From Natranaeroarchaeum sulfidigenes (GTDB lineage: Archaea; Halobacteriota; Halobacteria; Halobacteriales; Natronoarchaeaceae): a DNA stretch of 64,000 nt. Shown piece after piece: positions 1 through 64,000 of the stretch (its first letter is position 1; each line of letters starts with the position of its first letter). Location of the stretch: assembly GCF_017094485.1 (NCBI RefSeq), contig NZ_CP064786.1, forward strand, positions 620,001 to 684,000, read 5' to 3'. Below the pieces are notes generated by a model that saw only the letters and a list, made by a program, of their open reading frames with translations, was not told where the DNA came from and did not search any database. Both the position numbers and the translations under genes were made by a program.

Positions 1-528
1 CTCGATGCGAACATCTCCTACTGGCCGCAGTCGAAGGTACGACTCGAAAACGAGGGGTACGACGTCGATACACTCGATATAGCTACGGAACTCAACCATC
101 TCGGCGTCTGCCTCTTTACACGAGATGAGCTCGTTACTGATCGACCGGAGTTCGTCGGTCGGTTCGTTCGTGGCTGGTTGCGAGCACACCGCTCATTCGT
201 GACCGACCTCGAGGCAGTGATCGATGCTCATCGCGAACAGGTCGTTGAGTTCGACGAGGAACTCGAACGACAGACCCTCGGTTACATTTACGAATCACGA
301 GTTCCGACCAGAGAGATAGGAGAAGAGCGCGGAAAAGGTTGGATCCCTGCAGAAAAGATGGAAAACACCCGAGACGTTCTGACATCGATCGACTATATCG
401 AGGGTGAGATTCCCATCGAGGATACATACACAAACGAGTTCATCCAAGAGAACACCGAACTGTCGACCGATACTGCCGAGATCTACTACGAGGAACTCGA
501 ATCGACATACGACAGAGAGATCGAGTGA
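1..528 (+). CDS. ABC transporter substrate-binding protein, NMT1/SsuA-like (partial, C-terminal part)
   Basis: The reading frame is open from the left edge and ends with TGA, giving 175 codons of a C-terminus; the start is outside the window. The part seen resembles the second lobe of NMT1/THI5/SsuA-type binding proteins: a short strand region reading LGVCLFTRDELV, then helices beginning RPEFVGRFVRGW that pack behind the ligand cleft. It is followed after 4 nt by a SsuC-type permease and then a SsuB-type ATPase, which is the usual order for importers of nitrate, sulfonates, taurine or thiamine-pyrimidine precursors. The ligand cannot be read from this fragment. The assignment rests partly on context. 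Confidence 0.75.
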   Translation, partial: LDANISYWPQSKVRLENEGYDVDTLDIATELNHLGVCLFTRDELVTDRPEFVGRFVRGWLRAHRSFVTDLEAVIDAHREQVVEFDEELERQTLGYIYESRVPTREIGEERGKGWIPAEKMENTRDVLTSIDYIEGEIPIEDTYTNEFIQENTELSTDTAEIYYEELESTYDREIE

Positions 529-532
529 CACG

Positions 533-1333
533 ATGGCTACCGGAGACCGATACGTCGCCGACGTATCTTCGTTCCGTGTCCCGTCGGAAGTCGCTCTCCC
601 CGCAGCCGTCTTTATCAGTATCCTCGTGTTCTGGGAGTTGATCGTGGCTGCAATGGCAATTCCGGAATTTATTCTACCGCCCCCATCCGCAATTGCGGGC
701 GCATTCGTCGAGAACTACGGGACAATTGCCGAGCAACTCCTCATTACCCTGCAGGCATTCGGACTCGGCGCAACTCTGTCAATCGTCTCCGGGTATCTCA
801 TGGCGGTTGCGATGGCTCAGTCATCGGTGCTCGAAACGACGTTTTACCCGTACGTGATCATCGCTCGTTCGATCCCTGTCGTGGCGCTGCTACCCCTGTT
901 TATCGTTTGGTTTGGGTTCGGCTTTCCCACTATCGTCGTAATCAGTTATCTGATCAGCTTCTTCGCGATGGTCGTCAACGCGCTATCCGGATTCAAATCT
1001 ACGGACGACGAATTAATAGAGATGCTAGAAAGCTTCAGCGCGAACCGTCGTGAGGTGTTCGTTCACGTCTACCTGTACGCTTCCCTCCCAGCGGTGTTTG
1101 CCGGAATCAAGATCTGTGTCATCCTCTCGTTTACCGGCGTCATCGTCGGCGAGTTTCTTGCTGGCTCGCAGGGGATTGGCCACCTTATTCTGACGTACAA
1201 CAACCATATGGCGACTGCGGAGATGTTCGCCGGGATCGCTGCGGTATCGATCACACAACTGGTGCTGTTCGGGAGTGTAACTGCACTTGAGCGACACATC
1301 GTTGACTGGCAGTACGGTAACGGAGGTGCATAA
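533..1333 (+). CDS. ABC transporter permease, SsuC/TauC family
   Basis: A 266-residue integral membrane protein with about six hydrophobic segments. A degenerate EAA loop lies near residues 160-190 (LIEMLESFSANRREVF followed by LPAVFAGIK) and would contact the ATPase. The length fits binding-protein-dependent permeases of the nitrate/sulfonate/taurine group. The ATG lies 4 nt after the upstream binding-protein stop codon, and the stop lies 2 nt before the ATPase start, so the three genes form one operon. It forms the membrane channel; the substrate is unknown. Confidence 0.85.
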   Translation: MATGDRYVADVSSFRVPSEVALPAAVFISILVFWELIVAAMAIPEFILPPPSAIAGAFVENYGTIAEQLLITLQAFGLGATLSIVSGYLMAVAMAQSSVLETTFYPYVIIARSIPVVALLPLFIVWFGFGFPTIVVISYLISFFAMVVNALSGFKSTDDELIEMLESFSANRREVFVHVYLYASLPAVFAGIKICVILSFTGVIVGEFLAGSQGIGHLILTYNNHMATAEMFAGIAAVSITQLVLFGSVTALERHIVDWQYGNGGA

Positions 1334-1335
1334 CG

Positions 1336-2106
1336 ATGACACAGGCAATTACCGTCGAGAACCTCACCAAGTCCTATGGCTCCGGTGAGGATGCGCTTGC
1401 TGTGCTGGAAAACCTCTCGTTTGGAGTCGACGATGGTGAGTTCGTCGCTCTGCTTGGCCCCTCCGGCTGTGGAAAGACAACGATTCTCAAGCTACTCGCC
1501 GGGATCGGCAACGACTATCAGGGGTCGATCCGGGTACATGATGACCCGATTACCGGACCATCAGGCGATGTTGCGATGGTGTTCCAGCAGTACGCACTCC
1601 TGCCGTGGAAGACCGTTGTCGACAACGTGGCGCTTCCGCTCGTGCTGCAGGGCAAAGAGGGAACGGCCGCCCGTACCGCCGCTGTGGATTGGCTAACACG
1701 TGTCGGGCTTGATGGATTTGAGGCGAGCTACCCAGAAGAACTCTCCGGCGGAATGAAACAGCGGGTGGGTCTTGCCAGAGCACTTGCTGCGGATCCAGAT
1801 GTACTGTTAATGGACGAACCGTTCGGCGCATTGGATTATCAGACCAAAAGCGAACTGCAGACCAAACTTCTGGAACTGTGGGAGACCGAAGCGAAGACGA
1901 TCCTGTATATTACGCATGACCTCGAAGAGGCTCTGTACCTCGCTGACAGGGTTCTGTTGCTCTCCTGTCGGCCGACATCGATCACCAGAGAGATTGCTGT
2001 CCCGTTCGACCGCCCACGGCGGTCGCGCCGCGTCGAAATTGAGGGATCTGCGGAGTTTCAGGAGCTCAAACGGATTCTCCGGAGCGAACTGGGCCTATCG
2101 ACCTAA
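1336..2106 (+). CDS. ABC transporter ATP-binding protein, SsuB/TauB family
   Basis: A 256-residue ATPase with every nucleotide-binding motif: Walker A GPSGCGKTT (about residue 40), Q-loop FQQYALLPW, signature LSGGMKQRVGLARALA, Walker B VLLMDEPFGALD and the H-loop ITHDLEEAL. The order and spacing match the nitrate/sulfonate/taurine ATPases. It is the last gene of the importer operon and energises uptake through the permease just upstream. Its stop codon overlaps by 4 nt the stop of the convergent gene on the other strand, leaving no space for a separate terminator. Confidence 0.9.
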   Translation: MTQAITVENLTKSYGSGEDALAVLENLSFGVDDGEFVALLGPSGCGKTTILKLLAGIGNDYQGSIRVHDDPITGPSGDVAMVFQQYALLPWKTVVDNVALPLVLQGKEGTAARTAAVDWLTRVGLDGFEASYPEELSGGMKQRVGLARALAADPDVLLMDEPFGALDYQTKSELQTKLLELWETEAKTILYITHDLEEALYLADRVLLLSCRPTSITREIAVPFDRPRRSRRVEIEGSAEFQELKRILRSELGLST

Positions 2107-3110
2107 TCGTGTCCGGCTCTTTCTGTATCGATATCGACAAAGAGATCCCCAGGATCGTACGACTGCTCGACAAGTCCCTGTTCTGCAGCGTACCGACTGA
2201 ACGTCTCGAGCTCTCTGCGGGTTTTTTCAGTGAGGCCGTACTCCCAGAGATCCTCGCCGAACAGCTCTCGTTCATCTATCAGATACAGGTGTGCCCAGAC
2301 GATTGACATATGATACAGCGGGCGTTCGTTCCATTCGAGCGCGCGATCACGCGCATCACAGAACGCGTCGTAAACACTGCGGGCGACCCAAGGGTGAGTA
2401 TCGAGGAGCTCATCCCGAATGGCAATCACGTGCATCGGTGGATGAATGCCTGTGTCCTCGAAGTATGCACGCTCCTCTTTGCGTGGCTCATCGAAGACGA
2501 ATTCGATCTCTTCTGACTCCGCAGCGGCCCGAAGGAGGGTCTCAGACGGATCCATAGCCGCATCGAGTTCTCCATCGGCTAGCATTCGTTGCATGTCCTT
2601 TGGCTCCTCGATCGCATCCCCATCCTGCACACCGGGGACCGGTTGGATCTCGAACCGTTCCGGCAGTTCGACCGGAACGTCATCTTCTCGTCGACGGTAC
2701 CACTCGACGGAGTCGAGATCGAGACCGTACTGCTCGCCGAGGATTCCACGCGTCCACACGTTTGCTGCCGTCTGCCACGACTGGACTCCAATTCGAGCAC
2801 CGTTTAGATCGGATACGTCGTCGAAATCGGCGTCTGCGTGTGTATAGAAGAAGGCGTGCCGGAACTGCTTGCTCGGGAACACCGGAATTGCTGTGAACGG
2901 ATACTCCTCTGGGCTGTCGCGTGAGGAGAGGTATGACGCGAGTCCGACCTCGCAGATGTCTACATGCTGGTTACGAAAGAAGTCCCGATGACGTTTCGGC
3001 GGATACGTCACCGTCGTCATCAGATCGATCCCGTCCGGTTCGACTTCCCCGTTCAACAGCGCACGGTTTAGATCGCTGTTATCACAGCTAAGCGTAAGTT
3101 CGAGCGTCAT
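2103..3110 (-). CDS. periplasmic-binding-fold protein related to 4,5-dihydroxyphthalate decarboxylase
   Basis: A 335-residue protein with the pattern of the Pht5/4,5-dihydroxyphthalate-decarboxylase group, which shares the fold of ABC substrate-binding proteins: an N-terminal strand followed by DGIDL, then FRNQHVDICEVGLASYLS and FPVF-type segments. There is no signal peptide, so it is cytoplasmic or exported by another route. The start at 3110 (MTLELTLSCDNSD) is preferred over a longer frame beginning at 3194 because an AT-rich TATA-like element lies about 27 nt upstream. It converges on an ABC importer operon and could be an extra binding component or an enzyme; the substrate is unknown. Confidence 0.7.
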   Translation of the reverse strand: MTLELTLSCDNSDLNRALLNGEVEPDGIDLMTTVTYPPKRHRDFFRNQHVDICEVGLASYLSSRDSPEEYPFTAIPVFPSKQFRHAFFYTHADADFDDVSDLNGARIGVQSWQTAANVWTRGILGEQYGLDLDSVEWYRRREDDVPVELPERFEIQPVPGVQDGDAIEEPKDMQRMLADGELDAAMDPSETLLRAAAESEEIEFVFDEPRKEERAYFEDTGIHPPMHVIAIRDELLDTHPWVARSVYDAFCDARDRALEWNERPLYHMSIVWAHLYLIDERELFGEDLWEYGLTEKTRRELETFSRYAAEQGLVEQSYDPGDLFVDIDTERAGHD

Positions 3111-3130
3111 AGTAGCGATCAACGACGGAC

Positions 3131-3140
3131 CGCAATAAAA
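3131..3140 (-). promoter_or_regulatory. TATA box for the gene starting at 3110
   Basis: On the minus strand this reads TTTTATTGCG, centred about 27 nt before the ATG at 3110. This spacing is typical of leaderless haloarchaeal transcripts and supports the shorter start. Confidence 0.5.
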
Positions 3141-3297
3141 CGAGCAGCCGGTTTTCAACTGTCGAAAATAGGTAGAGCACGGTCTGTTTGTCACCGAAAT
3201 CTATTCACGAATGGGGTCAGTATACGGGGTATGAACGGCACCCTCCATCCCGAATTGCGATCGTGTAGTCCCGACCACGAGACGATACTCTCCAGAT

Positions 3298-3858
3298 ATG
3301 AGTACAGTTGATAGCCTCTGGTATCTCGCGGATCAGGCGACACAGCGCGCAGAACAGGCCGCTCATGACCTCGACAGCCGGTACGAGCCCACGCTTTGCT
3401 ACGAGCGCACTCGGACCGTCTCCCGACACCACTTCCGGACCCTCGTCGAGCGGATCCAGCAGTCAGGAACGCCGTACGGCACACAGACGATCGTGTACCG
3501 CCCGTCAGGCGAACTACTACTGGTGTACCACGAGGATGCCAACAGGTGGGTCCTCCCGGGTGGCTGTGGCCACCGTGGGGAGCGGTTTCGGGAGACAGCC
3601 CGCCGCGAACTTCGCGAGGAAGCCGGAATCGAGGCGTCGTACGACGGGCTCGCACTTCGAGCCGACGTGACGGTTCGCTGTGGCGCCACCGAGACGTGGG
3701 GCGTGCTGCCGATCTTTGCTGCCGAGGCCGAGACGACGGCCATCGATATCGAGGACCCCGACGAGGAGATCAGCGACGCGCGCTGGTTCGACGAACTGCC
3801 GGCGGATACACGGGACCGGGGAGAGATCCTCGCGTGGCGCGACCGGGTGCTCTCCTGA
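3298..3858 (+). CDS. NUDIX hydrolase
   Basis: A 186-residue protein with a perfect Nudix box (GX5EX7REUXEEXGU): GCGHRGE, RFRETAR, then REL and REEAGI, near residues 87-109. The N-terminal 60 residues form a helical extension seen in haloarchaeal NUDIX proteins. It should hydrolyse a nucleoside-diphosphate-linked substrate in the cytoplasm using a divalent metal; which nucleotide cannot be told. The gene stands alone between a divergent binding-protein gene and a convergent HTH regulator. Confidence 0.88.
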   Translation: MSTVDSLWYLADQATQRAEQAAHDLDSRYEPTLCYERTRTVSRHHFRTLVERIQQSGTPYGTQTIVYRPSGELLLVYHEDANRWVLPGGCGHRGERFRETARRELREEAGIEASYDGLALRADVTVRCGATETWGVLPIFAAEAETTAIDIEDPDEEISDARWFDELPADTRDRGEILAWRDRVLS

Positions 3859-3866
3859 CCGTCGGA

Positions 3867-4262
3867 TCAGCCACGATACTCCACCAGCGATCTGACGAGC
3901 TTGCGTTCGACTTCTCCGAGTCGTCGCGAGACCTCCGAAGGGCTGACGTCGAGCTCCTCTGCGAGCGTGTCGAGACTGACGGACTTTGGCCGGTCGTAGT
4001 AGCCACGTTCGACCGCAAGTCGGGCGGCGCGTAACTGGGTGTCGGTCACGGCATCCGCGGCCGGAGCTGTCGGACTGAATACCGGATTCGACTGGACGTC
4101 CTCCGCCCACCGCACGGTGTATCGGTCCGCTTCGCCGAGACAGTCCGTGAGATGCCCCAGCACGTCTCTGGCTCGTTCCCCATCCACGACGGACACGTAG
4201 AAGCTAACGTGTGCTGTCGGTGGCTCGACTGCGGTTCCAGCGGTGGAACGTTGGTGTGACAT
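3867..4262 (-). CDS. Bat-type HTH-10 transcriptional regulator (short)
   Basis: A 131-residue protein. The C-terminal 55 residues form the bacterio-opsin-activator (HTH-10) helix-turn-helix, with the signature ARLAVERGYYDRPKSVSLDTLAEELDVS followed by a SEVSRRLGEVERKL recognition region. The N-terminal part (VSFYVSVVDGERARDVL) resembles the small beta domain of this family. The start codon lies 2 nt beyond the stop of the TorD-like chaperone on the same strand, so it probably ends the molybdoenzyme operon. It may give feedback control of that operon; this is inferred from position only. Confidence 0.8.
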   Translation of the reverse strand: MSHQRSTAGTAVEPPTAHVSFYVSVVDGERARDVLGHLTDCLGEADRYTVRWAEDVQSNPVFSPTAPAADAVTDTQLRAARLAVERGYYDRPKSVSLDTLAEELDVSPSEVSRRLGEVERKLVRSLVEYRG

Positions 4263-4264
4263 CG

Positions 4265-4987
4265 TTATTCGACGTGGGTACTCGCTCTCTCGATCTGTTC
4301 GTCGACCTGCTCCGGCTCCGGAACGGGCAGCCGTTGCCGCCGTCTGGCGGTAGTGACCGTCTCACAGACCGCGACGACACAGTACTTGTGGAACGGGGCA
4401 TCCGCAGCAGCGTCGTCGACGAGACGGCGGAGCGCCGGTAACCAGTCGAGATGCTGATCGACAAACGTTCGGTATGCGGCGTCCTCTCCGGACTCCAGGA
4501 GTGCAGCCGCATACTCCAGCAGGAGTGCGAGATGATCCGCTTCGTAGGCGTCGGGGATCGACACACCTGCGGCGTCGTATCGGTCCCGCATATCGCTTGC
4601 CGGCGGTCCCGACAGCAACCCGTCGCTCGACCAGCCGGCTCGCCAGGGCCGGTAGACCGACTCGACCAGCGGTGCGTACGGTATGGCAAGCCCCTCGAAC
4701 AGGGCGATGTACTCGCTGTCGAACGCGGCGCGCGTCTCCGGCGCGTGCGTGGGGTCGCCGGGCTCGACGGGTAACGGAATACCGAGCTCATCGGCGTGTC
4801 GTGCCAGCTCGTCCGCAAAGCGTTCTTCCCGGACGTCACGGTGCAGTCGATCGTCGGGGTGTTTGAGCCCCTCCGCGAGCAGCGTGTATAACGAGACCCA
4901 CGTCCCGCGTCGGTCAGTCAGGTCGCCCGCGCTCACAGCGGGGTGTCGATACGAGTCGTGATCGTTGTTCGTGTATCGTTTGGACAT
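4265..4987 (-). CDS. dmsD: TorD/DmsD-family molybdoenzyme maturation chaperone
   Basis: A 240-residue, helix-rich soluble protein with TorD-family features: an early RGTWVSLYTLLAEGLKHPD helix, a central FDSEYIALFEGL segment and the later EADHLALLLEYAAALLESG. Such proteins bind the Tat signal of molybdopterin oxidoreductases and help insert the cofactor before export. The start at 4987 (MSKRYTNND) is chosen because upstream residues in the longer frame are not protein-like. It lies 37 nt after the NrfD-type membrane subunit, as in haloarchaeal dmsEABCD operons. The symbol is by position and family, not proven substrate. Confidence 0.82.
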   Translation of the reverse strand: MSKRYTNNDHDSYRHPAVSAGDLTDRRGTWVSLYTLLAEGLKHPDDRLHRDVREERFADELARHADELGIPLPVEPGDPTHAPETRAAFDSEYIALFEGLAIPYAPLVESVYRPWRAGWSSDGLLSGPPASDMRDRYDAAGVSIPDAYEADHLALLLEYAAALLESGEDAAYRTFVDQHLDWLPALRRLVDDAAADAPFHKYCVVAVCETVTTARRRQRLPVPEPEQVDEQIERASTHVE

Positions 4988-5024
4988 GTGTAGTGTGATA
5001 GTGGGGGTAGTCGAATGCCGATGC

Positions 5025-6128
5025 TCAGGTTGTAAGCGGCGCATTGTAGGCCGCAGCGATGACCAGATAGCGGAGCGCGACGCCCCCGAGTACGACAAAG
5101 CTGAACTTCATCGTGTAGGCACCGCGGACGAGCTGACCCAGTCGTTCGCTGGTGTGAACGTCGGCCCGCCGCTCGACGGCGATCAGGAGGACCGAAAGCG
5201 CCAGCGGAAGCGCGAGCCCGATCGTGACAACGCCGCCCCAGAAGAGGAGTCCGTACTCCGTTGTCAGCAACTCGAAGGCGGCTATTGCACCCGGACCACC
5301 GGAGGCGAGCGTCGCCAGCAGCAGGACCAGCACGACGACTTCGCCGAGAATAATGACATCGTCGGCGATGCTGAACGTCGTCACCTTCGTCCCGTGGATT
5401 CCCTCGAAAAGGGCCGTCACCCCAATCGTGGCTGCCAGCCCGATCGAGAGCGCGCTCGCGAGGAACAGGAACGGAAGCAAGGTCCCGTCCCAAAGCGGCG
5501 TGGTCGCCGAGACGTAGCCGAGTTTGAGCCCCGTGTACGCGACCATCCCGAGCGCGAGCGCCGAGCCGACGCCGGAAAGGGCAAGCCGTCCGGTTCGCCC
5601 TGGATTGGTCCAGGCAGCCAGCCGAGTGAGCCACGTATCTATCGGCACGCCACCGCGCGTCTCGATCCACGCGGTGATCCGCCGGGGGAACGCACTCGTG
5701 CCGGTGAGTCCACCGCGAACGCGCCCGGTCGCCGTCAGCCTGTGTGGGTCCCACAGCAACCAGAGTGCCTGCAGGACCGCAACGATCGAGAACAACACGA
5801 TGATCCAGGTCCCGATCACGAGCCACGAGCCGAAGTTAACGAACAGAACCGGGAACAACATCGCCCGGAGCGGCGCGCCGAGATGGAAGAACAGCAGGAA
5901 GAACATGCCCGCTGCGACGGCGCCGAGTGCCAGGATGACGCCCCACTGCGTAATCGCACGCATCGACTGTTCGGTGGCCTCATCGCCCGAGCGCCAGCCG
6001 AACAGATCGGCGGCAAAGCCGGTCAGATACGCACCGCCGGCGAGCCCGCTGAAGAACAGATACGCGGCGATGTACCAGCCGTACTCCTGCTGGGTCAGCC
6101 AGACGAGCCCGTCCGGACTATCCATCAT
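5025..6128 (-). CDS. NrfD/PsrC-type membrane anchor and quinol-interaction subunit
   Basis: A 367-residue polytopic membrane protein with eight or more hydrophobic segments. Near the N-terminus it has WYIAAYLFFSGLAGGAYLTG, the usual opening of the NrfD/PsrC/DmsC-like family, which anchors the extracytoplasmic molybdoenzyme and passes electrons from menaquinol. Its start overlaps the Fe-S subunit by 11 nt, so it is translationally coupled. It is longer than E. coli DmsC and closer to the PsrC type. Two adjacent ATG codons (6128 and 6125) are possible starts. Confidence 0.85.
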   Translation of the reverse strand: MMDSPDGLVWLTQQEYGWYIAAYLFFSGLAGGAYLTGFAADLFGWRSGDEATEQSMRAITQWGVILALGAVAAGMFFLLFFHLGAPLRAMLFPVLFVNFGSWLVIGTWIIVLFSIVAVLQALWLLWDPHRLTATGRVRGGLTGTSAFPRRITAWIETRGGVPIDTWLTRLAAWTNPGRTGRLALSGVGSALALGMVAYTGLKLGYVSATTPLWDGTLLPFLFLASALSIGLAATIGVTALFEGIHGTKVTTFSIADDVIILGEVVVLVLLLATLASGGPGAIAAFELLTTEYGLLFWGGVVTIGLALPLALSVLLIAVERRADVHTSERLGQLVRGAYTMKFSFVVLGGVALRYLVIAAAYNAPLTT

Positions 6129-6729
6129 CGCCGTTCACCTCCGCAGTACTTCCGGTCGCGGGTTCGAGGACGAGCGCCGGACCTCCCTCGTCCGCCTGGA
6201 ACTCCTCGGCCGCTTCTTCCGAAGCTCCGCGGATCAGCTCGTTGATCGGTCCCGCATCGAGCGCTCCCGTCACGCAGTTATCGACACAGGCGGGCGTCTC
6301 CCGCGCCGTGTCGGACTCCTCACGCGGTGGGGAACCGTGCCCGTCTCCGGCCCCGGAGCCGAGACAGCCGTGACACTTCTGGACCAGTTCGTTCTCGCCG
6401 AACTGGGCCGCGCCGTAGGGACAGGCGTACGAACAGTAGTTACAGCCGATACACCGGTCCTGATCGACGGTGACGATACCGTCTTCCTCCCGTTTTTCGA
6501 GGGCGAAGGTCGGACAGACGTCCCGACACTCGGGCTCGCCGCAGTGGTAACAGCTCATCGAGATCGAGACTTCCTCGTAGTCCGGGAACTCGCCCTCGCC
6601 GACGTGTTCGACCCGTCGCCACGTGACGCCCTCGTCAGGGTCGATATCGTTCCGAACCTGACAGGCCTGCGTACAGGCGTGACAGCCGATACACTTGTCG
6701 GGATCGAAATAAAAGCCCCACTGGCTCAT
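6118..6729 (-). CDS. 4Fe-4S ferredoxin-type electron-transfer subunit (DmsB/PsrB-like)
   Basis: A 203-residue protein with four ferredoxin-type cysteine clusters: CIGCHACTQACQ (near residue 14), CYHCGEPECRDVCP, CIGCNYCSYACPYGA, and a last set CHGC plus a later C in TPACVDNCVTGAL. This is the four-cluster wire of the DmsB/PsrB/NrfC family linking the membrane quinol site to the catalytic subunit. It has no signal peptide and is probably exported together with the Tat-dependent catalytic partner. Its ATG overlaps the stop of that subunit by 4 nt. Confidence 0.9.
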   Translation of the reverse strand: MSQWGFYFDPDKCIGCHACTQACQVRNDIDPDEGVTWRRVEHVGEGEFPDYEEVSISMSCYHCGEPECRDVCPTFALEKREEDGIVTVDQDRCIGCNYCSYACPYGAAQFGENELVQKCHGCLGSGAGDGHGSPPREESDTARETPACVDNCVTGALDAGPINELIRGASEEAAEEFQADEGGPALVLEPATGSTAEVNGDDG

Positions 6730-9008
6730 ACGCCGTCACCTCCGGCGGGCGCGACTTCGACCGGATGATTCCGATCGGTCTGTCCGGAGACCGGCTCGAC
6801 GTGTCGTTCGGTGTTCATCGTCATGATGTTCGCCCCGGCCTGATCGGGGGCGATCGAGTACTCGCCGAACCCGGCGACGGTAAACAGCCACCCCGGGCGG
6901 ACGCCCTCGTAGACGTGAGCAACCAGCTCGACCGCCCCGTCGGGGGATTCGACCCGCACTCGATCGCCGGTTTCGATGCCGCGAGGCTCCGCATCGACCG
7001 GATTGATGTGGAGCAAGTTTCCGTCGTACTCCTCGTATCGGAAGCCAAACCGGTCGTGATACTCCTCGACTGCCTCGTCGAGGGCCTGACAGTGGCCACG
7101 GGAGAGCTGCTCGACGAACCCGTCGGTCAGCAACAGCGGGTACTCCTCGTCGGTGGTCTCGCCGTACTGGTCGTCGTCCGGCGGGTGCCACTCCGGAGCC
7201 GTACTCGCACCGGTCTCCTCGGCGAGGGCGGCGTAGTCGTCGACGACGTCGAGATCGAACTGGAACTTCCCGGTCTCGGTGTCGAAGCCGTCCTCGCGCC
7301 ACTGCTCGTACCCGACGTCGGAGACGATCTCGTAGCTCTGTTCGGCGACTTCGTCGAACGACAGTCCGACACCCGAGAGCTGCTCGTCGTAGAACTCCGC
7401 GGCATCCTCCCACGGGAAGTACTCGCCCCAGCCCAGCTCTTCTGCCAGCGCACTGTAGATCTCGTAGTCGGTCCGGCAGTCGCCGATCGGTTCGATGACG
7501 GCGTTCGAGGCGGTGACCCAGCCCGACTCGCTGTACGAGCCGTCCCCACCCGCATCGAGGAAGGGCTGTTCGAGGGTCGACGCGGCGGGGAACACGACGT
7601 CGGCGCGACGGCTGACCCCGCTCCAGAACGCGTCGACAGTGATCACGAGATCCATCGCCTCCAGCGCCTCGGCCCACGCGTCACTGTTACCGCTTTTGAG
7701 CGGGGCCGACCAGTTGTTGACAAAGCCACGGATGTCGCCGCGTTCGACCGCCATGGGGACCGCGTTGTGCGAGAGGTCGCGGATGTGGCGCTGGTAGGGA
7801 TAGTCGTCGTAGTCCGGCGTGGGCCGATCCTCGTGGTTGGCCGGGACGTCGATACCTCGCTCCTCGAACGGGTCGGCGAGCGAGAAGCCGGACTGCCAGT
7901 GGCGGGTGCCGCCCTCCCGATCGATGTTGCCGACCAGCCCGTTGAGCGCGTGGACGTTCTGGCAGTTCTTGAAGCCGTTGCCCTGAAACGCGAGGCCGGT
8001 CCACGGGAACGCAACTGAACTGGGAGCAGCCTCGGCGAAGCCGACGGCGAGTTGCCTGATAATCTCGGCATCGACATCGGTGATCTCCGCGGCCCACTCG
8101 GGCGTCTTGTCGGCGACGGCGTCGCGGTATGCCCCGAAGCCGTGAGTCCACTCCTCGACGAACTCCTCGTCGTAGAGCTCTTCTTCGATAATGACGTGGC
8201 CCATTGCGAGCGCGAGTGCTCCGTCGGTCCGCGGTTCGATCGGGATCCACACGTCGGCGATTTCGGCCGTCTTCGTGTACCGTGGATCGATGCAGACGAG
8301 CGTTGCGTCGTTTTCCTCGATCGTCTCCATGATCGCTTTCGGCTCCCACTGACCGCGGAACGATTCTATCGGGTTCCGCCCCCACGCGATCATGAACTCC
8401 GAGTTCTTCCAGTCGGGCCACTCGCGGCCGTAGCCGGCCATCCACTCCCAGGAATCAGAAAAGGGGCCGTGACAGGTCGTTTTGCGGCCGACCTGCAGCG
8501 GCGCGCCGTACAGGTCCCGGAAGAGCAGGTCGTGGAAATCGCCACCGAGGGGATAGCCCTGGTAGCGAAGGAGTTTCTCCGGACCGTGCTCCTCACTGAA
8601 CGCTTCGAGTTGTGCTGCGGCGTACGTGATCGCCTCGTCCCAGTCGGCGGCGCGCAAGTCACCGTCCTCGCGGATATACGGGCGGGTGATCCGGTTGGGG
8701 TTGTACGTCTTATCGAGCTGGGCGAGCCCTTTCGAGCACAGCGTTCCCTCGGTCCCGGCCCCGGCGCTGGCCTTCGGGTGACCATCCACGCCGGTGAGAT
8801 CGACAGCCTCGCCGTCTTCGAGGACGACCTCCTGCCCGCAGCTCGCCCGACAGATCCAGCAGTTGTTGTGGACCGTCTGTCGGTTCGCTGCCGTGGCGGA
8901 CTCCTCGTCTCCACGGCCGACACAGCCAGCGACCGCGGCTGCGAGCGCTCCGGCAGAGCCCTTGAGGAACGTCCGCCGCCGTACTGAGTTCGATTCCCCC
9001 TCGCTCAT
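6726..9008 (-). CDS. molybdopterin oxidoreductase catalytic subunit, DMSO/polysulfide-reductase family
   Basis: A 760-residue protein. The N-terminus has a Tat signal (RRRTFLKGSAG) followed by a lipobox ending at C29, so it is probably exported folded and lipid-anchored outside. A 4Fe-4S site follows: C50, C53, C57 and C91. The expected molybdenum-ligand position reads KTTCHGPFS, with C179 as candidate ligand; cysteine is typical of polysulfide/thiosulfate-type enzymes, whereas DMSO reductases use serine. The C-terminal domain carries HINPVDAEPRGIETGDRVRV of the molydop-binding fold. The likely role is a terminal reductase in anaerobic respiration. The acceptor (polysulfide, thiosulfate, DMSO/TMAO or other) is not proven. 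Confidence 0.88.
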   Translation of the reverse strand: MSEGESNSVRRRTFLKGSAGALAAAVAGCVGRGDEESATAANRQTVHNNCWICRASCGQEVVLEDGEAVDLTGVDGHPKASAGAGTEGTLCSKGLAQLDKTYNPNRITRPYIREDGDLRAADWDEAITYAAAQLEAFSEEHGPEKLLRYQGYPLGGDFHDLLFRDLYGAPLQVGRKTTCHGPFSDSWEWMAGYGREWPDWKNSEFMIAWGRNPIESFRGQWEPKAIMETIEENDATLVCIDPRYTKTAEIADVWIPIEPRTDGALALAMGHVIIEEELYDEEFVEEWTHGFGAYRDAVADKTPEWAAEITDVDAEIIRQLAVGFAEAAPSSVAFPWTGLAFQGNGFKNCQNVHALNGLVGNIDREGGTRHWQSGFSLADPFEERGIDVPANHEDRPTPDYDDYPYQRHIRDLSHNAVPMAVERGDIRGFVNNWSAPLKSGNSDAWAEALEAMDLVITVDAFWSGVSRRADVVFPAASTLEQPFLDAGGDGSYSESGWVTASNAVIEPIGDCRTDYEIYSALAEELGWGEYFPWEDAAEFYDEQLSGVGLSFDEVAEQSYEIVSDVGYEQWREDGFDTETGKFQFDLDVVDDYAALAEETGASTAPEWHPPDDDQYGETTDEEYPLLLTDGFVEQLSRGHCQALDEAVEEYHDRFGFRYEEYDGNLLHINPVDAEPRGIETGDRVRVESPDGAVELVAHVYEGVRPGWLFTVAGFGEYSIAPDQAGANIMTMNTERHVEPVSGQTDRNHPVEVAPAGGDGV

Positions 9009-9036
9009 CTACTGCCACCTCGGTTCATGATTTCCC

Positions 9037-9074
9037 TCGGTAGTATGTAACAACGTGACTACCCAGAGGGTCAC
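9037..9074 (-). promoter_or_regulatory. promoter and putative operator of the molybdoenzyme operon
   Basis: Reading on the minus strand, an inverted repeat GTGAC-N10-GTCAC (9055-9074) lies directly before a TATA-like TTACATA (9037-9045), which is about 30 nt from the ATG at 9008. The regulator gene immediately upstream (9093-9737) is a natural candidate to bind it. Confidence 0.4.
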
Positions 9075-9092
9075 TCCTAACTGTGAGGCTCT

Positions 9093-9737
9093 TTAAGTCC
9101 CCTCGGCAAAACTATCGCAGGCCGCCTCCAGAACGAGTTTTCGCTCGGCCGATCGCAGCCGCTGGGAGAGGGTCCCTTTCGAGATATCGAACTGCTCGGC
9201 CAGTTCCTCCAGGGATGTCGTCCGGGGCTGGTCGTAGTAGCCGTCTGCGACCGCTCGCTGTAGCGTCTGCTGCTCTAACTCGGTGAGAATGCCGAAATCG
9301 ATCGTTCGCAGGTCGGACAGCTCGGCGTCGGTCCCGTGCTGGGCCAACTTCTGGACCGTGACATCACCGATCGCCGAGAGGTCTTCGACGATCTCCGTCA
9401 GTATCGTGCGGGACCGAACGTGTGCCTCCACCCGAACACCGGTTTCGGTGACGGCCGCAATCTCGGCACTGAACCCATCACGATCGAGGAGTTCGTAGTA
9501 ACACTGCCCCTCGTGGCAGGGCTGTTCGACCTGTTCGATTCGCGCCTCGTTTCTGTCACTAGGTGCTCCCTCGACCGTTAGCGAGCATCTGTTCCCGTCG
9601 CTACGGCGGGAAACGGAGTCGAGCGTATCCTCCTGGGAACCGAGCTTCCGCATCGCACACGGATGCGTGCCGGGAAGGTCGAGTTCCAGCTCGACGTAGA
9701 GATCGAGCGTTTCAGCACCCGGAAAGAGCGAACTCAT
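9093..9737 (-). CDS. Bat-type HTH regulator of the molybdoenzyme operon (DmsR-like)
   Basis: A 214-residue regulator. The C-terminal half is the HTH-10 domain (TLQRAVADGYYDQPRTTSLE, then a recognition helix KGTLSQRLRSAERKL). The N-terminal half contains cysteines, including HPC near residue 27 and the pair in PCHEGQCYYELL, that could bind a metal or sense redox state. It sits directly upstream of the molybdopterin oxidoreductase on the same strand, as DmsR does in haloarchaeal dms clusters, so it is inferred to control that operon. The inducing signal is unknown. Confidence 0.82.
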   Translation of the reverse strand: MSSLFPGAETLDLYVELELDLPGTHPCAMRKLGSQEDTLDSVSRRSDGNRCSLTVEGAPSDRNEARIEQVEQPCHEGQCYYELLDRDGFSAEIAAVTETGVRVEAHVRSRTILTEIVEDLSAIGDVTVQKLAQHGTDAELSDLRTIDFGILTELEQQTLQRAVADGYYDQPRTTSLEELAEQFDISKGTLSQRLRSAERKLVLEAACDSFAEGT

Positions 9738-9818
9738 ATGATACTGTACTGTTCCCCACAGGGGTATCAGTAAAGCCCCATATTACAGGTGTTTAATAGT
9801 GATCGTTCGGTCGGGCAG

Positions 9819-10640
9819 CTACGGCCCGTGACTGACGCCGTCGCGGTCGTCGGCACGCATTCGTCGCAACGCTGCGCGGGCGTTGCTCGCGTCGTAGCCG
9901 AACAGGACTGCCTCGGCGTATGCGTCGGCGACTTCGGCGGCGTGGATCAGCTCGTCGATGTCGATGTCGACGGCGTAGAGTTCGACGCTGAACGGCGTCT
10001 CCAGCAGCGACTCGAAGCCCTTCGCGATCGTCTCCAGCCAGTAGGTCGTCGAATAGGCCATATCGTACAGGGGAATGACGAACTCGTCGACGTGCTCGGC
10101 CAGTGCGTCGACGTCGATCCCCGCTCGTTCGTAGAGATGGCCGGGATAGGGATCGGGATACAGCGTCAGATACGTCTTTCCGTCGACGAGTGCCGAAGCC
10201 TCTTCGATGAACTCGGTGACGACGTCGGCGCGCCACGCGAGGCGGTCCTCGAACTCGCTGTCGGCGAACAGCCGATCACAGCGCTCGCAGTGACAGTACC
10301 CCTCGCGGGGGAAGCCGACGTCGTCGAGTCGGACCTCCCCGAGCGCGGCACACTCCTCGATAATCTCTAATAGTCCCTCCCGGTACTCCGGCTGTGTCGG
10401 ACAGATATAGGCCCAGTCGAAGTAGGGCTGATCACGGGTCGCTCGCTTGCCGTCCTCGCTTACCGGCACCAGCGATGGCTCGGCCTCTGCAGCGGCGTTG
10501 TCCCCGAAACAGGAGACCATATTGACCGCGTTCGGAACTGGTTCGGTGGCCCGACCCGTGACATCTTTGACCTCGTGGAACGCCCGGTCGAACTCCGCCC
10601 AGCCGAGCTCTTCCTCGTTGCGCGTGACGACGCCGTACAT
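9819..10640 (-). CDS. conserved haloarchaeal protein, possible TIM-barrel fold
   Basis: A 273-residue soluble protein not assigned to a named family. It contains a repeated pattern of strand then acidic turn, such as VRLDDVGFPREGYCHCERCDRLF (a CHCERC cluster that could bind zinc), LTLYPDPYPGHLYERAGIDVD, and ELYAVDIDIDEL. The alternation and the DD and Y-P-D strand ends suggest a beta/alpha barrel like glycosidase-related proteins, but this is inference. The ATG at 10640 is preferred to a GTG 6 nt upstream. Neighbours give no clear functional link. Confidence 0.6.
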   Translation of the reverse strand: MYGVVTRNEEELGWAEFDRAFHEVKDVTGRATEPVPNAVNMVSCFGDNAAAEAEPSLVPVSEDGKRATRDQPYFDWAYICPTQPEYREGLLEIIEECAALGEVRLDDVGFPREGYCHCERCDRLFADSEFEDRLAWRADVVTEFIEEASALVDGKTYLTLYPDPYPGHLYERAGIDVDALAEHVDEFVIPLYDMAYSTTYWLETIAKGFESLLETPFSVELYAVDIDIDELIHAAEVADAYAEAVLFGYDASNARAALRRMRADDRDGVSHGP

Positions 10641-10677
10641 ACGCACGGATAGGCGGCGAGAAGGGTAAGTGGTTCGT

Positions 10678-10776
10678 TCAGCTGTATTCGACGTCGATTT
10701 CCTCTTCGGTAGACAGTAGTTTCCAGAGCGCGACGACTACGGCGACCACGAGCAGCAGTTTGATCAGGCGGGACAT
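10678..10776 (-). CDS. 32-residue single-span membrane microprotein
   Basis: A 32-codon reading frame: start MSRLIKLLLVVAVVVALWKL, then an acidic tail STEEEIDVEYS. One hydrophobic helix is preceded by basic residues (R3, K6) and followed by acidic ones, which predicts a cytoplasmic N-terminus and an outside C-terminus. It fills most of the gap between the CHCERC-containing protein and the DUF47 protein. Function unknown; small enough to be missed by automatic annotation. Confidence 0.6.
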   Translation of the reverse strand: MSRLIKLLLVVAVVVALWKLLSTEEEIDVEYS

Positions 10777-10852
10777 AAATGTCAGTTCGTCGCAAGGGAA
10801 TATAATGTTTGCTGATCCAGCAACCCGGTGTCGTCGGACCTGTGAACGTCGA

Positions 10853-11566
10853 TTACTCGTCGTCTGCGGGTTTCGGTTCCGTGACGATCCCTTGCTCGTT
10901 GCTCGCGATGATGATGATCTGGTCGGTGACGTCTTCCATCGTGTTGTGGAGTTCGTCGAGGAGGATGGCGAACTCGCGGTAGACCAGCGGCTGTTCGATC
11001 GCGTCGTCGGCGAAGGCTTGCTCGATCACGCCGTTACGAATATCGTCACAGATGCTCTCGATCTCGCTTACTCGATCGATTCCGTCGACGAGTGAGACGG
11101 ACGCGTCGGTGGTACAGAGTGCGTGGATGAACTGGGCGACGACCTCTTCGAGCACCGTGACCGCCTCAATCGTGTGCTCGGCGAGCTCGTGGAGCCCCTC
11201 GAAACACTCGTTGTCGTGTGGCGGGTTGACGATCACGAGCTCGTCGGCGATCCGTTCTGCGAGATTCGCGACCGTATCGAGGTTCTTGTAGAACTCCAGC
11301 AGAGCGGAGGCGTTGTAGTGGATCCGGGAGTTCAACAGCCCCATCTCGCCGGGACCGGCGTTCGTGATCGCGGCGTTGATATCGTGTATGATATCGTCAC
11401 AGTCGCTTTCGAGCGTTTCGATCCGCTCGACGGTTTCGTCCGTCGGTTCGCCGGCTGCGTACTGATCGAACAGCTCCGGCAACAGCGTGACACAGTCCTC
11501 GAATCGATCGAGGTAGTCGGTGGTATGGGCTTCGAGTTGCTCCCCGAAGTCGACATCTGATGGCAT
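10853..11566 (-). CDS. DUF47/PhoU-like phosphate transport regulator
   Basis: A 237-residue all-helical protein with the DUF47 pattern: long amphipathic helices with regularly spaced acidic residues (ETLESDCDDIIHDINAAITN, LLEFYKNLDTVANLAERIAD, EIESICDDIRNGVIEQAF). DUF47 proteins are PhoU-related and usually accompany Pit-type phosphate transporters, which they regulate, probably through metal binding by E/D-rich motifs. No transporter gene is adjacent here, so the partner is unknown. The ATG at 11566 begins a clean N-terminus. Confidence 0.8.
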   Translation of the reverse strand: MPSDVDFGEQLEAHTTDYLDRFEDCVTLLPELFDQYAAGEPTDETVERIETLESDCDDIIHDINAAITNAGPGEMGLLNSRIHYNASALLEFYKNLDTVANLAERIADELVIVNPPHDNECFEGLHELAEHTIEAVTVLEEVVAQFIHALCTTDASVSLVDGIDRVSEIESICDDIRNGVIEQAFADDAIEQPLVYREFAILLDELHNTMEDVTDQIIIIASNEQGIVTEPKPADDE

Positions 11567-11639
11567 CCTGTCGCAGTGTAACCGGTATCGGCACTAATAT
11601 GTGCCGTCTGTTACCGTCGGGAGGGAATCGATTCCCAAC

Positions 11640-12167
11640 TCAGTGGTCGACGCGATCCTCGACCTCGGGTGCGGTGACGTCGACGCCACACTCGTTCAGC
11701 GCCTCGGCGACCGCTGCGAACGGCGACCCACGGGGGACCTCGAACGGATCGGACGGCGACCAGGCGTGGCGGACGGTCCACCCGGAATCGACCACCAGCA
11801 ACGCCCGGCCGGGGATGTCGCGGTGGCCGTGCCAGTCGTCAAGACTCACGCCGTAGGAATCGGCGATCCCGGCGTGAAAGTCACTGATGACGGGAAAACC
11901 GATCCCGAGTCGCCGTGCAGCCGAGGCGTTCGCAAACAACGAGTCTCCTGTAATTGCCCATACGAGCAGGTCGCCGCGGTCGTCCCACCCCGACTCTCCG
12001 AGTGCGCGCAGGTCGTCTTCACAGACGGGCGCGTGTGCCGATGGGGCGAAGGCGAGGACGACAGCCTCGACGTCGTCGATGAACTGATGGAGATCGTAGA
12101 TCGCGGGCTCGCGGTCGATGACGCCTGGAAGAGAGAAATCAGGGGCTTTCTGACCGGGCGAGATCAT
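11640..12167 (-). CDS. peroxiredoxin-like (AhpC/TSA family) protein
   Basis: A 175-residue thioredoxin-fold protein opening with GQKAPDFSLPG, the standard AhpC/TSA start. The active-site loop reads PSAHAPVCEDDL: the peroxidatic cysteine (about residue 49) is kept, but the threonine of the PxxxTxxC motif is alanine. A second cysteine in LNECGVDV near the C-terminus could resolve the disulfide. It may reduce peroxides, or the changed active site may have another thiol function. It stands alone between the DUF47 gene and moaA. Confidence 0.78.
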   Translation of the reverse strand: MISPGQKAPDFSLPGVIDREPAIYDLHQFIDDVEAVVLAFAPSAHAPVCEDDLRALGESGWDDRGDLLVWAITGDSLFANASAARRLGIGFPVISDFHAGIADSYGVSLDDWHGHRDIPGRALLVVDSGWTVRHAWSPSDPFEVPRGSPFAAVAEALNECGVDVTAPEVEDRVDH

Positions 12168-12212
12168 ACACTCACTCCGACGGTCAGCCGAAAAAGTCTA
12201 GCGGTCGGCCGA

Positions 12213-13208
12213 TCAGACGGTCTGAAGGTACTTCTCGTTGACTTCCCACTCGCCCTCTTCGTTCTCTATCATGTACTCGCCGTAGTAAGGAACCCGATTG
12301 TCGACCGTCTCACGAAACTGCTCGCGGATCTCCGATTTCGTCATCTCGCCCATCGAGCGCAGGTCGTCGTTGCGGTTGAGACAGCCCTTGAGATAGCCGT
12401 CGTGGGTCACGCGTACCCGGTGGCAGTTCCGACAGAACGACTCGTTGCCGACGGGATCGACGATCTCGACCATTCCGGCACCATCGTCTGGCTCGTCGGC
12501 ATCAGCGTTGCCGCCGATCCAGTAGCGCTTGCGTCCGTGCATCTCGCGGATCTCGATCTCCTCGGCTTGCTCGGCGAGCCACTCGTGGACCCGTTCGATC
12601 TCGATAGCCCATTCCGGATGTCCAGCCAGTTCAGGCATATACTCGATCAACTGGAGCTGAAGGCCGTCGTTTTCGGCGACGTGCTCAACCATCTCGGGGA
12701 CGTAGCCCGCCGTTTTCTCGAACACGACCATGTTCAGTTTCACTGGATGGAGTCCGGCTTCGAGGGCGGCGTCCACGCCCTCCAGCACTCGATCGAACGC
12801 GCCGCTTTTTGTCACTTCGGCGAAATCTTCGGAATCCATCGAGTCCTGTGAGATGTTCACCCGTTCGAGTCCGGCATCGACGAGGTCGGGCGCACGGCCG
12901 GGCAGGAAGGTCCCGTTCGTCGTCAATGAGACCTCCATCTCGTCGGGCGTCCGTCGGATGATATCTTCGAGGTCCTGTCGGAGCATCGGCTCGCCACCGG
13001 TGAATTTGACCTTCTGCACGTCGAACTCGCTGGCTACTTCCAGAAACCGGACCACGTCGTCGGCGCTCATCTCATCGTCCTGTGGCTCCATCGGCCCGCG
13101 AGTATCTCCCAGCCCCTCGTTGTGACAGTAGACGCAATCGAAGTTACAACGGTCGGTCAGGGAGATCCGGACGCCGGAGACCTCCCTGCCGAACCCGTCG
13201 GTCAACAT
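12213..13208 (-). CDS. moaA: GTP 3',8-cyclase MoaA (molybdenum cofactor biosynthesis)
   Basis: A 331-residue radical-SAM enzyme. The N-terminal CX3CX2C motif is CNFDCVYC (about residues 19-26) and holds the SAM-binding 4Fe-4S cluster; [12 protein letters not shown] is the GGEP motif; the C-terminal second cluster reads [19 protein letters not shown]. It converts GTP to 3',8-cyclo-7,8-dihydro-GTP, the first step of molybdopterin synthesis. The product supplies molybdoenzymes such as the oxidoreductase at 6726-9008. It has its own promoter, with a minus-strand TTTTAAG element about 27 nt upstream. Confidence 0.93.
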
Positions 13209-13230
13209 ACGTCCTCCTTCGAGAGGATAG

Positions 13231-13281
13231 TGCTTAAAACCACTGTCGGATTTCGGACTACTGTAACTGTTTGTGGTTACA
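13231..13281. promoter_or_regulatory. moaA TATA box and adjacent inverted repeat
   Basis: The minus-strand TTTTAAGC (13233-13240) is about 27 nt from the moaA ATG. A perfect inverted repeat TGTAAC-N8-GTTACA occupies 13262-13281, between moaA and the divergent permease at 13351, and could be a shared operator. Confidence 0.4.
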
Positions 13282-13350
13282 TCTCTCGAAGCCGCTTCGG
13301 GACACGAGCGGCCGGACGTTCATACGTGATCGGGCGGCCAGAGAGTCACG

Positions 13351-14592
13351 ATGGAACCGCTGGGAGTACAGCCCGTCCTTGACCCCGAGTTGACGCTTCT
13401 CACGCTCGCATGCATTGGCGTCGGTTCAACGATGGGGGCGATTAGCGGGCTGATCCCTGGCCTGCACGCCAACAACTTCGCACTCGTACTGGCGTCGTTT
13501 GCGCCCGCAGTCCCGGCATCTCCGCTACTGGTCGGCGTGGCGATGCTCTCGGCGGGCGTCGTCCACACGTTTGTCAACGCCGTACCAGCGCTCGCCCTGG
13601 GGGTGCCTGACGCCGAGACCGCAGTGACCACGCTGCCCGCACACCGTCTGGTCCAGCAGGGCCGCGGGGAGGAGGCGATCCGACTCACGGCACTCGGTAG
13701 TCTACTGGCAGTATGCTGTGGGGCAGTCCTGGCCTTCCCGATCACTCGTGGAATGGAGTCGAACTACCCGGCGATTATGGCCCATATGGAGTTGCTTCTG
13801 GTGGCTGTCGTCGTGGCGATGATCGTCGCCGAACCGACGCGTCGCGCGCAGATCGGTGGGGCAGTTGGGATCGGGGCAAGCGCAGCACTCGGCGCGGTGA
13901 CACTCTCGATCGATCCAGCCGCACCGCTGGACGCTGGGGGGATGCTCGCGCCGCTGTTCGCGGGGCTGTTTGGCGCACCGATCCTGCTCGATGCGATGGC
14001 TGGGGGCGGTATCCCGGACCAGCAGGACCCGAAGATACGATCGACACGCCGGAGAGTGCTGGCGACTGCCGCTGCGGGCACGCTTGCAGGTGCGGTCGTT
14101 GGGTACCTGCCCGGAATTTCGGCCGCTATCGCCGCAGTCGCCGTTCTTGCCCTCCTGCCGGGCGGTGTCGACGATCGGGGGTACGTGGTCGCCACGAGTG
14201 GTGTCGATACTGCAAACACGATCTTTGCGCTCTTTGCGCTCTCGGCGATCGGACAGCCACGAACCGGCGTGATGGTCGCATATCAGGAAACGGGGGCACC
14301 GGTTGAACTTCCCCTGTTGCTGGCGGCAGTCGCGCTGTCGGGGATCATCGGCTTTCTCATCGTGCTCACCGTCGGCGACTGGTACCTGCAGGTCGTCGGA
14401 AAGATGGATTACCGGGTACTCTCCGTGAGCGTTATCGCGCTCCTGGTCGTTCTCTCTGCATTGCTTGCCGGACCAACTGGAATCGCCGCATTCGTCGTCG
14501 CGACGCTGATAGGGCTCGTCCCGCCACATCTCGGCGCTCGCCGTGTTCACCTGATGGGCGTACTGATCGGGCCGCTGGTACTGAGCCTCTAG
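13351..14592 (+). CDS. archaeal TctA/DUF112-family membrane permease
   Basis: A 413-residue polytopic membrane protein with about ten hydrophobic segments. The first loop carries [10 protein letters not shown], the signature of the archaeal DUF112/TctA branch, repeated in part later as [12 protein letters not shown]. TctA proteins are the large membrane subunit of tripartite tricarboxylate transporters. No TctB or TctC gene is adjacent, so it may work alone in archaea; the substrate is unknown. It is divergent from moaA and followed by the short zinc-finger gene. Confidence 0.8.
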
Positions 14593-14611
14593 CCGCGTCC
14601 AGAAGAAAACG

Positions 14612-14619
14612 GTTAAAAG
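14612..14619 (+). promoter_or_regulatory. TATA box for the zinc-finger / aEF1-beta operon
   Basis: The element GTTAAAAG is centred about 27 nt before the ATG at 14642, consistent with a leaderless transcript. Confidence 0.55.
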
Positions 14620-14641
14620 CGGTGACGGGATACAAAGGTGT

Positions 14642-14821
14642 ATGAGCAAGTCCCAGAAGGCGCGAGCCCAAAAGTGCGTCTCGTGCGGGATCAACATCGC
14701 AGGAACGAGCGCTGCGTCGTTCAAGTGCCCGGACTGCGGTGCCCAGATCGTCCGCTGTGCGAAGTGCCGCAAACAGAGCAACCTGTATGAATGCCCGGAC
14801 TGCGGGTTCCGAGGGCCGTAA
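14642..14821 (+). CDS. small double zinc-finger protein, HVO_2753-like
   Basis: A 59-residue protein with four CxxC knuckles: CVSCG, CPDCG, CAKCR and CPDCG, enough for two zinc sites. Length, motif order and the position directly before aEF1-beta match the Haloferax volcanii microprotein HVO_2753, recalled as a two-zinc protein needed for swarming and biofilm formation. The ATG lies about 27 nt after a TATA element. Its TAA ends 2 nt before the aEF1-beta ATG, so the two are co-transcribed, which hints at a link to translation. Confidence 0.85.
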
Positions 14822-14823
14822 CC

Positions 14824-15090
14824 ATGGGAAAAGTCGCCGCCGCTGTCAAGGTCATGCCACAGAGCCCCGAGATCGACCTGGACGAACTTCAGGACCGTCT
14901 GGAAAGCTCTCTGCCCGAGGGCGCGAAGATCAACGGCGTCGAACGTGACGACGTCGCGTTCGGTCTCGTTGCGCTCATTCCGACCGTGATCGTTCCGGAC
15001 GATGCGGGCGGTACCGAAGCTGTCGAGGAAGCGTTCTCTACTGTCGAGGGCGTCGAAAGCGTCGATGTCCAGAACGTCGGCCGGATCTAG
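14824..15090 (+). CDS. ef1b: translation elongation factor aEF-1 beta
   Basis: An 88-residue protein with the single alpha/beta domain of archaeal EF-1 beta: [20 protein letters not shown], then [20 protein letters not shown] and a C-terminal [14 protein letters not shown]. It is the guanine-nucleotide exchange factor for aEF-1 alpha. The start at 14824 is chosen because it gives the usual N-terminus and follows the zinc-finger stop codon by 2 nt; a longer in-frame start at 14791 lies inside the upstream gene. Confidence 0.93.
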
Positions 15091-15153
15091 GACGACACTC
15101 GATTTTCCGACCTCGCTGCATCCAGCAGTCACGTGATTGCTGGCGGGGAACAA

Positions 15154-15162
15154 TCTTTATGA
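15154..15162 (+). promoter_or_regulatory. TATA box for the zinc-ribbon gene at 15187
   Basis: The element TCTTTATGA is centred about 29 nt before the ATG at 15187 and favours that start over the GTG at 15172. Confidence 0.5.
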
Positions 15163-15186
15163 CACTGCTATGTGTACACCATTCTC

Positions 15187-15366
15187 ATGGACGAAGCGTC
15201 CGCACGACTTCTCTGTCCGGAATGTGGTAAAAACTGGCAGTCGGCCGTGAGCGGACTTCCACACTCGCGGGACTTGTTTCACTGTCCAAACTGCCACGCG
15301 AGCCGTCAGCTCGCGGAATTTATGCGTACCGATCGGGATCTGGAGACGCTCCAGCAGTTCGAGTAG
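15187..15366 (+). CDS. small zinc-ribbon protein, haloarchaeal
   Basis: A 59-residue protein with one zinc ribbon: LLCPECGKNWQ near residue 9 and FHCPNCHASRQ about 20 residues later. The rest is polar and helical. No named family is recognised; such minimal ribbons are common in haloarchaea and act as protein- or nucleic-acid-binding modules. Its stop abuts the stop of aIF2-beta on the opposite strand (TAG directly followed by CTA), so the pair converges with no gap. Confidence 0.75.
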   Translation: MDEASARLLCPECGKNWQSAVSGLPHSRDLFHCPNCHASRQLAEFMRTDRDLETLQQFE

Positions 15367-15771
15367 CTACTCTCCGGTCGGTGAGATCGCGCCACAGGCC
15401 TCACAGCGAAGCACCCGCGCGCCCCGCTCGCGCTCGAACCGGGTGTCCGGAAGCCCACATTCGTTACAGAGCACGAACTCTTCGGCGTACTCGTCGAGTG
15501 CGTCAGAGATGCGTGTCTCACGGAATGATCCGGTGAGTCGGGCTCGGCCACTTTCGTCGATCTCGCCGTTTGTCCCAAGCTCGCTTTGCAGGAACTTGAT
15601 CACGTGAGTGTCCTCGCGCCCGAACCGATCGACCGTGGACTGGAAGTTCTCGAACACCGTTGTCGAACCTTCCTCCCGAACAGTCGGGTCAGGGATACTG
15701 AATCGGCCAGACTCATCAGTAATGTCCGGTGTTTTTTCGATCGCTCGGTCGAGTTGCTTCTCGTAGTCCAT
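15367..15771 (-). CDS. eif2b: translation initiation factor aIF-2 subunit beta
   Basis: A 134-residue protein with the aIF2-beta layout: an N-terminal helix (MDYEKQLDRAIEKTPDI), a central alpha/beta domain (REDTHVIKFLQSELGTNGEID), then a C-terminal zinc ribbon C-x2-C-x16-C-x2-C (LCNECGLPDT to RCEACGA). It is part of the heterotrimer that brings initiator tRNA to the small subunit. It is transcribed alone on this strand. Confidence 0.93.
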   Translation of the reverse strand: MDYEKQLDRAIEKTPDITDESGRFSIPDPTVREEGSTTVFENFQSTVDRFGREDTHVIKFLQSELGTNGEIDESGRARLTGSFRETRISDALDEYAEEFVLCNECGLPDTRFERERGARVLRCEACGAISPTGE

Positions 15772-15967
15772 ATCCGGCTCTAGCTAACAAAAGAACAAAA
15801 ACGTTCAGTACCTCGCACGTATTCGTTACCAGTAAGTTTAGCTTACGCCTGACAGCACGGGGGCGAACTGCGTATCCGAACGCTGAGCGTACCGTTCGGG
15901 ACGAAGACATGTGGTAACGGCTCTCAGGATAATAATATAACCCTGCACTCTATAGACGTATGTGCCC

Positions 15968-16201
15968 ATGAAGAAGCAGGAGCTCATTCACCTTCACGGA
16001 CTGCTCGCAGAAGTATCCAACAACTACGAAGAGTACAACGAGCTTTCGCTCGACTACTCCGACTACGAGGATCTCGGTGTACGACCGACATCCATCCACA
16101 AATCGAAAACCGATCACAAGGCCGCTGTCTTTGCGCTTGCGAACTGTATTACCTCTGATCTCGAAGAAGAAACCGAAGCCGTTCCTGCGACCGCCGACTG
16201 A
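15968..16201 (+). CDS. UPF0058 family protein (first of two in the window)
   Basis: A 77-residue helical protein: MKKQELIHLHGLLAEVSNNY, then a conserved SIHKSKTDHKAAVFALANCI segment. The HKSK-x-x-HK-x-AV signature marks UPF0058, a family largely restricted to haloarchaea and of unknown function. The ATG at 15968 is preferred over a GTG 6 nt upstream. An AT-rich stretch (ATAATAATATAA, about 30 nt upstream) is the likely promoter. A paralogue lies at 25632-25910. Confidence 0.85.
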   Translation: MKKQELIHLHGLLAEVSNNYEEYNELSLDYSDYEDLGVRPTSIHKSKTDHKAAVFALANCITSDLEEETEAVPATAD

Positions 16202-16316
16202 GATCTCTCCAATTGCGATCCTCCCTGAAGCCACACTTCCCTAGCGGTGCGCTCGTCGAACGTTGCGCACGCAGATGAATACAATACTGTCGAGTGCAGA
16301 GTTTCGCGCTGATTGG

Positions 16317-16826
16317 CTACTCGATCAGGTCCTCGAACTCCGGGAGGATCTCTTCGTCATCGGATGACTCGGCAGCTCGTCGCTCGTCGGGGTCGTCGTT
16401 CTCGGTGCCCTGCTGGCTCCCGCCGTTGTCGCCGTCATGCTCGTCCCCGTTCCCGCTATCGGCCTGGCCCTCATCCTCCTCGTCGCCTTCCTCGATCGTT
16501 TCGACTTCGAGCACTTCCAATGGGATGTTTTCGAGACGTTGTCCGATCTCCTTGCGGGCGATCCGCGAGGCGTGCTCTTCGCGCTCGACGTTGAACACGG
16601 TCATCTCCAGTTCGAGGGCGACCAGCGCCTCGTCGGCAGCGATGAACGCCGGTTCGAGCTCACCGTCGCAGTGCGGACACGCGCGGTCGCTCATGTCAAT
16701 TTCGACGTAGTTGAGGTCCGGGTTGAGCATCGCACCCGTTTTCGAGATGGCGATCCGAACGGCCTCGTCAGGCGTTTCCACGTCGTATACCGGCACGGCA
16801 GCCTCGACGACAACTCTGCAGTTCAT
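16317..16826 (-). CDS. UPF0212 (DUF555) family protein with acidic tail
   Basis: A 169-residue protein. The first 110 residues match the UPF0212/DUF555 pattern (VVVEAAVPVYDVETPDEAVRIAISKTGAMLNP, a single CPHCDGE knuckle, then AFIAADEALVALELEM). The last 55 residues are a low-complexity D/E/G/N-rich tail. UPF0212 is archaeal and uncharacterised. The CxxC knuckle could pair with another subunit to bind zinc. There is no operon partner. Confidence 0.85.
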   Translation of the reverse strand: MNCRVVVEAAVPVYDVETPDEAVRIAISKTGAMLNPDLNYVEIDMSDRACPHCDGELEPAFIAADEALVALELEMTVFNVEREEHASRIARKEIGQRLENIPLEVLEVETIEEGDEEDEGQADSGNGDEHDGDNGGSQQGTENDDPDERRAAESSDDEEILPEFEDLIE

Positions 16827-16915
16827 GCTCGTTTATGTCCTTCGGATCGAAACAGTATGAAGGTTAGCCCTGATCTCATCCCCTCCGAGAACACCTCTAT
16901 TTACGAACTGCCCGG

Positions 16916-17413
16916 TCAGTCCCCGTTCTGGACCGGTAGCGACCCGACCGCATCCTCAACGATCCGGAGCGTGTCGACCGCGTCGTCGTTGTCCACGACT
17001 AGCGAGAGCTCGCCGCCGACACCCGCGGCCGCGGCAAGTTCGATCCCTGCTGCACGGAGGCGCTGACAGATGCACCCCAGCGCGCCGGGTGGCACATCGC
17101 CGGATGCCGAGATGGCGGTGTGCGGTCCATCCGGCTCCACGCCGACATCGCCGAGTTGGAGCAACGCATCGGGATTCGGAGCCTCGGTGATCCCGACTCG
17201 TCGTTGCATCGTCACTGTCGCGTGAACCGACTCCTCGTCGTACGATTCCAGCTCCTCACCGAAGCGCCGAAGCGCGGTTGCGATCGCGTCTTCGTCACCG
17301 TCGATTTCGAGAAACCGGGCGGCCGCAGTATAGTTGAGCACACCTGCCCGAAGTGCATCGAAGAGGAACGGCTGCTCGCGGACGGCCGATCGAGTCTGCT
17401 CTGCGAGTGACAT
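16916..17413 (-). CDS. conserved haloarchaeal protein with predicted regulatory fold
   Basis: A 165-residue protein. The N-terminal 60 residues are helical with LRAGVLNYTAAARFLEIDGDEDAIATALRRFGEEL, resembling a winged-helix-like domain; the C-terminal half looks like a small ACT-type beta-alpha domain (HTAISASGDVPPGALGCICQ, AGIELAAAAGVGGELSLVVD). I do not recognise a named function. The ATG at 17413 is preferred over the frame start at 17437, because a minus-strand TATA element (CTTAATTT, 17436-17443) lies about 27 nt upstream. Confidence 0.7.
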   Translation of the reverse strand: MSLAEQTRSAVREQPFLFDALRAGVLNYTAAARFLEIDGDEDAIATALRRFGEELESYDEESVHATVTMQRRVGITEAPNPDALLQLGDVGVEPDGPHTAISASGDVPPGALGCICQRLRAAGIELAAAAGVGGELSLVVDNDDAVDTLRIVEDAVGSLPVQNGD

Positions 17414-17513
17414 ATCGCTCTGGACGGCCCCCGGCAAATTAAGTCATAGGGCCCTCACTGCGAGTGATTCCGCAGCCGAAGTCCCTAAGAGAGTTCGGGC
17501 CTGAGCGTCGTCC

Positions 17514-18398
17514 ATGCAAGCGCTGGTTATCGTCGCACACGGTTCGCACCTGAATCCCGACTCCAGTACGCCCACGTACGATCACGCGGATCGGATCCGC
17601 GGGACAGGCGCGTTCGACGAGGTCAAAGAGGCCTTCTGGAAGGAAGAACCGAGCTTTCGGGAAGTACTTCGCACCGTCGAGAGCGACGAAGTGTACGTCG
17701 TGCCCATGTTTATTAGCGAGGGATACTTTACCGAGCAGGTAATCCCCCGTGAGCTCCGGCTGGACGGTTGGGATGTCGACGAGTGGGACTCCGAAGACGG
17801 CGTCAGTGCCACACAGGCGACGCTTGGAGCGGGCGATGTCGAAAAGACGATCCACTACTGCGGCCCGGTCGGCACTCACGAAGCGATGTCGGATGTGATC
17901 GTCCAGCGTGCCGAGTCGGTTACTGCCGGCCACGACGCGAGCATCGACGACGGGTTCGGCCTTGCGGTCGTCGGTCATGGAACCGAGCGCAACGAGAACA
18001 GCGCGAAGGCGATCTACTATCACGCCGATGCGATCCGCGAGCGCGGCCGGTTCGACGAGGTCCAGTCCGTCTTCATGGACGAGGAGCCCGAAGTCGACGA
18101 CGTCACCGATTTCTTCGAGTCGAGAGATATCGTCGTCGTGCCTCTCTTCATCGCGGATGGCTTCCACACCCAGGAGGACATCCCCGAAGACATGGGGCTG
18201 ACCGACGACTACCGGACCGGCTATCCGGTCCCGGGCGAGGTCAACGGTCACCGCCTCTGGTACTCCGGCGCGGTTGGCACGGAGGCGCTGATGGCCGACG
18301 TAGTGCTCGAACGTGCTGCGGACGCCGGAGCGGACGTCGGAACAGCTATCGAACAGGTACGCGAGGAGACGAGCGACGAGCCGGTGGCGGGTGACTGA
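17514..18398 (+). CDS. cbiX: sirohydrochlorin cobaltochelatase CbiX, two-domain form
   Basis: A 294-residue protein made of two tandem CbiX domains. The first opens with LVIVAHGSHLNPD (metal-binding histidine at residue 9) and has VYVVPMFISEGYFTEQVIP; the second has LAVVGHGTERNENSAKA and VVPLFIADGFHTQEDIPED. Each half matches the single-domain archaeal CbiX(S). It inserts cobalt into sirohydrochlorin in the anaerobic B12 pathway, though nickel or iron chelation cannot be excluded. Its TGA overlaps the ATG of the next gene (ATGA-type coupling). Confidence 0.9.
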   Translation: MQALVIVAHGSHLNPDSSTPTYDHADRIRGTGAFDEVKEAFWKEEPSFREVLRTVESDEVYVVPMFISEGYFTEQVIPRELRLDGWDVDEWDSEDGVSATQATLGAGDVEKTIHYCGPVGTHEAMSDVIVQRAESVTAGHDASIDDGFGLAVVGHGTERNENSAKAIYYHADAIRERGRFDEVQSVFMDEEPEVDDVTDFFESRDIVVVPLFIADGFHTQEDIPEDMGLTDDYRTGYPVPGEVNGHRLWYSGAVGTEALMADVVLERAADAGADVGTAIEQVREETSDEPVAGD

Positions 18399-19471
18399 TG
18401 AACGCAACACAGTTTGACGCCCTGCTATCGGCCGCCGAGGAAGGGATCGACTTCGAGGCGCTGACCGTGGAACAACACGGGGAGGAGTATGCCTTCCACA
18501 TCCTCGACGAGGAGTTCTCCGAACTCACCGAGAGCGAGCTCCACGAAGTCGCCACGGAGCACTCGCCATACGTCACCGACTGGTACTACTGGACCCACGT
18601 CGTTGACACCACGAAAGCGGACCGACTGGCCTTCCTGCAGTGGCTCGAAGACGCGGATGGACTCGCTCCACCGGCACGCTACGCTGAACTGGACGACGGG
18701 GTGACCTGTCACTGGGGACAGCTGGCGATCACGACCACGGTCGGCGAGGACGGGATCAGACAGTACGACGTACGACACGTCGACGACGTGGATCACGACG
18801 CCGCGGACCTCGATACCTACGACGACCCGCTTTCTGCGCGTGATCTCACGACATACGACGATGACGGGCGCTATCGACCCCTCAAAACCGCCCCGACGCT
18901 TCAGTCCGGCTGGGTCTTTCCCGCGCTCGACGCGCCGGACGTGCTCCAGACGGTCGAGTATATCTATCCTGCAACCGTTCCGAACTGGCACCGCGAGCGC
19001 GAGGGTGAACTGGATATCACCCACTGGCGCGACACTGCAGAACGACAGACGGGCATCTACGAGATTATCGAGGAACTCGACCGCGAGGCAGTCGAGTGTA
19101 TCGCCGAGGCCTGCTGTGTCGACTCCCAGTGTACCAAACGCCGTGAGTGGCAGTACGCCGAGGATGACCACCTCGCCGCGGACGGCGGGGACGGCGAGTA
19201 CCCGTGTCGGGAGCCGTGCTCGCTCGTCGTCGCCGCGGCGCGCAAGTGGACGACGCTCGAAAACGAGTCGGAAAAGACGTTCCAGATCGATCTAACGCTG
19301 AGCGAACTCCGACAGATCGAGGAGATCATCGACACGGTCGCGGAGGGTCGCGTCGACGAGATCCGCGAGGCCGACGTTTACAAGGGGGCCAACCGATATC
19401 GTGCGCGCTATCTGCGAGCCAAACGGTTCGACGAGGACGGCGAGCTAGCTGCTCACGAAGTCGAGGAGTAG
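18398..19471 (+). CDS. DR2241-family protein, putative Fe-S partner of CbiX
   Basis: A 357-residue protein. Near residues 232-275 it has a cysteine cluster, CIAEACCVDSQC followed later by YPCREPCSLVV, able to hold a 4Fe-4S cluster. The C-terminal 80 residues are helical (LSELRQIEEIIDTVAEGRVDE, then ANRYRARYLRAKRF). In Deinococcus DR2241 this domain is fused to a CbiX domain; here the two parts are separate, translationally coupled genes. A role in cobalamin or tetrapyrrole metal handling is inferred from that fusion. Confidence 0.75.
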   Translation: MNATQFDALLSAAEEGIDFEALTVEQHGEEYAFHILDEEFSELTESELHEVATEHSPYVTDWYYWTHVVDTTKADRLAFLQWLEDADGLAPPARYAELDDGVTCHWGQLAITTTVGEDGIRQYDVRHVDDVDHDAADLDTYDDPLSARDLTTYDDDGRYRPLKTAPTLQSGWVFPALDAPDVLQTVEYIYPATVPNWHREREGELDITHWRDTAERQTGIYEIIEELDREAVECIAEACCVDSQCTKRREWQYAEDDHLAADGGDGEYPCREPCSLVVAAARKWTTLENESEKTFQIDLTLSELRQIEEIIDTVAEGRVDEIREADVYKGANRYRARYLRAKRFDEDGELAAHEVEE

Positions 19472-19497
19472 TCGTTTGGCCCATACGTCCTGTAACA

Positions 19498-20082
19498 CTA
19501 CGACTGCAATCCAATAGCGACGCTCCCGGTAACCGCGAGGACGACCAGTATCACGGCGAGCACGACCACGAGGCTGTCGATCAGCAAAGCGGTAGCTACC
19601 GCGAGCACGAGCGCAAGCACACCCAGCGCGACTAGCGCGATCGTCCCCGGGTCGTCGAAGCTATCAACGAGATTCTGGAGGTCGCTCAGTGGCACCGTCT
19701 CACCGGTGCCACTACCGTTCGCTCTCTTCGGGGTCGGAGCCGCGTCGACGCCCGTCTGCTGGGGGGTGACAACGGAGATCGGGAGCTCGACCCGTGTCTG
19801 TCCGTATCCCGTCGAGATCGTCAGTACACCTTCCAGCGGTCGGTGGGCAGTCGTGATGTCGACAGCAATGCGGATCGTCTCCTCGGTGGGGACAAAGGGA
19901 TTCGGCGTCGCGACCGCACCGCCAGCGGCGAGGTCACCGCCGAGTCCGATGTTGACATGCGATGCGTCGCCATGGTTCTCGATAATGACCTCGAAGCCCT
20001 CCGCCACCGCCAGTGAGGACTCCACTGGCTCGATGGCGTGACGTTCGTCGCGGTTCAGATGGACGCGGAGGTCGTCGGACAC
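19498..20082 (-). CDS. membrane-anchored haloarchaeal protein with extracytoplasmic-type beta domain
   Basis: A 194-residue protein. Residues 1-105 form a beta-rich domain (VEIIENHGDASHVNIGLGGD-like pattern, then LEGVLTISTGYGQTRVELPISVV) resembling immunoglobulin-like cell-surface modules. A linker of about 40 polar residues follows, then two C-terminal hydrophobic helices (IALVALGVLALVLAVATALL and SLVVVLAVILVVLAVTG). The start is GTG at 20082. Function unknown; membrane attachment is clear from the sequence. Confidence 0.65.
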   Translation of the reverse strand: MSDDLRVHLNRDERHAIEPVESSLAVAEGFEVIIENHGDASHVNIGLGGDLAAGGAVATPNPFVPTEETIRIAVDITTAHRPLEGVLTISTGYGQTRVELPISVVTPQQTGVDAAPTPKRANGSGTGETVPLSDLQNLVDSFDDPGTIALVALGVLALVLAVATALLIDSLVVVLAVILVVLAVTGSVAIGLQS

Positions 20083-20127
20083 ATCTCACCGGTTGCAGCG
20101 AGAGGGTAAAAAGGTTGACACCGACGC

Positions 20128-20316
20128 TCAGGCCGCTTCGCGCATGTCCGGCGGCAGCAAGTTCGGGATCCCGTCCTCGATCGGATAGGTTTCACCACAG
20201 TCGGTACAGGTCAGCGAGCCTTCCAGGATCTCCTCGCCCTCGCGCTCGTGGACCTCCAGTTCGAGTTCAGCTTTGTCGAGCGGACAGCAGATGATGTCGA
20301 GCAGCGACTCTTTCAT
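20128..20316 (-). CDS. Trm112-like methyltransferase activator
   Basis: A 62-residue zinc-ribbon protein with the Trm112 pattern: LLDIICCPLDKAELEL at the start, then LTCTDCGETYPIEDGIPNLLP. The CPLD and IPNLLP motifs are diagnostic. Trm112 proteins bind and stabilise class I methyltransferases acting on tRNA, rRNA and release factor; Haloferax Trm112 is reported to interact with several. It lies 45 nt downstream of purA on the same strand, with no obvious methyltransferase next to it. Confidence 0.88.
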   Translation of the reverse strand: MKESLLDIICCPLDKAELELEVHEREGEEILEGSLTCTDCGETYPIEDGIPNLLPPDMREAA

Positions 20317-20361
20317 GTTCTACTGGTTGGATGCGAGGGAGAAAAACGTGCGGGTTTGCGG

Positions 20362-21756
20362 TCAGTTCTCGAAGGGGTTCTCGCGGACGACCGTCTCGTC
20401 GCGGCCCGGTCCGACACCGATGGCGTAGACCGGCGTGTCGAGTTCTTCGCTGAGATACTCGAGGTAGGTCTTCGCGTTCTCGGGGACGGCCTCGTAGCCC
20501 TCCCGGGCAACGTCGCCCCAGTCGACGTCCTCCCACCCCTCGAAGGTTTTCAGGTTCGGTTCACAGCGTTCCCAGCGCTCGGTCGTTGCCGGGATCGTAT
20601 CGATCTCTTCGCCGTCTACCGTGTACGTGTGGCCGACCTTCACCTCGTCGAGTCCGGCCAGCACGTCGATGTGATTGACCGCGAGTCCGGTGAAACCATT
20701 CGCGCGGGCGGCGTGACGGAGCATCGGCATGTCGAGCCAGCCGACCCGGCGTGGGCGGCCAGTGACGGTCCCGAACTCGCCGCCCTCCTCGCGGATGTAG
20801 GTGGCGAGTTCGTACTCCTCGCCCTCGCCGGTGCCCTCGATCTGTTCGTCGACGTCGCCCAGCTCGGTCGGGAGCGGCCCCGACCCCACGCGCGAGAGAT
20901 AGGCTTTGACGATGCCGATGACTTCGCCCTGCCCGACGGTCGTGGGGCCGAGACCGGTGCCGACTGCCGCGCCACCCGCGGTCGGGTTCGAGGACGTGAC
21001 GTACGGGTAGTTTCCGTGGTCGATATCGATCGATGTGCCCTGCGCGCCCTCGAACATCACTTCGCCGCCGTCCTCGATCGTCTCGGCAAGGAACTCACCT
21101 GCTGCGACGGTCATGTTCTCCTCGTCGAGGCGCTCGCCGAACCGTCGGTACTGCTCGTAGAGCGCGCTGACGTCGAAGGCGTTCTGCACGTCAACGCCCT
21201 CGATAACGTCGTCGACGTCGGCAAGCGACACGTTGTAAACATCCTCGATCAGCGCGCGCTTCTGGGGGACGACGTACTCCAACCGCTTTCGGAGCACGTC
21301 GGGATCGAGCAGATCGCCGATGCGGATGCCCCGACGTCCCGCTTTATCCTCGTAGGTTGGGCCGATGCCTCGGCCGGTCGTGCCGACCTTGATGTCGGTG
21401 TCGCTTTTGACGTCCTCCTCGATGTTGTCGAGCACGCGGTGATAGGGGAGAATAGTGTGTGCACGACGCGCGACGCGGACGTCCGGATCGAGTCCCTGCT
21501 CGCGGAGCGTATCGATCTCGTCGAACAGGGTCTTCGGGTTGACGACACAGCCGTTGCCGAGCACCCCGACCTTTCCACGAACCGCTCCACTCGGAACGAG
21601 CGAGAGCTTGTACTTGGTCCCGTCCTCGACCACGGTGTGGCCGGCGTTGTCGCCACCCTGATATCGGGCGATTACGTCGGCAGCGTCGCCGTAGAGGTCG
21701 ACGACGCCACCTTTGCCTTCGTCGCCGAGCTGGGACCCGACGATGGTTACGGTCAT
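20362..21756 (-). CDS. purA: adenylosuccinate synthetase
   Basis: A 464-residue enzyme joining IMP and aspartate with GTP, the first committed step to AMP. Seen motifs: VGSQLGDEGKG at the N-terminus, the IMP loop GGDNAGHTV, TGRGIGPTYEDK, and QGTSIDIDHGNYPYVTSSNP. The P-loop-like motif reads GDEGKGG where most bacteria have GDEGKGK. The start at 21756 gives the usual N-terminus (MTVTIVGSQ); a minus-strand TTTATC element lies about 27 nt upstream. It shares a divergent intergenic region with the halocyanin gene. Confidence 0.95.
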   Translation of the reverse strand: MTVTIVGSQLGDEGKGGVVDLYGDAADVIARYQGGDNAGHTVVEDGTKYKLSLVPSGAVRGKVGVLGNGCVVNPKTLFDEIDTLREQGLDPDVRVARRAHTILPYHRVLDNIEEDVKSDTDIKVGTTGRGIGPTYEDKAGRRGIRIGDLLDPDVLRKRLEYVVPQKRALIEDVYNVSLADVDDVIEGVDVQNAFDVSALYEQYRRFGERLDEENMTVAAGEFLAETIEDGGEVMFEGAQGTSIDIDHGNYPYVTSSNPTAGGAAVGTGLGPTTVGQGEVIGIVKAYLSRVGSGPLPTELGDVDEQIEGTGEGEEYELATYIREEGGEFGTVTGRPRRVGWLDMPMLRHAARANGFTGLAVNHIDVLAGLDEVKVGHTYTVDGEEIDTIPATTERWERCEPNLKTFEGWEDVDWGDVAREGYEAVPENAKTYLEYLSEELDTPVYAIGVGPGRDETVVRENPFEN

Positions 21757-21875
21757 AACACAGTCGGGTTCTATCGCTCCCGATAAACCGATTACGGTTT
21801 GTGTGGTTCGGACGCGAATCTCCTGTGGCGCGTGCACGCTTATGTTTCATGTTAGCATAGCCCTACTTGGGGACG

Positions 21876-22547
21876 ATGATGGCACAACAGCGACTGTCGC
21901 GGAGTGACGACGTTCCAGGCCAGAGCCACGTCGGGATGACCGACCCCGTCGTCGAGACGAGAGCAAAGGGCGAACGGTGCGATGGGGCCGAAACCAGCGG
22001 CGTAAGTCGGCGAGCGGTTCTTGGCGGTGGGATCGGTACGTCCACAACACTTCTCGCACAACAAGAGGACGGTGACGAAGAACCTGACGACGCAGAAAAC
22101 GGCGAGGACGGAGAAACAGTAACTGTCGAACTCGTCGATTTCGCGTACGAACCGGGCACCGACAGCCCACTTGTGATCCCGCCCGGGACCACCGTCGAGT
22201 TCGTCTGGATCACCGATACCCACAACATTGCTGTCGACTCCCAGCCTGACGAGGCCGACTGGGAGGGGCATGATCCGATCGAGGATACAGGATTCGAGTA
22301 CGAGTTCACGTTCGAGGTACCGGGCACCTACGAGTTTCACTGTGACCCACACCTCTCTGTCGGGATGGTTGGAACGATTCAGCTCGAAGAGGGAGCGACC
22401 ACGAACGGTGACAACGGCACTGCCCTGCCGGTCATACCAGGAGACGCGATTACACTTGCAGTCGCGACCATCGCTGCGCTGGTGGTCGTCACGTTTATGG
22501 CCTATTTTTTCATCAAGTACGGGACGGAGTACGAGGAGGAACCCTGA
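21876..22547 (+). CDS. halocyanin-like blue copper protein with C-terminal membrane anchor
   Basis: About 223 residues. A Tat-like SRRAVLGGG motif lies some 45 residues in, followed by a D/E-rich linker and a plastocyanin domain. Copper ligands are visible: one histidine in TDTHNIAVDS, then C, H and M in FHCDPHLSVGM. A C-terminal hydrophobic segment (AITLAVATIAALVVVTFMAY) anchors it, with a short acidic tail. It should carry electrons on the outer face of the membrane. The start is uncertain: two tandem ATGs (21876, 21879), or an ATG at 21936 that would put the RR motif nearer the N-terminus. Confidence 0.85.
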   Translation: MMAQQRLSRSDDVPGQSHVGMTDPVVETRAKGERCDGAETSGVSRRAVLGGGIGTSTTLLAQQEDGDEEPDDAENGEDGETVTVELVDFAYEPGTDSPLVIPPGTTVEFVWITDTHNIAVDSQPDEADWEGHDPIEDTGFEYEFTFEVPGTYEFHCDPHLSVGMVGTIQLEEGATTNGDNGTALPVIPGDAITLAVATIAALVVVTFMAYFFIKYGTEYEEEP

Positions 22548-22621
22548 CCGAGGACCGAACGTGTTAACTACCACCACGAGAAAGGATACAGTCAGTCGAT
22601 TCTCTTGATTCGGAGGGCAAC

Positions 22622-22629
22622 CTTTAAAA
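22622..22629 (+). promoter_or_regulatory. TATA box for the wHTH gene at 22656
   Basis: The element CTTTAAAA is centred about 30 nt before the ATG at 22656 and supports that start over longer in-frame options. Confidence 0.55.
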
Positions 22630-22655
22630 CCTGCTACGACAAGTTAACAAATGCC

Positions 22656-22961
22656 ATGATAGACCGGCTTGAGAAAGAAGTGGACATGCTGGAGCGGCAT
22701 CTGCAGGTACTGAAGATGGTCATCGAGAGCGAGCCGATCGGAATCGTCAAGATGTCCAACGAAACAGGATACCCCCACCACAAGGTGCGTTACTCCCTGC
22801 GCGTGCTCGAAGAGGAGAACCTCATCGAGCCGTCCAGTCAGGGTGCGATCACGACCGAACGGACCGCGGAGTTCGTCGACGAACTCGACGCGAAACTCGA
22901 CGATATCGTCGACAAACTAGACACGATGAAAATCGACGACGCGGTCGAAGTCCAGAGCTAG
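22656..22961 (+). CDS. small winged-helix protein, predicted transcriptional regulator
   Basis: A 101-residue protein: an N-terminal coiled segment (MIDRLEKEVDMLERHLQVLKMV), a winged helix (IGIVKMSNETGYPHHKVRYSLRVLEEENLIEPS) and a C-terminal helix rich in aspartate (VDELDAKLDDIVDKLDTMKID). The layout resembles small haloarchaeal DNA-binding proteins that dimerise through the flanking helices. Its target is unknown. The stop codon overlaps by 4 nt (CTAG) with the stop of the large convergent gene. Confidence 0.8.
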   Translation: MIDRLEKEVDMLERHLQVLKMVIESEPIGIVKMSNETGYPHHKVRYSLRVLEEENLIEPSSQGAITTERTAEFVDELDAKLDDIVDKLDTMKIDDAVEVQS

Positions 22962-25534
22962 AGCTCCGGTACGTTCAGGTGGAACTCGTCGCCGCGCGCC
23001 TCGACGAGACAGAGATGATAGCCCTGTTTTCTGGACTGCTTGACGAAGCTCATTCGGGAGTCCCGACTCAGGAAGCTCCCGCTCGTCGCCTCGCTTGCGG
23101 CTTCGAGCGCTCCCGGTTCGAAAAAGGACGATGTCACAAGGAAGGCGGCACTCAACGTCTCCGAACTCTCTTTGACACGGCTCGCATCGGACTCCAGTTC
23201 GACGAGCATCCGCTCGCCTGCGGGGTCTCGCGAGTCCGAAATATCGGCCACGATCAGGGGCTCTCCCATCCGGTTTCGTAACACGACGTCGAACGCGGCG
23301 ACCTCGGTCACCTCCTCGCCGTTCTCCGTGTACGCGAGCTCGATTTCCCCATCGAACTCCACACGATCGATATCCGGGATGACGTCGTAGAGGTCACGCA
23401 GGCCGCTCTGATTGCCCGTATCCTGAATCTCGTAGAGCAGCGTCTCGACGATCCAGTCGACGAACTGCATCTCCAGTGTTCCATCGAGGAACGCGTCGTA
23501 CGGCTCGCCCTGCACGGCGACGGATTCGGCGTCGAACGTCGTATGACGTTCGAGTTGCAGGTTCGCGTTGACGTCCTCTGCGGTTGCCGCACCGTCGTGT
23601 GCCGCCTCCAGGGTCGCCTCACCCTTCGACCCGTACCGGACGAACAGATTCGTCCCGGAAATCGCCTGTGAGGGCTGGATCTGCTGGCTCGAATCGTAGG
23701 CCGTTTTCCCGGCTGCTTCGAGAGTCGCCTCGAGTTCGTCACGTTCGGAGCGGAGTCGCTCGACCTCGTGTTCGAGCTGTTCGACCGTGTCGGCAAGCGA
23801 CTCGTTTTCGGCGGCCAGCTCGTCGCGTTCGGTTCGGAGCTCTTCGCGGGTTGCTTCGAGTTGATCAATCTTCGCTTCCAGTTCGTCGATCCGTTCTTCA
23901 CGCTCGGCGACCCGCGCTTTCGGAACCGTCGCGGCGTTCGAGTGCCTGTCTTCAGAGACTGTGGTCCTACTCGCGCGTTCGTCTCCGTCGCTGGAGCGCT
24001 GTTCAGTGGTCGGATTCTCACGCCGGTCCGGTGTCGACCTGGCCTGTCGACCCGTCTCCGACAGTGATCGCTGCTGCCCCGCTTGCCCGGGACTGCTTCG
24101 GGTGGTCGCTGGCGACTCGGCGGCTTTCCCGGTCGCGTCCTCGGTATCGGGTCCTGGATGTTCAGTATGGGTCGGGTCAATCGAGGGAATCACCGTTGTT
24201 TCGCGCCAGTCTGCCTCCGCCTCGATGGGGTCATCCTGCGCATCGTCGGCTCCCGGCGGCGCATTTGATCCAGATGGCGTGTCCGATTCGGTCCGTTCCG
24301 ATGTCGTGACAGACCCGGTGTCATCATCACTGGTTGTTGGCTCGTCCGGAACTGCGTCACTGGTCGTCGTCTCGCTTGGCACCGTCGCACTGGTCGTCCC
24401 TTCGTCTGCGCTCATCTCACCGCTGACTGACGTGTCGTCGACGTTTTCGCCGATACGACTTCCAGTATCTGCGGGCTGTGCCGTGACTTCCGTCGACTCT
24501 TTCGGCGGTGCATCGGCCGTCGTTCTCCCGTTAACGGGCCGGTCGTCGGACTGCTCTGTGGTCGGTGAGTTGCCAGTTTCGATTGACGCGTCGTCCGTCC
24601 CGTTACGCTCGCCTGTGGAAGTAGAGGAGCGTTCCTCCTCGGGGGACTGTCCGTGGGTATCTGACTTCCGAGTAGTCGACACGTCTGCGGTGTCCTCAAC
24701 ACCATCCGGGGCCGTATTAGTCGTCGGAGTAGCGTTCCCAACCGTCTCCCCGTCTGTCTGTCCCACGTCCGCTTCTTGCTGAGCGCTTGCCCGGCCGTCC
24801 CTCGAGGAGTCCGGCGCTGTCGCGGACACCGCGTCGGAGGTGTTCTCGTTGGCCCCTGTCGTCTCGGCAGGCTCATCCGTTGCCGGGGTAGAGTCGACCG
24901 CCGGGGGTCCCCGGACAGAATCGGACGTTTCCGGGGACGTACCGCCGTCCTCTGTCGATGGGTCGGTACTCTCGGCACGCTCCGGTTCGGGCTCCGCTTC
25001 CGGGATCTCGATGACGTCGACATCGGCGTCAACGACCTCGTAGATGCCGACTTCGTCGTTCGCGCGCTCGAACGCCTCGTCACCTCCCAGGAGCTCCTCT
25101 CTGGTGCCGACGAAGGCGGCACTCATCGAGCGACCGCCATAATAGACGACGAAGTAGTCGCCACTGAGGACGTTTTCGCTCAGTTCGAGGTAGCCGGTAA
25201 ACGACCCCGAAGTAAGCGTGTTATCGACCTCGCTGACGGGAGTGTCTTCAGTGTAGTACTTCGCTCGTGTCTCAGTCTCGCCTTCCCACATCGTGAACAG
25301 CAGTGGGAGTGCGGGCTCGGGGGCGACGTAGGCGGTGCCCGATCCGTCCTCGAACGCCTCGATACTGCCGTCGTGAACGCCGATAATCCGGCCGTTGAGC
25401 ATGAACAACCACGTCCCAGCGGTCTCGACCGCGCCGGTAAACTCCGTTCCGGCGAGATCACGGAGCCCCTCGTACCCTCCGGAGTAGGGTCGGGACTCCC
25501 ACCGCTCGACGCGCTCAAGCGTGCGCGTATTCAT
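22958..25534 (-). CDS. large modular protein: N-terminal beta domain, disordered linker, coiled coil, C-terminal alpha/beta domain
   Basis: An 858-residue protein of unknown function. Residues 1-185 form a compact beta-rich domain (WLFMLNGRIIGVHDGSIEAFED, YFVVYYGGRSMSAAFVGTRE). Residues 190-530 are disordered, rich in S, T, D, E and P. Residues 535-615 form a strong coiled coil (ERIDELEAKIDQLEATREEL). Residues 620-858 form a folded domain containing VAAFDVVLRNRMGEPLIVAD and ending YHLCLVEARGDEFHLN. There is no signal peptide or membrane segment, so it is cytoplasmic. The start at 25534 is the ATG after a TTG-initiated extension. It may be a haloarchaea-specific scaffold; no family function is known to me. 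Confidence 0.7.
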   Translation of the reverse strand: MNTRTLERVERWESRPYSGGYEGLRDLAGTEFTGAVETAGTWLFMLNGRIIGVHDGSIEAFEDGSGTAYVAPEPALPLLFTMWEGETETRAKYYTEDTPVSEVDNTLTSGSFTGYLELSENVLSGDYFVVYYGGRSMSAAFVGTREELLGGDEAFERANDEVGIYEVVDADVDVIEIPEAEPEPERAESTDPSTEDGGTSPETSDSVRGPPAVDSTPATDEPAETTGANENTSDAVSATAPDSSRDGRASAQQEADVGQTDGETVGNATPTTNTAPDGVEDTADVSTTRKSDTHGQSPEEERSSTSTGERNGTDDASIETGNSPTTEQSDDRPVNGRTTADAPPKESTEVTAQPADTGSRIGENVDDTSVSGEMSADEGTTSATVPSETTTSDAVPDEPTTSDDDTGSVTTSERTESDTPSGSNAPPGADDAQDDPIEAEADWRETTVIPSIDPTHTEHPGPDTEDATGKAAESPATTRSSPGQAGQQRSLSETGRQARSTPDRRENPTTEQRSSDGDERASRTTVSEDRHSNAATVPKARVAEREERIDELEAKIDQLEATREELRTERDELAAENESLADTVEQLEHEVERLRSERDELEATLEAAGKTAYDSSQQIQPSQAISGTNLFVRYGSKGEATLEAAHDGAATAEDVNANLQLERHTTFDAESVAVQGEPYDAFLDGTLEMQFVDWIVETLLYEIQDTGNQSGLRDLYDVIPDIDRVEFDGEIELAYTENGEEVTEVAAFDVVLRNRMGEPLIVADISDSRDPAGERMLVELESDASRVKESSETLSAAFLVTSSFFEPGALEAASEATSGSFLSRDSRMSFVKQSRKQGYHLCLVEARGDEFHLNVPEL

Positions 25535-25631
25535 ATACGGGTACAAGCCACAAGCGAAACAAATACTTTCCGGCGTCGGTCTCGCAGGCTGGAAATAGCC
25601 TCGTCGTGCTCAGAATCCCTCGCCGTCCGGC

Positions 25632-25910
25632 TCAGATCTTGCCTTCGGCGTCCTTTGCGAGCTCTTCCATGCGCTTGCCGATACGTCCGGCACTGGAGAA
25701 CTCGTCGTCGCTCATTGCGTTTGCCAGCGCGTTGCCCAGGACAAAGACGGCGTGTTTGTGCTCGCTTTTGGATTTGTGGACGTGGGATGGGTCCACTTCG
25801 AGCTCGTCGTAGGGCTCGAACAGTTCGTCGTCGACGCCCTCGCGCTCGGCGAAGTTCTCCATGATGATGACCATCTGCTCGTGAAGCTCCAGAAGCTCGT
25901 CCTTGTGCAT
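25632..25910 (-). CDS. UPF0058 family protein (second copy)
   Basis: A 92-residue helical protein: MHKDELLELHEQMVIIMENF, a middle acidic stretch, then the family signature HVHKSKSEHKHAVFVLGNAL and a basic/acidic C-terminal helix (GRIGKRMEELAKDAE). The signature matches the protein at 15968-16201, making the two paralogues. It is longer by an extra C-terminal helix. Function unknown; it lies between the large coiled-coil protein and a DUF998 gene. Confidence 0.85.
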   Translation of the reverse strand: MHKDELLELHEQMVIIMENFAEREGVDDELFEPYDELEVDPSHVHKSKSEHKHAVFVLGNALANAMSDDEFSSAGRIGKRMEELAKDAEGKI

Positions 25911-25993
25911 ACGGACCCGTAGGAACGTCCACGGTTTAAGGATTTCTGCCAGCACACCGGAAACGCGTCCGAGGGACGCGCTCCGTCCGATCG

Positions 25994-26632
25994 TCACCGA
26001 TCCAGCGCGCCGGGCAGCGGCGGCCAGCCGAGCCTGGCGCGAGCGGCGACGGCTGTCCAGCCTCCAAAGATCGCAGCACCGACGGTTTCGGGGATTGCGA
26101 GACCGGGGATCGGCCCGGTGAGCAGAGCAGCCCAGACGAGCCACGCCACCAGGTGAACGATGCCGAGCCAGATCGTTACGAGGCCCCACCGGACGCGACC
26201 GGCGAGCACGCTCCCCGTACCGTGTGTCCACAGGAAGACGATCCCGAGCAGATAGTGAGCGATCGCAACCGCGCCGTGGGGCTCCCGCGGGATGTAGTAG
26301 ACGCCCACAAGGGCAAGCGCGATCAGTGCCCCGGCGAACTGGACCGCACCGAGTCGATGGAGCCAGTTCTTCGCGTCGGTCCACAGCCGCCAGGCAAAGG
26401 CCAGCCCGACGATCCCAGTCAGGATCAGCCCACCGTTGAACAGGACGAATTCGGGGGATTCGGCGAGAAAGGAGAGCGTGATCGATTCGCCAGCCGGGAG
26501 TTCCCCCAGATTCGAGAGCGCGTCGTCGGCCCAGACGAACCCCGGATCGACGAATGTCGCTGCGAGGATCGTCACCGCCGCGATCGCCGGGGCGATCAGT
26601 CCTGTTGTGGCCGCACCCGTGTCTCTATCCAT
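25994..26632 (-). CDS. DUF998 family integral membrane protein
   Basis: A 212-residue protein with six hydrophobic segments. The start MDRDTGAATTGLIAPAIAAVTILAATF, the loop ALSNLG after the first span and the later YYIPREPHG and HYLLGIVFLWTHG regions follow the DUF998 pattern. Such proteins are common in haloarchaea and may be six-span channels or enzymes, but no role is established. The ATG at 26632 is chosen over an upstream in-frame start that adds a non-membrane leader. It ends at 25994, 83 nt before the UPF0058 gene. Confidence 0.75.
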   Translation of the reverse strand: MDRDTGAATTGLIAPAIAAVTILAATFVDPGFVWADDALSNLGELPAGESITLSFLAESPEFVLFNGGLILTGIVGLAFAWRLWTDAKNWLHRLGAVQFAGALIALALVGVYYIPREPHGAVAIAHYLLGIVFLWTHGTGSVLAGRVRWGLVTIWLGIVHLVAWLVWAALLTGPIPGLAIPETVGAAIFGGWTAVAARARLGWPPLPGALDR

Positions 26633-26689
26633 GATACTGACAATTTGTTCATCGCGTATGAACCCTGCGGCGCGCGGGTATTCGGACAC

Positions 26690-27847
26690 CTACCGGCTTT
26701 GACTGCCTTCGGGGAACCAGACGAGCTCGTGGTCGGCCGTGAGCGTTACGGTGACCGGCGTATCGAGATCCATCGACTCGCTATGGTTGTGCATGCATTC
26801 GATCGTCTCGCCGCTGTCGAGCTCGACCCGATACAGCACCGAGGGACCGAGATACCGTCGATAGGTCACCCGGCCGTCGGCCTCCGCCTCGTCTGCCGGA
26901 TAGGCCAGGATGTCGTCGGGCCTGACGAGCACGTCGATCTCGGTCATGTCGTACTGACTCGCCAGTCCGTGAATCTGTTCGCGATCGATCGACGCAACTG
27001 ACGTATCGACCTTGTCGCCCCGGACGTAGCCCGAAAGGAAACTCGCGTGGCCGAGAAAGCCGGCGACGAAGCGTGATTTCGGCCGCTGGAAGACGGCTTC
27101 GGGCCGACCGACCTGTTCGAGTCGCCCCTCGTGCATCACTGCCACCCGGTCACTGATCGACAGTGCCTCTTCCTGGTCGTGGGTCACGGAAACGGCGGTA
27201 ACACCGGTCTCTTTGAGGATCCGACGGACCTCCTCGCGCATCTCGACGCGCAGATCGACATCGAGGTTCGAGAACGGCTCGTCGAGCAGGAGGATCTCGG
27301 GTTCGGGTGCGAGCGAGCGCGCCAGCGCGATTCGCTGTTGTTGACCGCCCGAGAGCTCCTCGGGACGGGAGTCGCCCTGTCCATCGAGCCCGACGAGATC
27401 GAGCAACTCCGTCACACGCCGCTCCTGTTCGGCGTCGGACAGGTCGTCGATCCCGAAGGCGATGTTCTCGGCGGCGGTCATGTGCGGAAATAGCGCGAAG
27501 TCCTGAAAGACGACGCCGATATCTCTGGCCTCCGGTGTAACGAACGTCCCGTCTCCCGTGGCCACTGGCAGTCCATCGACGCGGATCGCCCCCGAATCCG
27601 GTCGTTCGAGTCCGGCGATGAGCCGGAGCGTTGTCGTCTTTCCGCAGCCTGAGGGGCCAAGCAGGGTTAGCAGTTCGCCCTGTTCGACCGACAAGGAGAG
27701 GTCCTCTACGGCCTGTTCCGCCCCAAACGTCTTCGAGATACGGTCGATCCGCAACAGGGGCTCGTCCGACGTCTGCTGTGATACTCCCTCTCGTCGGCGG
27801 TTCTGTGTCGTCTGCTCCGTCGCGGTGGTAGTTAGTTCAGCTGACAT
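26690..27847 (-). CDS. fbpC: Fe3+ ABC transporter ATP-binding protein (FbpC/AfuC-like)
   Basis: A 385-residue ATPase. The ATPase domain carries Walker A GPSGCGKTTT, Q-loop VVFQDFALFPHM, signature LSGGQQQRIALARSLA, Walker B ILLLDEPFSNLD and the H-loop SVTHDQEEAL. From about residue 275 a TOBE-type beta domain follows (DVLVRPDDILAYPAD to GPSVLYRVELDSGE), typical of ferric-iron and spermidine/putrescine ATPases. It has a polar N-terminal extension of about 30 residues. Its start overlaps the permease gene by 11 nt, and both lie downstream of a DtxR-type operator at 29463-29478. Confidence 0.88.
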   Translation of the reverse strand: MSAELTTTATEQTTQNRRREGVSQQTSDEPLLRIDRISKTFGAEQAVEDLSLSVEQGELLTLLGPSGCGKTTTLRLIAGLERPDSGAIRVDGLPVATGDGTFVTPEARDIGVVFQDFALFPHMTAAENIAFGIDDLSDAEQERRVTELLDLVGLDGQGDSRPEELSGGQQQRIALARSLAPEPEILLLDEPFSNLDVDLRVEMREEVRRILKETGVTAVSVTHDQEEALSISDRVAVMHEGRLEQVGRPEAVFQRPKSRFVAGFLGHASFLSGYVRGDKVDTSVASIDREQIHGLASQYDMTEIDVLVRPDDILAYPADEAEADGRVTYRRYLGPSVLYRVELDSGETIECMHNHSESMDLDTPVTVTLTADHELVWFPEGSQSR

Positions 27848-29426
27848 TGTACTTCTCCTGTCGTAGCAGCACGATCATCGAGAGTCCGGAGATCACGATT
27901 AGGATGAGTGCCGGGATAGCCGCGTAACGGTAGTGGACGCTTTCGTGAGCAGCCCAGATAATCGTCACCAGCGTGTCGAACCCAACCGGCTGGAGCATCA
28001 GTGTCGCCGGGAGCTCCTTCATCGTCGTCAGGAAGACGAGGACGCCGCCCGCGATGACGCCCGGTGCGATCAGCGGGAGCGTAACCCGGCGGAACGTCTC
28101 GACGCGCCCGGCGTTCAGGGTCCGGGCGGCCTCGTCGAGGCGCTCGTCGACCTGCAGGACCGACGTTCTGGTACTCCCGACTGCCTGCGGGAGAAAGCGA
28201 ACGACGTAGGCAAACACGAGCAGCGGGATCGTCCGGTAGACCCACGGCAGGTAGTTCGAGCCGAAAAAGACAAGCGCGAGACCGATCACGATACCGGGAA
28301 CCGCGAAGCCGACGTAGGTCATGCGCTCGAACAGGCGAGCGGACAGTGAATCCGATCGGGCTGCCATATACCCGACCGGGATCGCCAGCGCGCTTGCGAC
28401 CAGAGCCGCCAGCCCGGCGAGTGTAACTGAGTTGACAACGTACTCAAGCTGGAACTCCAGCGACGGAACATCCCCGCCCGCGCCCTGGAAGAACCAGAGT
28501 CCAAAGATTGCCACCGGAACGACAAGGGTCACAAAGCCGATGGCGGCGAACGCGCCCATTGCGGGCCACTGCCACGCGCCGAGTCGGAGCCGTGTGCCGT
28601 CCGCGCCCCCCGCGCTGGCGTCGTCGTCGTGGCCAACGCCAGCCTCGATGGCGATTACGACAGCGGTGACGGCGATCAATTGCAGGGAGAGCAAGGCGGC
28701 GTACTCGACGTTGAACGCGCCGTACTCCCAGTATATCGCACTCGTGAACACCCGTACCTGCATGAACGCGGGGGTCCCGAAGTCCGAGATCGCGTACAGG
28801 GCAACGAGCAGTCCACCGGCGGCGATGGCGGGACGGATCTGTGGGAGGGTGACGCGACGGAACGCCTTGAACCGCCCCGAGTTGAGCGTCCGGGCGGCGT
28901 CGACGAGCGAGGAGTCCATCGAGAGCAGTGCCGCACGCGTCGTGAGGAAGACGTACGGATAGGTGTACAACGTGATGATGAGCGCAGCGCCGTAAAAACC
29001 ATAGACGTCGGGCAACCCGACGCCGAGAAGCGAACTCAGCTCGCCCCGGGGACCGAACGCCGAGACGAACGCAAACGCCCCAATGTAGCTGGGGACCACC
29101 AGCGGCAAGGCGGCGACGATGGTCCAGAACCGGCGGTACGGAAGGTCAGTGCGAACGGTCAGAAACGCGAGGGGGACGCCGATAAGAATCGAGGCGATGG
29201 TCACGACGGCCATTAGCCCGACGCTATTTGTAAAAATCTCGACGGTATCCGACGACAACATCAGGCTAGCCGCTCGCGTAGCCTCGACCTCCGACGCGCG
29301 CAAGAGGAGCCACAGCAGCGGCGAAACGACCAGCGCCGCGATGGCACCGCTCAATAGGAGGAGGCCGACTGACGCGGCATCGGTGTCGTCCGATGCCACC
29401 AGATCACCGAAACGATTGCTACCCAC
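27837..29426 (-). CDS. fbpB: Fe3+ ABC transporter permease, fused two-domain type (FbpB/AfuB-like)
   Basis: A 529-residue membrane protein with about twelve hydrophobic segments in two homologous halves. Each half has an EAA-type loop: LVDAARTLNSGRFKAFRRVTLPQI near residue 180 and LDEAARTLNAGRVETFRRVTLPLI near residue 440. The near-identical loops show an internal duplication, as usual for FbpB. It begins with GTG. It forms the iron channel with FbpC, while FbpA at 29522-30667 delivers ferric iron. The upstream TATA is abutted by an iron-box palindrome. Confidence 0.9.
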   Translation of the reverse strand: MGSNRFGDLVASDDTDAASVGLLLLSGAIAALVVSPLLWLLLRASEVEATRAASLMLSSDTVEIFTNSVGLMAVVTIASILIGVPLAFLTVRTDLPYRRFWTIVAALPLVVPSYIGAFAFVSAFGPRGELSSLLGVGLPDVYGFYGAALIITLYTYPYVFLTTRAALLSMDSSLVDAARTLNSGRFKAFRRVTLPQIRPAIAAGGLLVALYAISDFGTPAFMQVRVFTSAIYWEYGAFNVEYAALLSLQLIAVTAVVIAIEAGVGHDDDASAGGADGTRLRLGAWQWPAMGAFAAIGFVTLVVPVAIFGLWFFQGAGGDVPSLEFQLEYVVNSVTLAGLAALVASALAIPVGYMAARSDSLSARLFERMTYVGFAVPGIVIGLALVFFGSNYLPWVYRTIPLLVFAYVVRFLPQAVGSTRTSVLQVDERLDEAARTLNAGRVETFRRVTLPLIAPGVIAGGVLVFLTTMKELPATLMLQPVGFDTLVTIIWAAHESVHYRYAAIPALILIVISGLSMIVLLRQEKYNVS

Positions 29427-29462
29427 GGGACAACTCTATCGGTATACTTTATCAGCGAAGCT

Positions 29463-29478
29463 TTTAGGCTTTCCTAAA
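29463..29478. promoter_or_regulatory. DtxR/IdeR-type iron-box operator of the permease-ATPase genes
   Basis: A perfect palindrome TTTAGG-N4-CCTAAA. It lies directly upstream of a minus-strand TATA-like ATAAAGTATA (29443-29452) about 27 nt before the fbpB start. DtxR-family repressors (Idr/SirR/TroR in haloarchaea) bind sites of this form when iron is plentiful. Confidence 0.75.
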
Positions 29479-29521
29479 TCACGGCCTGTCAGCCGACTGT
29501 CTCATGGGTCTGCTACCCGTC

Positions 29522-30667
29522 TCAGACTGTCATTCCTTCCTCGCGGAGCAAGTCGCTCGCGGCTTCCACGTCGCCAAGCGCGTTCAGGTCGAACGACGGC
29601 GGATTGATCTCGTCAACCGTTGGCAGGTCACCCACGTACTCGACGCCGTCGATCACGGGATACTCGCCGTTGACATCGACGAAGAACTCCTGTCCCTCTG
29701 CGGCGAGGATGTGGCGGGTGAACTCCGCGGCGAGGTTCGGTCTGTCCGAAGCCGAGAGGATTGCCACACCGGAGACGTTGAACAGGCAGCCGGGATCGTC
29801 GCTGGTAAATGCAACGTCAAGCGTGGCATCGGGATCCTCGTTCAGGATGCGTCCTGCGTAGTACTGGTTGCCGAGGCCGATGTCCTGATCGCCGTAGGCG
29901 ACCTCCTCGGCCTGCTGTGACCCGCTTGAATACAGCGTGGCGTTTTGTTGGTTCACCATGTCGCTGACCCATCCCCGGGTTTCGTCCTCGCCTTCCATCT
30001 CGATCATCGCAGTAATAAACGACCGGAAGGTTCCCGAGTTCGGGCGCGTCGAGATGACATCCTGGAACTGTTCGTCTTCGGCGTACGCGAAGATATCCTC
30101 TGGCAGATCCGCTCCGTCGAACTCGTCGGTATCGTACATGATTGCCCGGACGCGCCCGGACGCGCCGGTCCACTCGCCATCGGGGTCACTCCAGTCGTCG
30201 TCGACGGCTCCAGTGATGTCCTCGGGTAGTTCGCGAGCGAGACCGTCCGACTTGAGTGCTGCGAGCGCCCCCGAAGACTGGGTGTAGAAGATGTCCGCAG
30301 GGCTGTTCTCACCCTCCTCACGGAGGCTATTGAGCTGATCTTCGTTTCCGTCCTGGTCGACCTCAACGGTAAAGTCGGGGTACTCGTCCTCGATCATCTC
30401 GAACAGCGGGTCGATCTGATCTCGGGTGCGCCCCGAGTAGATCGTCAACTCTCCTTCGAGGTCACCGAGGTCGTCCCACGATACCGCAGTAGATTCGAGC
30501 GCCGCGGCCTGTGGGCCGTAGTCATCGAACGGATCTCCGGCATCGTCCCCAAGACAACCAGCCACTCCGACTGATCCTGCGATCGCAATGCCTGAGGCCG
30601 CCAGAACGCGACGCCGGGAGTGGTCGATCTCAGTGCGCCCGGACCGATCGGAGCCATCGTGTGCCAT
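29522..30667 (-). CDS. fbpA: Fe3+ ABC transporter substrate-binding lipoprotein (FbpA/AfuA-like)
   Basis: A 381-residue exported protein. The N-terminus holds a Tat motif (SRRRVLAASG) and a lipobox GVAGC near residue 39, so it is a lipid-anchored protein on the outer face of the membrane. The mature part follows the FbpA plan: GELTIYSGRTRDQIDPLFEM, then ADIFYTQSSGALAALKSDGL and YYAGRILNEDPDA. A YY pair, typical of ferric-iron ligands, is present in NQYYAGRI. It is separated from fbpB by 95 nt and has its own promoter with two iron boxes. Confidence 0.88.
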   Translation of the reverse strand: MAHDGSDRSGRTEIDHSRRRVLAASGIAIAGSVGVAGCLGDDAGDPFDDYGPQAAALESTAVSWDDLGDLEGELTIYSGRTRDQIDPLFEMIEDEYPDFTVEVDQDGNEDQLNSLREEGENSPADIFYTQSSGALAALKSDGLARELPEDITGAVDDDWSDPDGEWTGASGRVRAIMYDTDEFDGADLPEDIFAYAEDEQFQDVISTRPNSGTFRSFITAMIEMEGEDETRGWVSDMVNQQNATLYSSGSQQAEEVAYGDQDIGLGNQYYAGRILNEDPDATLDVAFTSDDPGCLFNVSGVAILSASDRPNLAAEFTRHILAAEGQEFFVDVNGEYPVIDGVEYVGDLPTVDEINPPSFDLNALGDVEAASDLLREEGMTV

Positions 30668-30674
30668 ATCTTGA

Positions 30675-30723
30675 TTTAGGCTGCCCTAAACAATATATAT
30701 GTGGCGGTTTAGGCTGGCCGAAA
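30675..30723. promoter_or_regulatory. fbpA promoter flanked by two DtxR-type iron boxes
   Basis: Box 1 is TTTAGG-N4-CCTAAA (30675-30690); box 2 is TTTAGG-N4-CCGAAA (30708-30723), with one mismatch. Their starts are 33 bp apart, about three helical turns. A TATATA core (about 30693-30700) lies between them, 26-30 nt before the fbpA ATG at 30667. Repressor on both boxes would enclose the TATA element. Confidence 0.78.
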
Positions 30724-30895
30724 ACACCACGACCGTCAAACTGTGGGTGCAAAACCATGAACGAATCGGCCTGTGGAAAGGAGATAGAGCAAAAGTAGTG
30801 GTTTCGAGAGTAGAATTCGGCTCGCGCAGGTGGTTGCTGGTCCATCACGACACTGTGAACTGCGACCGATCAAGGTGTATCGGTTTCGCGCGCGA

Positions 30896-31552
30896 CTACT
30901 CCGCGGGCAGGTCGTCGATCAGTACGACCGCTTCGCCATCGATGATCGTTTCCCCCTCGTCGTCGCTGACGATCGTGCTGAGTCGGTACTGATCGTTGCC
31001 GAGCGCCTCGATGACTTCGACGGTCGCGGTGACGCGATCGCCGATACGGACGGGGCCGCGGAACTCCAGGTCCTGTGAGAGATAGATCGTGAGTCCGGGC
31101 AGGCGCGCGAGGGCGGCGCTGATCAGTCCGGACACCAGCGTACCGTGAGCGATTCGACCGCCAAAGCGGGAGTCTTCTGCGAACTCGTCGTCGATATGTA
31201 GTCGATTGGTGTCGCCGCTAGCGACTGCGAACCGTTTTACATCCTCGTCGTCGACCGGCTTGCTGAAGCTGACACGATCCCCAACAGTGATCGCGTCGGC
31301 CCGCTCGACTGATCGTTCGAAGCTCCAGTCCTCGTCCTCGAACGCCAGCGACGGGATCGATCCCGATCGGAGCTCGTCATCTCCAGTTGGCAGTTCATCC
31401 CCGTTCTCCTCGGAGTGTTCTCCGTTAGTGACCGATGCACCCATCGCAGCGCGGTTCATCGCTGTTGCGCTCTTTACCGCGCTTTCTCCCAACTGCACCC
31501 ACGCGCTTGTGAGATCCGCGAGAGGGCTCGTAGCTCCCGTATCCTCGGACAT
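30896..31552 (-). CDS. phaJ: MaoC-like (R)-specific enoyl-CoA hydratase (PhaJ type)
   Basis: A 218-residue protein. The C-terminal 150 residues form a hot-dog MaoC domain with the active-site motif SGDTNRLHIDDEFA (D and H hydratase residues), then GGRIAHGTLVSGLISA. It hydrates trans-2-enoyl-CoA to (R)-3-hydroxyacyl-CoA, the monomer for PHA synthesis. The first 70 residues are an unusual helical extension (LADLTSAWVQLGESAVKSAT) absent from simple MaoC proteins. It is divergent from the phaR-phaP-phaE-phaC-phaB genes, which supports the PHA role. The ATG at 31552 is supported by a TATA element at 31571-31580. Confidence 0.83.
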   Translation of the reverse strand: MSEDTGATSPLADLTSAWVQLGESAVKSATAMNRAAMGASVTNGEHSEENGDELPTGDDELRSGSIPSLAFEDEDWSFERSVERADAITVGDRVSFSKPVDDEDVKRFAVASGDTNRLHIDDEFAEDSRFGGRIAHGTLVSGLISAALARLPGLTIYLSQDLEFRGPVRIGDRVTATVEVIEALGNDQYRLSTIVSDDEGETIIDGEAVVLIDDLPAE

Positions 31553-31570
31553 ACGTACCACTAGGTGAGG

Positions 31571-31580
31571 GCGTATAAGT
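31571..31580 (-). promoter_or_regulatory. TATA box of the phaJ-like gene
   Basis: The minus-strand ACTTATACGC is centred about 24 nt before the ATG at 31552, which fits a leaderless transcript. Confidence 0.55.
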
Positions 31581-31656
31581 GTCCTCTGGCCACGATCTCT
31601 GTTCAGACGGTGAGATGACTCTCCCCGAGAGTCGTCCGGTTGGGATCGCGTTTTCC

Positions 31657-31710
31657 ACCATACAAAACCATTCAATACCATGTGAAACCATTTTGCGGCA
31701 AGAGTTAAGT
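31657..31710 (+). promoter_or_regulatory. phased ACCAT repeat array and phaR promoter
   Basis: Four copies of ACCAT start at 31657, 31667, 31677 and 31687, each exactly 10 bp apart (one helical turn). A TATA-like TTAAGT (31704-31709) follows, about 28 nt before the ATG at 31735. The array lies between the divergent phaJ-like and phaR genes and is a likely multi-site operator, possibly for the AbrB-type regulator encoded next to it. Confidence 0.65.
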
Positions 31711-31734
31711 CTATGGGGGGTGTAGATGCAGGTG

Positions 31735-32046
31735 ATGACAGACGAGACGACCGGGATGGGGTGGCCGCCGGCGATGTTCGCCGAGCAGTTACAGGAAGCG
31801 GGCGAGCAGGCCGTCGAGAGCCAGCAGGCGCTCGCGAGACAGTTCCTCTCCGCCACCAGCGCGGGATCGAGTAGTATGTCCGGCTTTCCGGCGATGACGA
31901 TGGGTACCGCGACGTTCAAAACTCGCGTCCAGAGCGGCGGGCGGATTAGCATTCCGGACGCAGAGCGTGAGGCGCTCAATATCGACGAGGGAGACATCGT
32001 CCAGACCATCGTCATCCCGATCAACACAGGTGATTCCAATGAGTAA
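31735..32046 (+). CDS. phaR: AbrB-type PHA regulator (PhaR-like)
   Basis: A 103-residue protein with a C-terminal SpoVT/AbrB swapped-hairpin domain (FKTRVQSGGRISIPDAEREALNIDEGDIVQTIVI) and a glutamine-rich N-terminal helix (EQLQEAGEQAVESQQALARQF) that could touch PHA granules or mediate tetramer contacts. Haloferax mediterranei PhaR is an AbrB-domain protein that represses the pha operon and senses granules, and the position here matches. The ATG at 31735 is preferred to one at 31726, because the TATA element lies about 28 nt before it. It overlaps the phasin start by 8 nt. Confidence 0.85.
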   Translation: MTDETTGMGWPPAMFAEQLQEAGEQAVESQQALARQFLSATSAGSSSMSGFPAMTMGTATFKTRVQSGGRISIPDAEREALNIDEGDIVQTIVIPINTGDSNE

Positions 32047-32533
32047 CCAGAATCCAATCCAGACAGCCTTCGACTTCCAGCGAACCGTTCTCGAATCGAG
32101 CCAGCGCATGACCAGAAGCACCGTCGACGCCCAGCAGACCGCGATGTCGGCGTTCGTCGACAGTATGGCGACTGTCGAGGAGCTGGGCGAGCAAAACGCC
32201 AGCATGACTCAGGACGCCATCCACAGCTACTTCGACGCCGTCGAGGAGATGACCCCTGAGGGCAGCGAGATGGATTTCACCGAGGCCCGTGAACTCGTCG
32301 ACGAGCAGTTCGATGCCTACGGCGAGATCAGCGACGAGGCGTGGGCGTCGATCCACGAGACTCTCGACGAGGCGAACGCGACATTCGAGGAAGCGAGCAA
32401 CGAGTACGTAGCGGCCGTCGACGATGGCTTCGACGCCTACCTTGATATCCACGAGGAGGTCGAGTCGAGTGCCGTCGAGATGGCAGAAGAGATGGAATCC
32501 ACCGCCGAAGAGATCGACGTCTCAGCGCCGTAA
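32039..32533 (+). CDS. phaP: phasin PhaP (PHA granule structural protein)
   Basis: A 164-residue, highly acidic, all-helical protein with no cysteine. The first helix (NPIQTAFDFQRTVLESSQR) is amphipathic, and the rest (DFTEARELVDEQFDAYGEIS and later repeats of EEVESSAVEMAEEMESTAEE) is coiled-coil-like. This is the layout of haloarchaeal phasins, which coat PHA granules. The gene starts inside the end of phaR (8-nt overlap) and precedes phaE and phaC, so expression with phaR is expected. Confidence 0.82.
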   Translation: MSNQNPIQTAFDFQRTVLESSQRMTRSTVDAQQTAMSAFVDSMATVEELGEQNASMTQDAIHSYFDAVEEMTPEGSEMDFTEARELVDEQFDAYGEISDEAWASIHETLDEANATFEEASNEYVAAVDDGFDAYLDIHEEVESSAVEMAEEMESTAEEIDVSAP

Positions 32534-32577
32534 TCCGCCGAACGCTTTTGTTTCGGGCCCGCGAAACCCGTTTTATT

Positions 32578-33135
32578 ATGACCGATACATACGACACTGA
32601 CGCAGTACAGAATAGCTGGACCGAGTTCATGCAGCAGATGAACGAGCAGTTCGCCGACGCCTTCGAGGAGAACATCGAGGCACAGGCCGAGTTCGTCGAA
32701 GCCTGGACCGAGACCGTCGATGCAGCAAGCGACGACGAACGAATGAGCGAGGGGATCGAGGGCTACACCAATGCCTATCAGGTGTGGATGGACGCTGCCG
32801 AGGAGATGGTCGAGCGCACCGGCGATGCCGCTGCGGGCGAGGACGTTACCGTCGAGGAGTTCCGCGATATCTGGCTCAACAACGCCAATCAGGCGTTCAA
32901 AGAAGTCATGTCGACATCGGCGTTCGCGGCGATGACGGGTGAGACTGTCGGTGATGCCCTCGAAGTCCAGCAGGTGGCTGACGAGAGCGCCGAGGCGACG
33001 CTCCGCCAACTCAGGATGCCGACCCAGGGCGACGTCGAGGAGATCGGCGAGCGACTCGTCGACCTCGAACGCCGCCAGCACGCTGTCGAACAGAAGATCG
33101 ACCTGGTGCTCGAACACGTTCAGGACGGGGAGTAA
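32578..33135 (+). CDS. phaE: class III PHA synthase subunit PhaE
   Basis: A 185-residue acidic helical protein. It shows the haloarchaeal PhaE arrangement: [21 protein letters not shown], then a middle [13 protein letters not shown] and [22 protein letters not shown], and a C-terminal coiled segment ([24 protein letters not shown]). PhaE is the non-catalytic partner required for class III PhaC activity. It is shorter than bacterial PhaE, as usual for archaea. The phaC ATG follows 7 nt after its stop codon. Confidence 0.87.
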
Positions 33136-33142
33136 CCGACCG

Positions 33143-34456
33143 ATGAGAAACCCCTACACTGCCACGCTGGATCTTCAACGTCAGGCCTGGGAGAACGCCG
33201 CGGATGTCATCAAACGGTCCGCGGAGATGCCCGGCGCGAACGAGACCATCGCCGAGTCGGAGGTCGGCGAGACGCCAAAGGAGATCGTCTACGAGGAGAA
33301 CAAGCTCCAGCTCTACCACTACGAGTCACAGACCGAAGAACAACACGACGTTCCGATTCTGATCGTCTACGCGCTGATCAACCGACCGTATATCCTCGAT
33401 CTGCAGCCCGATCGGTCGGTCGTCCGGACCCTCCTCGAAAACGGGTTCGACGTATACCTGATCGACTGGAACGAGCCATCACAGCTGGACAGTTCGCTTC
33501 GGCTCCACGACTACGTCAACCGCTACATGGACAACTGCGTCGATGTCGTCCGCAAGCGGTCCGATCAGGACAGCATCAACCTGCTGGGCTACTGTATGGG
33601 CGGAACGATGTCGACGATGTACGCCGCACTTCACCCCGAAAAAGTCCGTAACCTCGGCCTGATGGCGGCCGGTCTCTGTTTCGACGAGACCGGCGGTGTG
33701 CTCGAACTCTGGGGGGATGACGAATACTTCGATCCCGAAGATGTCACCGATACGTTCGGGAACGTCCCCGCGGAGTTTCTGGACGTGGGCTTCGCGCTGA
33801 TGGACCCGGTCGAGAACTACGTCACCAAGTACGTCCGCTTCTACGACAACGTCGAGGACGAGGACTTCGTCGGAAATTTCGCACGCATGGAAGAGTGGCT
33901 CGGTGATGGTATCGACGTTGCCGGAGCCACCTTCGAGGAGTTCATCGAGGATATCTATCAGGAAAACAGGCTCTATCGTAACGAACTCGAACTCGGCGGG
34001 GAGCACGTCGATCTCGAAAACATCGATATGCCGGTGCTGAACATCGTCGCGCACTACGACCACCTCATCCCGCCGGCGGCGTCGAAGCCGTTCAACGACG
34101 TCGTCGCCAGCGACGACACGACCGTCATGGAGTTCAAGACTGGACACATCGGCATGTCGGTCTCCTCGCGCTCGCACGCCGATCTCTGGCCGGACGTCTG
34201 TGCGTGGTTCGAGGAACGCTCGCAGGTCGAAGCGCACGCCGACGAGCACGCGGCTGTCGAAGCCGACGACGGATCGTCATCCGTGCAGACCCTCGACGGC
34301 ATTGGTCCGGCCTACGAGGAGCGCCTAGCCGACGCCGGCTACGGAACCGTCGCCGCGCTGGCCGTGGCGGACGCCGAGACCGTCGCCGGGGCGGTCAACC
34401 TCCCGGCAAGCCGTGTCGAGAGCTGGATCGAGCAGGCCCAATCGATCGACGACTGA
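33143..34456 (+). CDS. phaC: class III PHA synthase catalytic subunit PhaC with C-terminal HhH domain
   Basis: A 437-residue synthase. The catalytic cysteine is C151 in the lipase-like box GYCMGGT; D306 (AHYDHLIPP) and H335 (KTGHIGM) complete the triad, close to the positions known for class III PhaC of Allochromatium. It polymerises (R)-3-hydroxyacyl-CoA at the granule surface. Residues 381-437 form an additional helix-hairpin-helix-like domain ([20 protein letters not shown], then [19 protein letters not shown]), joined by an acidic linker. Long C-terminal extensions are known in haloarchaeal PhaC, but the HhH character is notable. Confidence 0.93.
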
Positions 34457-34544
34457 CCGGTGCTTCCAGACGCGTCCGCGGTACACCTTTATTGCACTCG
34501 ATCCTGATGTCACTATTATCACGGGCTGGCCCGTGGATTACAGC

Positions 34545-35282
34545 ATGGACAACAGGACCTGCCTCATCACGGGATCGTCACGGGGGATCGGACGCGGGAT
34601 CGCGGAACACCTTGCAGCGTCGGGAGCGAACGTGGTGATCAACTACCGCAGTTCAACGACCAAGGCCGAGGACGTCGTCGAGGAGATCCGGACGGGGGCC
34701 GGTTCGGCGATGGCGGCTCAGGCCGACGTCACTGGCCGCCGCGAGGTCGAGGCGATGCGCGAGGAGATCCACGACGAGTTCGGTCCGGTCGACGTGCTGG
34801 TCAACAACGCCGGGATCACACAGGACACCCGCTTCGAGGAGATGACCCGCGAGGAGTGGGATCAGGTGATCGACGTCAACCTTGGCGGCGTGTTCAACGT
34901 CACCCAGACGTTCTTCGACGATATCAAAACCGCAGAGGAAGGGCGGCTGATCAACATCTCCTCGATCGTCGGCAAGCAGGGCAACTTCGGGCAGGCCAAC
35001 TACGCCACCGCGAAAAGCGGCCTCTTTGGCTTTACCCGGACCATCGCGCTCGAACTCGCCCGGTCGGGCTCGACCGCCAACGCCGTCTGTCCGGGCTTTA
35101 CCGAGACCGACATGCTCGCCGAAGTCGACGATCACATACAGGAGAAGATCCTCGAAGACATCCCACTCGATCGGTTTGCCACGATCGACGACATCGCTTC
35201 GACCGTCCGATTCCTCGCGAGCGAGGACTCATCCTACATTACCGGTGAAGTGATCGACGTCAACGGCGGGATGGATCTCTGA
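34545..35282 (+). CDS. phaB: 3-ketoacyl-CoA reductase PhaB/FabG-like (SDR family)
   Basis: A 245-residue short-chain dehydrogenase. Seen: the Rossmann motif TGSSRGIGRGIAEHL, NNAG at residues 85-88, the catalytic serine in INISSIVGKQGNFGQ followed by NYATAKSG (Y and K), and PGFTETDM. It reduces acetoacetyl-CoA or similar 3-ketoacyl-CoA to the (R)-3-hydroxy form with NADPH, feeding PhaC. It lies 88 nt after phaC, with a possible promoter of its own (CCTTTATTG, about 60 nt upstream). FabG function in other pathways is possible, but context favours PHA. Confidence 0.88.
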   Translation: MDNRTCLITGSSRGIGRGIAEHLAASGANVVINYRSSTTKAEDVVEEIRTGAGSAMAAQADVTGRREVEAMREEIHDEFGPVDVLVNNAGITQDTRFEEMTREEWDQVIDVNLGGVFNVTQTFFDDIKTAEEGRLINISSIVGKQGNFGQANYATAKSGLFGFTRTIALELARSGSTANAVCPGFTETDMLAEVDDHIQEKILEDIPLDRFATIDDIASTVRFLASEDSSYITGEVIDVNGGMDL

Positions 35283-35305
35283 TGCAGTCGCTGCTCGTGG
35301 CATAC

Positions 35306-35324
35306 CTGAAAAAAACGAAAACCG
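35306..35324 (-). terminator. T-rich terminator downstream of rpsB
   Basis: The minus strand has T4-CG-T7 directly after the rpsB stop codon. This is the typical poly-T form of archaeal intrinsic termination and marks the end of the long ribosomal/RNA polymerase array. Confidence 0.5.
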
Positions 35325-35330
35325 AACGCC

Positions 35331-36095
35331 TCAGATACCGTCCTCGAAGTCGTCGAGGGCGTAGCTCGGCTCCGCGCCGCGGCGGTCGAGCAGCTCGTTG
35401 GCCATCAACCAGTAGACGACCGACAGGGCCTTGCGACCCTTGTTGTTGGTCGGGACGACCAGATCGACGTTGCTCGTCGAGTTATTCGAGTCACACATGG
35501 CGATGACGGGGATACCGACCGTGATCGCCTCCTTGACGGCCTGCTCGTCGCCGATCGGGTCGGTGACGACCAGCACGTCCGGCTCGATGTAGCCGTCGTA
35601 CTTCGGGTTCGTGAGCGTACCGGGGATGAAGCGTCCGGTACGGGCACGAGCGCCGACTGCCTCCGCGAACTTCTCGGCCGGGAACCGACCGTACTGGCGC
35701 GAGGAGGTGACGAGGATCTGCTCGGCGTCGTAGTTGGACAGGAAGTCCGCGGCGGTGCGGATCCGCTGGTCCGTCGTGCCCACGTCGAGCACGTAGAGAC
35801 CGTCGGTCCGGACGCGGTGGATAAACCGCTCCATGTCCGCGGTCTTTTGCTGTGTACCGATGTGGACACCGGCACCGAGGTAGTCCTCGACCGGGATGAG
35901 GAGGTCGGCCTCGTCGTCGGCCATGACGTCCTCGTCTAGCTGTGGTTCGTCCTCGGCCTCCTCGGCGTCGGCGGGCGCTTCCTCGACGGACTCTGCGTCC
36001 TGATCGGCGGCCGGTCCGGCCCCCGGATCAGGCTCTTCGTCGACCGCCTCCTCGGCGGCGTCGAGCCCTTCCTGTTCTACGTCGTTTTCTGTCAT
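35331..36095 (-). CDS. rps2: small ribosomal subunit protein S2 (uS2)
   Basis: A 254-residue protein. The first 65 residues are a D/E/A-rich acidic extension typical of haloarchaeal uS2; the conserved core starts at [23 protein letters not shown] and includes [20 protein letters not shown] and [15 protein letters not shown], as well as a late [21 protein letters not shown]. It is the last gene of the array; its ATG overlaps the enolase stop codon by 4 nt. Confidence 0.95.
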
Positions 36096-37297
36096 GCTGC
36101 GTCGTCCGCGATGCGGATTAGTTCGTTGAGCTTTGCGGTGCGCTCGCCACCGACCGCGCCGGTCTTGATGAAGTCGGCGTCGGTTGCGACGGCGAGGTGT
36201 GCGATCGTCGTGTCTTCGGTCTCACCGGAGCGGTGAGAGACGATGACGTCGTAGGTGTTGTTCGCGGCCAGCTCGATGGCGTCGAACGCGTCGGTCAGCG
36301 AGCCGATCTGGTTGGGCTTGATCAGGATGGAGTTGGCCGAGTCCATCTCGATGCCTTTCTCCAGGCGCGAGACGTTGGTGACAAAGAGGTCGTCACCGCA
36401 GATCAGCGTCTGGTCGCCGACGTTGGCGGTGAGGTCAGTAAAGGCCTCGAAGTCGTTCTCGTCGAGCGGGTCCTCGACGTACGCGAGATCCCACTCTTCG
36501 ACGAGTTCGGTGATGTACTCGACCTGCTCGTCCGTGTCACGGACCTGATCGCTGTAGACGTAGCCCCCCTCGTCTTCGTCGTACATCTCCGCGGCCGCGA
36601 CGTCGAGTCCGAACTTGATCTCGAAGCCGACCTCCTCAGCGACCGTCGAGGTGGCTTCATCCAGGATCTCGAAGGCTTCGGCGTCGTCGATCGACGGTGC
36701 CCACGCGCCCTCGTCGCCCTTGCCCGCGGGCGTGTCCCGCTCGATGAGCATGTCGTGGATCTCCTGGTGAACCGCCGCATTGGCGAAGACGGCGTCGGCG
36801 ACGCTCGGTGCGCCGACCGGTGCCGACAGGAACTCCTGAATATCCGTCGCGTCGGCAGCGTGTTCACCGCCGCCGATGACGTTCCCGAGCGGAACCGGGA
36901 AGTTGTCGCCGCGGAACGCGCCACCGAGATGCTGGTACAGCGGTGCACCGAGCACGTCGGCAGCGGCCTTCGCGGTCGCCATGCTGATCGCGACGGCGCT
37001 GTTCGCGCCGATCTCCGAGAAATCATCGGTGCCGTCCGCGGCGCGAAGCGTGTTGTCGACCGCGCGCTGGTCGCCCGCGTGTACCTCGCCGACGAGGCGC
37101 GGGACGGCGTGCTCTCGCGCGTTTGCGATCGCTTCGTTCGGCGGCAGTTCGATCGCCTCGAATTCGCCGGTCGATGCGCCGCTCGGCGCTGCAGCACGTC
37201 CGAAGCCACCGCTCTCGGTCAGCACGTCTGCTTCCACCGTTGCGTTACCACGCGAGTCCAGAATCCGTCGAAGTCGGATGTCAGTAATCAGTGTCAT
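36092..37297 (-). CDS. eno: enolase (phosphopyruvate hydratase)
   Basis: A 401-residue glycolytic and gluconeogenic enzyme interconverting 2-phosphoglycerate and PEP. Motifs: [12 protein letters not shown] near the start, [12 protein letters not shown], a central GDEGAWAP, the metal and catalytic region [37 protein letters not shown] (catalytic lysine) and [11 protein letters not shown]. Its presence within the ribosomal-protein array is the classical haloarchaeal arrangement. Its start overlaps rpoK by 4 nt. Confidence 0.96.
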
Positions 37298-37470
37298 GAT
37301 CGATTAACTGTAAAGGGGAGGGCGTTTGCATCGTACTCTTCCGCTGCGATCAGGATCGGTTCAGCCTGATCAGTCTCGACGAGCACCGGCGCTCCGTACG
37401 AAACCTGCAGCGCCCGTGCGCCGAGGATCCGTGCTTTCTCGTATCGTGTGTATCGCTGTGTCCCTGCCAT
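37294..37470 (-). CDS. rpoK: RNA polymerase subunit K (Rpo6)
   Basis: A 58-residue protein: [25 protein letters not shown], the diagnostic Rpo6/omega-like signature, and a short C-terminal [15 protein letters not shown]. The [13 protein letters not shown] helix fixes the subunit on the clamp base of the polymerase. It is shorter than many relatives but complete. The start codon overlaps the rpoN stop by 1 nt, so the two subunits are made in coupled fashion. Confidence 0.93.
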
Positions 37471-37664
37471 TATTGATAGGGTGCGACGATGTCGACGAGG
37501 TCTTTGTGGGAGACGAGCATCCGGCGACAGCAATGTCGCTCGACGCCGAGTTCGTCGAGAACTTCGGCGGGATCCTCATCGCCCTCACGAGCCCGCTCTT
37601 TGAACTCCTCCCAGTGTTCACCTACGACGTTGCCGCACGTGAAACACCGGACTGGTACCATCAT
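37470..37664 (-). CDS. rpoN: RNA polymerase subunit N (Rpo10)
   Basis: A 64-residue zinc-bundle protein with the Rpo10 signature: [19 protein letters not shown] and, after an acidic loop, [19 protein letters not shown]. The CxxC plus CC set binds one zinc. It is part of the D-L-N-P assembly platform of archaeal RNA polymerase. The tandem MM start leaves the exact initiator open (37664 or 37661). Confidence 0.94.
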
Positions 37665-37675
37665 ACTAGTTCACC

Positions 37676-38071
37676 TTAGCGGTAGGATTTCTGGTAGCGG
37701 GCACGCGCGCCGGGCCCGCCCCACTTTTTCGGTTCGGACTGGCGAACGTCGTTGACCAGCAGCGACCGATCGAACTCCATGAACGCATCACGGAGTTCGG
37801 CATCGCCCGTATGCTGGACGAGCCCGCGTGCGATCGCCGTTCGTACGGCGTCGGCCTGTCCGGAGATCCCGCCGCCCTCAACGCTGACCTCGATATCGAG
37901 GTCGCTGCGGACATCGTCGGCGATGCGGAACGGCTCCGTCATCTTCAGTCGGGAGGTCTCCGGCTCGAACAGCTCGACCGGCTGGGAGTTGATTCGTACG
38001 CGACCCTCGCCCTCGCGCACGGTAGCGCGCGCAATGGCGGTTTTCTTCTTTCCACTGGTGTTGGTTACCAT
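37676..38071 (-). CDS. rps9: small ribosomal subunit protein S9 (uS9)
   Basis: A 131-residue protein: [24 protein letters not shown], a middle [20 protein letters not shown] and the invariant C-terminal [17 protein letters not shown], whose last arginine reaches the P-site tRNA. Its start overlaps the L13 stop by 7 nt. It belongs to the L18e-L13-S9-rpoN-rpoK run. Confidence 0.96.
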
Positions 38072-38502
38072 GTTCGGTTAGCACCCAGGTTCTCACTGAT
38101 CTCTCCGAGCTGGAGGAACTTGATGTTCGATAGTCGATCGAGCGAGGTTCCTTCGAGAATTTCGCCGTCCTCGTCGTACGGGTTACCGACGTAGACGCGG
38201 ACGTTCTCGAAGGCTTCGCGACCGCGATCTTTCTTGTACGGTAGCATGCCGCGAATCGAGCGCTTGAAGATCATGTCCGGCCGTTTGGGGTAGTACGGAC
38301 CGCGGTCGGAGCCGAGTTCGGCTCGCTTCTCGAAGGTGCTCATCACGTCGTCCTCGCTGCCGGTGATGACCGCATCTTCGGCGTTGACCACAGCAATACG
38401 CTCGCCGTCGAGCGCTTGCTGGGCCACCTTGCTCGCAACGCGACCGAGGATACAGTCGCGCGCGTCAATGATGACGTCGGCTTCGAACTCTGCGACGCTC
38501 AT
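38065..38502 (-). CDS. rpl13: large ribosomal subunit protein L13 (uL13)
   Basis: A 145-residue protein with the uL13 fold: [24 protein letters not shown] at the start, [28 protein letters not shown] in the middle, and a C-terminal [11 protein letters not shown] followed by a [17 protein letters not shown] helix. Its ATG overlaps the L18e stop codon by 4 nt. Confidence 0.96.
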
Positions 38503-38849
38503 CGGATCACCCGGACATTGGATCCTTCGGGGTTCTGTTCGATTGCCTGTTCTAGCTCTACTGTCTCGCCGACCTGGTCGATTTTGCGCTCGGCCGTACC
38601 CGAGAAGTCGACCGCTGCAACGGTGACCGACTTCTGCAGGACGCCGCTGCCAAGCACCTTGCCCGGAACGACGACCGTCTCGTCTTCCTGGGCGTAGCGC
38701 TCGATGCGGCCAAGGTTCACTTCCGCGTGCGTGCGGCGGGGCTTTTCGAGCCGGGAAGCGACGTCGCTCCAGACGTTCGCGTCCTCGGTTCGAGAAACCG
38801 ACTTCAGCTCGGCGATGAGACTGCTGAGTCTCGGATTCGTCTTACTCAT
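38499..38849 (-). CDS. rpl18e: large ribosomal subunit protein L18e (eL18)
   Basis: A 116-residue protein of the L15/L18e fold: [39 protein letters not shown] and [29 protein letters not shown]. It is present only in archaea and eukaryotes. It is the first protein gene after tRNA-Leu and begins 32 nt downstream of it. Confidence 0.95.
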
Positions 38850-38881
38850 AACTTTCCTCCTGATAGGGGTGAAAACGGTGA

Positions 38882-38966
38882 TGCAGGGAGCAGGATTTGA
38901 ACCTGCGGACTCCTACGAGACAGCGCCCTGAACGCTGCGCCGTTGGCCAAACTTGGCTATCCCTGC
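38882..38966 (-). tRNA. tRNA-Leu (anticodon CAG)
   Basis: On the minus strand the acceptor stem GCAGGGA pairs with TCCCTGC followed by the discriminator A. The anticodon arm is CAGCG-TTCAGGG-CGCTG (anticodon CAG), and the T arm is GCAGG-TTCAAAT-CCTGC. A long variable arm (around CTCGTAGGAG) marks a class II tRNA. There is no intron and no encoded CCA. It is placed inside the ribosomal array upstream of L18e, as in Haloarcula marismortui. Confidence 0.95.
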
Positions 38967-39150
38967 CCGCATTCTCGTGTACTCGGTGCCCCTTCAAACC
39001 ACTTTCGATCGAGGCCGCCCGCGATCGCGGGACGGCCACGGCTCCGCCCTCGTAGTCGACGGCGTCGGAGCCAGCCGAACGTCGGGCGAAGCTAGCGCTT
39101 CCGGCCCGGGCGTCGGTCAGGGGTAAGTGGTCTGTTGGAGCGGTCATATT

Positions 39151-39897
39151 CTATAACTGTACTGCTGCTTCGAGTTCGTCTGCCCGATCCGCGATGGAGT
39201 CGGCCGCCAGCGTAACGAGTTCCTCGACCGTGTAGGAGCCGTCCGTCTCGACGTGGAACACGAACGCGTTCTCGACGTCGGTGACCTCGACTTCCTTTCC
39301 GGGATACCGCTGGGAGAGGTCGTTATCGAACTCCTCTGATAGCAGGAGTTCGCCGTCGTCCTCGACGACGCCCCGGACGATCCGGGTCTCGTCCTCCTCG
39401 AACTCGCCGCGGTCGCCGACGACCTCCACGGACTGGAGATGCTGGTAGCCGACGGAGACGCCGCCCTGATGTTTGGCATGGTCTTTGCCAGTGATCATCT
39501 TGGCTTCGGCGTCGAATTCGAGACGCTGGCCCTCCTTGAGATCGATAATCGGTACGCCCTCGGTGGCTACCTCGACGGATTCATCATGACTGACGAGGTC
39601 GCCGGAGTAGGCCGTGTTCGGTCCCGAGACATCGAGCGAGAGGGTGACGGAGTCCCCCACCTCGAACTCCTCGGGGGGTGTGGTCAACGGAACCAGACCG
39701 AGCCGGAGCGCGATCTGCTCGTCGAACATCACCGACGAGTTCTCGACGAAGTTGACCGTATCGATCGCCATCGTCGGTACGTCGGCGATCATCGCGCGAC
39801 GGATTCCGTTGGCGAAGGCCGGCGTGACTCCTCTGACGAGGAACCGCGCGGATCGATCGGACCGTTCGATGAACTCAACCTCGTAATCCACTGGCAT
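39151..39897 (-). CDS. rpoD: RNA polymerase subunit D (Rpo3)
   Basis: A 248-residue protein homologous to bacterial alpha-NTD and eukaryotic Rpb3: [42 protein letters not shown], then [13 protein letters not shown] and [15 protein letters not shown]. It lacks the ferredoxin-type cysteine domain present in some archaeal D subunits. It lies 5 nt after S11 and before tRNA-Leu; the 184-nt gap downstream may hold the tRNA promoter. Confidence 0.95.
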
Positions 39898-39902
39898 GGT
39901 CG

Positions 39903-40289
39903 TCAGAATCCGCCCTTGCCTTTCGGTGCGCGCGATCCGTCGTGTGGGATCGGGGTGACGTCTTCGATACGACCGATCTCGAGTCCGGCTCGGGCCATCG
40001 CACGGATCGTCGCCTGTGCGCCCGGGCCGGGGCTCTTCTGAAGGTTCCCGCCGGGTCCGCGAACGCGGACGTGGACACCGTCGATGCCCGCTGCGAGCAC
40101 CTCTTCGGCGATCTGTTCGGCCATCTGCATGGCCGCGTACGGGGATGCCTCGTCACGGTTCTGTTTGACGACTGCGCCGCCGGAGGACTTCGCGATCGTC
40201 TCCGCGCCTGTCAGATCCGTGACCGTCATGATCGTGTTGTTGAACGATGCGTGCACGTGGGCTACGCCCCACTTTCCGTCTTCTGCCAT
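39903..40289 (-). CDS. rps11: small ribosomal subunit protein S11 (uS11)
   Basis: A 128-residue protein: [66 protein letters not shown] and the C-terminal [21 protein letters not shown]. It forms the platform of the 30S subunit near the mRNA exit. It lies 1 nt after the S4 stop. Confidence 0.96.
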
Positions 40290-40290
40290 G

Positions 40291-40815
40291 TTATTGTTCC
40301 TCCGCTCGTGCCGGGTGTAGTTCGTCCTCCAGCGGGCTCGTCTCGTCGAACTCGATCGAGTCTTCCTCGTCGACCTCGACCGTGTACGACGGGACGGTCA
40401 CGCGGTGGTCGCCGACGACCACGTGGCCGTGACCGATGAACTGTCGTGCCTGCTGGGGAGTGTTTGCGAGACCCTGTCGGTACACGACTGTCTGGAGACG
40501 GCGCTCGAGCACGTCGTTGATCTCCAGGGACAGCACGTCGTCGAGACCGTCCGTCTCGTCGAGGATGCCGTCGCGCTTGAGGCGTGCGAGGAACTCACTG
40601 CCGGCTTCCTCTGCCGCCTCGGTGTCACCGAGCGCCTCGCCGATGAGGCGTCGTGCCTCACGACGCATGCCACGAAGTTCGGACTGTGCGCGCCAGAGCT
40701 CTTCTTTGGTCGCGAGCCCGTAGCGCCCGACGAGGTCGTGCTCGCCCGCGATACGCTCGCCCTGCCACGGATGGTTGGGCGTCTCGTACGCTTTGGTTTT
40801 GTTACCGAGCGGCAT
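40291..40815 (-). CDS. rps4: small ribosomal subunit protein S4 (uS4)
   Basis: A 174-residue protein of the archaeal/eukaryotic uS4 type: [21 protein letters not shown] at the start, and an S4 RNA-binding domain [44 protein letters not shown]. The C-terminus is acidic. It binds 16S rRNA early in 30S assembly. Its ATG overlaps the S13 stop by 1 nt. Confidence 0.96.
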
Positions 40816-41342
40816 TATTCGTCATCCCCCTCGGCTTCTGCTGCTTCTTCGGCGGCCTCTTCACGAAGCTCTTCGACGTTGACGCCGATGGTCCCCTCGG
40901 TACGTCCAGTGGACTTGGTCCGCTGGCCGCGTACCTTCTGGCCACGGTTGTGTCGAACGCCTTTGTAAGAGCTGATCATCTTCATCCGGTTGATGTCGTG
41001 ACGGCGCTTCATGTTGAGGTCGTTGCCGACCTTGTGACTCGTTTCGCCCGAGAAAAAGTCCCGCTGGCGATTCGTTAGCCAGTCGGGGACTTCCTCGGCG
41101 TACTCGTCGACGACATCGACGACCGCGTCGATCTCGTCGTCGTCCAGTCGACCGAACGTTGCCTGTCGGTCGACACCGGCTTTGTCCGCAATGATTCGGG
41201 CCGTCCGACGGCCGATGCCGTTCATCTCGATGAGCGAGCGTTCGACGCTCTTGGTCCCATCAAGATCGGTCTGCCCGATGCGGACGAAATACCGAAGGTC
41301 CTCGTCGTCCTCGATTTCGTCCTGTGGTTCTTCTGCACTCAT
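40815..41342 (-). CDS. rps13: small ribosomal subunit protein S13 (uS13)
   Basis: A 175-residue protein: [63 protein letters not shown] and the basic [26 protein letters not shown]. Both termini have acidic extensions, usual in haloarchaea. It is the first protein gene of the S13-S4-S11-rpoD run and lies 79 nt downstream of tRNA-Ser. Confidence 0.96.
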
Positions 41343-41421
41343 GTGTGGTGTGTAGGGTTGCAGTCGATCGCCGACTGCTGGGACAATCCACCGACCAAGC
41401 GGCTGGTCGGAAGATGATTGA

Positions 41422-41504
41422 CGTCGTGGCGGGGATTCGAACCCCGGAGGCTTTACGCCACATGGTTAGCAACCATGCGCCTTGGGCCGCTTGGCTACCA
41501 CGAC
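41422..41504 (-). tRNA. tRNA-Ser (anticodon GCT)
   Basis: On the minus strand the acceptor stem GTCGTGG pairs with CCACGAC, with discriminator G. The anticodon arm is CATGG-TTGCTAA-CCATG (anticodon GCT), the T arm is CGGGG-TTCGAAT-CCCCG, and a variable arm (GGCGTAAAGCC) marks class II. No intron is present. It heads the ribosomal array. Confidence 0.95.
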
Positions 41505-41715
41505 TCGCGTGTGTTATCATCGCCCTGACGGACTCGGGGCCGCTGCCCCTACATTGGATTGCAGCCGTACCTTCCCCGTTGCCGTACTTAAACGCAACGA
41601 TAGACGGACAGTCGAGACTGGCTGAATCGCGGGTGTTCGGGCGTGAAACGGTCGGTACGTGTTCACACGACCCGTCGCTGTGTTCCTGTCTTGGTGTCCT
41701 GCGGGAGCCGGACTA
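41505..41715. other. intergenic region upstream of tRNA-Ser
   Basis: No gene was found in these 211 nt. A minus-strand TATA-like GTTTAAGTAC at about 41584-41593 lies 80-90 nt before tRNA-Ser and may start the array transcript. Nothing else stands out. Confidence 0.35.
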
Positions 41716-42822
41716 TCACGTTGCTATGTCCGGGGCATTTTCACGGCCTCCACCGATGGCCGACGCGAGCGTCTCGACCCGATTATCAAGCGCGAGGGGC
41801 CCGCTCCCACCGATCAGCAGCACCGACGCCATTCCGAAGAGAGCAACGTGTGCGAGCACCGGATCGTCGGGCAGGGCAAATAGGGTCAGAGCGAACATCG
41901 TGATGGCCGTGGCTGCGCCCGCACGTGTAAACAGCCCGAGAATCAGGGCGATACCCAGTGCCGTCTCGGTGAGACCCGCACCGAGCACCCACAGTTCGGG
42001 TGCAACGGGGATGACCCCGGTGAGATCGTAGTGATCGACGACTTCGAGCCCGATACCGGGCCGGAGGATCTTCTGACTGACGCCAAGATAGATGAACGTG
42101 ACGCCGAGGCCGACCCGGGCGACGGTCGGAAAGAACCGCTCGTACGGTCGAATCCACTCCTGCCCCCGCTGGGCGAGATCGTGGACCACGTCGAGTCGGC
42201 CGTAGACCGTCCCCGGCGTCCCGGCAAGGCGCTGGAAGACGTGGTCTGCGCTCGGCTTACCGCTCCCAACCAGCGCGAGGGTTGCCAGCCCGCCGACCAT
42301 CTCCAGTTGGAGTAACAAAATCGGGTAGACGGCCGCAGCGCCGACGTAAATAACCAGTCCGATCAGCGCGACGATCCGGGTAGCAAAGCCAAAGAGCAAC
42401 AGGAAGCCGAGCGCTACCTGAAGAATCCGGAGCTCGATTTCGAGCGCCGGGGTAATGAAGTAGCCGCTAAAGCCAGCACCGATCAGTGGAATACCAAAGG
42501 AGATCCGCAGCAGCCACGGGACGTACTCGGTGTACTCGACCATCGCGGCCCGGAACGCGCCGATATCCTGCTGTAACGGCTGGACGTAGAGATACGCGAC
42601 GATCACTGCGAGAACGCCGATGGCCCCGGCGACGAGCGGCCCGACGACGAACGGATCAGACAGTGCGTCTCCGAGAAACTCGGTAACGGTAACGTCCTGC
42701 TCTTGATCAACGACATACTCTTCGTGGGCGCTCGCGGAGCCAGCGAATGAAAGCCAGAGGACGAGCGAGGCGACGATCGACGCCGCCAGCACCGAGGGGC
42801 GTCGAGGACCGGACAATGTCAT
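41716..42822 (-). CDS. DoxX/DoxD-like integral membrane protein, tandem domains
   Basis: A 368-residue protein with a cleavable-type signal region (VLAASIVASLVLWLSFAGSASAHEEY) and about nine hydrophobic segments. Two DoxX-like four-helix units can be seen: LLRISFGIPLIGAGFSGYF and, later, VARVGLGVTFIYLGVSQKILRPGIGLEV, followed by WVLGAGLTETALGIALILGLFTR. DoxX proteins are linked to thiosulfate:quinone oxidation and membrane redox balance, but many are uncharacterised. No partner gene adjoins it. Confidence 0.72.
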   Translation of the reverse strand: MTLSGPRRPSVLAASIVASLVLWLSFAGSASAHEEYVVDQEQDVTVTEFLGDALSDPFVVGPLVAGAIGVLAVIVAYLYVQPLQQDIGAFRAAMVEYTEYVPWLLRISFGIPLIGAGFSGYFITPALEIELRILQVALGFLLLFGFATRIVALIGLVIYVGAAAVYPILLLQLEMVGGLATLALVGSGKPSADHVFQRLAGTPGTVYGRLDVVHDLAQRGQEWIRPYERFFPTVARVGLGVTFIYLGVSQKILRPGIGLEVVDHYDLTGVIPVAPELWVLGAGLTETALGIALILGLFTRAGAATAITMFALTLFALPDDPVLAHVALFGMASVLLIGGSGPLALDNRVETLASAIGGGRENAPDIAT

Positions 42823-42895
42823 ACAGTTTGTACTAGTCGCCAGCCATCAAAAGTATCCCGTTGATCGGACCAGTTACGATGACCAGTCTCCCGTC

Positions 42896-43306
42896 TCAGA
42901 CGTCAAAGACCACGTAGGCGTACCACTCCCCCTTACGCGCTTCGACGACCATCTCCGAGTAGGTGACCGCTTTGACCTCCCGAGCGGTCACGGCGGACAG
43001 GGGAATGCCCCGCGCGGAGCCCTCGAGCGTCCACTCCCCGTCGCATTCGGCGATGGTTGCCTCGTTATCGACCGGCAGGACTGACCGGACGTCCCGTTCG
43101 TAGATGAGTTCGTCGAGATACTCGAACAGGAGCGCTTCCCGACTCTCGGCAGTGACGGAGAGATCGAACCGATCGCCGTCTTCGGGTACCGACTCACACA
43201 TCGCCGCGGCCAACCCGTCAGCAACTGCCGCCGCGACGGCGGCGAACGTCTCACCCGTCGCCTCGACCGCGATGTCGGCCGTGTGCTCACGCAGTTCGTA
43301 GCTCAC
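42896..43306 (-). CDS. archease, activator of the RNA ligase RtcB
   Basis: A 136-residue protein: SYELREHTADIAVEATGETFAAVAAAVADGLAAAM, then LLFEYLDELIYERDV and the C-terminal TAREVKAVTYSEMVVEARKG. The HTADIA motif with the conserved aspartate is diagnostic. Archease stimulates guanylylation of RtcB in tRNA splicing. A GTG start at 43306 gives the family-typical N-terminus; the ATG at 43387 would add 27 non-conserved residues. It is divergent from the GNAT gene. Confidence 0.9.
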   Translation of the reverse strand: MSYELREHTADIAVEATGETFAAVAAAVADGLAAAMCESVPEDGDRFDLSVTAESREALLFEYLDELIYERDVRSVLPVDNEATIAECDGEWTLEGSARGIPLSAVTAREVKAVTYSEMVVEARKGEWYAYVVFDV

Positions 43307-43407
43307 GACCGAACCGACGGGAGCGGCGACCGTGAATACCCCGGTTTCTCGCTGGGCGTGGCGATCTGCCGGTGGAATTATATTCACGTCCCCGTTACGT
43401 AGCGACA

Positions 43408-43887
43408 GTGAGCGTCAACGTCGATTCGCGCGTCGTTGCCCCCGGCGACGACGAACTTATGGGTGATGCCTGGCGACTTAAAGAGCGGATCCGCAGCGAA
43501 GAGGGTGTGCTCAAACAGCGACGCGGCTTCTTCACCGACGCATACCGGCGCTCGACGGTCCACGTCTTCCTCGCCGGTGATGAACTCGTCGGCTTCGCGA
43601 CGGTCCGACGTGACGGCTACATCCTGTTTCTCGCCGTCTCCCCCGATTTCCGCGGTGAGGGCTTCGGCGAACGTCTCGTCGCCCGCGTCGCCGACGAACA
43701 CGGGTCGGTAACCTGCCACGCCCGTGCGACTAACGAGGACGCACTCAAGTTCTACGAGTCGCTCGGCTTCGAGATCAAACGTCGTATCGAGAACTATTAC
43801 GAGGATGGCGGCGACGCCTACTATCTCAAACTCGGCGACAGCGAAAGTATCACGAAACGGCTGAGCGAACTCGTCAGGCGGCGCTAA
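43408..43887 (+). CDS. GNAT-family N-acetyltransferase
   Basis: A 159-residue GNAT domain protein. The acetyl-CoA loop is seen in FLAVSPDFRGEGFGERLVARV (the R/Q-x-x-G-x-G/A pattern), followed by the beta bulge HARATNEDALKFYESLGFEI and YYEDGGDAYYL. The RimI-like C-terminus suggests a protein N-terminal acetylase, but a small-molecule substrate is possible. The GTG start at 43408 is preferred because an AT-rich box (AATTATATTC, near 43376-43385) lies about 27 nt upstream. The next gene starts 2 nt after its stop. Confidence 0.83.
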   Translation: MSVNVDSRVVAPGDDELMGDAWRLKERIRSEEGVLKQRRGFFTDAYRRSTVHVFLAGDELVGFATVRRDGYILFLAVSPDFRGEGFGERLVARVADEHGSVTCHARATNEDALKFYESLGFEIKRRIENYYEDGGDAYYLKLGDSESITKRLSELVRRR

Positions 43888-43888
43888 T

Positions 43889-45523
43889 ATGGTGTTGCCC
43901 TCGTGGGCGCTCGGCGGGTCGCTCGTTTTCGTCTTCGCAATTGCGCTGGGAGCGGTCGTCTATCTCGACCGGCCGGGCGGTCGGTGGGGTCGTCGTGTCC
44001 GATCACGCCTCCTGCTCGGGATTCCATGGGGAACGCTCGTCTCCATCATCTTTGTCCTCTCGGTCTACCTGTTCTTGCAGGACGGCCTCTCGAACTGGTC
44101 CGATCCGCTGGTGATTCCCTACCGGTCGTGGTCGTACTTCTATCCCACCGGCTGGCTTACCTCCGGCTTTGCCCACGCCAGTCCCGGCCACATCATCGGG
44201 AACCTCACCAGCGCCATCGTTCTGGCACCGATCGCGGAGTACGCGTGGGGGCATTTTCCGGACGAGCGTGGCACCCAGTCGTTCGGTTCGTGGCAAACGA
44301 ATCCGTGGATCCGCGCATTTCTCGTCTTTCCGGCGGTCGTTTTGCTAGTCGGTCTCGCCACGAGCCTGTTCGCGCTCGGTCCAGTCATCGGCTTTTCGGG
44401 CGTCGTCTTCGCCTTCGCCGGGTTTGCGATCGTCCACTATCCGATCGTGACGATTGTCGGGATCCTCGTCTCGCGAGTCGCCGGGACGGTCCTCCAGGGA
44501 TTGCTCGATCCGATCGTCGTGGCGACGACATCTCCGAGCGCGCCGTCAGCACCCTCGTGGGCAACGATCGCGATTCAGGGTCACGCGCTTGGGTTCCTGC
44601 TCGGAATCGTCCTCGGGCTGTTCGTGCTCTACCGTCGGGACAGACGCCCGAATGCCGCCCGACTGCTCGGGGCGACGGTGATCTTCGGCGTCGTGCAGGG
44701 GTTACATCTGGTCTACTGGTTCCGCGGCGGCGGCGAGTACGTGCTCTTTCGTGGCCCCGGCGTCGCACTGGTAGTCATCCTCGCGTTGCTCGTCACGCTC
44801 GCGGTGACAGCCTCCGAGCGGCGGTTCGTGCGCTCGACGACACGCCGCGGTGTCGCCCTCACGCTCGTGATCCTCGCGGTCGCCGCGCTCGCTGGTCCCG
44901 CCATCATCCCCAACCTCGCGGTCGTCGAGAACGCGGATCTGGGTGAGGACGCGGTGACCGTGGAGGACTATCAGATCACCTACGACGAGGAGGTCCTAAA
45001 CGAGATGGTGTACGTCGGCGAGATCGAACTGTTCGGTGAGAGTACGGCTGTGAACACCAGCGGCGTGATCGTCACCAGCGAGGATCGCGAGATCTGGATG
45101 ACCCATACCTCGAAGCAGGGGCTCGAATTCAGGGGATCGACCGAGGTCAAAGTTGGCGGGCCGGGCTGGAGCGAGACGGTTCCCGTGGAACGAACGGGCT
45201 GGACTCCGACCGGCAACGAGAGCGTCTATCAGGTGGCAGTTGGCGAGGAGGAGCGATCCGTGTTCGCCTCGGAGGAAAAGCGCGCCTCCCCTCGAATCGA
45301 CGGGCGAAGTGTCTCGGTCGTCCCCGGGGACGGTGAGTTCACCCTCGTCGTCGCGGAGGGAGACAACGAGCTCGGTCGCACGGAGCTACCGGCCGAAAAC
45401 GAGACCGTAGATGCTGGAGGGCTCACCTTCGAGCGCGATCAGGCTGCTGATCGGACGGTGATCGTCGCCGAACGCGGCGACACGAGCGTCGAGGTCGCCC
45501 GCGCGGAACGTCACGGCTTCTAG
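43889..45523 (+). CDS. rhomboid family intramembrane serine protease with extracytoplasmic C-terminal domain
   Basis: A 544-residue protein. The rhomboid core carries HIIGNLTS (oxyanion asparagine), the catalytic serine in GFSGVVFAFAGF and the histidine in IQGHALGFLLG. Eight or so transmembrane helices end near residue 345. The last 200 residues are a hydrophilic beta-rich domain (VENADLGEDAVTVEDYQITYDEE to VARAERHGF) likely outside the cell, an unusual addition. It follows the GNAT gene by 2 nt, and its stop overlaps that of the convergent methyltransferase by 4 nt (CTAG). Confidence 0.88.
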   Translation: MVLPSWALGGSLVFVFAIALGAVVYLDRPGGRWGRRVRSRLLLGIPWGTLVSIIFVLSVYLFLQDGLSNWSDPLVIPYRSWSYFYPTGWLTSGFAHASPGHIIGNLTSAIVLAPIAEYAWGHFPDERGTQSFGSWQTNPWIRAFLVFPAVVLLVGLATSLFALGPVIGFSGVVFAFAGFAIVHYPIVTIVGILVSRVAGTVLQGLLDPIVVATTSPSAPSAPSWATIAIQGHALGFLLGIVLGLFVLYRRDRRPNAARLLGATVIFGVVQGLHLVYWFRGGGEYVLFRGPGVALVVILALLVTLAVTASERRFVRSTTRRGVALTLVILAVAALAGPAIIPNLAVVENADLGEDAVTVEDYQITYDEEVLNEMVYVGEIELFGESTAVNTSGVIVTSEDREIWMTHTSKQGLEFRGSTEVKVGGPGWSETVPVERTGWTPTGNESVYQVAVGEEERSVFASEEKRASPRIDGRSVSVVPGDGEFTLVVAEGDNELGRTELPAENETVDAGGLTFERDQAADRTVIVAERGDTSVEVARAERHGF

Positions 45524-46140
45524 TCCCACTCGGTCCGGAACACTTCGGCGTCGACGACGTGTCGGTCCTCGCGATGGAACTCGAACTGTCGGTCGAGGTC
45601 GAGTTCGGCGCGGAACGCCCGCGTCACCTCGCCACCGTTGTCGGCAGCAAAAGCCTCGACGAACTCCTGACTGTCGGCGTTGTGAATCGAGTACGAGACA
45701 GAAGCGACCTCGCTCGCCGTCCGGAGGAACGCGCGATCCGCGTGTTCGTTCCCGTCCTGTGCGCCAAAGGGCGGGTTCATCAGTACGACGGCATCTTCGA
45801 TACAGAGGGGCGCACGGGTCGCGTCGGCGTGCACCCAGCCGATGTCCGTGGTCGTACCGACGCGGCGTTCGTTCTGCCGGGCAGTAGCGAGCGCCCCGCG
45901 ATCAATATCGACGCCGATCGCTCGCTTCGGACCGCGAAGCGCCGCACCAAGCACGAGCATCCCCGTCCCCGTCCCGAGGTCGAGTACGGTCCGACCGTCG
46001 ACGTCGCCCTGCAGGTCCGCTATGTGAACCAGATGCGCAGCCAGATCGGGCGGCGTCCTGTACTGCTCCAGCTCCACCGACGGATCGTCGAATCCTCCCA
46101 CGACACCGAGTTGCTGGGCGAGCTGTCGTTTCGTGCTCAT
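45520..46140 (-). CDS. METTL5-like N6-adenine-type methyltransferase
   Basis: A 206-residue class I methyltransferase. Seen: EQYRTPPDLAAHLVHIA before the SAM loop VLDLGTGTGMLVLGAAL, the acidic GVDID, then the catalytic NPPFG motif typical of N6-adenine (or N4-cytosine/protein) methylation, and FLRTASEVASVSYSIHN. Archaeal METTL5-like enzymes may modify 16S/18S-type rRNA; the target here is unproven. The ATG at 46140 gives the usual MSTKRQLAQQL start, though an AT-rich promoter near 46240-46260 allows a longer leader. Confidence 0.85.
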   Translation of the reverse strand: MSTKRQLAQQLGVVGGFDDPSVELEQYRTPPDLAAHLVHIADLQGDVDGRTVLDLGTGTGMLVLGAALRGPKRAIGVDIDRGALATARQNERRVGTTTDIGWVHADATRAPLCIEDAVVLMNPPFGAQDGNEHADRAFLRTASEVASVSYSIHNADSQEFVEAFAADNGGEVTRAFRAELDLDRQFEFHREDRHVVDAEVFRTEWD

Positions 46141-46366
46141 CGGTAACTCACCCCGGTAGCTTCCGGCACCGTGACTGTCGACTGATACCGCACTGCGGCG
46201 GCCCCACTGCCCGAGGACGACTGATACATGCGTGATAGACATACACAATAGGAATACAAAAACATGATGAATGCTCTATAGTAATAATCTTGCCGGCAGA
46301 GGCGGATCTATCGACTGGAATGCACTCGGAAAAATAGTTAAGTTGATGCCCTTCTTCGACATCGAT

Positions 46367-46534
46367 ATGGACTGTCCACGCTGCTCTGCGACGCTGAAAA
46401 CCTACACTCTGGAGGGGCATCAGGCGGAGGTCTGTGAGTCATGTGGCTATGCTGGGGTTGCTGTAGACCACGCGAGCGAACCCGAGGAGTTCGAGACCTG
46501 GCAGGACGCAATGGCCAGATTCCGCGGAGAGTAG
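46367..46534 (+). CDS. small zf-TFIIB-like zinc-ribbon protein
   Basis: A 55-residue protein: MDCPRCSATLKTYTLEGHQAEVCESCGYAGVAVDH. Two CxxC knuckles (CPRC and CESC) 20 residues apart form a TFIIB-type ribbon, and the tail FETWQDAMARFRG is amphipathic. A TATA-like AAAATAGTTAAG (46331-46342) fits this ATG best; an ATG at 46346 would add MPFFDID. Such ribbons are widespread in haloarchaea, with unknown partners. It is convergent with a decayed kinase fragment. Confidence 0.75.
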   Translation: MDCPRCSATLKTYTLEGHQAEVCESCGYAGVAVDHASEPEEFETWQDAMARFRGE

Positions 46535-46538
46535 ACTC

Positions 46539-46664
46539 TCAAGTACTTATTTCGAAGCGCGCACCCGTTTCATTCTCTTTCGCGTCGTCAACCCTCATCG
46601 TCCAGCCGTGGACTTCCGCCAGCGTCTCGACGATGGTTGTGGAGGGCCGTACAAAACCTTCTCG
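46539..46664 (-). pseudogene. remnant of a histidine kinase C-terminus
   Basis: Reading on the minus strand, about 40 codons before a TGA (46539-46541) give TIVETLAEVHGWTMRVDDAK followed by ENETGARFEIST. This matches the last part of the HATPase domain in haloarchaeal sensor kinases, where GFGLTIVETIAEAHGWTV-type sequence ends the protein. Upstream of it the expected G-F-G-L motif is decayed (EGFVRPST), and an in-frame TAG follows a few codons earlier. No start or kinase body is present. It lies directly downstream of the actin-homologue gene. Confidence 0.6.
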
Positions 46665-46685
46665 CAGTCGCTATCTGCACTTCGT

Positions 46686-46696
46686 CGAAAAAATAT
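46686..46696 (-). terminator. T-rich terminator of the actin-homologue gene
   Basis: The minus strand has ATATTTTTTCG about 14-20 nt after the stop codon at 46709, a plausible intrinsic poly-T terminator. Confidence 0.4.
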
Positions 46697-46708
46697 CGCC
46701 GGGTCGCG

Positions 46709-47737
46709 TTACTCGTCTGCGGCCGCGGCTTCTTCTTCCTCGCCACCGGCTGCCGGCGCTTCCTCGTCGGAGCGGGCGGCAACGAGGCCACCGCGTGCGA
46801 CGCTGTACAGCGGCTCGTTGGCGTGGCTGACGCCGCTGATCGAGAACGGGATGTTCGCGTCCTGCAGGTGGTCGCGGAACAGATCCTCGAAGCCGTCGGG
46901 GCTGGAGGTGCCGCCAGTGACGACGACCGGGACGTCCAGACCTTCTTCGACGTCCTCCTCATCGACTTCCTTGACGATCAGGTCGATGACGTAATCCAGC
47001 AGGTTCTCGTAATAGATGCTGAGTGCGCCCTCGACGCCGCCGACATCGGTCGTGAAGTCTAGCTCGAAGTCGTCTTCTTTGATCGAGGTGACCTTGTCGA
47101 CCGGCGTCCCCGTCGCCTGTGCGGCCTGTTCGTCGACCCAGTCGCCACCGCGGGCGACGGAGAACTTCATGACCGGCACCGCGTAGTAGGCCAGACAGAC
47201 GTTGGTCATCCCGGCACCGAAGCTGATACCGAGTCCCGTAAAGTCGTTGTCCGCGAGTTCGCTGTAGATGACCGCCATCCCCTCGTTGATGGGCTCGGCG
47301 TCGTAGCCCATGTCGCTGATGAAGGATTCGAGGGTCTTCTGGTGATACAGCGTCGACAGATCCGAGTCGATCGGATCCGCGGGCGAGGAGAAATACAGCT
47401 TCTCGCCGGGATGGTTCGGCTCGCCGACGACCTGTTCGATGATGAGTTTCATCATCGGGATCGCCGACTTCTCGTCGCTTGAGAGGATGCCGTGTTGCAT
47501 CGGACGCCGCGTCTCGCGGTTGAAAATGTTCGCGAAATTGAGTGCGTCGTCGCCGACGACGTAGACCTTGTCGTCCTTGCGGATGTGGAGGACTTCGCTT
47601 CGCGAGAGCATCTGCTCGGCCATATCCGAGTAGTCGATCTCGACGAACGAGTTACGCTGTTGCACGAAGACGGTGTCGTTACCATCCTGCTGTGCCGACA
47701 GGATGTTCATTGTGCCGACGTCTAGGCCTTTCGCCAT
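46709..47737 (-). CDS. actin/MreB-superfamily ATPase, salactin-like
   Basis: A 342-residue actin-fold protein. Phosphate loop 1 is [12 protein letters not shown], phosphate loop 2 is [14 protein letters not shown], and the adenosine motif is [17 protein letters not shown]. The C-terminus is an acidic low-complexity tail (about 20 residues of E, A, G). It closely resembles, from memory, salactin of Halobacterium salinarum, which forms dynamically unstable filaments growing from the cell poles; that identification needs an alignment. The start at 47737 gives [11 protein letters not shown]; a minus-strand TATA lies about 29 nt upstream. It is preceded by a membrane-protein gene on the same strand. 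Confidence 0.85.
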
Positions 47738-47762
47738 ATACGATACAAGTCCGCCCCCATAC

Positions 47763-47809
47763 AATAAAACTATGTGAAATATTTACAGAACTTTCTGGCG
47801 AGTAAATAT
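47763..47809. promoter_or_regulatory. salactin-gene promoter and adjacent inverted repeat
   Basis: The minus-strand TTTTATTG (about 47762-47769) is 28 nt before the ATG at 47737. An inverted repeat ATATTTAC-N15-GTAAATAT spans 47779-47809 just upstream and may be an operator or the terminator hairpin of the preceding gene. Confidence 0.4.
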
Positions 47810-47829
47810 AACCGAGTCGACGAGAGCGA

Positions 47830-48747
47830 TCAGTTGCGTCCGACGAGTCCACGAAGCCGGTCGAGCAGCCCGATATCACCGAGTACACTGTCGGCGCTGT
47901 CGGCCGCCTGCTCTTCCTGTCGGCGCTGTCGGAGCTCGTTGAGCTTCGTGGTCTGGTCGTCGACCGTCGACGAGGAAGTTGCAGTCTTGGTATCACCGCC
48001 TTTGAGGGCTTTGAGTCCGCTGACCTGTGCGTCGACACCACCACTCTGTCTGGTCGTTTCCGCTTCCACATCGACGTTTGCCGCCTCGAAGCTATCCTCG
48101 GTGCTGAACGAGAGCCGTTTCGACTCGTGTTTTTCGACGCCACCCCACGACATCTCGACGCCCTCCATTGCAGCTTCGATGTCCTGTTCGATCTCCGCCT
48201 CGCTGATGGACTCCGCTTCGTCGTCCTCTTCGATCCCCTCGATCTCGGACGGGTGTGGTTTTGCCCGCTCCAGCTGGTGGGCCACCAGTGCGGCACCGGT
48301 CGCGGCTGCAACCACTGCCAGTCCGACGCCGTACGTGCCGAGAATTGCGAGCATCGTCGACGCGCCGAACTCGGCCCACTGGCTGGGGTAGTACCACGAG
48401 AAGGCGGCCGTGGCAACGACGGTAACCAGGACACCGCCTGCGGACGCAATAACTGCCTTCTGTTTGACTGGCAACAAGACGTCAATGCCGAGCAACAACA
48501 CCGGCAGGGAGAGTAACGCGGCGACGAACGCGACGTTGGCGAAGACGAAATACGAACCCTCGCGATAGCCGAAGGCCGCGACCCCGGTGACGAACGTGAT
48601 CGCCGCGATCACGGCGAGAGCGACACCGATAAAGAACAGCCCGAAGCCGAGGTAAACGTCCGTCTGCGTGTCCGGTTCGCCGATGTACTGCTCGTATAGC
48701 TCGAACAGCCTGTTGTCGGGCAGGCCGTCGGAGTCGTCCTGGCTCAT
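47830..48747 (-). CDS. haloarchaeal membrane protein with long acidic cytoplasmic tail, upstream of the actin homologue
   Basis: A 305-residue protein. After a short N-terminal helix (NRLFELYEQYIGEPDTQTDV) come four to five hydrophobic segments (for example FGLFFIGVALAVIAAITFVTGV and GVLVTVVATAAFSWYY) up to about residue 160. The remaining 145 residues are a charged tail with SEAEIEQDIEAAMEGVEMSWGGVEKHESK and a basic end LNELRQRRQEEQA, closing with LLDRLRGLVGRN. No family function is known to me. It is 92 nt upstream of the salactin-like gene on the same strand and could be a membrane partner; this is inference. Confidence 0.7.
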   Translation of the reverse strand: MSQDDSDGLPDNRLFELYEQYIGEPDTQTDVYLGFGLFFIGVALAVIAAITFVTGVAAFGYREGSYFVFANVAFVAALLSLPVLLLGIDVLLPVKQKAVIASAGGVLVTVVATAAFSWYYPSQWAEFGASTMLAILGTYGVGLAVVAAATGAALVAHQLERAKPHPSEIEGIEEDDEAESISEAEIEQDIEAAMEGVEMSWGGVEKHESKRLSFSTEDSFEAANVDVEAETTRQSGGVDAQVSGLKALKGGDTKTATSSSTVDDQTTKLNELRQRRQEEQAADSADSVLGDIGLLDRLRGLVGRN

Positions 48748-48843
48748 TGGCGACGTTTTCTTACCGCATACTCATGACTGTTCCCCTAATTATTTCATAT
48801 TTGACCAGTGTGGAGAGAGGCCGGGGTGGCAGAACCAGGGCGC

Positions 48844-49041
48844 TTACTCCCACTGTTCCGGCGCGACGCCCATCCCGCGGACAATAGACGGATAGAGGAT
48901 CCCGATGGCGACGGCAATACTGAGGCCGAGCCAGAACGGAACGTCCTCGCTCACCAGTTCGAGTCCACCGAGAACGGCGAAGATAGCGACGAGCAAGATC
49001 GCGTAGTGTAAAAGCGCATACAGCGTACTATCTCGGTCCAT
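48844..49041 (-). CDS. small two-span membrane protein
   Basis: A 65-residue protein with two hydrophobic helices (LLHYAILLVAIFAVLGGLEL and FWLGLSIAVAIGILYPSIV) separated by a short loop SEDVP. N-terminal residues MDRDSTLY and the C-terminal GVAPEQWE are polar. It resembles small conserved haloarchaeal membrane proteins of unknown role. A minus-strand TATTATCC element about 27 nt upstream of the ATG supports the start. It lies between the membrane protein at 47830-48747 and dph2. Confidence 0.7.
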   Translation of the reverse strand: MDRDSTLYALLHYAILLVAIFAVLGGLELVSEDVPFWLGLSIAVAIGILYPSIVRGMGVAPEQWE

Positions 49042-49109
49042 GAAAGCGGGTACTCATCGGGGGATAATAACGGTACTGACGGCGCCGCTGCCGGGGCCGA
49101 CCGCCGATA

Positions 49110-50159
49110 CTACCAGGTGCCGTGGAAGGTATCGAAACTCAGCTCGTTGAGGGGCTTGTTCCCGACGGCGATCTGGTACTCACCGGGCGTGAGCATCGGC
49201 TTGTGGAACTGCGGCCCGTCGTCGGTCGTAATCCGGGGACAGCCGGTGTTGACGTATGCGTCGAAACCGAAGTTTCGCAGACGGTCCGGTGTTACCTCGT
49301 CCATGGTGATCAGATACGCGTTGTCGTTGCTGTCGAGGATCTTCTCGGCGATCTCCATCCGGCCCTGTCCGATCTTGGTACAGAAGATCACACCGAACGT
49401 CTCGGCGTCCATTGCCTTGTGGACCGTCGCGTAGCGCTGTTTCATGAACTTCTCCGTGTCGGCGATCGTCACGACGTTGTTGACCGGATCGGCGATGATG
49501 ACGTTCTTGTCGGGGTGTTCCATCGCCAGTCCGAGCGGGTGGAACTTGCCGCCGCCGACGTAGAGGATCTGGTCGGCGTCGACGTCCGCCGAGGCGTAGT
49601 TACAGCCGAGCACCTGCCCCTCGTGGGTCAGTCGCTCGTCACCGCGACGAGTGTGGACCTCGTACCCGCGCTCTTCGAGCCAGTCGGCCATGTCCCCGAA
49701 GCGGTTCATGTGCTGGGCGGTCGTCACGAGGCCCACGTCGGGATCGTCGTCGGGGTCTGCCAGTTCTGCCTTGGCTTCCTCCATGATCGGCATGACATCG
49801 ACGTTCGAGAAGAGCGGCACGTAGATGATCTTCTCTGACTCCTTCATCGGGCTGTGTCCGAAGTGGACGAACACGTCAGTTCGGCGCATCATGAACGTGT
49901 CCAGATCGCAGGCTCCGTAACAGGGCTGACCCGAGAGCATGATCGTCACGTCGTCATCGAGGAGTTCGCGCAGGTCATCGGCGACGTCCGGCCCACGGCG
50001 TTTGAGTCCTTCGGGGAACTGCAGACCCACCTTGCTCGCGTCGCGTTCCTCGACTGCCTCGACGATCCGGTCGAGTTCGTAATCCCACTCTCGGTCGTGC
50101 TTGAGGGACATGCCGGTGTTCCGGAGGTCCCCGTCGCTGTACTCCGTCTGCTCGTTCAT
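49110..50159 (-). CDS. dph2: 2-(3-amino-3-carboxypropyl)histidine synthase Dph2 (diphthamide biosynthesis)
   Basis: A 349-residue non-canonical radical-SAM enzyme. Three cysteines expected to hold the 4Fe-4S cluster are seen in GQPCYGACDLD, VLGCNYASA and VNTGCPRIT, one in each of three repeated domains. It transfers the aminocarboxypropyl group of SAM to the target histidine of elongation factor 2. The start at 50159 (MNEQTEYSDGD) is chosen, as the longer frame has a non-conserved leader. The esterase gene starts divergently 117 nt away. Confidence 0.92.
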   Translation of the reverse strand: MNEQTEYSDGDLRNTGMSLKHDREWDYELDRIVEAVEERDASKVGLQFPEGLKRRGPDVADDLRELLDDDVTIMLSGQPCYGACDLDTFMMRRTDVFVHFGHSPMKESEKIIYVPLFSNVDVMPIMEEAKAELADPDDDPDVGLVTTAQHMNRFGDMADWLEERGYEVHTRRGDERLTHEGQVLGCNYASADVDADQILYVGGGKFHPLGLAMEHPDKNVIIADPVNNVVTIADTEKFMKQRYATVHKAMDAETFGVIFCTKIGQGRMEIAEKILDSNDNAYLITMDEVTPDRLRNFGFDAYVNTGCPRITTDDGPQFHKPMLTPGEYQIAVGNKPLNELSFDTFHGTW

Positions 50160-50276
50160 TGTCCGTCGTAGCGGTCTGGGACGTATAACGTCGGCGTTTG
50201 CCCAACCGCCGTGATAGTCGGCCACATCCTCGCCTCTTTCAGGAACTTCAAGCCGCTCGGAACACTGTATGCATTC

Positions 50277-50933
50277 ATGCCAGAGACTCCGGCGCTACCG
50301 CTCGAACATCGAACGATCGCCGCCGATGGAGAGGGGCCGCATCCTGCTGTCGTCGTTCTCCACGGTCGCGGTGCAAACGAAACCGACCTCCTGCCGATTG
50401 CACAGCGACTCCCTGACGAGCTGTTCGTCCTCAGTCTCCGTGCGCCAGATCCGCTCCAGGGCGGGTACACCTGGTACGAACTCGACCTCTCGGGCGGCGG
50501 CCTCCACCAGAGCCAGCCACATCCCGAGCAGTTCCGTCGGAGCCTCGATCTGATCGAGGAGTCGATCGACGCCGCAATCGAGGAATACGACCTCGACGAC
50601 GACCGGGTCGGCCTGCTGGGCTTCAGTCAGGGCGGGATCACGAGCCTCTCCTTGCTTCTCGAAGCTCCCACGGCGTACGACTGGGTCGCTGCACTCCACT
50701 GTTACCTGCCCGACTCACACGCCGACCTAACTCCCGACGGGATCGAGAACGTACCGGTCTTCATCGCGGGCGGGAGTCAGGATCAGATCATCCCATCGGG
50801 GCGGACCAACGCTGCTGCGACACGATTGAGCGAACTCGGCGCTCCGGTGACATCGAGAACATATAACACTGGACACGGGATCGGGCCGGACGAACACGCC
50901 GACCTTATCGAGTGGGTCACCGAACAGGTCTAG
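50277..50933 (+). CDS. phospholipase/carboxylesterase family alpha/beta hydrolase
   Basis: A 218-residue alpha/beta hydrolase. Seen: VVVLHGRGANETDLLPIAQRL (oxyanion region), the nucleophile in LLGFSQGGITSLSLL, aspartate in GGSQDQIIPSGR and histidine in YNTGHGIGPDEH. It fits the COG0400 carboxylesterase group that cleaves short acyl esters. The ATG at 50277 is the first giving the family start; earlier in-frame codons are not conserved. Its stop overlaps the convergent lipoprotein gene by 4 nt (CTAG). Confidence 0.85.
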   Translation: MPETPALPLEHRTIAADGEGPHPAVVVLHGRGANETDLLPIAQRLPDELFVLSLRAPDPLQGGYTWYELDLSGGGLHQSQPHPEQFRRSLDLIEESIDAAIEEYDLDDDRVGLLGFSQGGITSLSLLLEAPTAYDWVAALHCYLPDSHADLTPDGIENVPVFIAGGSQDQIIPSGRTNAAATRLSELGAPVTSRTYNTGHGIGPDEHADLIEWVTEQV

Positions 50934-51688
50934 ACCAGACCATCGTCGGATTCCTCGTCGTCTTCGTCACCGTCTCCCTCGTCGCTGTCTGCCTCATTAT
51001 CGCTGTCATCGTCACCATCGTCTTCGTCTCCGTTGCCTTCGCTCTCGTCTGCCTCCTTGACCACGTTTTCCATCAGTTCGTCGACGTTGTCTTCCTCCTG
51101 ATTTGCCACTTCCTGTGGGTAGACGCCGATGGTCACGAGCAGGTCGTCGTCGGTCTCGACGGCCTCGCTGACGTGGAGGTACACGTCCACGTCTTCGCCC
51201 TCGAACTGGGCGCTGGCAGTGAACCGTGAGGCCGTCGTCTCCTGGTCCAGGATCGTCATCGAGTAATCCTCCTGGTGCTCGATATCGTCCATCTCGTCGT
51301 AGTTGTCCTCGACCAGTTCGACGAGTTCGTGCGTCGACATGTCCTCGACGGGATTGAACTGATAGTTCGGAATCCCGATCCGGGGCGTCGTCAGCACCAT
51401 GAACACGGCTCCGCGCTGTTCGCCGAGCGGCCCCATGTCGACCGTCTTCTCGTGTTCTGTCAGGTAGTTTACGACCCGGACAGACTCCTCGACTGGGCCG
51501 ACTCCCACAGACTCTTCGATGGTGATGTCGTCGACCCCGACCTGCTGGTAGTCCGTGCTCTCACGGGTGTCGGCGTCGACGCCCCCTGCTGTCGATTCGT
51601 GGTCATCCAGTCCGGCCAGTCCGAGACAGCCTGACAGTGATACGAGTCCGAACGCCCCGGTAGCTGCGAGGACCTGTCTTCGATTCAT
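50930..51688 (-). CDS. haloarchaeal lipoprotein of the DUF6517 type
   Basis: A 252-residue protein with an export signal (MNRRQVLAATGAFGLVSLSG) and lipobox cysteine at about residue 21 (SGCLGL). The mature domain has alternating strands (VGVGPVEESVRVVNYLTEHEKTV, AVFMVLTTPRIGIPNYQFNPVE, ASRFTASAQFEGEDVDVYLHV), and the last 50 residues are almost purely D, E, S, N and G. It is secreted and lipid-anchored, with unknown function. It is the last gene of a minus-strand run including the copper ATPase, 55 nt after the DUF411 gene. Confidence 0.72.
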   Translation of the reverse strand: MNRRQVLAATGAFGLVSLSGCLGLAGLDDHESTAGGVDADTRESTDYQQVGVDDITIEESVGVGPVEESVRVVNYLTEHEKTVDMGPLGEQRGAVFMVLTTPRIGIPNYQFNPVEDMSTHELVELVEDNYDEMDDIEHQEDYSMTILDQETTASRFTASAQFEGEDVDVYLHVSEAVETDDDLLVTIGVYPQEVANQEEDNVDELMENVVKEADESEGNGDEDDGDDDSDNEADSDEGDGDEDDEESDDGLV

Positions 51689-51743
51689 CTGGCAAGCAAT
51701 TACTAGCCAGTTTGTAAGTGTTTTTTGGCCCGACCTGCCGATG

Positions 51744-52235
51744 TCACAGCTCCACGAATGGGTCGACAGTTCCGTTCTCGTCGACAGCGTAGACCGTCCA
51801 CGGCTCGTCCTTTTCGCCACCCATTCCGGGCGAGCCAGCGGGCATCCCCGGCAATGCGATACCCGCAATATCGGGATTTTCGTCGAGCAGTGTTGCGATC
51901 GTCTCGACCGGGACGTGTCCCTCGACGAAGTACGACCCGAACTCGATCGTGTGACAGCTGTGCAGGTCGTCAGGGATGCCGAGGTCGGCCTTCACCGTCT
52001 CGATCTCCTCCGGGACCGAGGACGATAGTGATCCCTCAAGATGATCGTCGAGATACGCCTCGTAGGCGTCACAGCAGTCGCAGTTCGGGCTGTTGTACTG
52101 GTGAGCAGTGACCGAAAGCGTCCCCGAGTACGCCCACTCGTCCGTGCTGTCGCCGCCCAGACAGCCCGCAACCGAAACGGCGGCGACCGAGGACGCGGCG
52201 GCCAGCACCGACCGCCGGGAGACACGATCGCTCAT
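51744..52235 (-). CDS. DUF411 copper-binding lipoprotein
   Basis: A 163-residue exported protein: a Tat-type signal ([15 protein letters not shown]) with lipobox VAGC at residue 25. The DUF411 core has [18 protein letters not shown], a C-x-C-C metal site, then [26 protein letters not shown] and [16 protein letters not shown] with several methionines. DUF411 proteins bind copper outside the cytoplasm. Its ATG overlaps the stop of the CopA gene by 4 nt, so export ATPase and binder are made together. Confidence 0.85.
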
Positions 52236-54877
52236 CGAACCACCCCCACAAGGGCACGGAACGGCTTCGTCACGGCGAGGTGATAGTCTTCGTGTGGATC
52301 GTAGCCGCGGAACGCCAGACTGTTAGCCATCACCGACAGGCTGGAGCCGGTCATCGCCAGCCCGGCGAGCGCGGGGTTGAGCAAGCCTAGCGAGGCGATC
52401 GGGATCAGCGTCGTATTGTAGACGAAGGCCCAGAACAGGTTCTGCCAGACCTTCGAGATGGTCGCCTCGGAGATCCGGATCGCCTTGAGAACGTCCGCCG
52501 GATCGTCGCGCATCAGCGTCACGTCCGCGCTCTCGATGGCGACGTCAGTACCGCTCCCGATGGCGATGCCGACGTGAGCGGTCGTCAGCGCGGGCGCGTC
52601 GTTGACGCCATCACCGACCATGATCGCCCGCCTGTCGTCTCCCTGAATCCGTTCGATGGTGTCGGCCTTCTCGTCTGGCAGCACCTCGGCGTAGACGTCG
52701 TCCGGGTCGATCCCCAGCTGCTCGGCGACCGCGTGAGCGGTTCGCTCGTTGTCGCCGGTGAGCATGACCGGGTCCAGGCCACGATCTTGCAGGGCCACGA
52801 CGGTCTCTTTCGCGCTCTCTCGCACCGTGTCAGCCGTGGCGACGACGCCGATCAGTTTGCCATCGAGTGCGACCAGCATCGCGGTCTTGCCCTCCCGTTC
52901 GAGCCGTTCCATCGTCTCGGTGGCAGGGTCGGGATCGATCCCGTTGTCCCGCATGAGCTTGCGGTTCCCCACCAGCGCCTCGCCCCGGGGCGTCTCGGCG
53001 CGGACACCGTGACCAGGGATGTTCTCGAACCCGGTTGCGTCCTCGATCTCGACGCCACGCTCTGATGCCCCCTCGACGATCGCCTGCGCGAGCGGGTGCT
53101 CGGAGTCGGACTCGACGCTTGCGGCGACCGCCAGCACGTCGTCTTCGTCGACTGTCGAATCCCGCTCATCGCTCACGATCGCACCGCCGTCGGGGCGTTC
53201 CTCGCCGGAGCCGTCTGCTGCGACGCCGTCTGCCGCCGCGCCGTCCCGGATCGACACGACATCTGTCAGCACCATGTCGCCGTGGGTCAGCGTTCCCGTC
53301 TTGTCGAAGACCACCGCGTCGATGTCGCGCACCCGTTCGAGAATGTCCGCACCCTTGAACAGGACGCCGTTGGTCGCGCTGATCGTCGAACCGACCATCG
53401 TCGCCGCGGGCGTCGCCAGCCCCAGCGCGCAGGGACAGGCGATCAGCAGGGCGCTGGCGAGCACGACCATGGAGAACTCAAGGATCGTGACGCCACCCTC
53501 GACTGGCCCACCACCCACTGGTTCTAACAGCGGGAGTAGATCGCCGAGCCACGACGCGACGACGAACAGCGTTTCCGGGGCGAGTGCCCAGACGAGCGCC
53601 CAGAAGACGGCGTTTGCGATCACTGCGGGAACGAAGTACGCCGAGACTTTGTCGACCAGCCGCTGGACGTCCGGCTGGCGCGCCTGGGCCTCCTTGACGC
53701 GCTGGACGATCTGCTGGATCGCGGTGTCTTTCCCCACTTGTGTCGCCTCGACCAGTAGCACGCCGTTCTCGTTGATCGTCGAGCCGACGACCTCGTCACC
53801 GACGCCTTTCTCGACCGGGACTGACTCACCGGTGACCATCGACTCGTCGACCGCGCTCTGGCCGTCGACCACGACGCCGTCCGTGGGAACCTGCTCGCCG
53901 GGACGGACCTTCATCACGTCGCCGACCTCTATCTCCTCGACGGGGACGACCTGTTCTTCACCATCTACGACCACTGTCGCCTCGTCGGCCTCCATCTCCA
54001 GCAGGGTCCGGAGCGCGTCGCTCGCGCGAGCTTTCGAGCGCGCTTCGAGCCAGTTGCCGAGCGTGATGAACCAGAGGATGATCGCGACGGCCTCGAAGTA
54101 GAGCCCGCCCGGAATCGCCCCGGCAACGACGCCGGTCGAATAAAGATACCCAGCAGAGGTACCAACCGCGACCAGCGTATCCATGTTCGCCCGGCCGGTG
54201 TTGACCGCGGCCTCGTACGCCCCGACGATGAACTCCTTGCCGAGCGTCGCCATCAGCGCCGTGGCAAGGACGAACTCGACCCAGCCTGGCGCAACCAGCA
54301 CGCTCGGCAGGACGCCGGGGAAGAACATCTCGATCATCACGCCGATAAACGGGATCGAGAGGATTCCGCCGCCGATGACGAGTTTGCGCTGTTTGTTCAG
54401 CTCGCGTTCGACGGCGCTTTCGCGTTCCTCGGCTAGATCAGTTTCCTCGTCGCCGCTCGGGCGATCTGGATCGAATCCGGCGTCCTCGATCGCATCGTAC
54501 ACCTCGTCGAGCGACGCGTCGACCGGGTTGTAGACCAGCTGTGCCTCGTCTATGGCGAAGTTGACGCTCGCCTCGATCACACCTGGCACCGATTCGATGG
54601 CCTCACGATTCGACTCCGCACAGGTCGAACAGGACATCCCGGCGATCCCGACCGACGCCGAAGCCGTTTCTGCCTCGAAGCCCGCGTCCTCGATCGCGGC
54701 GTAGATCTCGTCCAGCGAGACGACATCGGGGTCGTAGGTGACGGTCCCCTCGTCGGTCGCGAAGTTCGCGTTGGCCGACTCGACGCCCTCTAGTGCGCCG
54801 ACGGCCTCCTCGACCGAGCCGGAACACGTCGAACACGACATGCCCACGATCTGAAGGTGGGCGGTTTCCGTACTCAT
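52232..54877 (-). CDS. copA: copper-exporting P1B-type ATPase CopA
   Basis: An 881-residue ATPase. Two N-terminal heavy-metal domains carry [10 protein letters not shown] (about residue 13) and [10 protein letters not shown] (about residue 80). After the first spans, the transmembrane metal site is CPCALGL; the phosphorylation site is [10 protein letters not shown], the nucleotide-domain HP is in [12 protein letters not shown], and the hinge is [13 protein letters not shown] with CxxC domains indicates Cu+ export. A TATA-like TTTGAATA (about 54902-54909, minus strand) lies about 28 nt before the start. It lies downstream of the TRASH-domain regulator and forms a module with DUF411. Confidence 0.94.
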
Positions 54878-54968
54878 TACTGGGTGTTCCTACTGGCTCT
54901 GTATTCAAACGGGTTGCCCCTAACGAACTGTGGAAGTATCGGCCCCTGGCCTAATGATTCGGGGGCGC

Positions 54969-55562
54969 TCAGTGATCTACTCCCTTCTCCAGCTCTTCGT
55001 ACCGCTCCAGAAACAACGACTCGCAGGAATGACAGCAGAGAACGTACCGGTTACCGTTACGTTCGACCGTGACCCCTTCGCCCTCGACGGTCTTGCCGCA
55101 CTCCACGCAGTCGACGGCGAACTCGCCGCCGTGCAGGTCGGGGTTCCACGCCGATTCGACGACGCTCTCGACACGATACTCGATGACGGTGCGGTCAGCC
55201 AGCAGATCACTGAGACGCTCGCGAAGGTCGGATTCGGCGAGATGCGCCTGTGCGACGACCCGCCCGCTCTCGGTGCGGATGACGTGTTCGATACCGTCGA
55301 CTGCTTCGAGCCCCGCCGCCAGTCCCTCGGCGTCTCCTGGTCCGACCTGGATGTCGACCAGCCGCGCCGCGCTGTTACTGAACATCGACTGGTCGACAGC
55401 TACGGTAAATCGTTCGAGAACACCGTACTCCCGCAGGCGATCGAGCCGGTCGGAGACGCTCGGGGCAGTCAGATCGACTTTCTCGCCGATCTCGCGGTAC
55501 GAGCGGCTGGCGTCCTCTACGAGCAGGCGCAGTATCTCGGCGTCGGTTTCGTCGAGTGGCAC
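54969..55562 (-). CDS. Lrp/AsnC-type regulator with C-terminal TRASH metal-binding domain (copper response)
   Basis: A 197-residue protein. The N-terminal AsnC-type HTH reads DAEILRLLVEDASRSYREIGEKVDLTAPSVSDRLDRLREYGVL. An alpha/beta effector domain follows, and the C-terminus is a TRASH domain: FAVDCVECGKTVEG then YVLCCHSCESLFLERY. Halobacterium VNG1179C, with this build, activates the copper ATPase gene; the position upstream of CopA here matches. The GTG at 55562 is preferred over a TTG at 55589, because it begins the conserved domain. Confidence 0.88.
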   Translation of the reverse strand: MPLDETDAEILRLLVEDASRSYREIGEKVDLTAPSVSDRLDRLREYGVLERFTVAVDQSMFSNSAARLVDIQVGPGDAEGLAAGLEAVDGIEHVIRTESGRVVAQAHLAESDLRERLSDLLADRTVIEYRVESVVESAWNPDLHGGEFAVDCVECGKTVEGEGVTVERNGNRYVLCCHSCESLFLERYEELEKGVDH

Positions 55563-55598
55563 AGAAACGAGTACGACAGGGTGATACAAACGTTTTCC

Positions 55599-55772
55599 CT
55601 ACACGAAGCCCACGACAGCGAGCATACACAGGACCGCCAGTACCAGTATCACAGCACCCGCGGTCGGCAGTACCGAGTGATACAGCATCGAGCCGCCGAT
55701 GATCAGCAACGCCATCCCGAGGACGGACAGACCGATCCCCCGACCTTCGGTAAACTGCTGGAGTTCGGCCAT
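55599..55772 (-). CDS. small two-span membrane protein
   Basis: A 57-residue protein with two hydrophobic helices (GIGLSVLGMALLIIGGSMLY and AGAVILVLAVLCMLAVVGFV). The N-terminus MAELQQFTEGR is polar. The ATG at 55772 is chosen, as the longer frame starts with an unlikely leader. It ends 36 nt before the copper regulator gene starts and may be co-transcribed with it. Function unknown. Confidence 0.62.
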   Translation of the reverse strand: MAELQQFTEGRGIGLSVLGMALLIIGGSMLYHSVLPTAGAVILVLAVLCMLAVVGFV

Positions 55773-55943
55773 GCTACGCACCTCCGGTAGTCGGTCGGCT
55801 GTTCCTCCCCGGTGCATCCGAGTTCGAACAGGCAGATCGTACTATCATGGTGGTAGCCCCCGTTTGTTCGCACGCCGATCCGCCACGACGCATGTGAGTG
55901 TACGGCACAAAGAGTAGTATCGATTGTTGCATCTTGCATTGAT

Positions 55944-55978
55944 CCGCTCACCCGATAGCTCCCTATCGGTTCGAGCGG
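55944..55978. other. strong imperfect hairpin upstream of the glutaredoxin-like gene
   Basis: CCGCTC (55944-55949) pairs with GAGCGG (55973-55978), and CCGATAG (55952-55958) with CTATCGG (55963-55969), around a CTCC loop, with a 2-nt/3-nt internal bulge. This gives 13 paired bases ending 40 nt before the ATG at 56019. It could act as an operator or as an RNA structure in a 5' leader. The rest of the 246-nt gap (55773-56018) shows no gene. Confidence 0.5.
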
Positions 55979-56018
55979 TGACCGAAACACACTGGAGCAT
56001 CGAGTCCGGACAACCAGT

Positions 56019-56333
56019 ATGACAGATTCGTCCCCGGCGCTCGAACTGTACAACTTGCGGGGCTGTCCGTACTGCGCGAAAGTTCGCCGCGCGCTTGACG
56101 ACCTCGACCTGTCGTACAAAACACATCAGGTTCCACGCTCGCGGAGCGACCGGGACGCCGTTCACGCGGCGAGCGGACAGCGCGGCGTCCCGGTGCTGGT
56201 CGACCGATCGAACGGCATCGAGGGAATGCCCGAAAGCGACGACATCGTTGAGTATCTCTACGAGGAGTACGGCGACGGTGAGACGCCGCCGCCATCGGGT
56301 ATCTTCGATCGGGTGCTGTCGAAACTACTCTGA
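56019..56333 (+). CDS. glutaredoxin-like / GST N-terminal-domain thiol protein
   Basis: A 104-residue thioredoxin-fold protein: LELYNLRGCPYCAKVRRALDDL with the redox CPYC site, then GQRGVPVLVDRSNGIEGMPESDDIVEYL, the cis-proline and SD-type glutathione site of the GST N-terminal family. It should reduce disulfides or bind a low-molecular thiol; haloarchaea use gamma-glutamylcysteine rather than glutathione. It stands alone and is convergent with the DsrE-family gene. Confidence 0.85.
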   Translation: MTDSSPALELYNLRGCPYCAKVRRALDDLDLSYKTHQVPRSRSDRDAVHAASGQRGVPVLVDRSNGIEGMPESDDIVEYLYEEYGDGETPPPSGIFDRVLSKLL

Positions 56334-56348
56334 GCCAGTCTGCCCTTG

Positions 56349-56426
56349 CTACAGATTACGAAGTCTTTCACTTCGAGAACTGTAGTATTAGCTTCGAGAC
56401 CAGTACTGTCACCTCGAAAACTGTGG
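56349..56426. repeat. nested hairpin and three 21-bp tandem repeats between convergent genes
   Basis: The hairpin is CTACAG-ATTA-CGAAGT-CTTTC-ACTTCG-AGAA-CTGTAG (56349-56385): two perfect 6-bp stems with a symmetric 4-nt internal loop. Overlapping its right arm, degenerate repeats with consensus CYTCGARAMCWGTR start at 56371, 56392 and 56413, an exact 21-bp period. The location in the 112-nt gap between convergent genes suggests a bidirectional terminator or a mobile palindrome. Confidence 0.6.
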
Positions 56427-56445
56427 CGTGCCGCAGTCGTCCGGA

Positions 56446-56799
56446 CTACCCGATCGTCAGCACACGATCCGATGTCGTGACGACGTCGAGGAGATCCGAC
56501 ATCGTCGAGACGGGACAGACGTCGCTGCCCTCGCTGTTGCGGATCTCCAGACAGGTGCCGCAGGCGAGCAGTTGGCCGCCCGCCTCGTCGAACGCCTCCA
56601 TCCGGGCGCGGACGTCGAACTCATCGTGGTCCGTAATCTCCTCGGCCTCGACGCCCTCGCCGAGCAGGAAGACGGAGACGTCTTTGCCATCCTCCAGCGC
56701 CGTGATACCGAGCCGGAACGCGTTCCACGCACGTTCGGGGTCGGCGGTTTCGAGTACGATCCCGAGCGAGTCGACGTCACTGTCGGCTGTTCCGGACAT
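56446..56799 (-). CDS. DsrE/DsrF-like family protein
   Basis: A 117-residue alpha/beta protein: SLGIVLETADPERAWNAFRLGITALEDGKDVSVFLLGEGV, then EAGGQLLACGTCLEIRNSEGSDVCPVSTMSDLLDVV. The strand-helix opening and conserved CGTC plus C residues match the DsrE fold used for sulfur transfer. Two cysteines in CGTC could act as the sulfur-carrying pair. A link to sulfur trafficking is inferred from family; no tus or dsr gene is adjacent. Confidence 0.82.
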   Translation of the reverse strand: MSGTADSDVDSLGIVLETADPERAWNAFRLGITALEDGKDVSVFLLGEGVEAEEITDHDEFDVRARMEAFDEAGGQLLACGTCLEIRNSEGSDVCPVSTMSDLLDVVTTSDRVLTIG

Positions 56800-56850
56800 G
56801 TATTGTTAGATGTGTACAATACAAATAAGACTACTGCTCACTGGTGGGCG

Positions 56851-57999
56851 TCAGGACTGCCGGTAGATCAGATTTCGCTGGATCTCGTTTGCCCCCTCGT
56901 AGATCACGGGAACGCGCACGTCACGGTAGACACGGGCGATCCGGCGGTCGGTGAGGACGGAGCGCCCGCCGTGGAACTGCATTCCCTGTTCGGCGCAGTC
57001 GGTCGCCGCCTCGGTCGCTTTCGTCTTGGCCATCGCGGCCCAGAGGCCGGGATCCTCGCCCTGCTCGACCTTCTCGGCGGCGCGCCAGGTCAGCGCCCGG
57101 GCGCTCTCGAACTCCATGCGCATGTCGGCGAAGCCATGCTGGACCGCCTGGAACTCGTTGATGGTGCGGCCGAATTCCTCGCGGCCGTGGATGAACTCCC
57201 ACGTCTCCTCGATGGCGGCTGCAGCGAGACCAAGACCGTGGCCCGCCACGACGATCCGGCCGTGGTTGAAGAACTCGGCGAGCATCCAGAAGCCAGCGCC
57301 CTCGGTCCCGACGAGGTTCTCCTCGGGGATGCGGAAGTCCTCGAAGACGATGTGAGCTTGCTTGGAGGCGCGAAAGCCCATCTTCTCGGGGATATGCTCG
57401 GCGTGATACCCCTCGCCCTCGGTGGGAATGATGAACATCGAGTGGTTGCCGTAGCGGTTGTTCTCGTCGTCGCCGGTCCGGGCATAGAGAGTGAGCCAGT
57501 CGCCCTCGACGCCGTTGCCGATCCAGAACTTCTCCCCGTTGATAACGTACTCGTCGCCGTCCTTTTCGGCGGTAGTCTGCATACCGGCGAGGTCGCTCCC
57601 GGTTTCGGGCTCCGAGACCGCGAGGCCGGTGATCTGGTCCCCCTCGGCGACCGGTCGGAGATACTCCTCTTTCTGTTCGTCGGTGCCGTACTCCTCGACG
57701 ATCTCGGCGCCGAAACTGGCGAGCTGGAGCGTCAGCGCGATCCCGGCATCGGCTCGATAGAACTCCTCCGCGATCGCCAGCACCTCGGTCAGCGAGAGGT
57801 TCCGACCGCCGAGATCCTCGCCGATGTCCTGGGCGACCAGTCCGGCGTCCTGTCCGGCTTCAAGGATGTCGTGTGGGTACTCGCCCTTGCGGAAGTACTC
57901 CTCGGCGTTGGGTTCGATATACTCGTTGGCGAACTCGCTGGCCTCCTGTTTGACGTCCCGGGCGTGTTCGGGCACGATTGTGTCGTCAAGTAACTCCAT
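56851..57999 (-). CDS. acyl-CoA dehydrogenase
   Basis: A 382-residue flavoenzyme. Seen: AGLVAQDIGEDLGGRNLSLTEVLAIAEEFYR, the FAD/substrate signature LAVSEPETGSDLAGMQTTAE, IVFEDFRIPEENLVG, and the C-terminal QFHGGRSVLTDRRIARVYRDVRVPVIYEGANEIQRNLI. The catalytic glutamate is in YEGANEIQ, which places it with the medium/short-chain type. It oxidises acyl-CoA to trans-2-enoyl-CoA, passing electrons to ETF; such enoyl-CoA could feed the PhaJ-like hydratase at 30896-31552. The ATG at 57999 has a TATA element 24-28 nt upstream. Confidence 0.92.
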   Translation of the reverse strand: MELLDDTIVPEHARDVKQEASEFANEYIEPNAEEYFRKGEYPHDILEAGQDAGLVAQDIGEDLGGRNLSLTEVLAIAEEFYRADAGIALTLQLASFGAEIVEEYGTDEQKEEYLRPVAEGDQITGLAVSEPETGSDLAGMQTTAEKDGDEYVINGEKFWIGNGVEGDWLTLYARTGDDENNRYGNHSMFIIPTEGEGYHAEHIPEKMGFRASKQAHIVFEDFRIPEENLVGTEGAGFWMLAEFFNHGRIVVAGHGLGLAAAAIEETWEFIHGREEFGRTINEFQAVQHGFADMRMEFESARALTWRAAEKVEQGEDPGLWAAMAKTKATEAATDCAEQGMQFHGGRSVLTDRRIARVYRDVRVPVIYEGANEIQRNLIYRQS

Positions 58000-58020
58000 G
58001 GTCTCTTCGTGGGGCGGACC

Positions 58021-58030
58021 GGGCATATAA
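58021..58030 (-). promoter_or_regulatory. TATA box of the acyl-CoA dehydrogenase gene
   Basis: The minus strand reads TTATATGCCC here, centred about 27 nt before the ATG at 57999, which fixes that start over longer frames. Confidence 0.6.
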
Positions 58031-58139
58031 GCAAGGGAACCGCTAGCACGGCGACGGGAGTTCATTTCGAGGATGTGCGTGGCTGACTGGGAACACATGG
58101 AGGGAATCCTTCAAGAACGACCGGATGTAAATAGTGGGT

Positions 58140-60326
58140 ATGAGTCAGCAATCGGGTGGCGTTCGCCTGACCGTCAAAGCCGCCCAGAAACGTGACGCCG
58201 GGCGCGGCGTTGCCCGCCTTCCCGAGTCGGCCCGCAGCGAACTCGGCGTCCTCAGCGGTGACACGGTCGTCATCGAGGGGGAACGCCGGACGGCGACGAA
58301 AGTGTGGCCTGCGAGTGGCGATGTTCCCGACGGGGCGGTCCTCATCGACGCGGACACGCGAGCGAATGCGGGCGTCAGCATCGGCGATACCGTAACGGTT
58401 CAGCCGGGCTCGCTCAGCGACGCCATCTCGGTCAAACTAACGCCGCCGGAGTCGCTCGCGGACGTCGACCAGCGCGTGATCGAACGGGCGGTCAACCGCG
58501 ACCTGCACGACCGCCCGGTGAGCGAGGGCGAACAGGTCGCGCTGGAACGGGTTGCCAGCCAGCCCTTTACCGTCACTGACACCTCGCCGGACGGGCCGGT
58601 CCGAATCACCGACCAGACGGTTGTCGTGGTAACGCCGCCCCCTGCTGGATCCGACGAACAACCGGACGCCTCAGCAGGTACGTCGACGGAACAGCCAGCC
58701 CACGAGGACGAGGTAGACGAGGAGGCTCAGCCCCCAGCGCGGGTCAGCTACGAGGATATCGGCGGCCTCGACGAGGAGCTCGAACAGGTCAGGGAGATGA
58801 TCGAACTCCCGCTGAGCCGCCCCGAACTGTTCCGGCGGCTGGGTGTCGACCCGCCCAAGGGCGTCCTGCTCTACGGCCCGCCCGGGACCGGGAAGACGCT
58901 GATCGCCCGCGCGGTGGCGCACGAGGTCGACGCGGAGTTTATTACTGTCTCCGGGCCGGAGATCATGTCGAAGTACAAGGGCGAGTCAGAAGAGCACGTC
59001 CGCGAGATCTTCGAGGAGGCCGAGGAGTCGGCCCCGGCGATCATCTTCTTCGACGAAATCGACTCGATCGCCGGACAGCGCGAGGACAGCGGCGACGTCG
59101 AGAACCGCGTCGTCGCCCAGTTGCTCTCCCTGATGGACGGCCTCGATTTCCGTGGCGACGTGATCGTCATCGGGGCGACCAACCGCGTCGATGCCATCGA
59201 CCCCGCGCTCCGCAGGGGCGGCCGCTTCGACCGCGAGATCGAGATCGGCGTTCCGGACAAGAGCGGACGCAAGGAGATCTTCGACGTCCATACCCGCGGG
59301 ATGCCCCTCGCCGAAGACGTCTCGGTCGAGAAGCTCTCCGCGCAAACACACGGCTTCGTCGGCGCGGATATCGACGCCCTGACGACCGAGGCCGCGATGT
59401 TGACGCTCCGGCGCGCCCGGAGCGATCCTGACGGGCTCGATGACGCGGAGCTTGAAGTCTCGCGGAGCGACCTCGAAGACGCGCTGGCCGCCGTCGATCC
59501 CTCCGCGATGCGCGAGTGGGTCGCGGAGACGCCGGACGTCTCGTTTGCCGATGTCGGCGGCCTTGACGACGCCAAGTCGACCCTCCGCGAGGCTGTCGAG
59601 TGGCCGCTCACCTACGACCGACTGTTTAGCGTCACCAACACCGACCCTCCCAGCGGCGTCCTGCTGCACGGCCCGCCGGGGACAGGCAAAACCCTGCTTG
59701 CCCGGGCGCTCGCGGGCGAGAGCGACGTCAACTTCGTCCACGTGAACGGCCCCGAACTGCTCGATCGGTACGTCGGGGAAAGCGAAAAAGCCGTGCGAGA
59801 GGTGTTCGAACGTGCCCGCCAGTCCGCACCCAGTATCGTCTTTTTCGACGAGATCGACGCCATCGCCGCCCAGCGTGAGGACAGCCACGAGGTGACCGAG
59901 CGCGTCGTCTCACAGCTTCTGACCGAGCTGGATGGAATGGTCGAGAACCCCAATCTGGTCGTGCTCGCCGCCACGAACCGAAAGGACGCGATCGACCCTG
60001 CCCTGCTCCGACCCGGCAGGCTGGACAACCACGTCGAGGTACCTGCGCCGGACGCCACGGCACGCAGGGCGATCATCGATGTTCACGGCCGGGGGAAACC
60101 CTTCGCCGACGACGTGGACCTGGAGGAGATCGCCGACGGGCTGGAAGGCTATACCGGCGCGGACATTGAGGCGATCGTTCGCGAGGCATCGATGCTCTCG
60201 ATCCGTGAGACAGCAGAGAGGCTGGGGCCCGAGGAAGCCAACGAGCGCGCCGACGAGATCGAGATTACCGGCGAGCACTTCGAGCGGGCGATCGAATCGG
60301 TCGAGCCGACGCTCGATTCCCTGTAA
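58140..60326 (+). CDS. cdc48: AAA+ ATPase of the CDC48/VAT family
   Basis: A 728-residue protein with the CDC48 layout: an N-terminal substrate-recognition domain ([20 protein letters not shown], double-psi barrel), D1 with Walker [18 protein letters not shown] and Walker [36 protein letters not shown], and D2 with [20 protein letters not shown] and [17 protein letters not shown]. Both arginine-finger regions ([30 protein letters not shown]) are present. It unfolds proteins for the proteasome. An acidic insert (about residues 180-205) separates N from D1. The ATG at 58140 is preferred over a GTG 6 nt upstream. Confidence 0.95.
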
Positions 60327-60345
60327 TTCCAGCGCCCTGTGTCCC

Positions 60346-61326
60346 TTACCAGTACATCTCGGTCGCCCGGTGGCCTGTATCGTACGCATCCAGTCCTTCG
60401 CCAGTGAGCCGCGTGACCCGGAAGTCGTCGTACAGCGTCGTGTCGGTGTAGTCGACGAACGTGATCGGGAGGATGAGCTCGTCGTCCCGTCGATAGAGGC
60501 TTGCGATGGCCGTGTAGACGTGTTTGTGACGAGCGTTCCGGACGTAGCCTGCGACGACCGGGAGCGTCGCCTCGTGTGCGGGCACGGCCTGCAGCGCCTC
60601 GATGGACCGGCGGGTCAACTCGGTGCAGAACAGACCGGTGTTTTCGTCCTCGGCGATCGCTGCGAAGTCGGTCGGGGACTCGAAGTACTCCCGTAGCTCT
60701 ACGCGGCTCATGAGGATATTATCCTCGACAGCTCCCGCCAGATAGCGCGGTACGTCGTAGTTCGAGTACTCGCGGAACGCGTCCATGAGTTCGACGACGG
60801 CGCGTTCGGGATCGGTCGGTGGCGAGCCGAGAAACTCCTCGACGACTTCGGGGTCGGCGTCGGTCCACAGGTTCCGTGCCGCGCCGACCGAGTGTGCCCG
60901 GGTGTCGACCTCGCGCAGTCGATCGAAAAAGGCCTCGTAGCCGGAGGGCTCGACGACGTACTCGCCCACCCGGAGCGCCTCGACGTCCCGGACGAGCTGT
61001 TCGACCGGCCCCTCGTCGAGGTCGTACTCGTCGTCGATAGTGGCTGCTTCCTCGCGAGTCGCGTCGCTCACGGAGACGGTCTCGACGTGCTCGCCGGACG
61101 CCGAAACTGCGATCTCATCGCCCGACACCGAGACGGTGTACTCGCCAAGACCGGCGGTGTAACCGTCCGCACCGAGGCGTTCGGCGATCAACGGGTGTAG
61201 ATCCTGCTCGGTGAGGTTCGTTCCCGTGATGCGGCCGTACCCGATGACCGTGTTGTGGGCCGCCCGGCCGGTGCCGAGGGCGAGCAGGCCCCCACCGATG
61301 TACTTCAGCGCCCGCCGTCGCTCCAT
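60346..61326 (-). CDS. haloarchaeal conserved protein with N-terminal RR-type leader
   Basis: A 326-residue protein of unknown function. The N-terminus ERRRALKYIGGGLLALGTG is a Tat-like or membrane-anchor segment. The mature part is mostly helical (VEQLVRDVEALRVGEYVVEPSGYEAFFDRLREV, AVVELMDAFREYSNYDVPRYLAGAVEDN, TRRSIEALQAVPAHEATLPVVAGY) and ends in a beta region (LPITFVDYTDTTLYDDFRVTRLTGEGLDAY). I do not recognise a family. It is convergent with CDC48 and lies after the phosphatidylserine decarboxylase gene on the same strand. Confidence 0.65.
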   Translation of the reverse strand: MERRRALKYIGGGLLALGTGRAAHNTVIGYGRITGTNLTEQDLHPLIAERLGADGYTAGLGEYTVSVSGDEIAVSASGEHVETVSVSDATREEAATIDDEYDLDEGPVEQLVRDVEALRVGEYVVEPSGYEAFFDRLREVDTRAHSVGAARNLWTDADPEVVEEFLGSPPTDPERAVVELMDAFREYSNYDVPRYLAGAVEDNILMSRVELREYFESPTDFAAIAEDENTGLFCTELTRRSIEALQAVPAHEATLPVVAGYVRNARHKHVYTAIASLYRRDDELILPITFVDYTDTTLYDDFRVTRLTGEGLDAYDTGHRATEMYW

Positions 61327-61383
61327 AGTCGGGTCCACCGGGTGGCCAGTACTAAGCTTTGTGTTCCATGTGGGTTCGCATAC

Positions 61384-61971
61384 TCACTTCCGGACCAGCA
61401 CCGTCTCGCCCGCTCGCACTTTCTCACCGCGTTCGACCGTGAGGTCGGCGCGACCGTACTCGGGTGGCAACAGGACGTCTGCGCGACTGCCAAAGGAGAT
61501 GTGCCCGATCCGGTCGCCACGCTGGATCTCTGCCCCTGCATCGGGGTAGGGATGGATCCGGCGGGCGAAAGCCCCGGCGATCAGCGTCACCGTGTGGTCC
61601 TCGAAGCGAAGATGGACGCGTTCGTTGCGGTCGGACTCCTTCGAGAATGCGGGCCGGTGTGCACCGGAGACGTGTTCGACATCCTCGACGACGCCGCCAA
61701 CCGGTGCGCGATTGACGTGGACGTCCCAGACGTTCATGAATACGCCGACGCGGATGCGGTTTCCCTCCTCACGAATCACGGAGACTTTGCCGTCCGCCGG
61801 CGAGACGACGCCGCTCGGCGGCGGTGATCGGTCCGGGTCGCGATAAAAGTACAGTACGCCAGCCGCCAGCGCGATTAGCGCGAGACCGACCGGCGGAGCG
61901 AACAGGATGCCCGGAACCGCGGTGACGAGCAATGGGACCGCGTACCTGCGCGCCCCCGGTGCGAACTTCAT
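61384..61971 (-). CDS. asd: archaeal phosphatidylserine decarboxylase
   Basis: A 195-residue enzyme of the short archaeal PSD type. An N-terminal pair of hydrophobic helices (YAVPLLVTAVPGILFAPPV, ALIALAAGVLYFYRDPDR) anchors it. The core has PPSGVVSPADGKVSVI, VGVFMNVWDVHVNRAPVGG and the autocleavage region IGHISFGSRADVLLP, in which the GS pair generates the pyruvoyl group. It converts phosphatidylserine-type archaeal lipids (archaetidylserine) to the ethanolamine form. The start at 61971 gives MKFAPGARRY. Confidence 0.88.
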   Translation of the reverse strand: MKFAPGARRYAVPLLVTAVPGILFAPPVGLALIALAAGVLYFYRDPDRSPPPSGVVSPADGKVSVIREEGNRIRVGVFMNVWDVHVNRAPVGGVVEDVEHVSGAHRPAFSKESDRNERVHLRFEDHTVTLIAGAFARRIHPYPDAGAEIQRGDRIGHISFGSRADVLLPPEYGRADLTVERGEKVRAGETVLVRK

Positions 61972-62056
61972 ACGTCGTTTTGGTGTGGAGACCGTAATGA
62001 GGTTGGGGATCCACCGACGGCACTCGATGGGTCGGGTTCGGGCGGGTCGGCTCGTT

Positions 62057-64000
62057 TCAATCCCAGAACGACTGTGTTCTGGCGTACTGTCGTTCCTGTT
62101 CCAGAATGTCCCGATAGAACTCGTCTTCATCCTCTCGCAGTCGGTTGATGATCCGGGCGGCGTTGTGCGGGCCGACACCGCGAGCAGCCAGCGCGATCAC
62201 TGCCTGTTTGCCGTGGGTCTGGACTAGGCTCCCGGCGCGGAAGGCCCGCTCTGTCTGGCGCTCCTGTTCCTCGTCTTTCTCTGCGGCTCGCACGGCCTGT
62301 ACGACCTCGTCGGCCCACGGGTTCAGCGCGGCGACCCTGGTCGAGCCACACTCGGGACATCTCGGCTGGTCGCGCACGCGTCGGACCGGTTTCTCGGTCT
62401 TCCACTCCGTGCAGTGCAGACAGAGCAGGATGACCCGATCGTTCTGGATCCGCTCGCGTACGGTGTCGATCACGCTCGCGTCGGCGTTCTCGGGCGAGAG
62501 TAACTCGGTCCCACTGGAGCGTCCCCCGGTACCGACCGGCGTGCGACCGCCGACGATCTCGGCGTCCAGCTCCTCGCGCTGGATCGCCGCCAGCACGTCG
62601 CCTGCCGCGTCGACGTCCAGGTCCTCGTGGAACACCTCCCGGACCGCCTCGTCGTAGACCGGTGTGTCCTCCAGCGCGGCGAGCAGGCGGCCACTGGAAA
62701 CGCTCGCGTCGCCCTGCCAGCGCTTGATCCGACCGAACTGCTCGGCGACCTGTGCGAGCCGGAATTTCAGGGTGTCTGAGCGCTTGAGACTCAACTCGAT
62801 GATCGCCTCGACGTGGTCGGGATCGGTCGTTTCGAGCACCTCGACGACGTCCGTGACGTCGATCCGGCCGGGCGTCTCCAGTTCGATCCGGTACGGATCG
62901 ACGTCGAGCGCGATCGACGAGCCAGTCTGCTGGCCGAGCAGCGAGGAAAGCACCCGCCCGAGCGTCTCGTTTGTCTGGTGGCCGAAGGGTGCGTTGACGA
63001 GGATCGTCCGCCCCTCGCGCTCGATGACAAGTCGGTCGTCGGTCGGCATCGGATGCTCGGTTTCGACGTGGCGCTCTAGCTGTGTCAGAGCGTCGCGAGC
63101 AGTGTGTTCGTCTGCCGGATACCGACGCGTGAACTCACTTGCGACGCGCCCGGCGTCCGCGCCGCCAGCGAACTGCGGTTCGGCGACCCGACGCATCTCG
63201 CCGACCTCGCCCGCGACCGCTCGGGGAACCGGGATCTCCTGGCCGATCCACGAGGGGACCTCGCCCGCCGGGTCCTCGATCGGCGAGACTTTGACTTCGC
63301 TTTCCTCGTCGTCGATGTCGGTGATCCGCCACATCTCGCCGCGCTGGATGAACACCTCGCCCTGCGTCGCGAAGTTGACGACGAACCGCTCGTCGAGTGT
63401 CCCGATCTGGCGGCCGCTGGCCACGTCGTGGACCTCGTAGGTCTCCTCGTCGGGGATCATCGAGAGGTTCGCGTAGACGTACTGCCAGGTGCCGCCGGTC
63501 TTCTCGATCCGGTCCTCGCCCTCGTCGTACCAGAGCACCCGGTTGCCCGCGAGTTCCTCGATGACCTCGCGGAACGCCGCCTCGGAGAGTCCCCGGAACG
63601 GATAAGCCCGGCTTACGATCCCGTAGGCTGTCTCGACTGCGATCTCCTCGTGACCCATCGCCAGCGCGACGGTCTGGTTGGCGACCGCGTCGAGGCTCCC
63701 CTCGTGGATCGGGTGGTGTTCGACCTCGCCTGCTTTCGCGCGGCGTGCGATCGCCAGCGCCTCGAACGTGTCGTCCGGCCGGGTCGTGATCACCGTCCCC
63801 GAAGAGACCTGATCCCGCCGGTGACCTGCCCGCCCGACGCGCTGGAGCAGGCGCGAAACCTGCCGGGGGCTGGCGTATTGGACGACGTGATCGACGTGGC
63901 CCACGTCGATGCCCAGTTCCATCGAGGAGGTACACAGGAGGGCGTCGATCTCGCCCGCCTTGAAGCGGTCCTCGACATCGATTCGGGCGTCTTTCGAGAG
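62057..64000 (-). CDS. Lhr-family ATP-dependent helicase (partial, C-terminal part)
   Basis: The frame is open at the right edge and the seen part is 647 codons. It begins inside the second RecA domain: LLCTSSMELGIDVGHVDHVVQYASPRQVSRLLQRVGRAGHR (motifs V and VI), followed by the winged-helix and large Lhr C-terminal domain. A late zinc-type CLHCTEWKTEKPVRRVRDQPRCPECGST is seen, and the end is QERQYARTQSFWD. Lhr proteins unwind or remodel nucleic acid and take part in DNA repair. The ATPase motifs I to III lie beyond the window. Confidence 0.92.
   Translation of the reverse strand, partial: LSKDARIDVEDRFKAGEIDALLCTSSMELGIDVGHVDHVVQYASPRQVSRLLQRVGRAGHRRDQVSSGTVITTRPDDTFEALAIARRAKAGEVEHHPIHEGSLDAVANQTVALAMGHEEIAVETAYGIVSRAYPFRGLSEAAFREVIEELAGNRVLWYDEGEDRIEKTGGTWQYVYANLSMIPDEETYEVHDVASGRQIGTLDERFVVNFATQGEVFIQRGEMWRITDIDDEESEVKVSPIEDPAGEVPSWIGQEIPVPRAVAGEVGEMRRVAEPQFAGGADAGRVASEFTRRYPADEHTARDALTQLERHVETEHPMPTDDRLVIEREGRTILVNAPFGHQTNETLGRVLSSLLGQQTGSSIALDVDPYRIELETPGRIDVTDVVEVLETTDPDHVEAIIELSLKRSDTLKFRLAQVAEQFGRIKRWQGDASVSSGRLLAALEDTPVYDEAVREVFHEDLDVDAAGDVLAAIQREELDAEIVGGRTPVGTGGRSSGTELLSPENADASVIDTVRERIQNDRVILLCLHCTEWKTEKPVRRVRDQPRCPECGSTRVAALNPWADEVVQAVRAAEKDEEQERQTERAFRAGSLVQTHGKQAVIALAARGVGPHNAARIINRLREDEDEFYRDILEQERQYARTQSFWD

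Follow-up and report, generated by a model that had tools for sequence, protein, structure and literature searches.

The phaRP promoter of Haloferax mediterranei contains four tandem repeats that have been described as a negative cis-element and probable PhaR site (Cai et al., 2015, as summarized in PMC9049629 and PMC7137286). According to the same reviews, PhaR represses phaRP in this species, its AbrB-like domain is needed for the repression, and the phaRP promoter is weaker without PHA. As far as these summaries go, the kind of operator treated here is therefore known in outline from H. mediterranei. In Bacillus subtilis, AbrB has been assigned a bipartite site, TGGNA-N4/5-TGGNA (PMC8552724, PMC11497800, PMC11135676). 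In Ralstonia eutropha (Cupriavidus necator), repression by PhaR at phaP1 is relieved under PHA-accumulating conditions (PMC12849132).

A comparable locus is present in Natranaeroarchaeum sulfidigenes, within a stretch of 64,000 nucleotides (contig NZ_CP064786.1, positions 620,001 to 684,000), referred to here as the window. The phaJ gene is divergent from phaR-phaP-phaE-phaC, which together with a reductase gene lie on the plus strand, and an array of half-sites on a 10-bp lattice is located between phaJ and phaR. The features, in window positions, are as follows.

26690-27847, minus strand: ABC transporter ATPase, TTTAGGCnnnCCTAAA repeats upstream
27837-29426, minus strand: ABC transporter permease, TTTAGGCnnnCCTAAA repeats upstream
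29522-30667, minus strand: ABC transporter SBP, TTTAGGCnnnCCTAAA repeats upstream
30896-31552, minus strand: phaJ (MaoC-type enoyl-CoA hydratase), divergent, own promoter without the lattice (sequence comparison)
31657-31661, plus strand: half-site 1, ACCAT (sequence)
31667-31671, plus strand: half-site 2, ACCAT (sequence)
31677-31681, plus strand: half-site 3, ACCAT (sequence)
31687-31691, plus strand: half-site 4, ACCAT (sequence)
31695-31701, plus strand: degenerate fifth lattice point (GCGG, about 31695-31698) overlapping a BRE-like GGCAA (sequence; relatives)
31703-31709, plus strand: TATA-like element of phaR (AGTTAAG; GTTAAG at about 31704-31709), at the position equivalent to CTTAT in relatives
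31735-32046, plus strand: phaR, AbrB-like granule-associated repressor, with the conserved start at 31735 (MTD...), not 31726
32039-32533, plus strand: phaP, haloarchaeal phasin (sequence comparison)
32578-33135, plus strand: phaE, class III PHA synthase subunit (sequence comparison)
33140-34456, plus strand: phaC, class III PHA synthase with a C-terminal HHH domain (sequence comparison)

The ATG at 31735 is favoured as the start of phaR because 15 of 15 aligned homologs open with MT. The C-terminus of PhaR gave 2glw as best PDB match (AbrB-like domain, E 8.5e-8) and matched the AbrB-type model TIGR01439 with an E-value of 2.3e-5, below the cut-off of the model. PhaR gave no Pfam match, and an AlphaFold2 model of the monomer (pLDDT 55) showed no usable AbrB hairpin. 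By its C-terminal AbrB-like domain, the protein can be placed with the AbrB/SpoVT swapped-hairpin proteins. A PhaR-like AbrB protein with 49% identity is also encoded outside the haloarchaea, in a Nitrososphaeraceae MAG (L019), with no ACCAT array seen upstream of its gene. The C-terminal domain of PhaC is a helix-hairpin-helix (HHH_5, E 3e-10, window 34283-34441), and the C-termini of several solo phasins look similar on visual inspection; with a DNA-binding-type domain of this sort, granule proteins could anchor the granules to the nucleoid. The neighbouring TTTAGGCnnnCCTAAA inverted repeats lie at 29463-29478, 30675-30690 and 30708-30723, three sites against 0.16 expected, and look like iron-box (DtxR/Idr-type) operators.

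The initial annotation had pointed to four ACCAT words at exact 10-bp spacing, and this is borne out by the starts at 31657, 31667, 31677 and 31687. Between the end of the array and the phaR TATA are 10-15 bp. In the window, three ACCAT-N5-ACCAT pairs were found, all of them inside the array, against 0.03 expected, and no shuffle reached three. The search for other phased ACCAT arrays in the same genome, also proposed there, returned none: only two three-copy matches with up to two mismatches were obtained, which overlap and both fall within this array. A pattern scan of this genome with the commonest mixed-orientation triple gave nothing better than two mismatches, and mixed triples with two to three mismatches are near chance (38 matches versus 27 for the reversed control). 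No second four-copy ACCAT array exists in the 3.04-Mb genome, and chance does not account for this one.

PhaR is present in 163 of 292 genomes of the class and in 52 of 77 genera. Upstream regions of 129 phaR genes were read, of which 107 were kept after removal of near-duplicates. When CCAT and ATGG were counted from a shared anchor, the outer C:G pair, the 107 promoters gave 144 anchor pairs exactly 10 bp apart (shuffle mean 0.6, maximum 4), 76 at 20 bp and 23 at 30 bp. Scored with four points on the lattice against 300 shuffles (p<=0.01), 105 of the 107 promoters beat the shuffles. The mean score was 20.9 for period 10 versus 14.2-15.3 for periods 7-9 and 11-13; among periods 7-13, only period 10 was enriched. 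In Haloferax larsenii (L021), for example, the phaR promoter reads CCCAT/ACCAT/GCCAT/ATGGT. Both the recurrence of the period-10 pattern upstream of orthologous phaR genes and the same-face phasing that had been read from the window find support in these counts.

Across these promoters the conserved unit is, on sequence grounds, an orientation-free half-site (ACCAT or ATGGT) on a 10-bp lattice. With F for ACCAT and R for ATGGT on the phaR-sense strand, the patterns in the 107 promoters were FFRR (31), FRRR (29), RRRR (14), FFFR (10) and FFFF (5). The window and a genus neighbour (L076) carry the all-forward form, a minority, and the direct ACCAT repeat of the initial annotation, present as described, proves to be one arrangement among several. 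At most one orientation switch, always inward, was found in 89 of 107 promoters against a random expectation of 31%, a comparison whose p-value is inflated by sequence kinship. The half-site consensus is ACCATYnRAT (ATGGTA on the opposite strand), and the invariance of CC/GG in its logo is partly due to the score-based selection of half-sites. Of about 97 promoters with a located TATA, 84 have it 15-16 bp past the final strong half-site. The next lattice point after that half-site is the GG of the BRE (GGnAAnnCTTAT), and in relatives both GG at -7/-6 and AA at -4/-3, counted from the TATA, are conserved.

Exact arrays were also sought, blind to gene content, in the 292 genomes, and 15 distinct places outside phaR were found. 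Nine of them precede phasin (PhaP) paralogs, eight assigned by blastp to the PhaP of the window (E 4e-20 to 4e-10) and the ninth (G005) by coordinates; three, all from a single genus, have an RGP-like gene on one side and a carboxyltransferase gene on the other, and the remaining three look incidental. All but one of the 15 are in genomes with PhaR (163 with and 129 without; Fisher p=0.002). As a test of prediction, phasin regions were selected by protein alone; of 40 such regions, three phaR-adjacent phaP genes (L227, L244, L246) were excluded, and the lattice was present in 24 of the 37 solo phasin promoters, in the same promoter register as at phaR, and missing at 13 of these phasin-like genes. 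Three of the solo phasin promoters (L250-L252) were judged by eye at corrected coordinates and are of the MTNATTPIEATFEL type. Together with L239 and L241, they have an F-R-R-F-like lattice, with an outward-facing switch that phaR promoters avoid. In the single genus mentioned above (L148, L149, L150), the exact ACCAT/ATGGT array lies near position 1501, between the RGP-like gene and a gene for an acyl-CoA carboxylase carboxyltransferase, and adjoins a TTTAGG..CCTAAA box; a role of this carboxyltransferase in propionyl-CoA, and hence PHBV precursor, metabolism is possible.

As far as the promoters can be read, the register of the lattice is fixed to the phaR TATA, and the lattice goes with phaR and not with phaJ, in line with the placement directly before the TATA of phaR given in the initial annotation. 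Whether the gap between phaR and phaJ is as short as 167 bp or as long as 570 bp, the lattice remains beside phaR, and it is kept at ten phaR loci without a detectable neighbouring phaJ (L003, L079, L083, L084, L086, L091, L103, L122, L124, L128). The phaJ-proximal DNA is without lattice, with one pair at 10 bp versus 0.83 expected in 93 segments; these comprise 16.6 kb of real sequence and double as a non-shuffled control. The same annotation had the array couple both divergent units to granule load, a claim left unsupported because the phaJ side lacks the lattice, the gap is variable and the lattice persists without phaJ. A PhaR-read array acting as a shared bidirectional switch for phaJ and phaR-phaP is unlikely: its position between the two divergent genes, some 80-115 bp upstream of a putative phaJ TATA, the presence of phaJ on the opposite side in most relatives and the granule association of PhaJ1 itself in H. 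mediterranei, known from the literature, would suit such a switch, but the register follows phaR only, and arrays persist at solo phasins as well as at loci without phaJ. An effect on phaJ may occur where the two genes are close together, as they are in this window.

The array is very probably the operator of the PHA-granule regulator PhaR, with autorepression relieved by granule titration. The PhaR-like protein had been named as first candidate to bind the array, and the 105 of 107 promoters, the solo phasins and the reviewed work on H. mediterranei all argue for this candidate. On the opposite strand the copies of the window read TGGTT, TGGTA, TGGTT and TGGTG, compared with the AbrB consensus TGGNA; across half-sites the fourth letter is T in 82% and the fifth A in 56%, the TGG being partly fixed by selection. 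Read as TGGT(A)-N5-TGGT(A), the array resembles the AbrB site over a few letters and would fit the AbrB-like domain of PhaR. Half-sites one helical turn apart would allow PhaR dimers or oligomers of the AbrB fold to align cooperatively on one face of the DNA. Because repression is reported, the repeats are four and the half-site is AbrB-like, PhaR is proposed to align up to the BRE, which the last lattice point touches, and to block TFB/TBP. Bound PhaR would repress phaR-phaP and, in other species, also solo phasin genes. As PHA granules grow, PhaR would shift to the granule surface and the operator would empty, so that phasin would be made in proportion to granule surface. We infer the reading of this exact half-site by PhaR, the oligomeric mode, the titration in this species and the occlusion of the BRE.

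Sites directly upstream of the BRE are typical of haloarchaeal activators too. That the array serves a different factor as upstream activating sequence, be it a growth-phase activator or another protein of the AbrB/MazE type, or is a PspR site, is nevertheless quite unlikely. Potential competing readers exist in the form of 12 further MazE/AbrB-family matches in the same genome, and PspR has been found by ChIP and EMSA to bind the phaR promoter of H. mediterranei, but across genera the array follows the distribution of PhaR and phasins, the cis-element reported in H. mediterranei is negative, and the paper on PspR counts it in only 13 haloarchaeal strains, far fewer than there are lattice-bearing phaR promoters. 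Very improbable is a DNA-shape feature, in which the phasing would come from A/T tracts that curve the DNA intrinsically and would have no specific reader; A/T-rich spacers do recur each 10 bp in the window, but conservation is seen at CC/GG and the flanking A-T, and the spacer letters vary. Orientation flips leave the CC/GG anchor on the lattice, which is more simply explained by a base-specific reader, and the curvature-only reading was rejected for these reasons. A chance repeat within an A/T-richer intergenic stretch has only the shortness of the ACCAT word in its favour and is practically inconceivable, with exact four-copy period-10 arrays expected about 7e-7 times in 3.04 Mb (both strands) and the class-wide conservation already refuting it.

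With PhaR as the reader, a wider granule-sensing regulon of haloarchaea seems rather likely, in which PhaR would read orientation-free phased TGG half-sites at phaR-phaP and solo phasins by an AbrB-like recognition logic, so that in most haloarchaea with PhaR the production of every phasin would depend on free granule surface. In N. sulfidigenes the regulon may be just this operon because the genome has a single phasin. The reading specifies, in precise and testable form, an operator code for the main PHA regulator in haloarchaea, which serve as producers of bioplastic, and it allows new targets, the solo phasins, to be predicted from the DNA sequence alone. The recognition logic of bacterial AbrB may be shared by an archaeal protein of the AbrB fold, and the orientation variants found in nature offer material for studying how a symmetric protein copes with both direct and inverted half-sites along the same lattice. 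The class-wide lattice, the orientation rule, the fifth point overlapping the BRE, the AbrB-like half-site and the solo-phasin regulon were not found in the literature consulted; Cai et al. (2015), represented here through reviews, may already contain some of them.

Overall, the locus is closest to phaRP of H. mediterranei as the reviews portray it, sharing the order phaJ/phaR-phaP-phaE-phaC, an AbrB-like PhaR and four tandem repeats. As expected of such a cis-element, the array lies in the promoter of the phaR-phaP operon, comprises four tandem repeats and is conserved at orthologous phaR promoters. Negative autoregulation and a promoter more active with PHA are features of H. mediterranei taken from this reviewed literature, whereas the present analysis adds the class-wide distribution of the lattice, its free orientation, the overlap with the BRE, the targets at solo phasins and the absence of an array at phaJ. 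In the plasmid collection, the phaRP promoter and PhaR of H. mediterranei were not found, and the match there is a different phaC locus. The B. subtilis AbrB site likewise has a TGG core about every 10 bp and a reader of the AbrB fold, here a predicted one. Unlike that site, the lattice has 3-5 half-sites, a fixed promoter register, both orientations and one dedicated pathway, whereas B. subtilis AbrB is a global regulator of loose specificity. The PhaR of R. eutropha at phaP1 is, like the haloarchaeal protein, a granule-linked repressor of a phasin gene with a site in the promoter, but its operator motif is unrelated (the palindrome YTKNTGCRNYGCANMAR) and the phaR and phaP promoters are separate there (PMC12849132).
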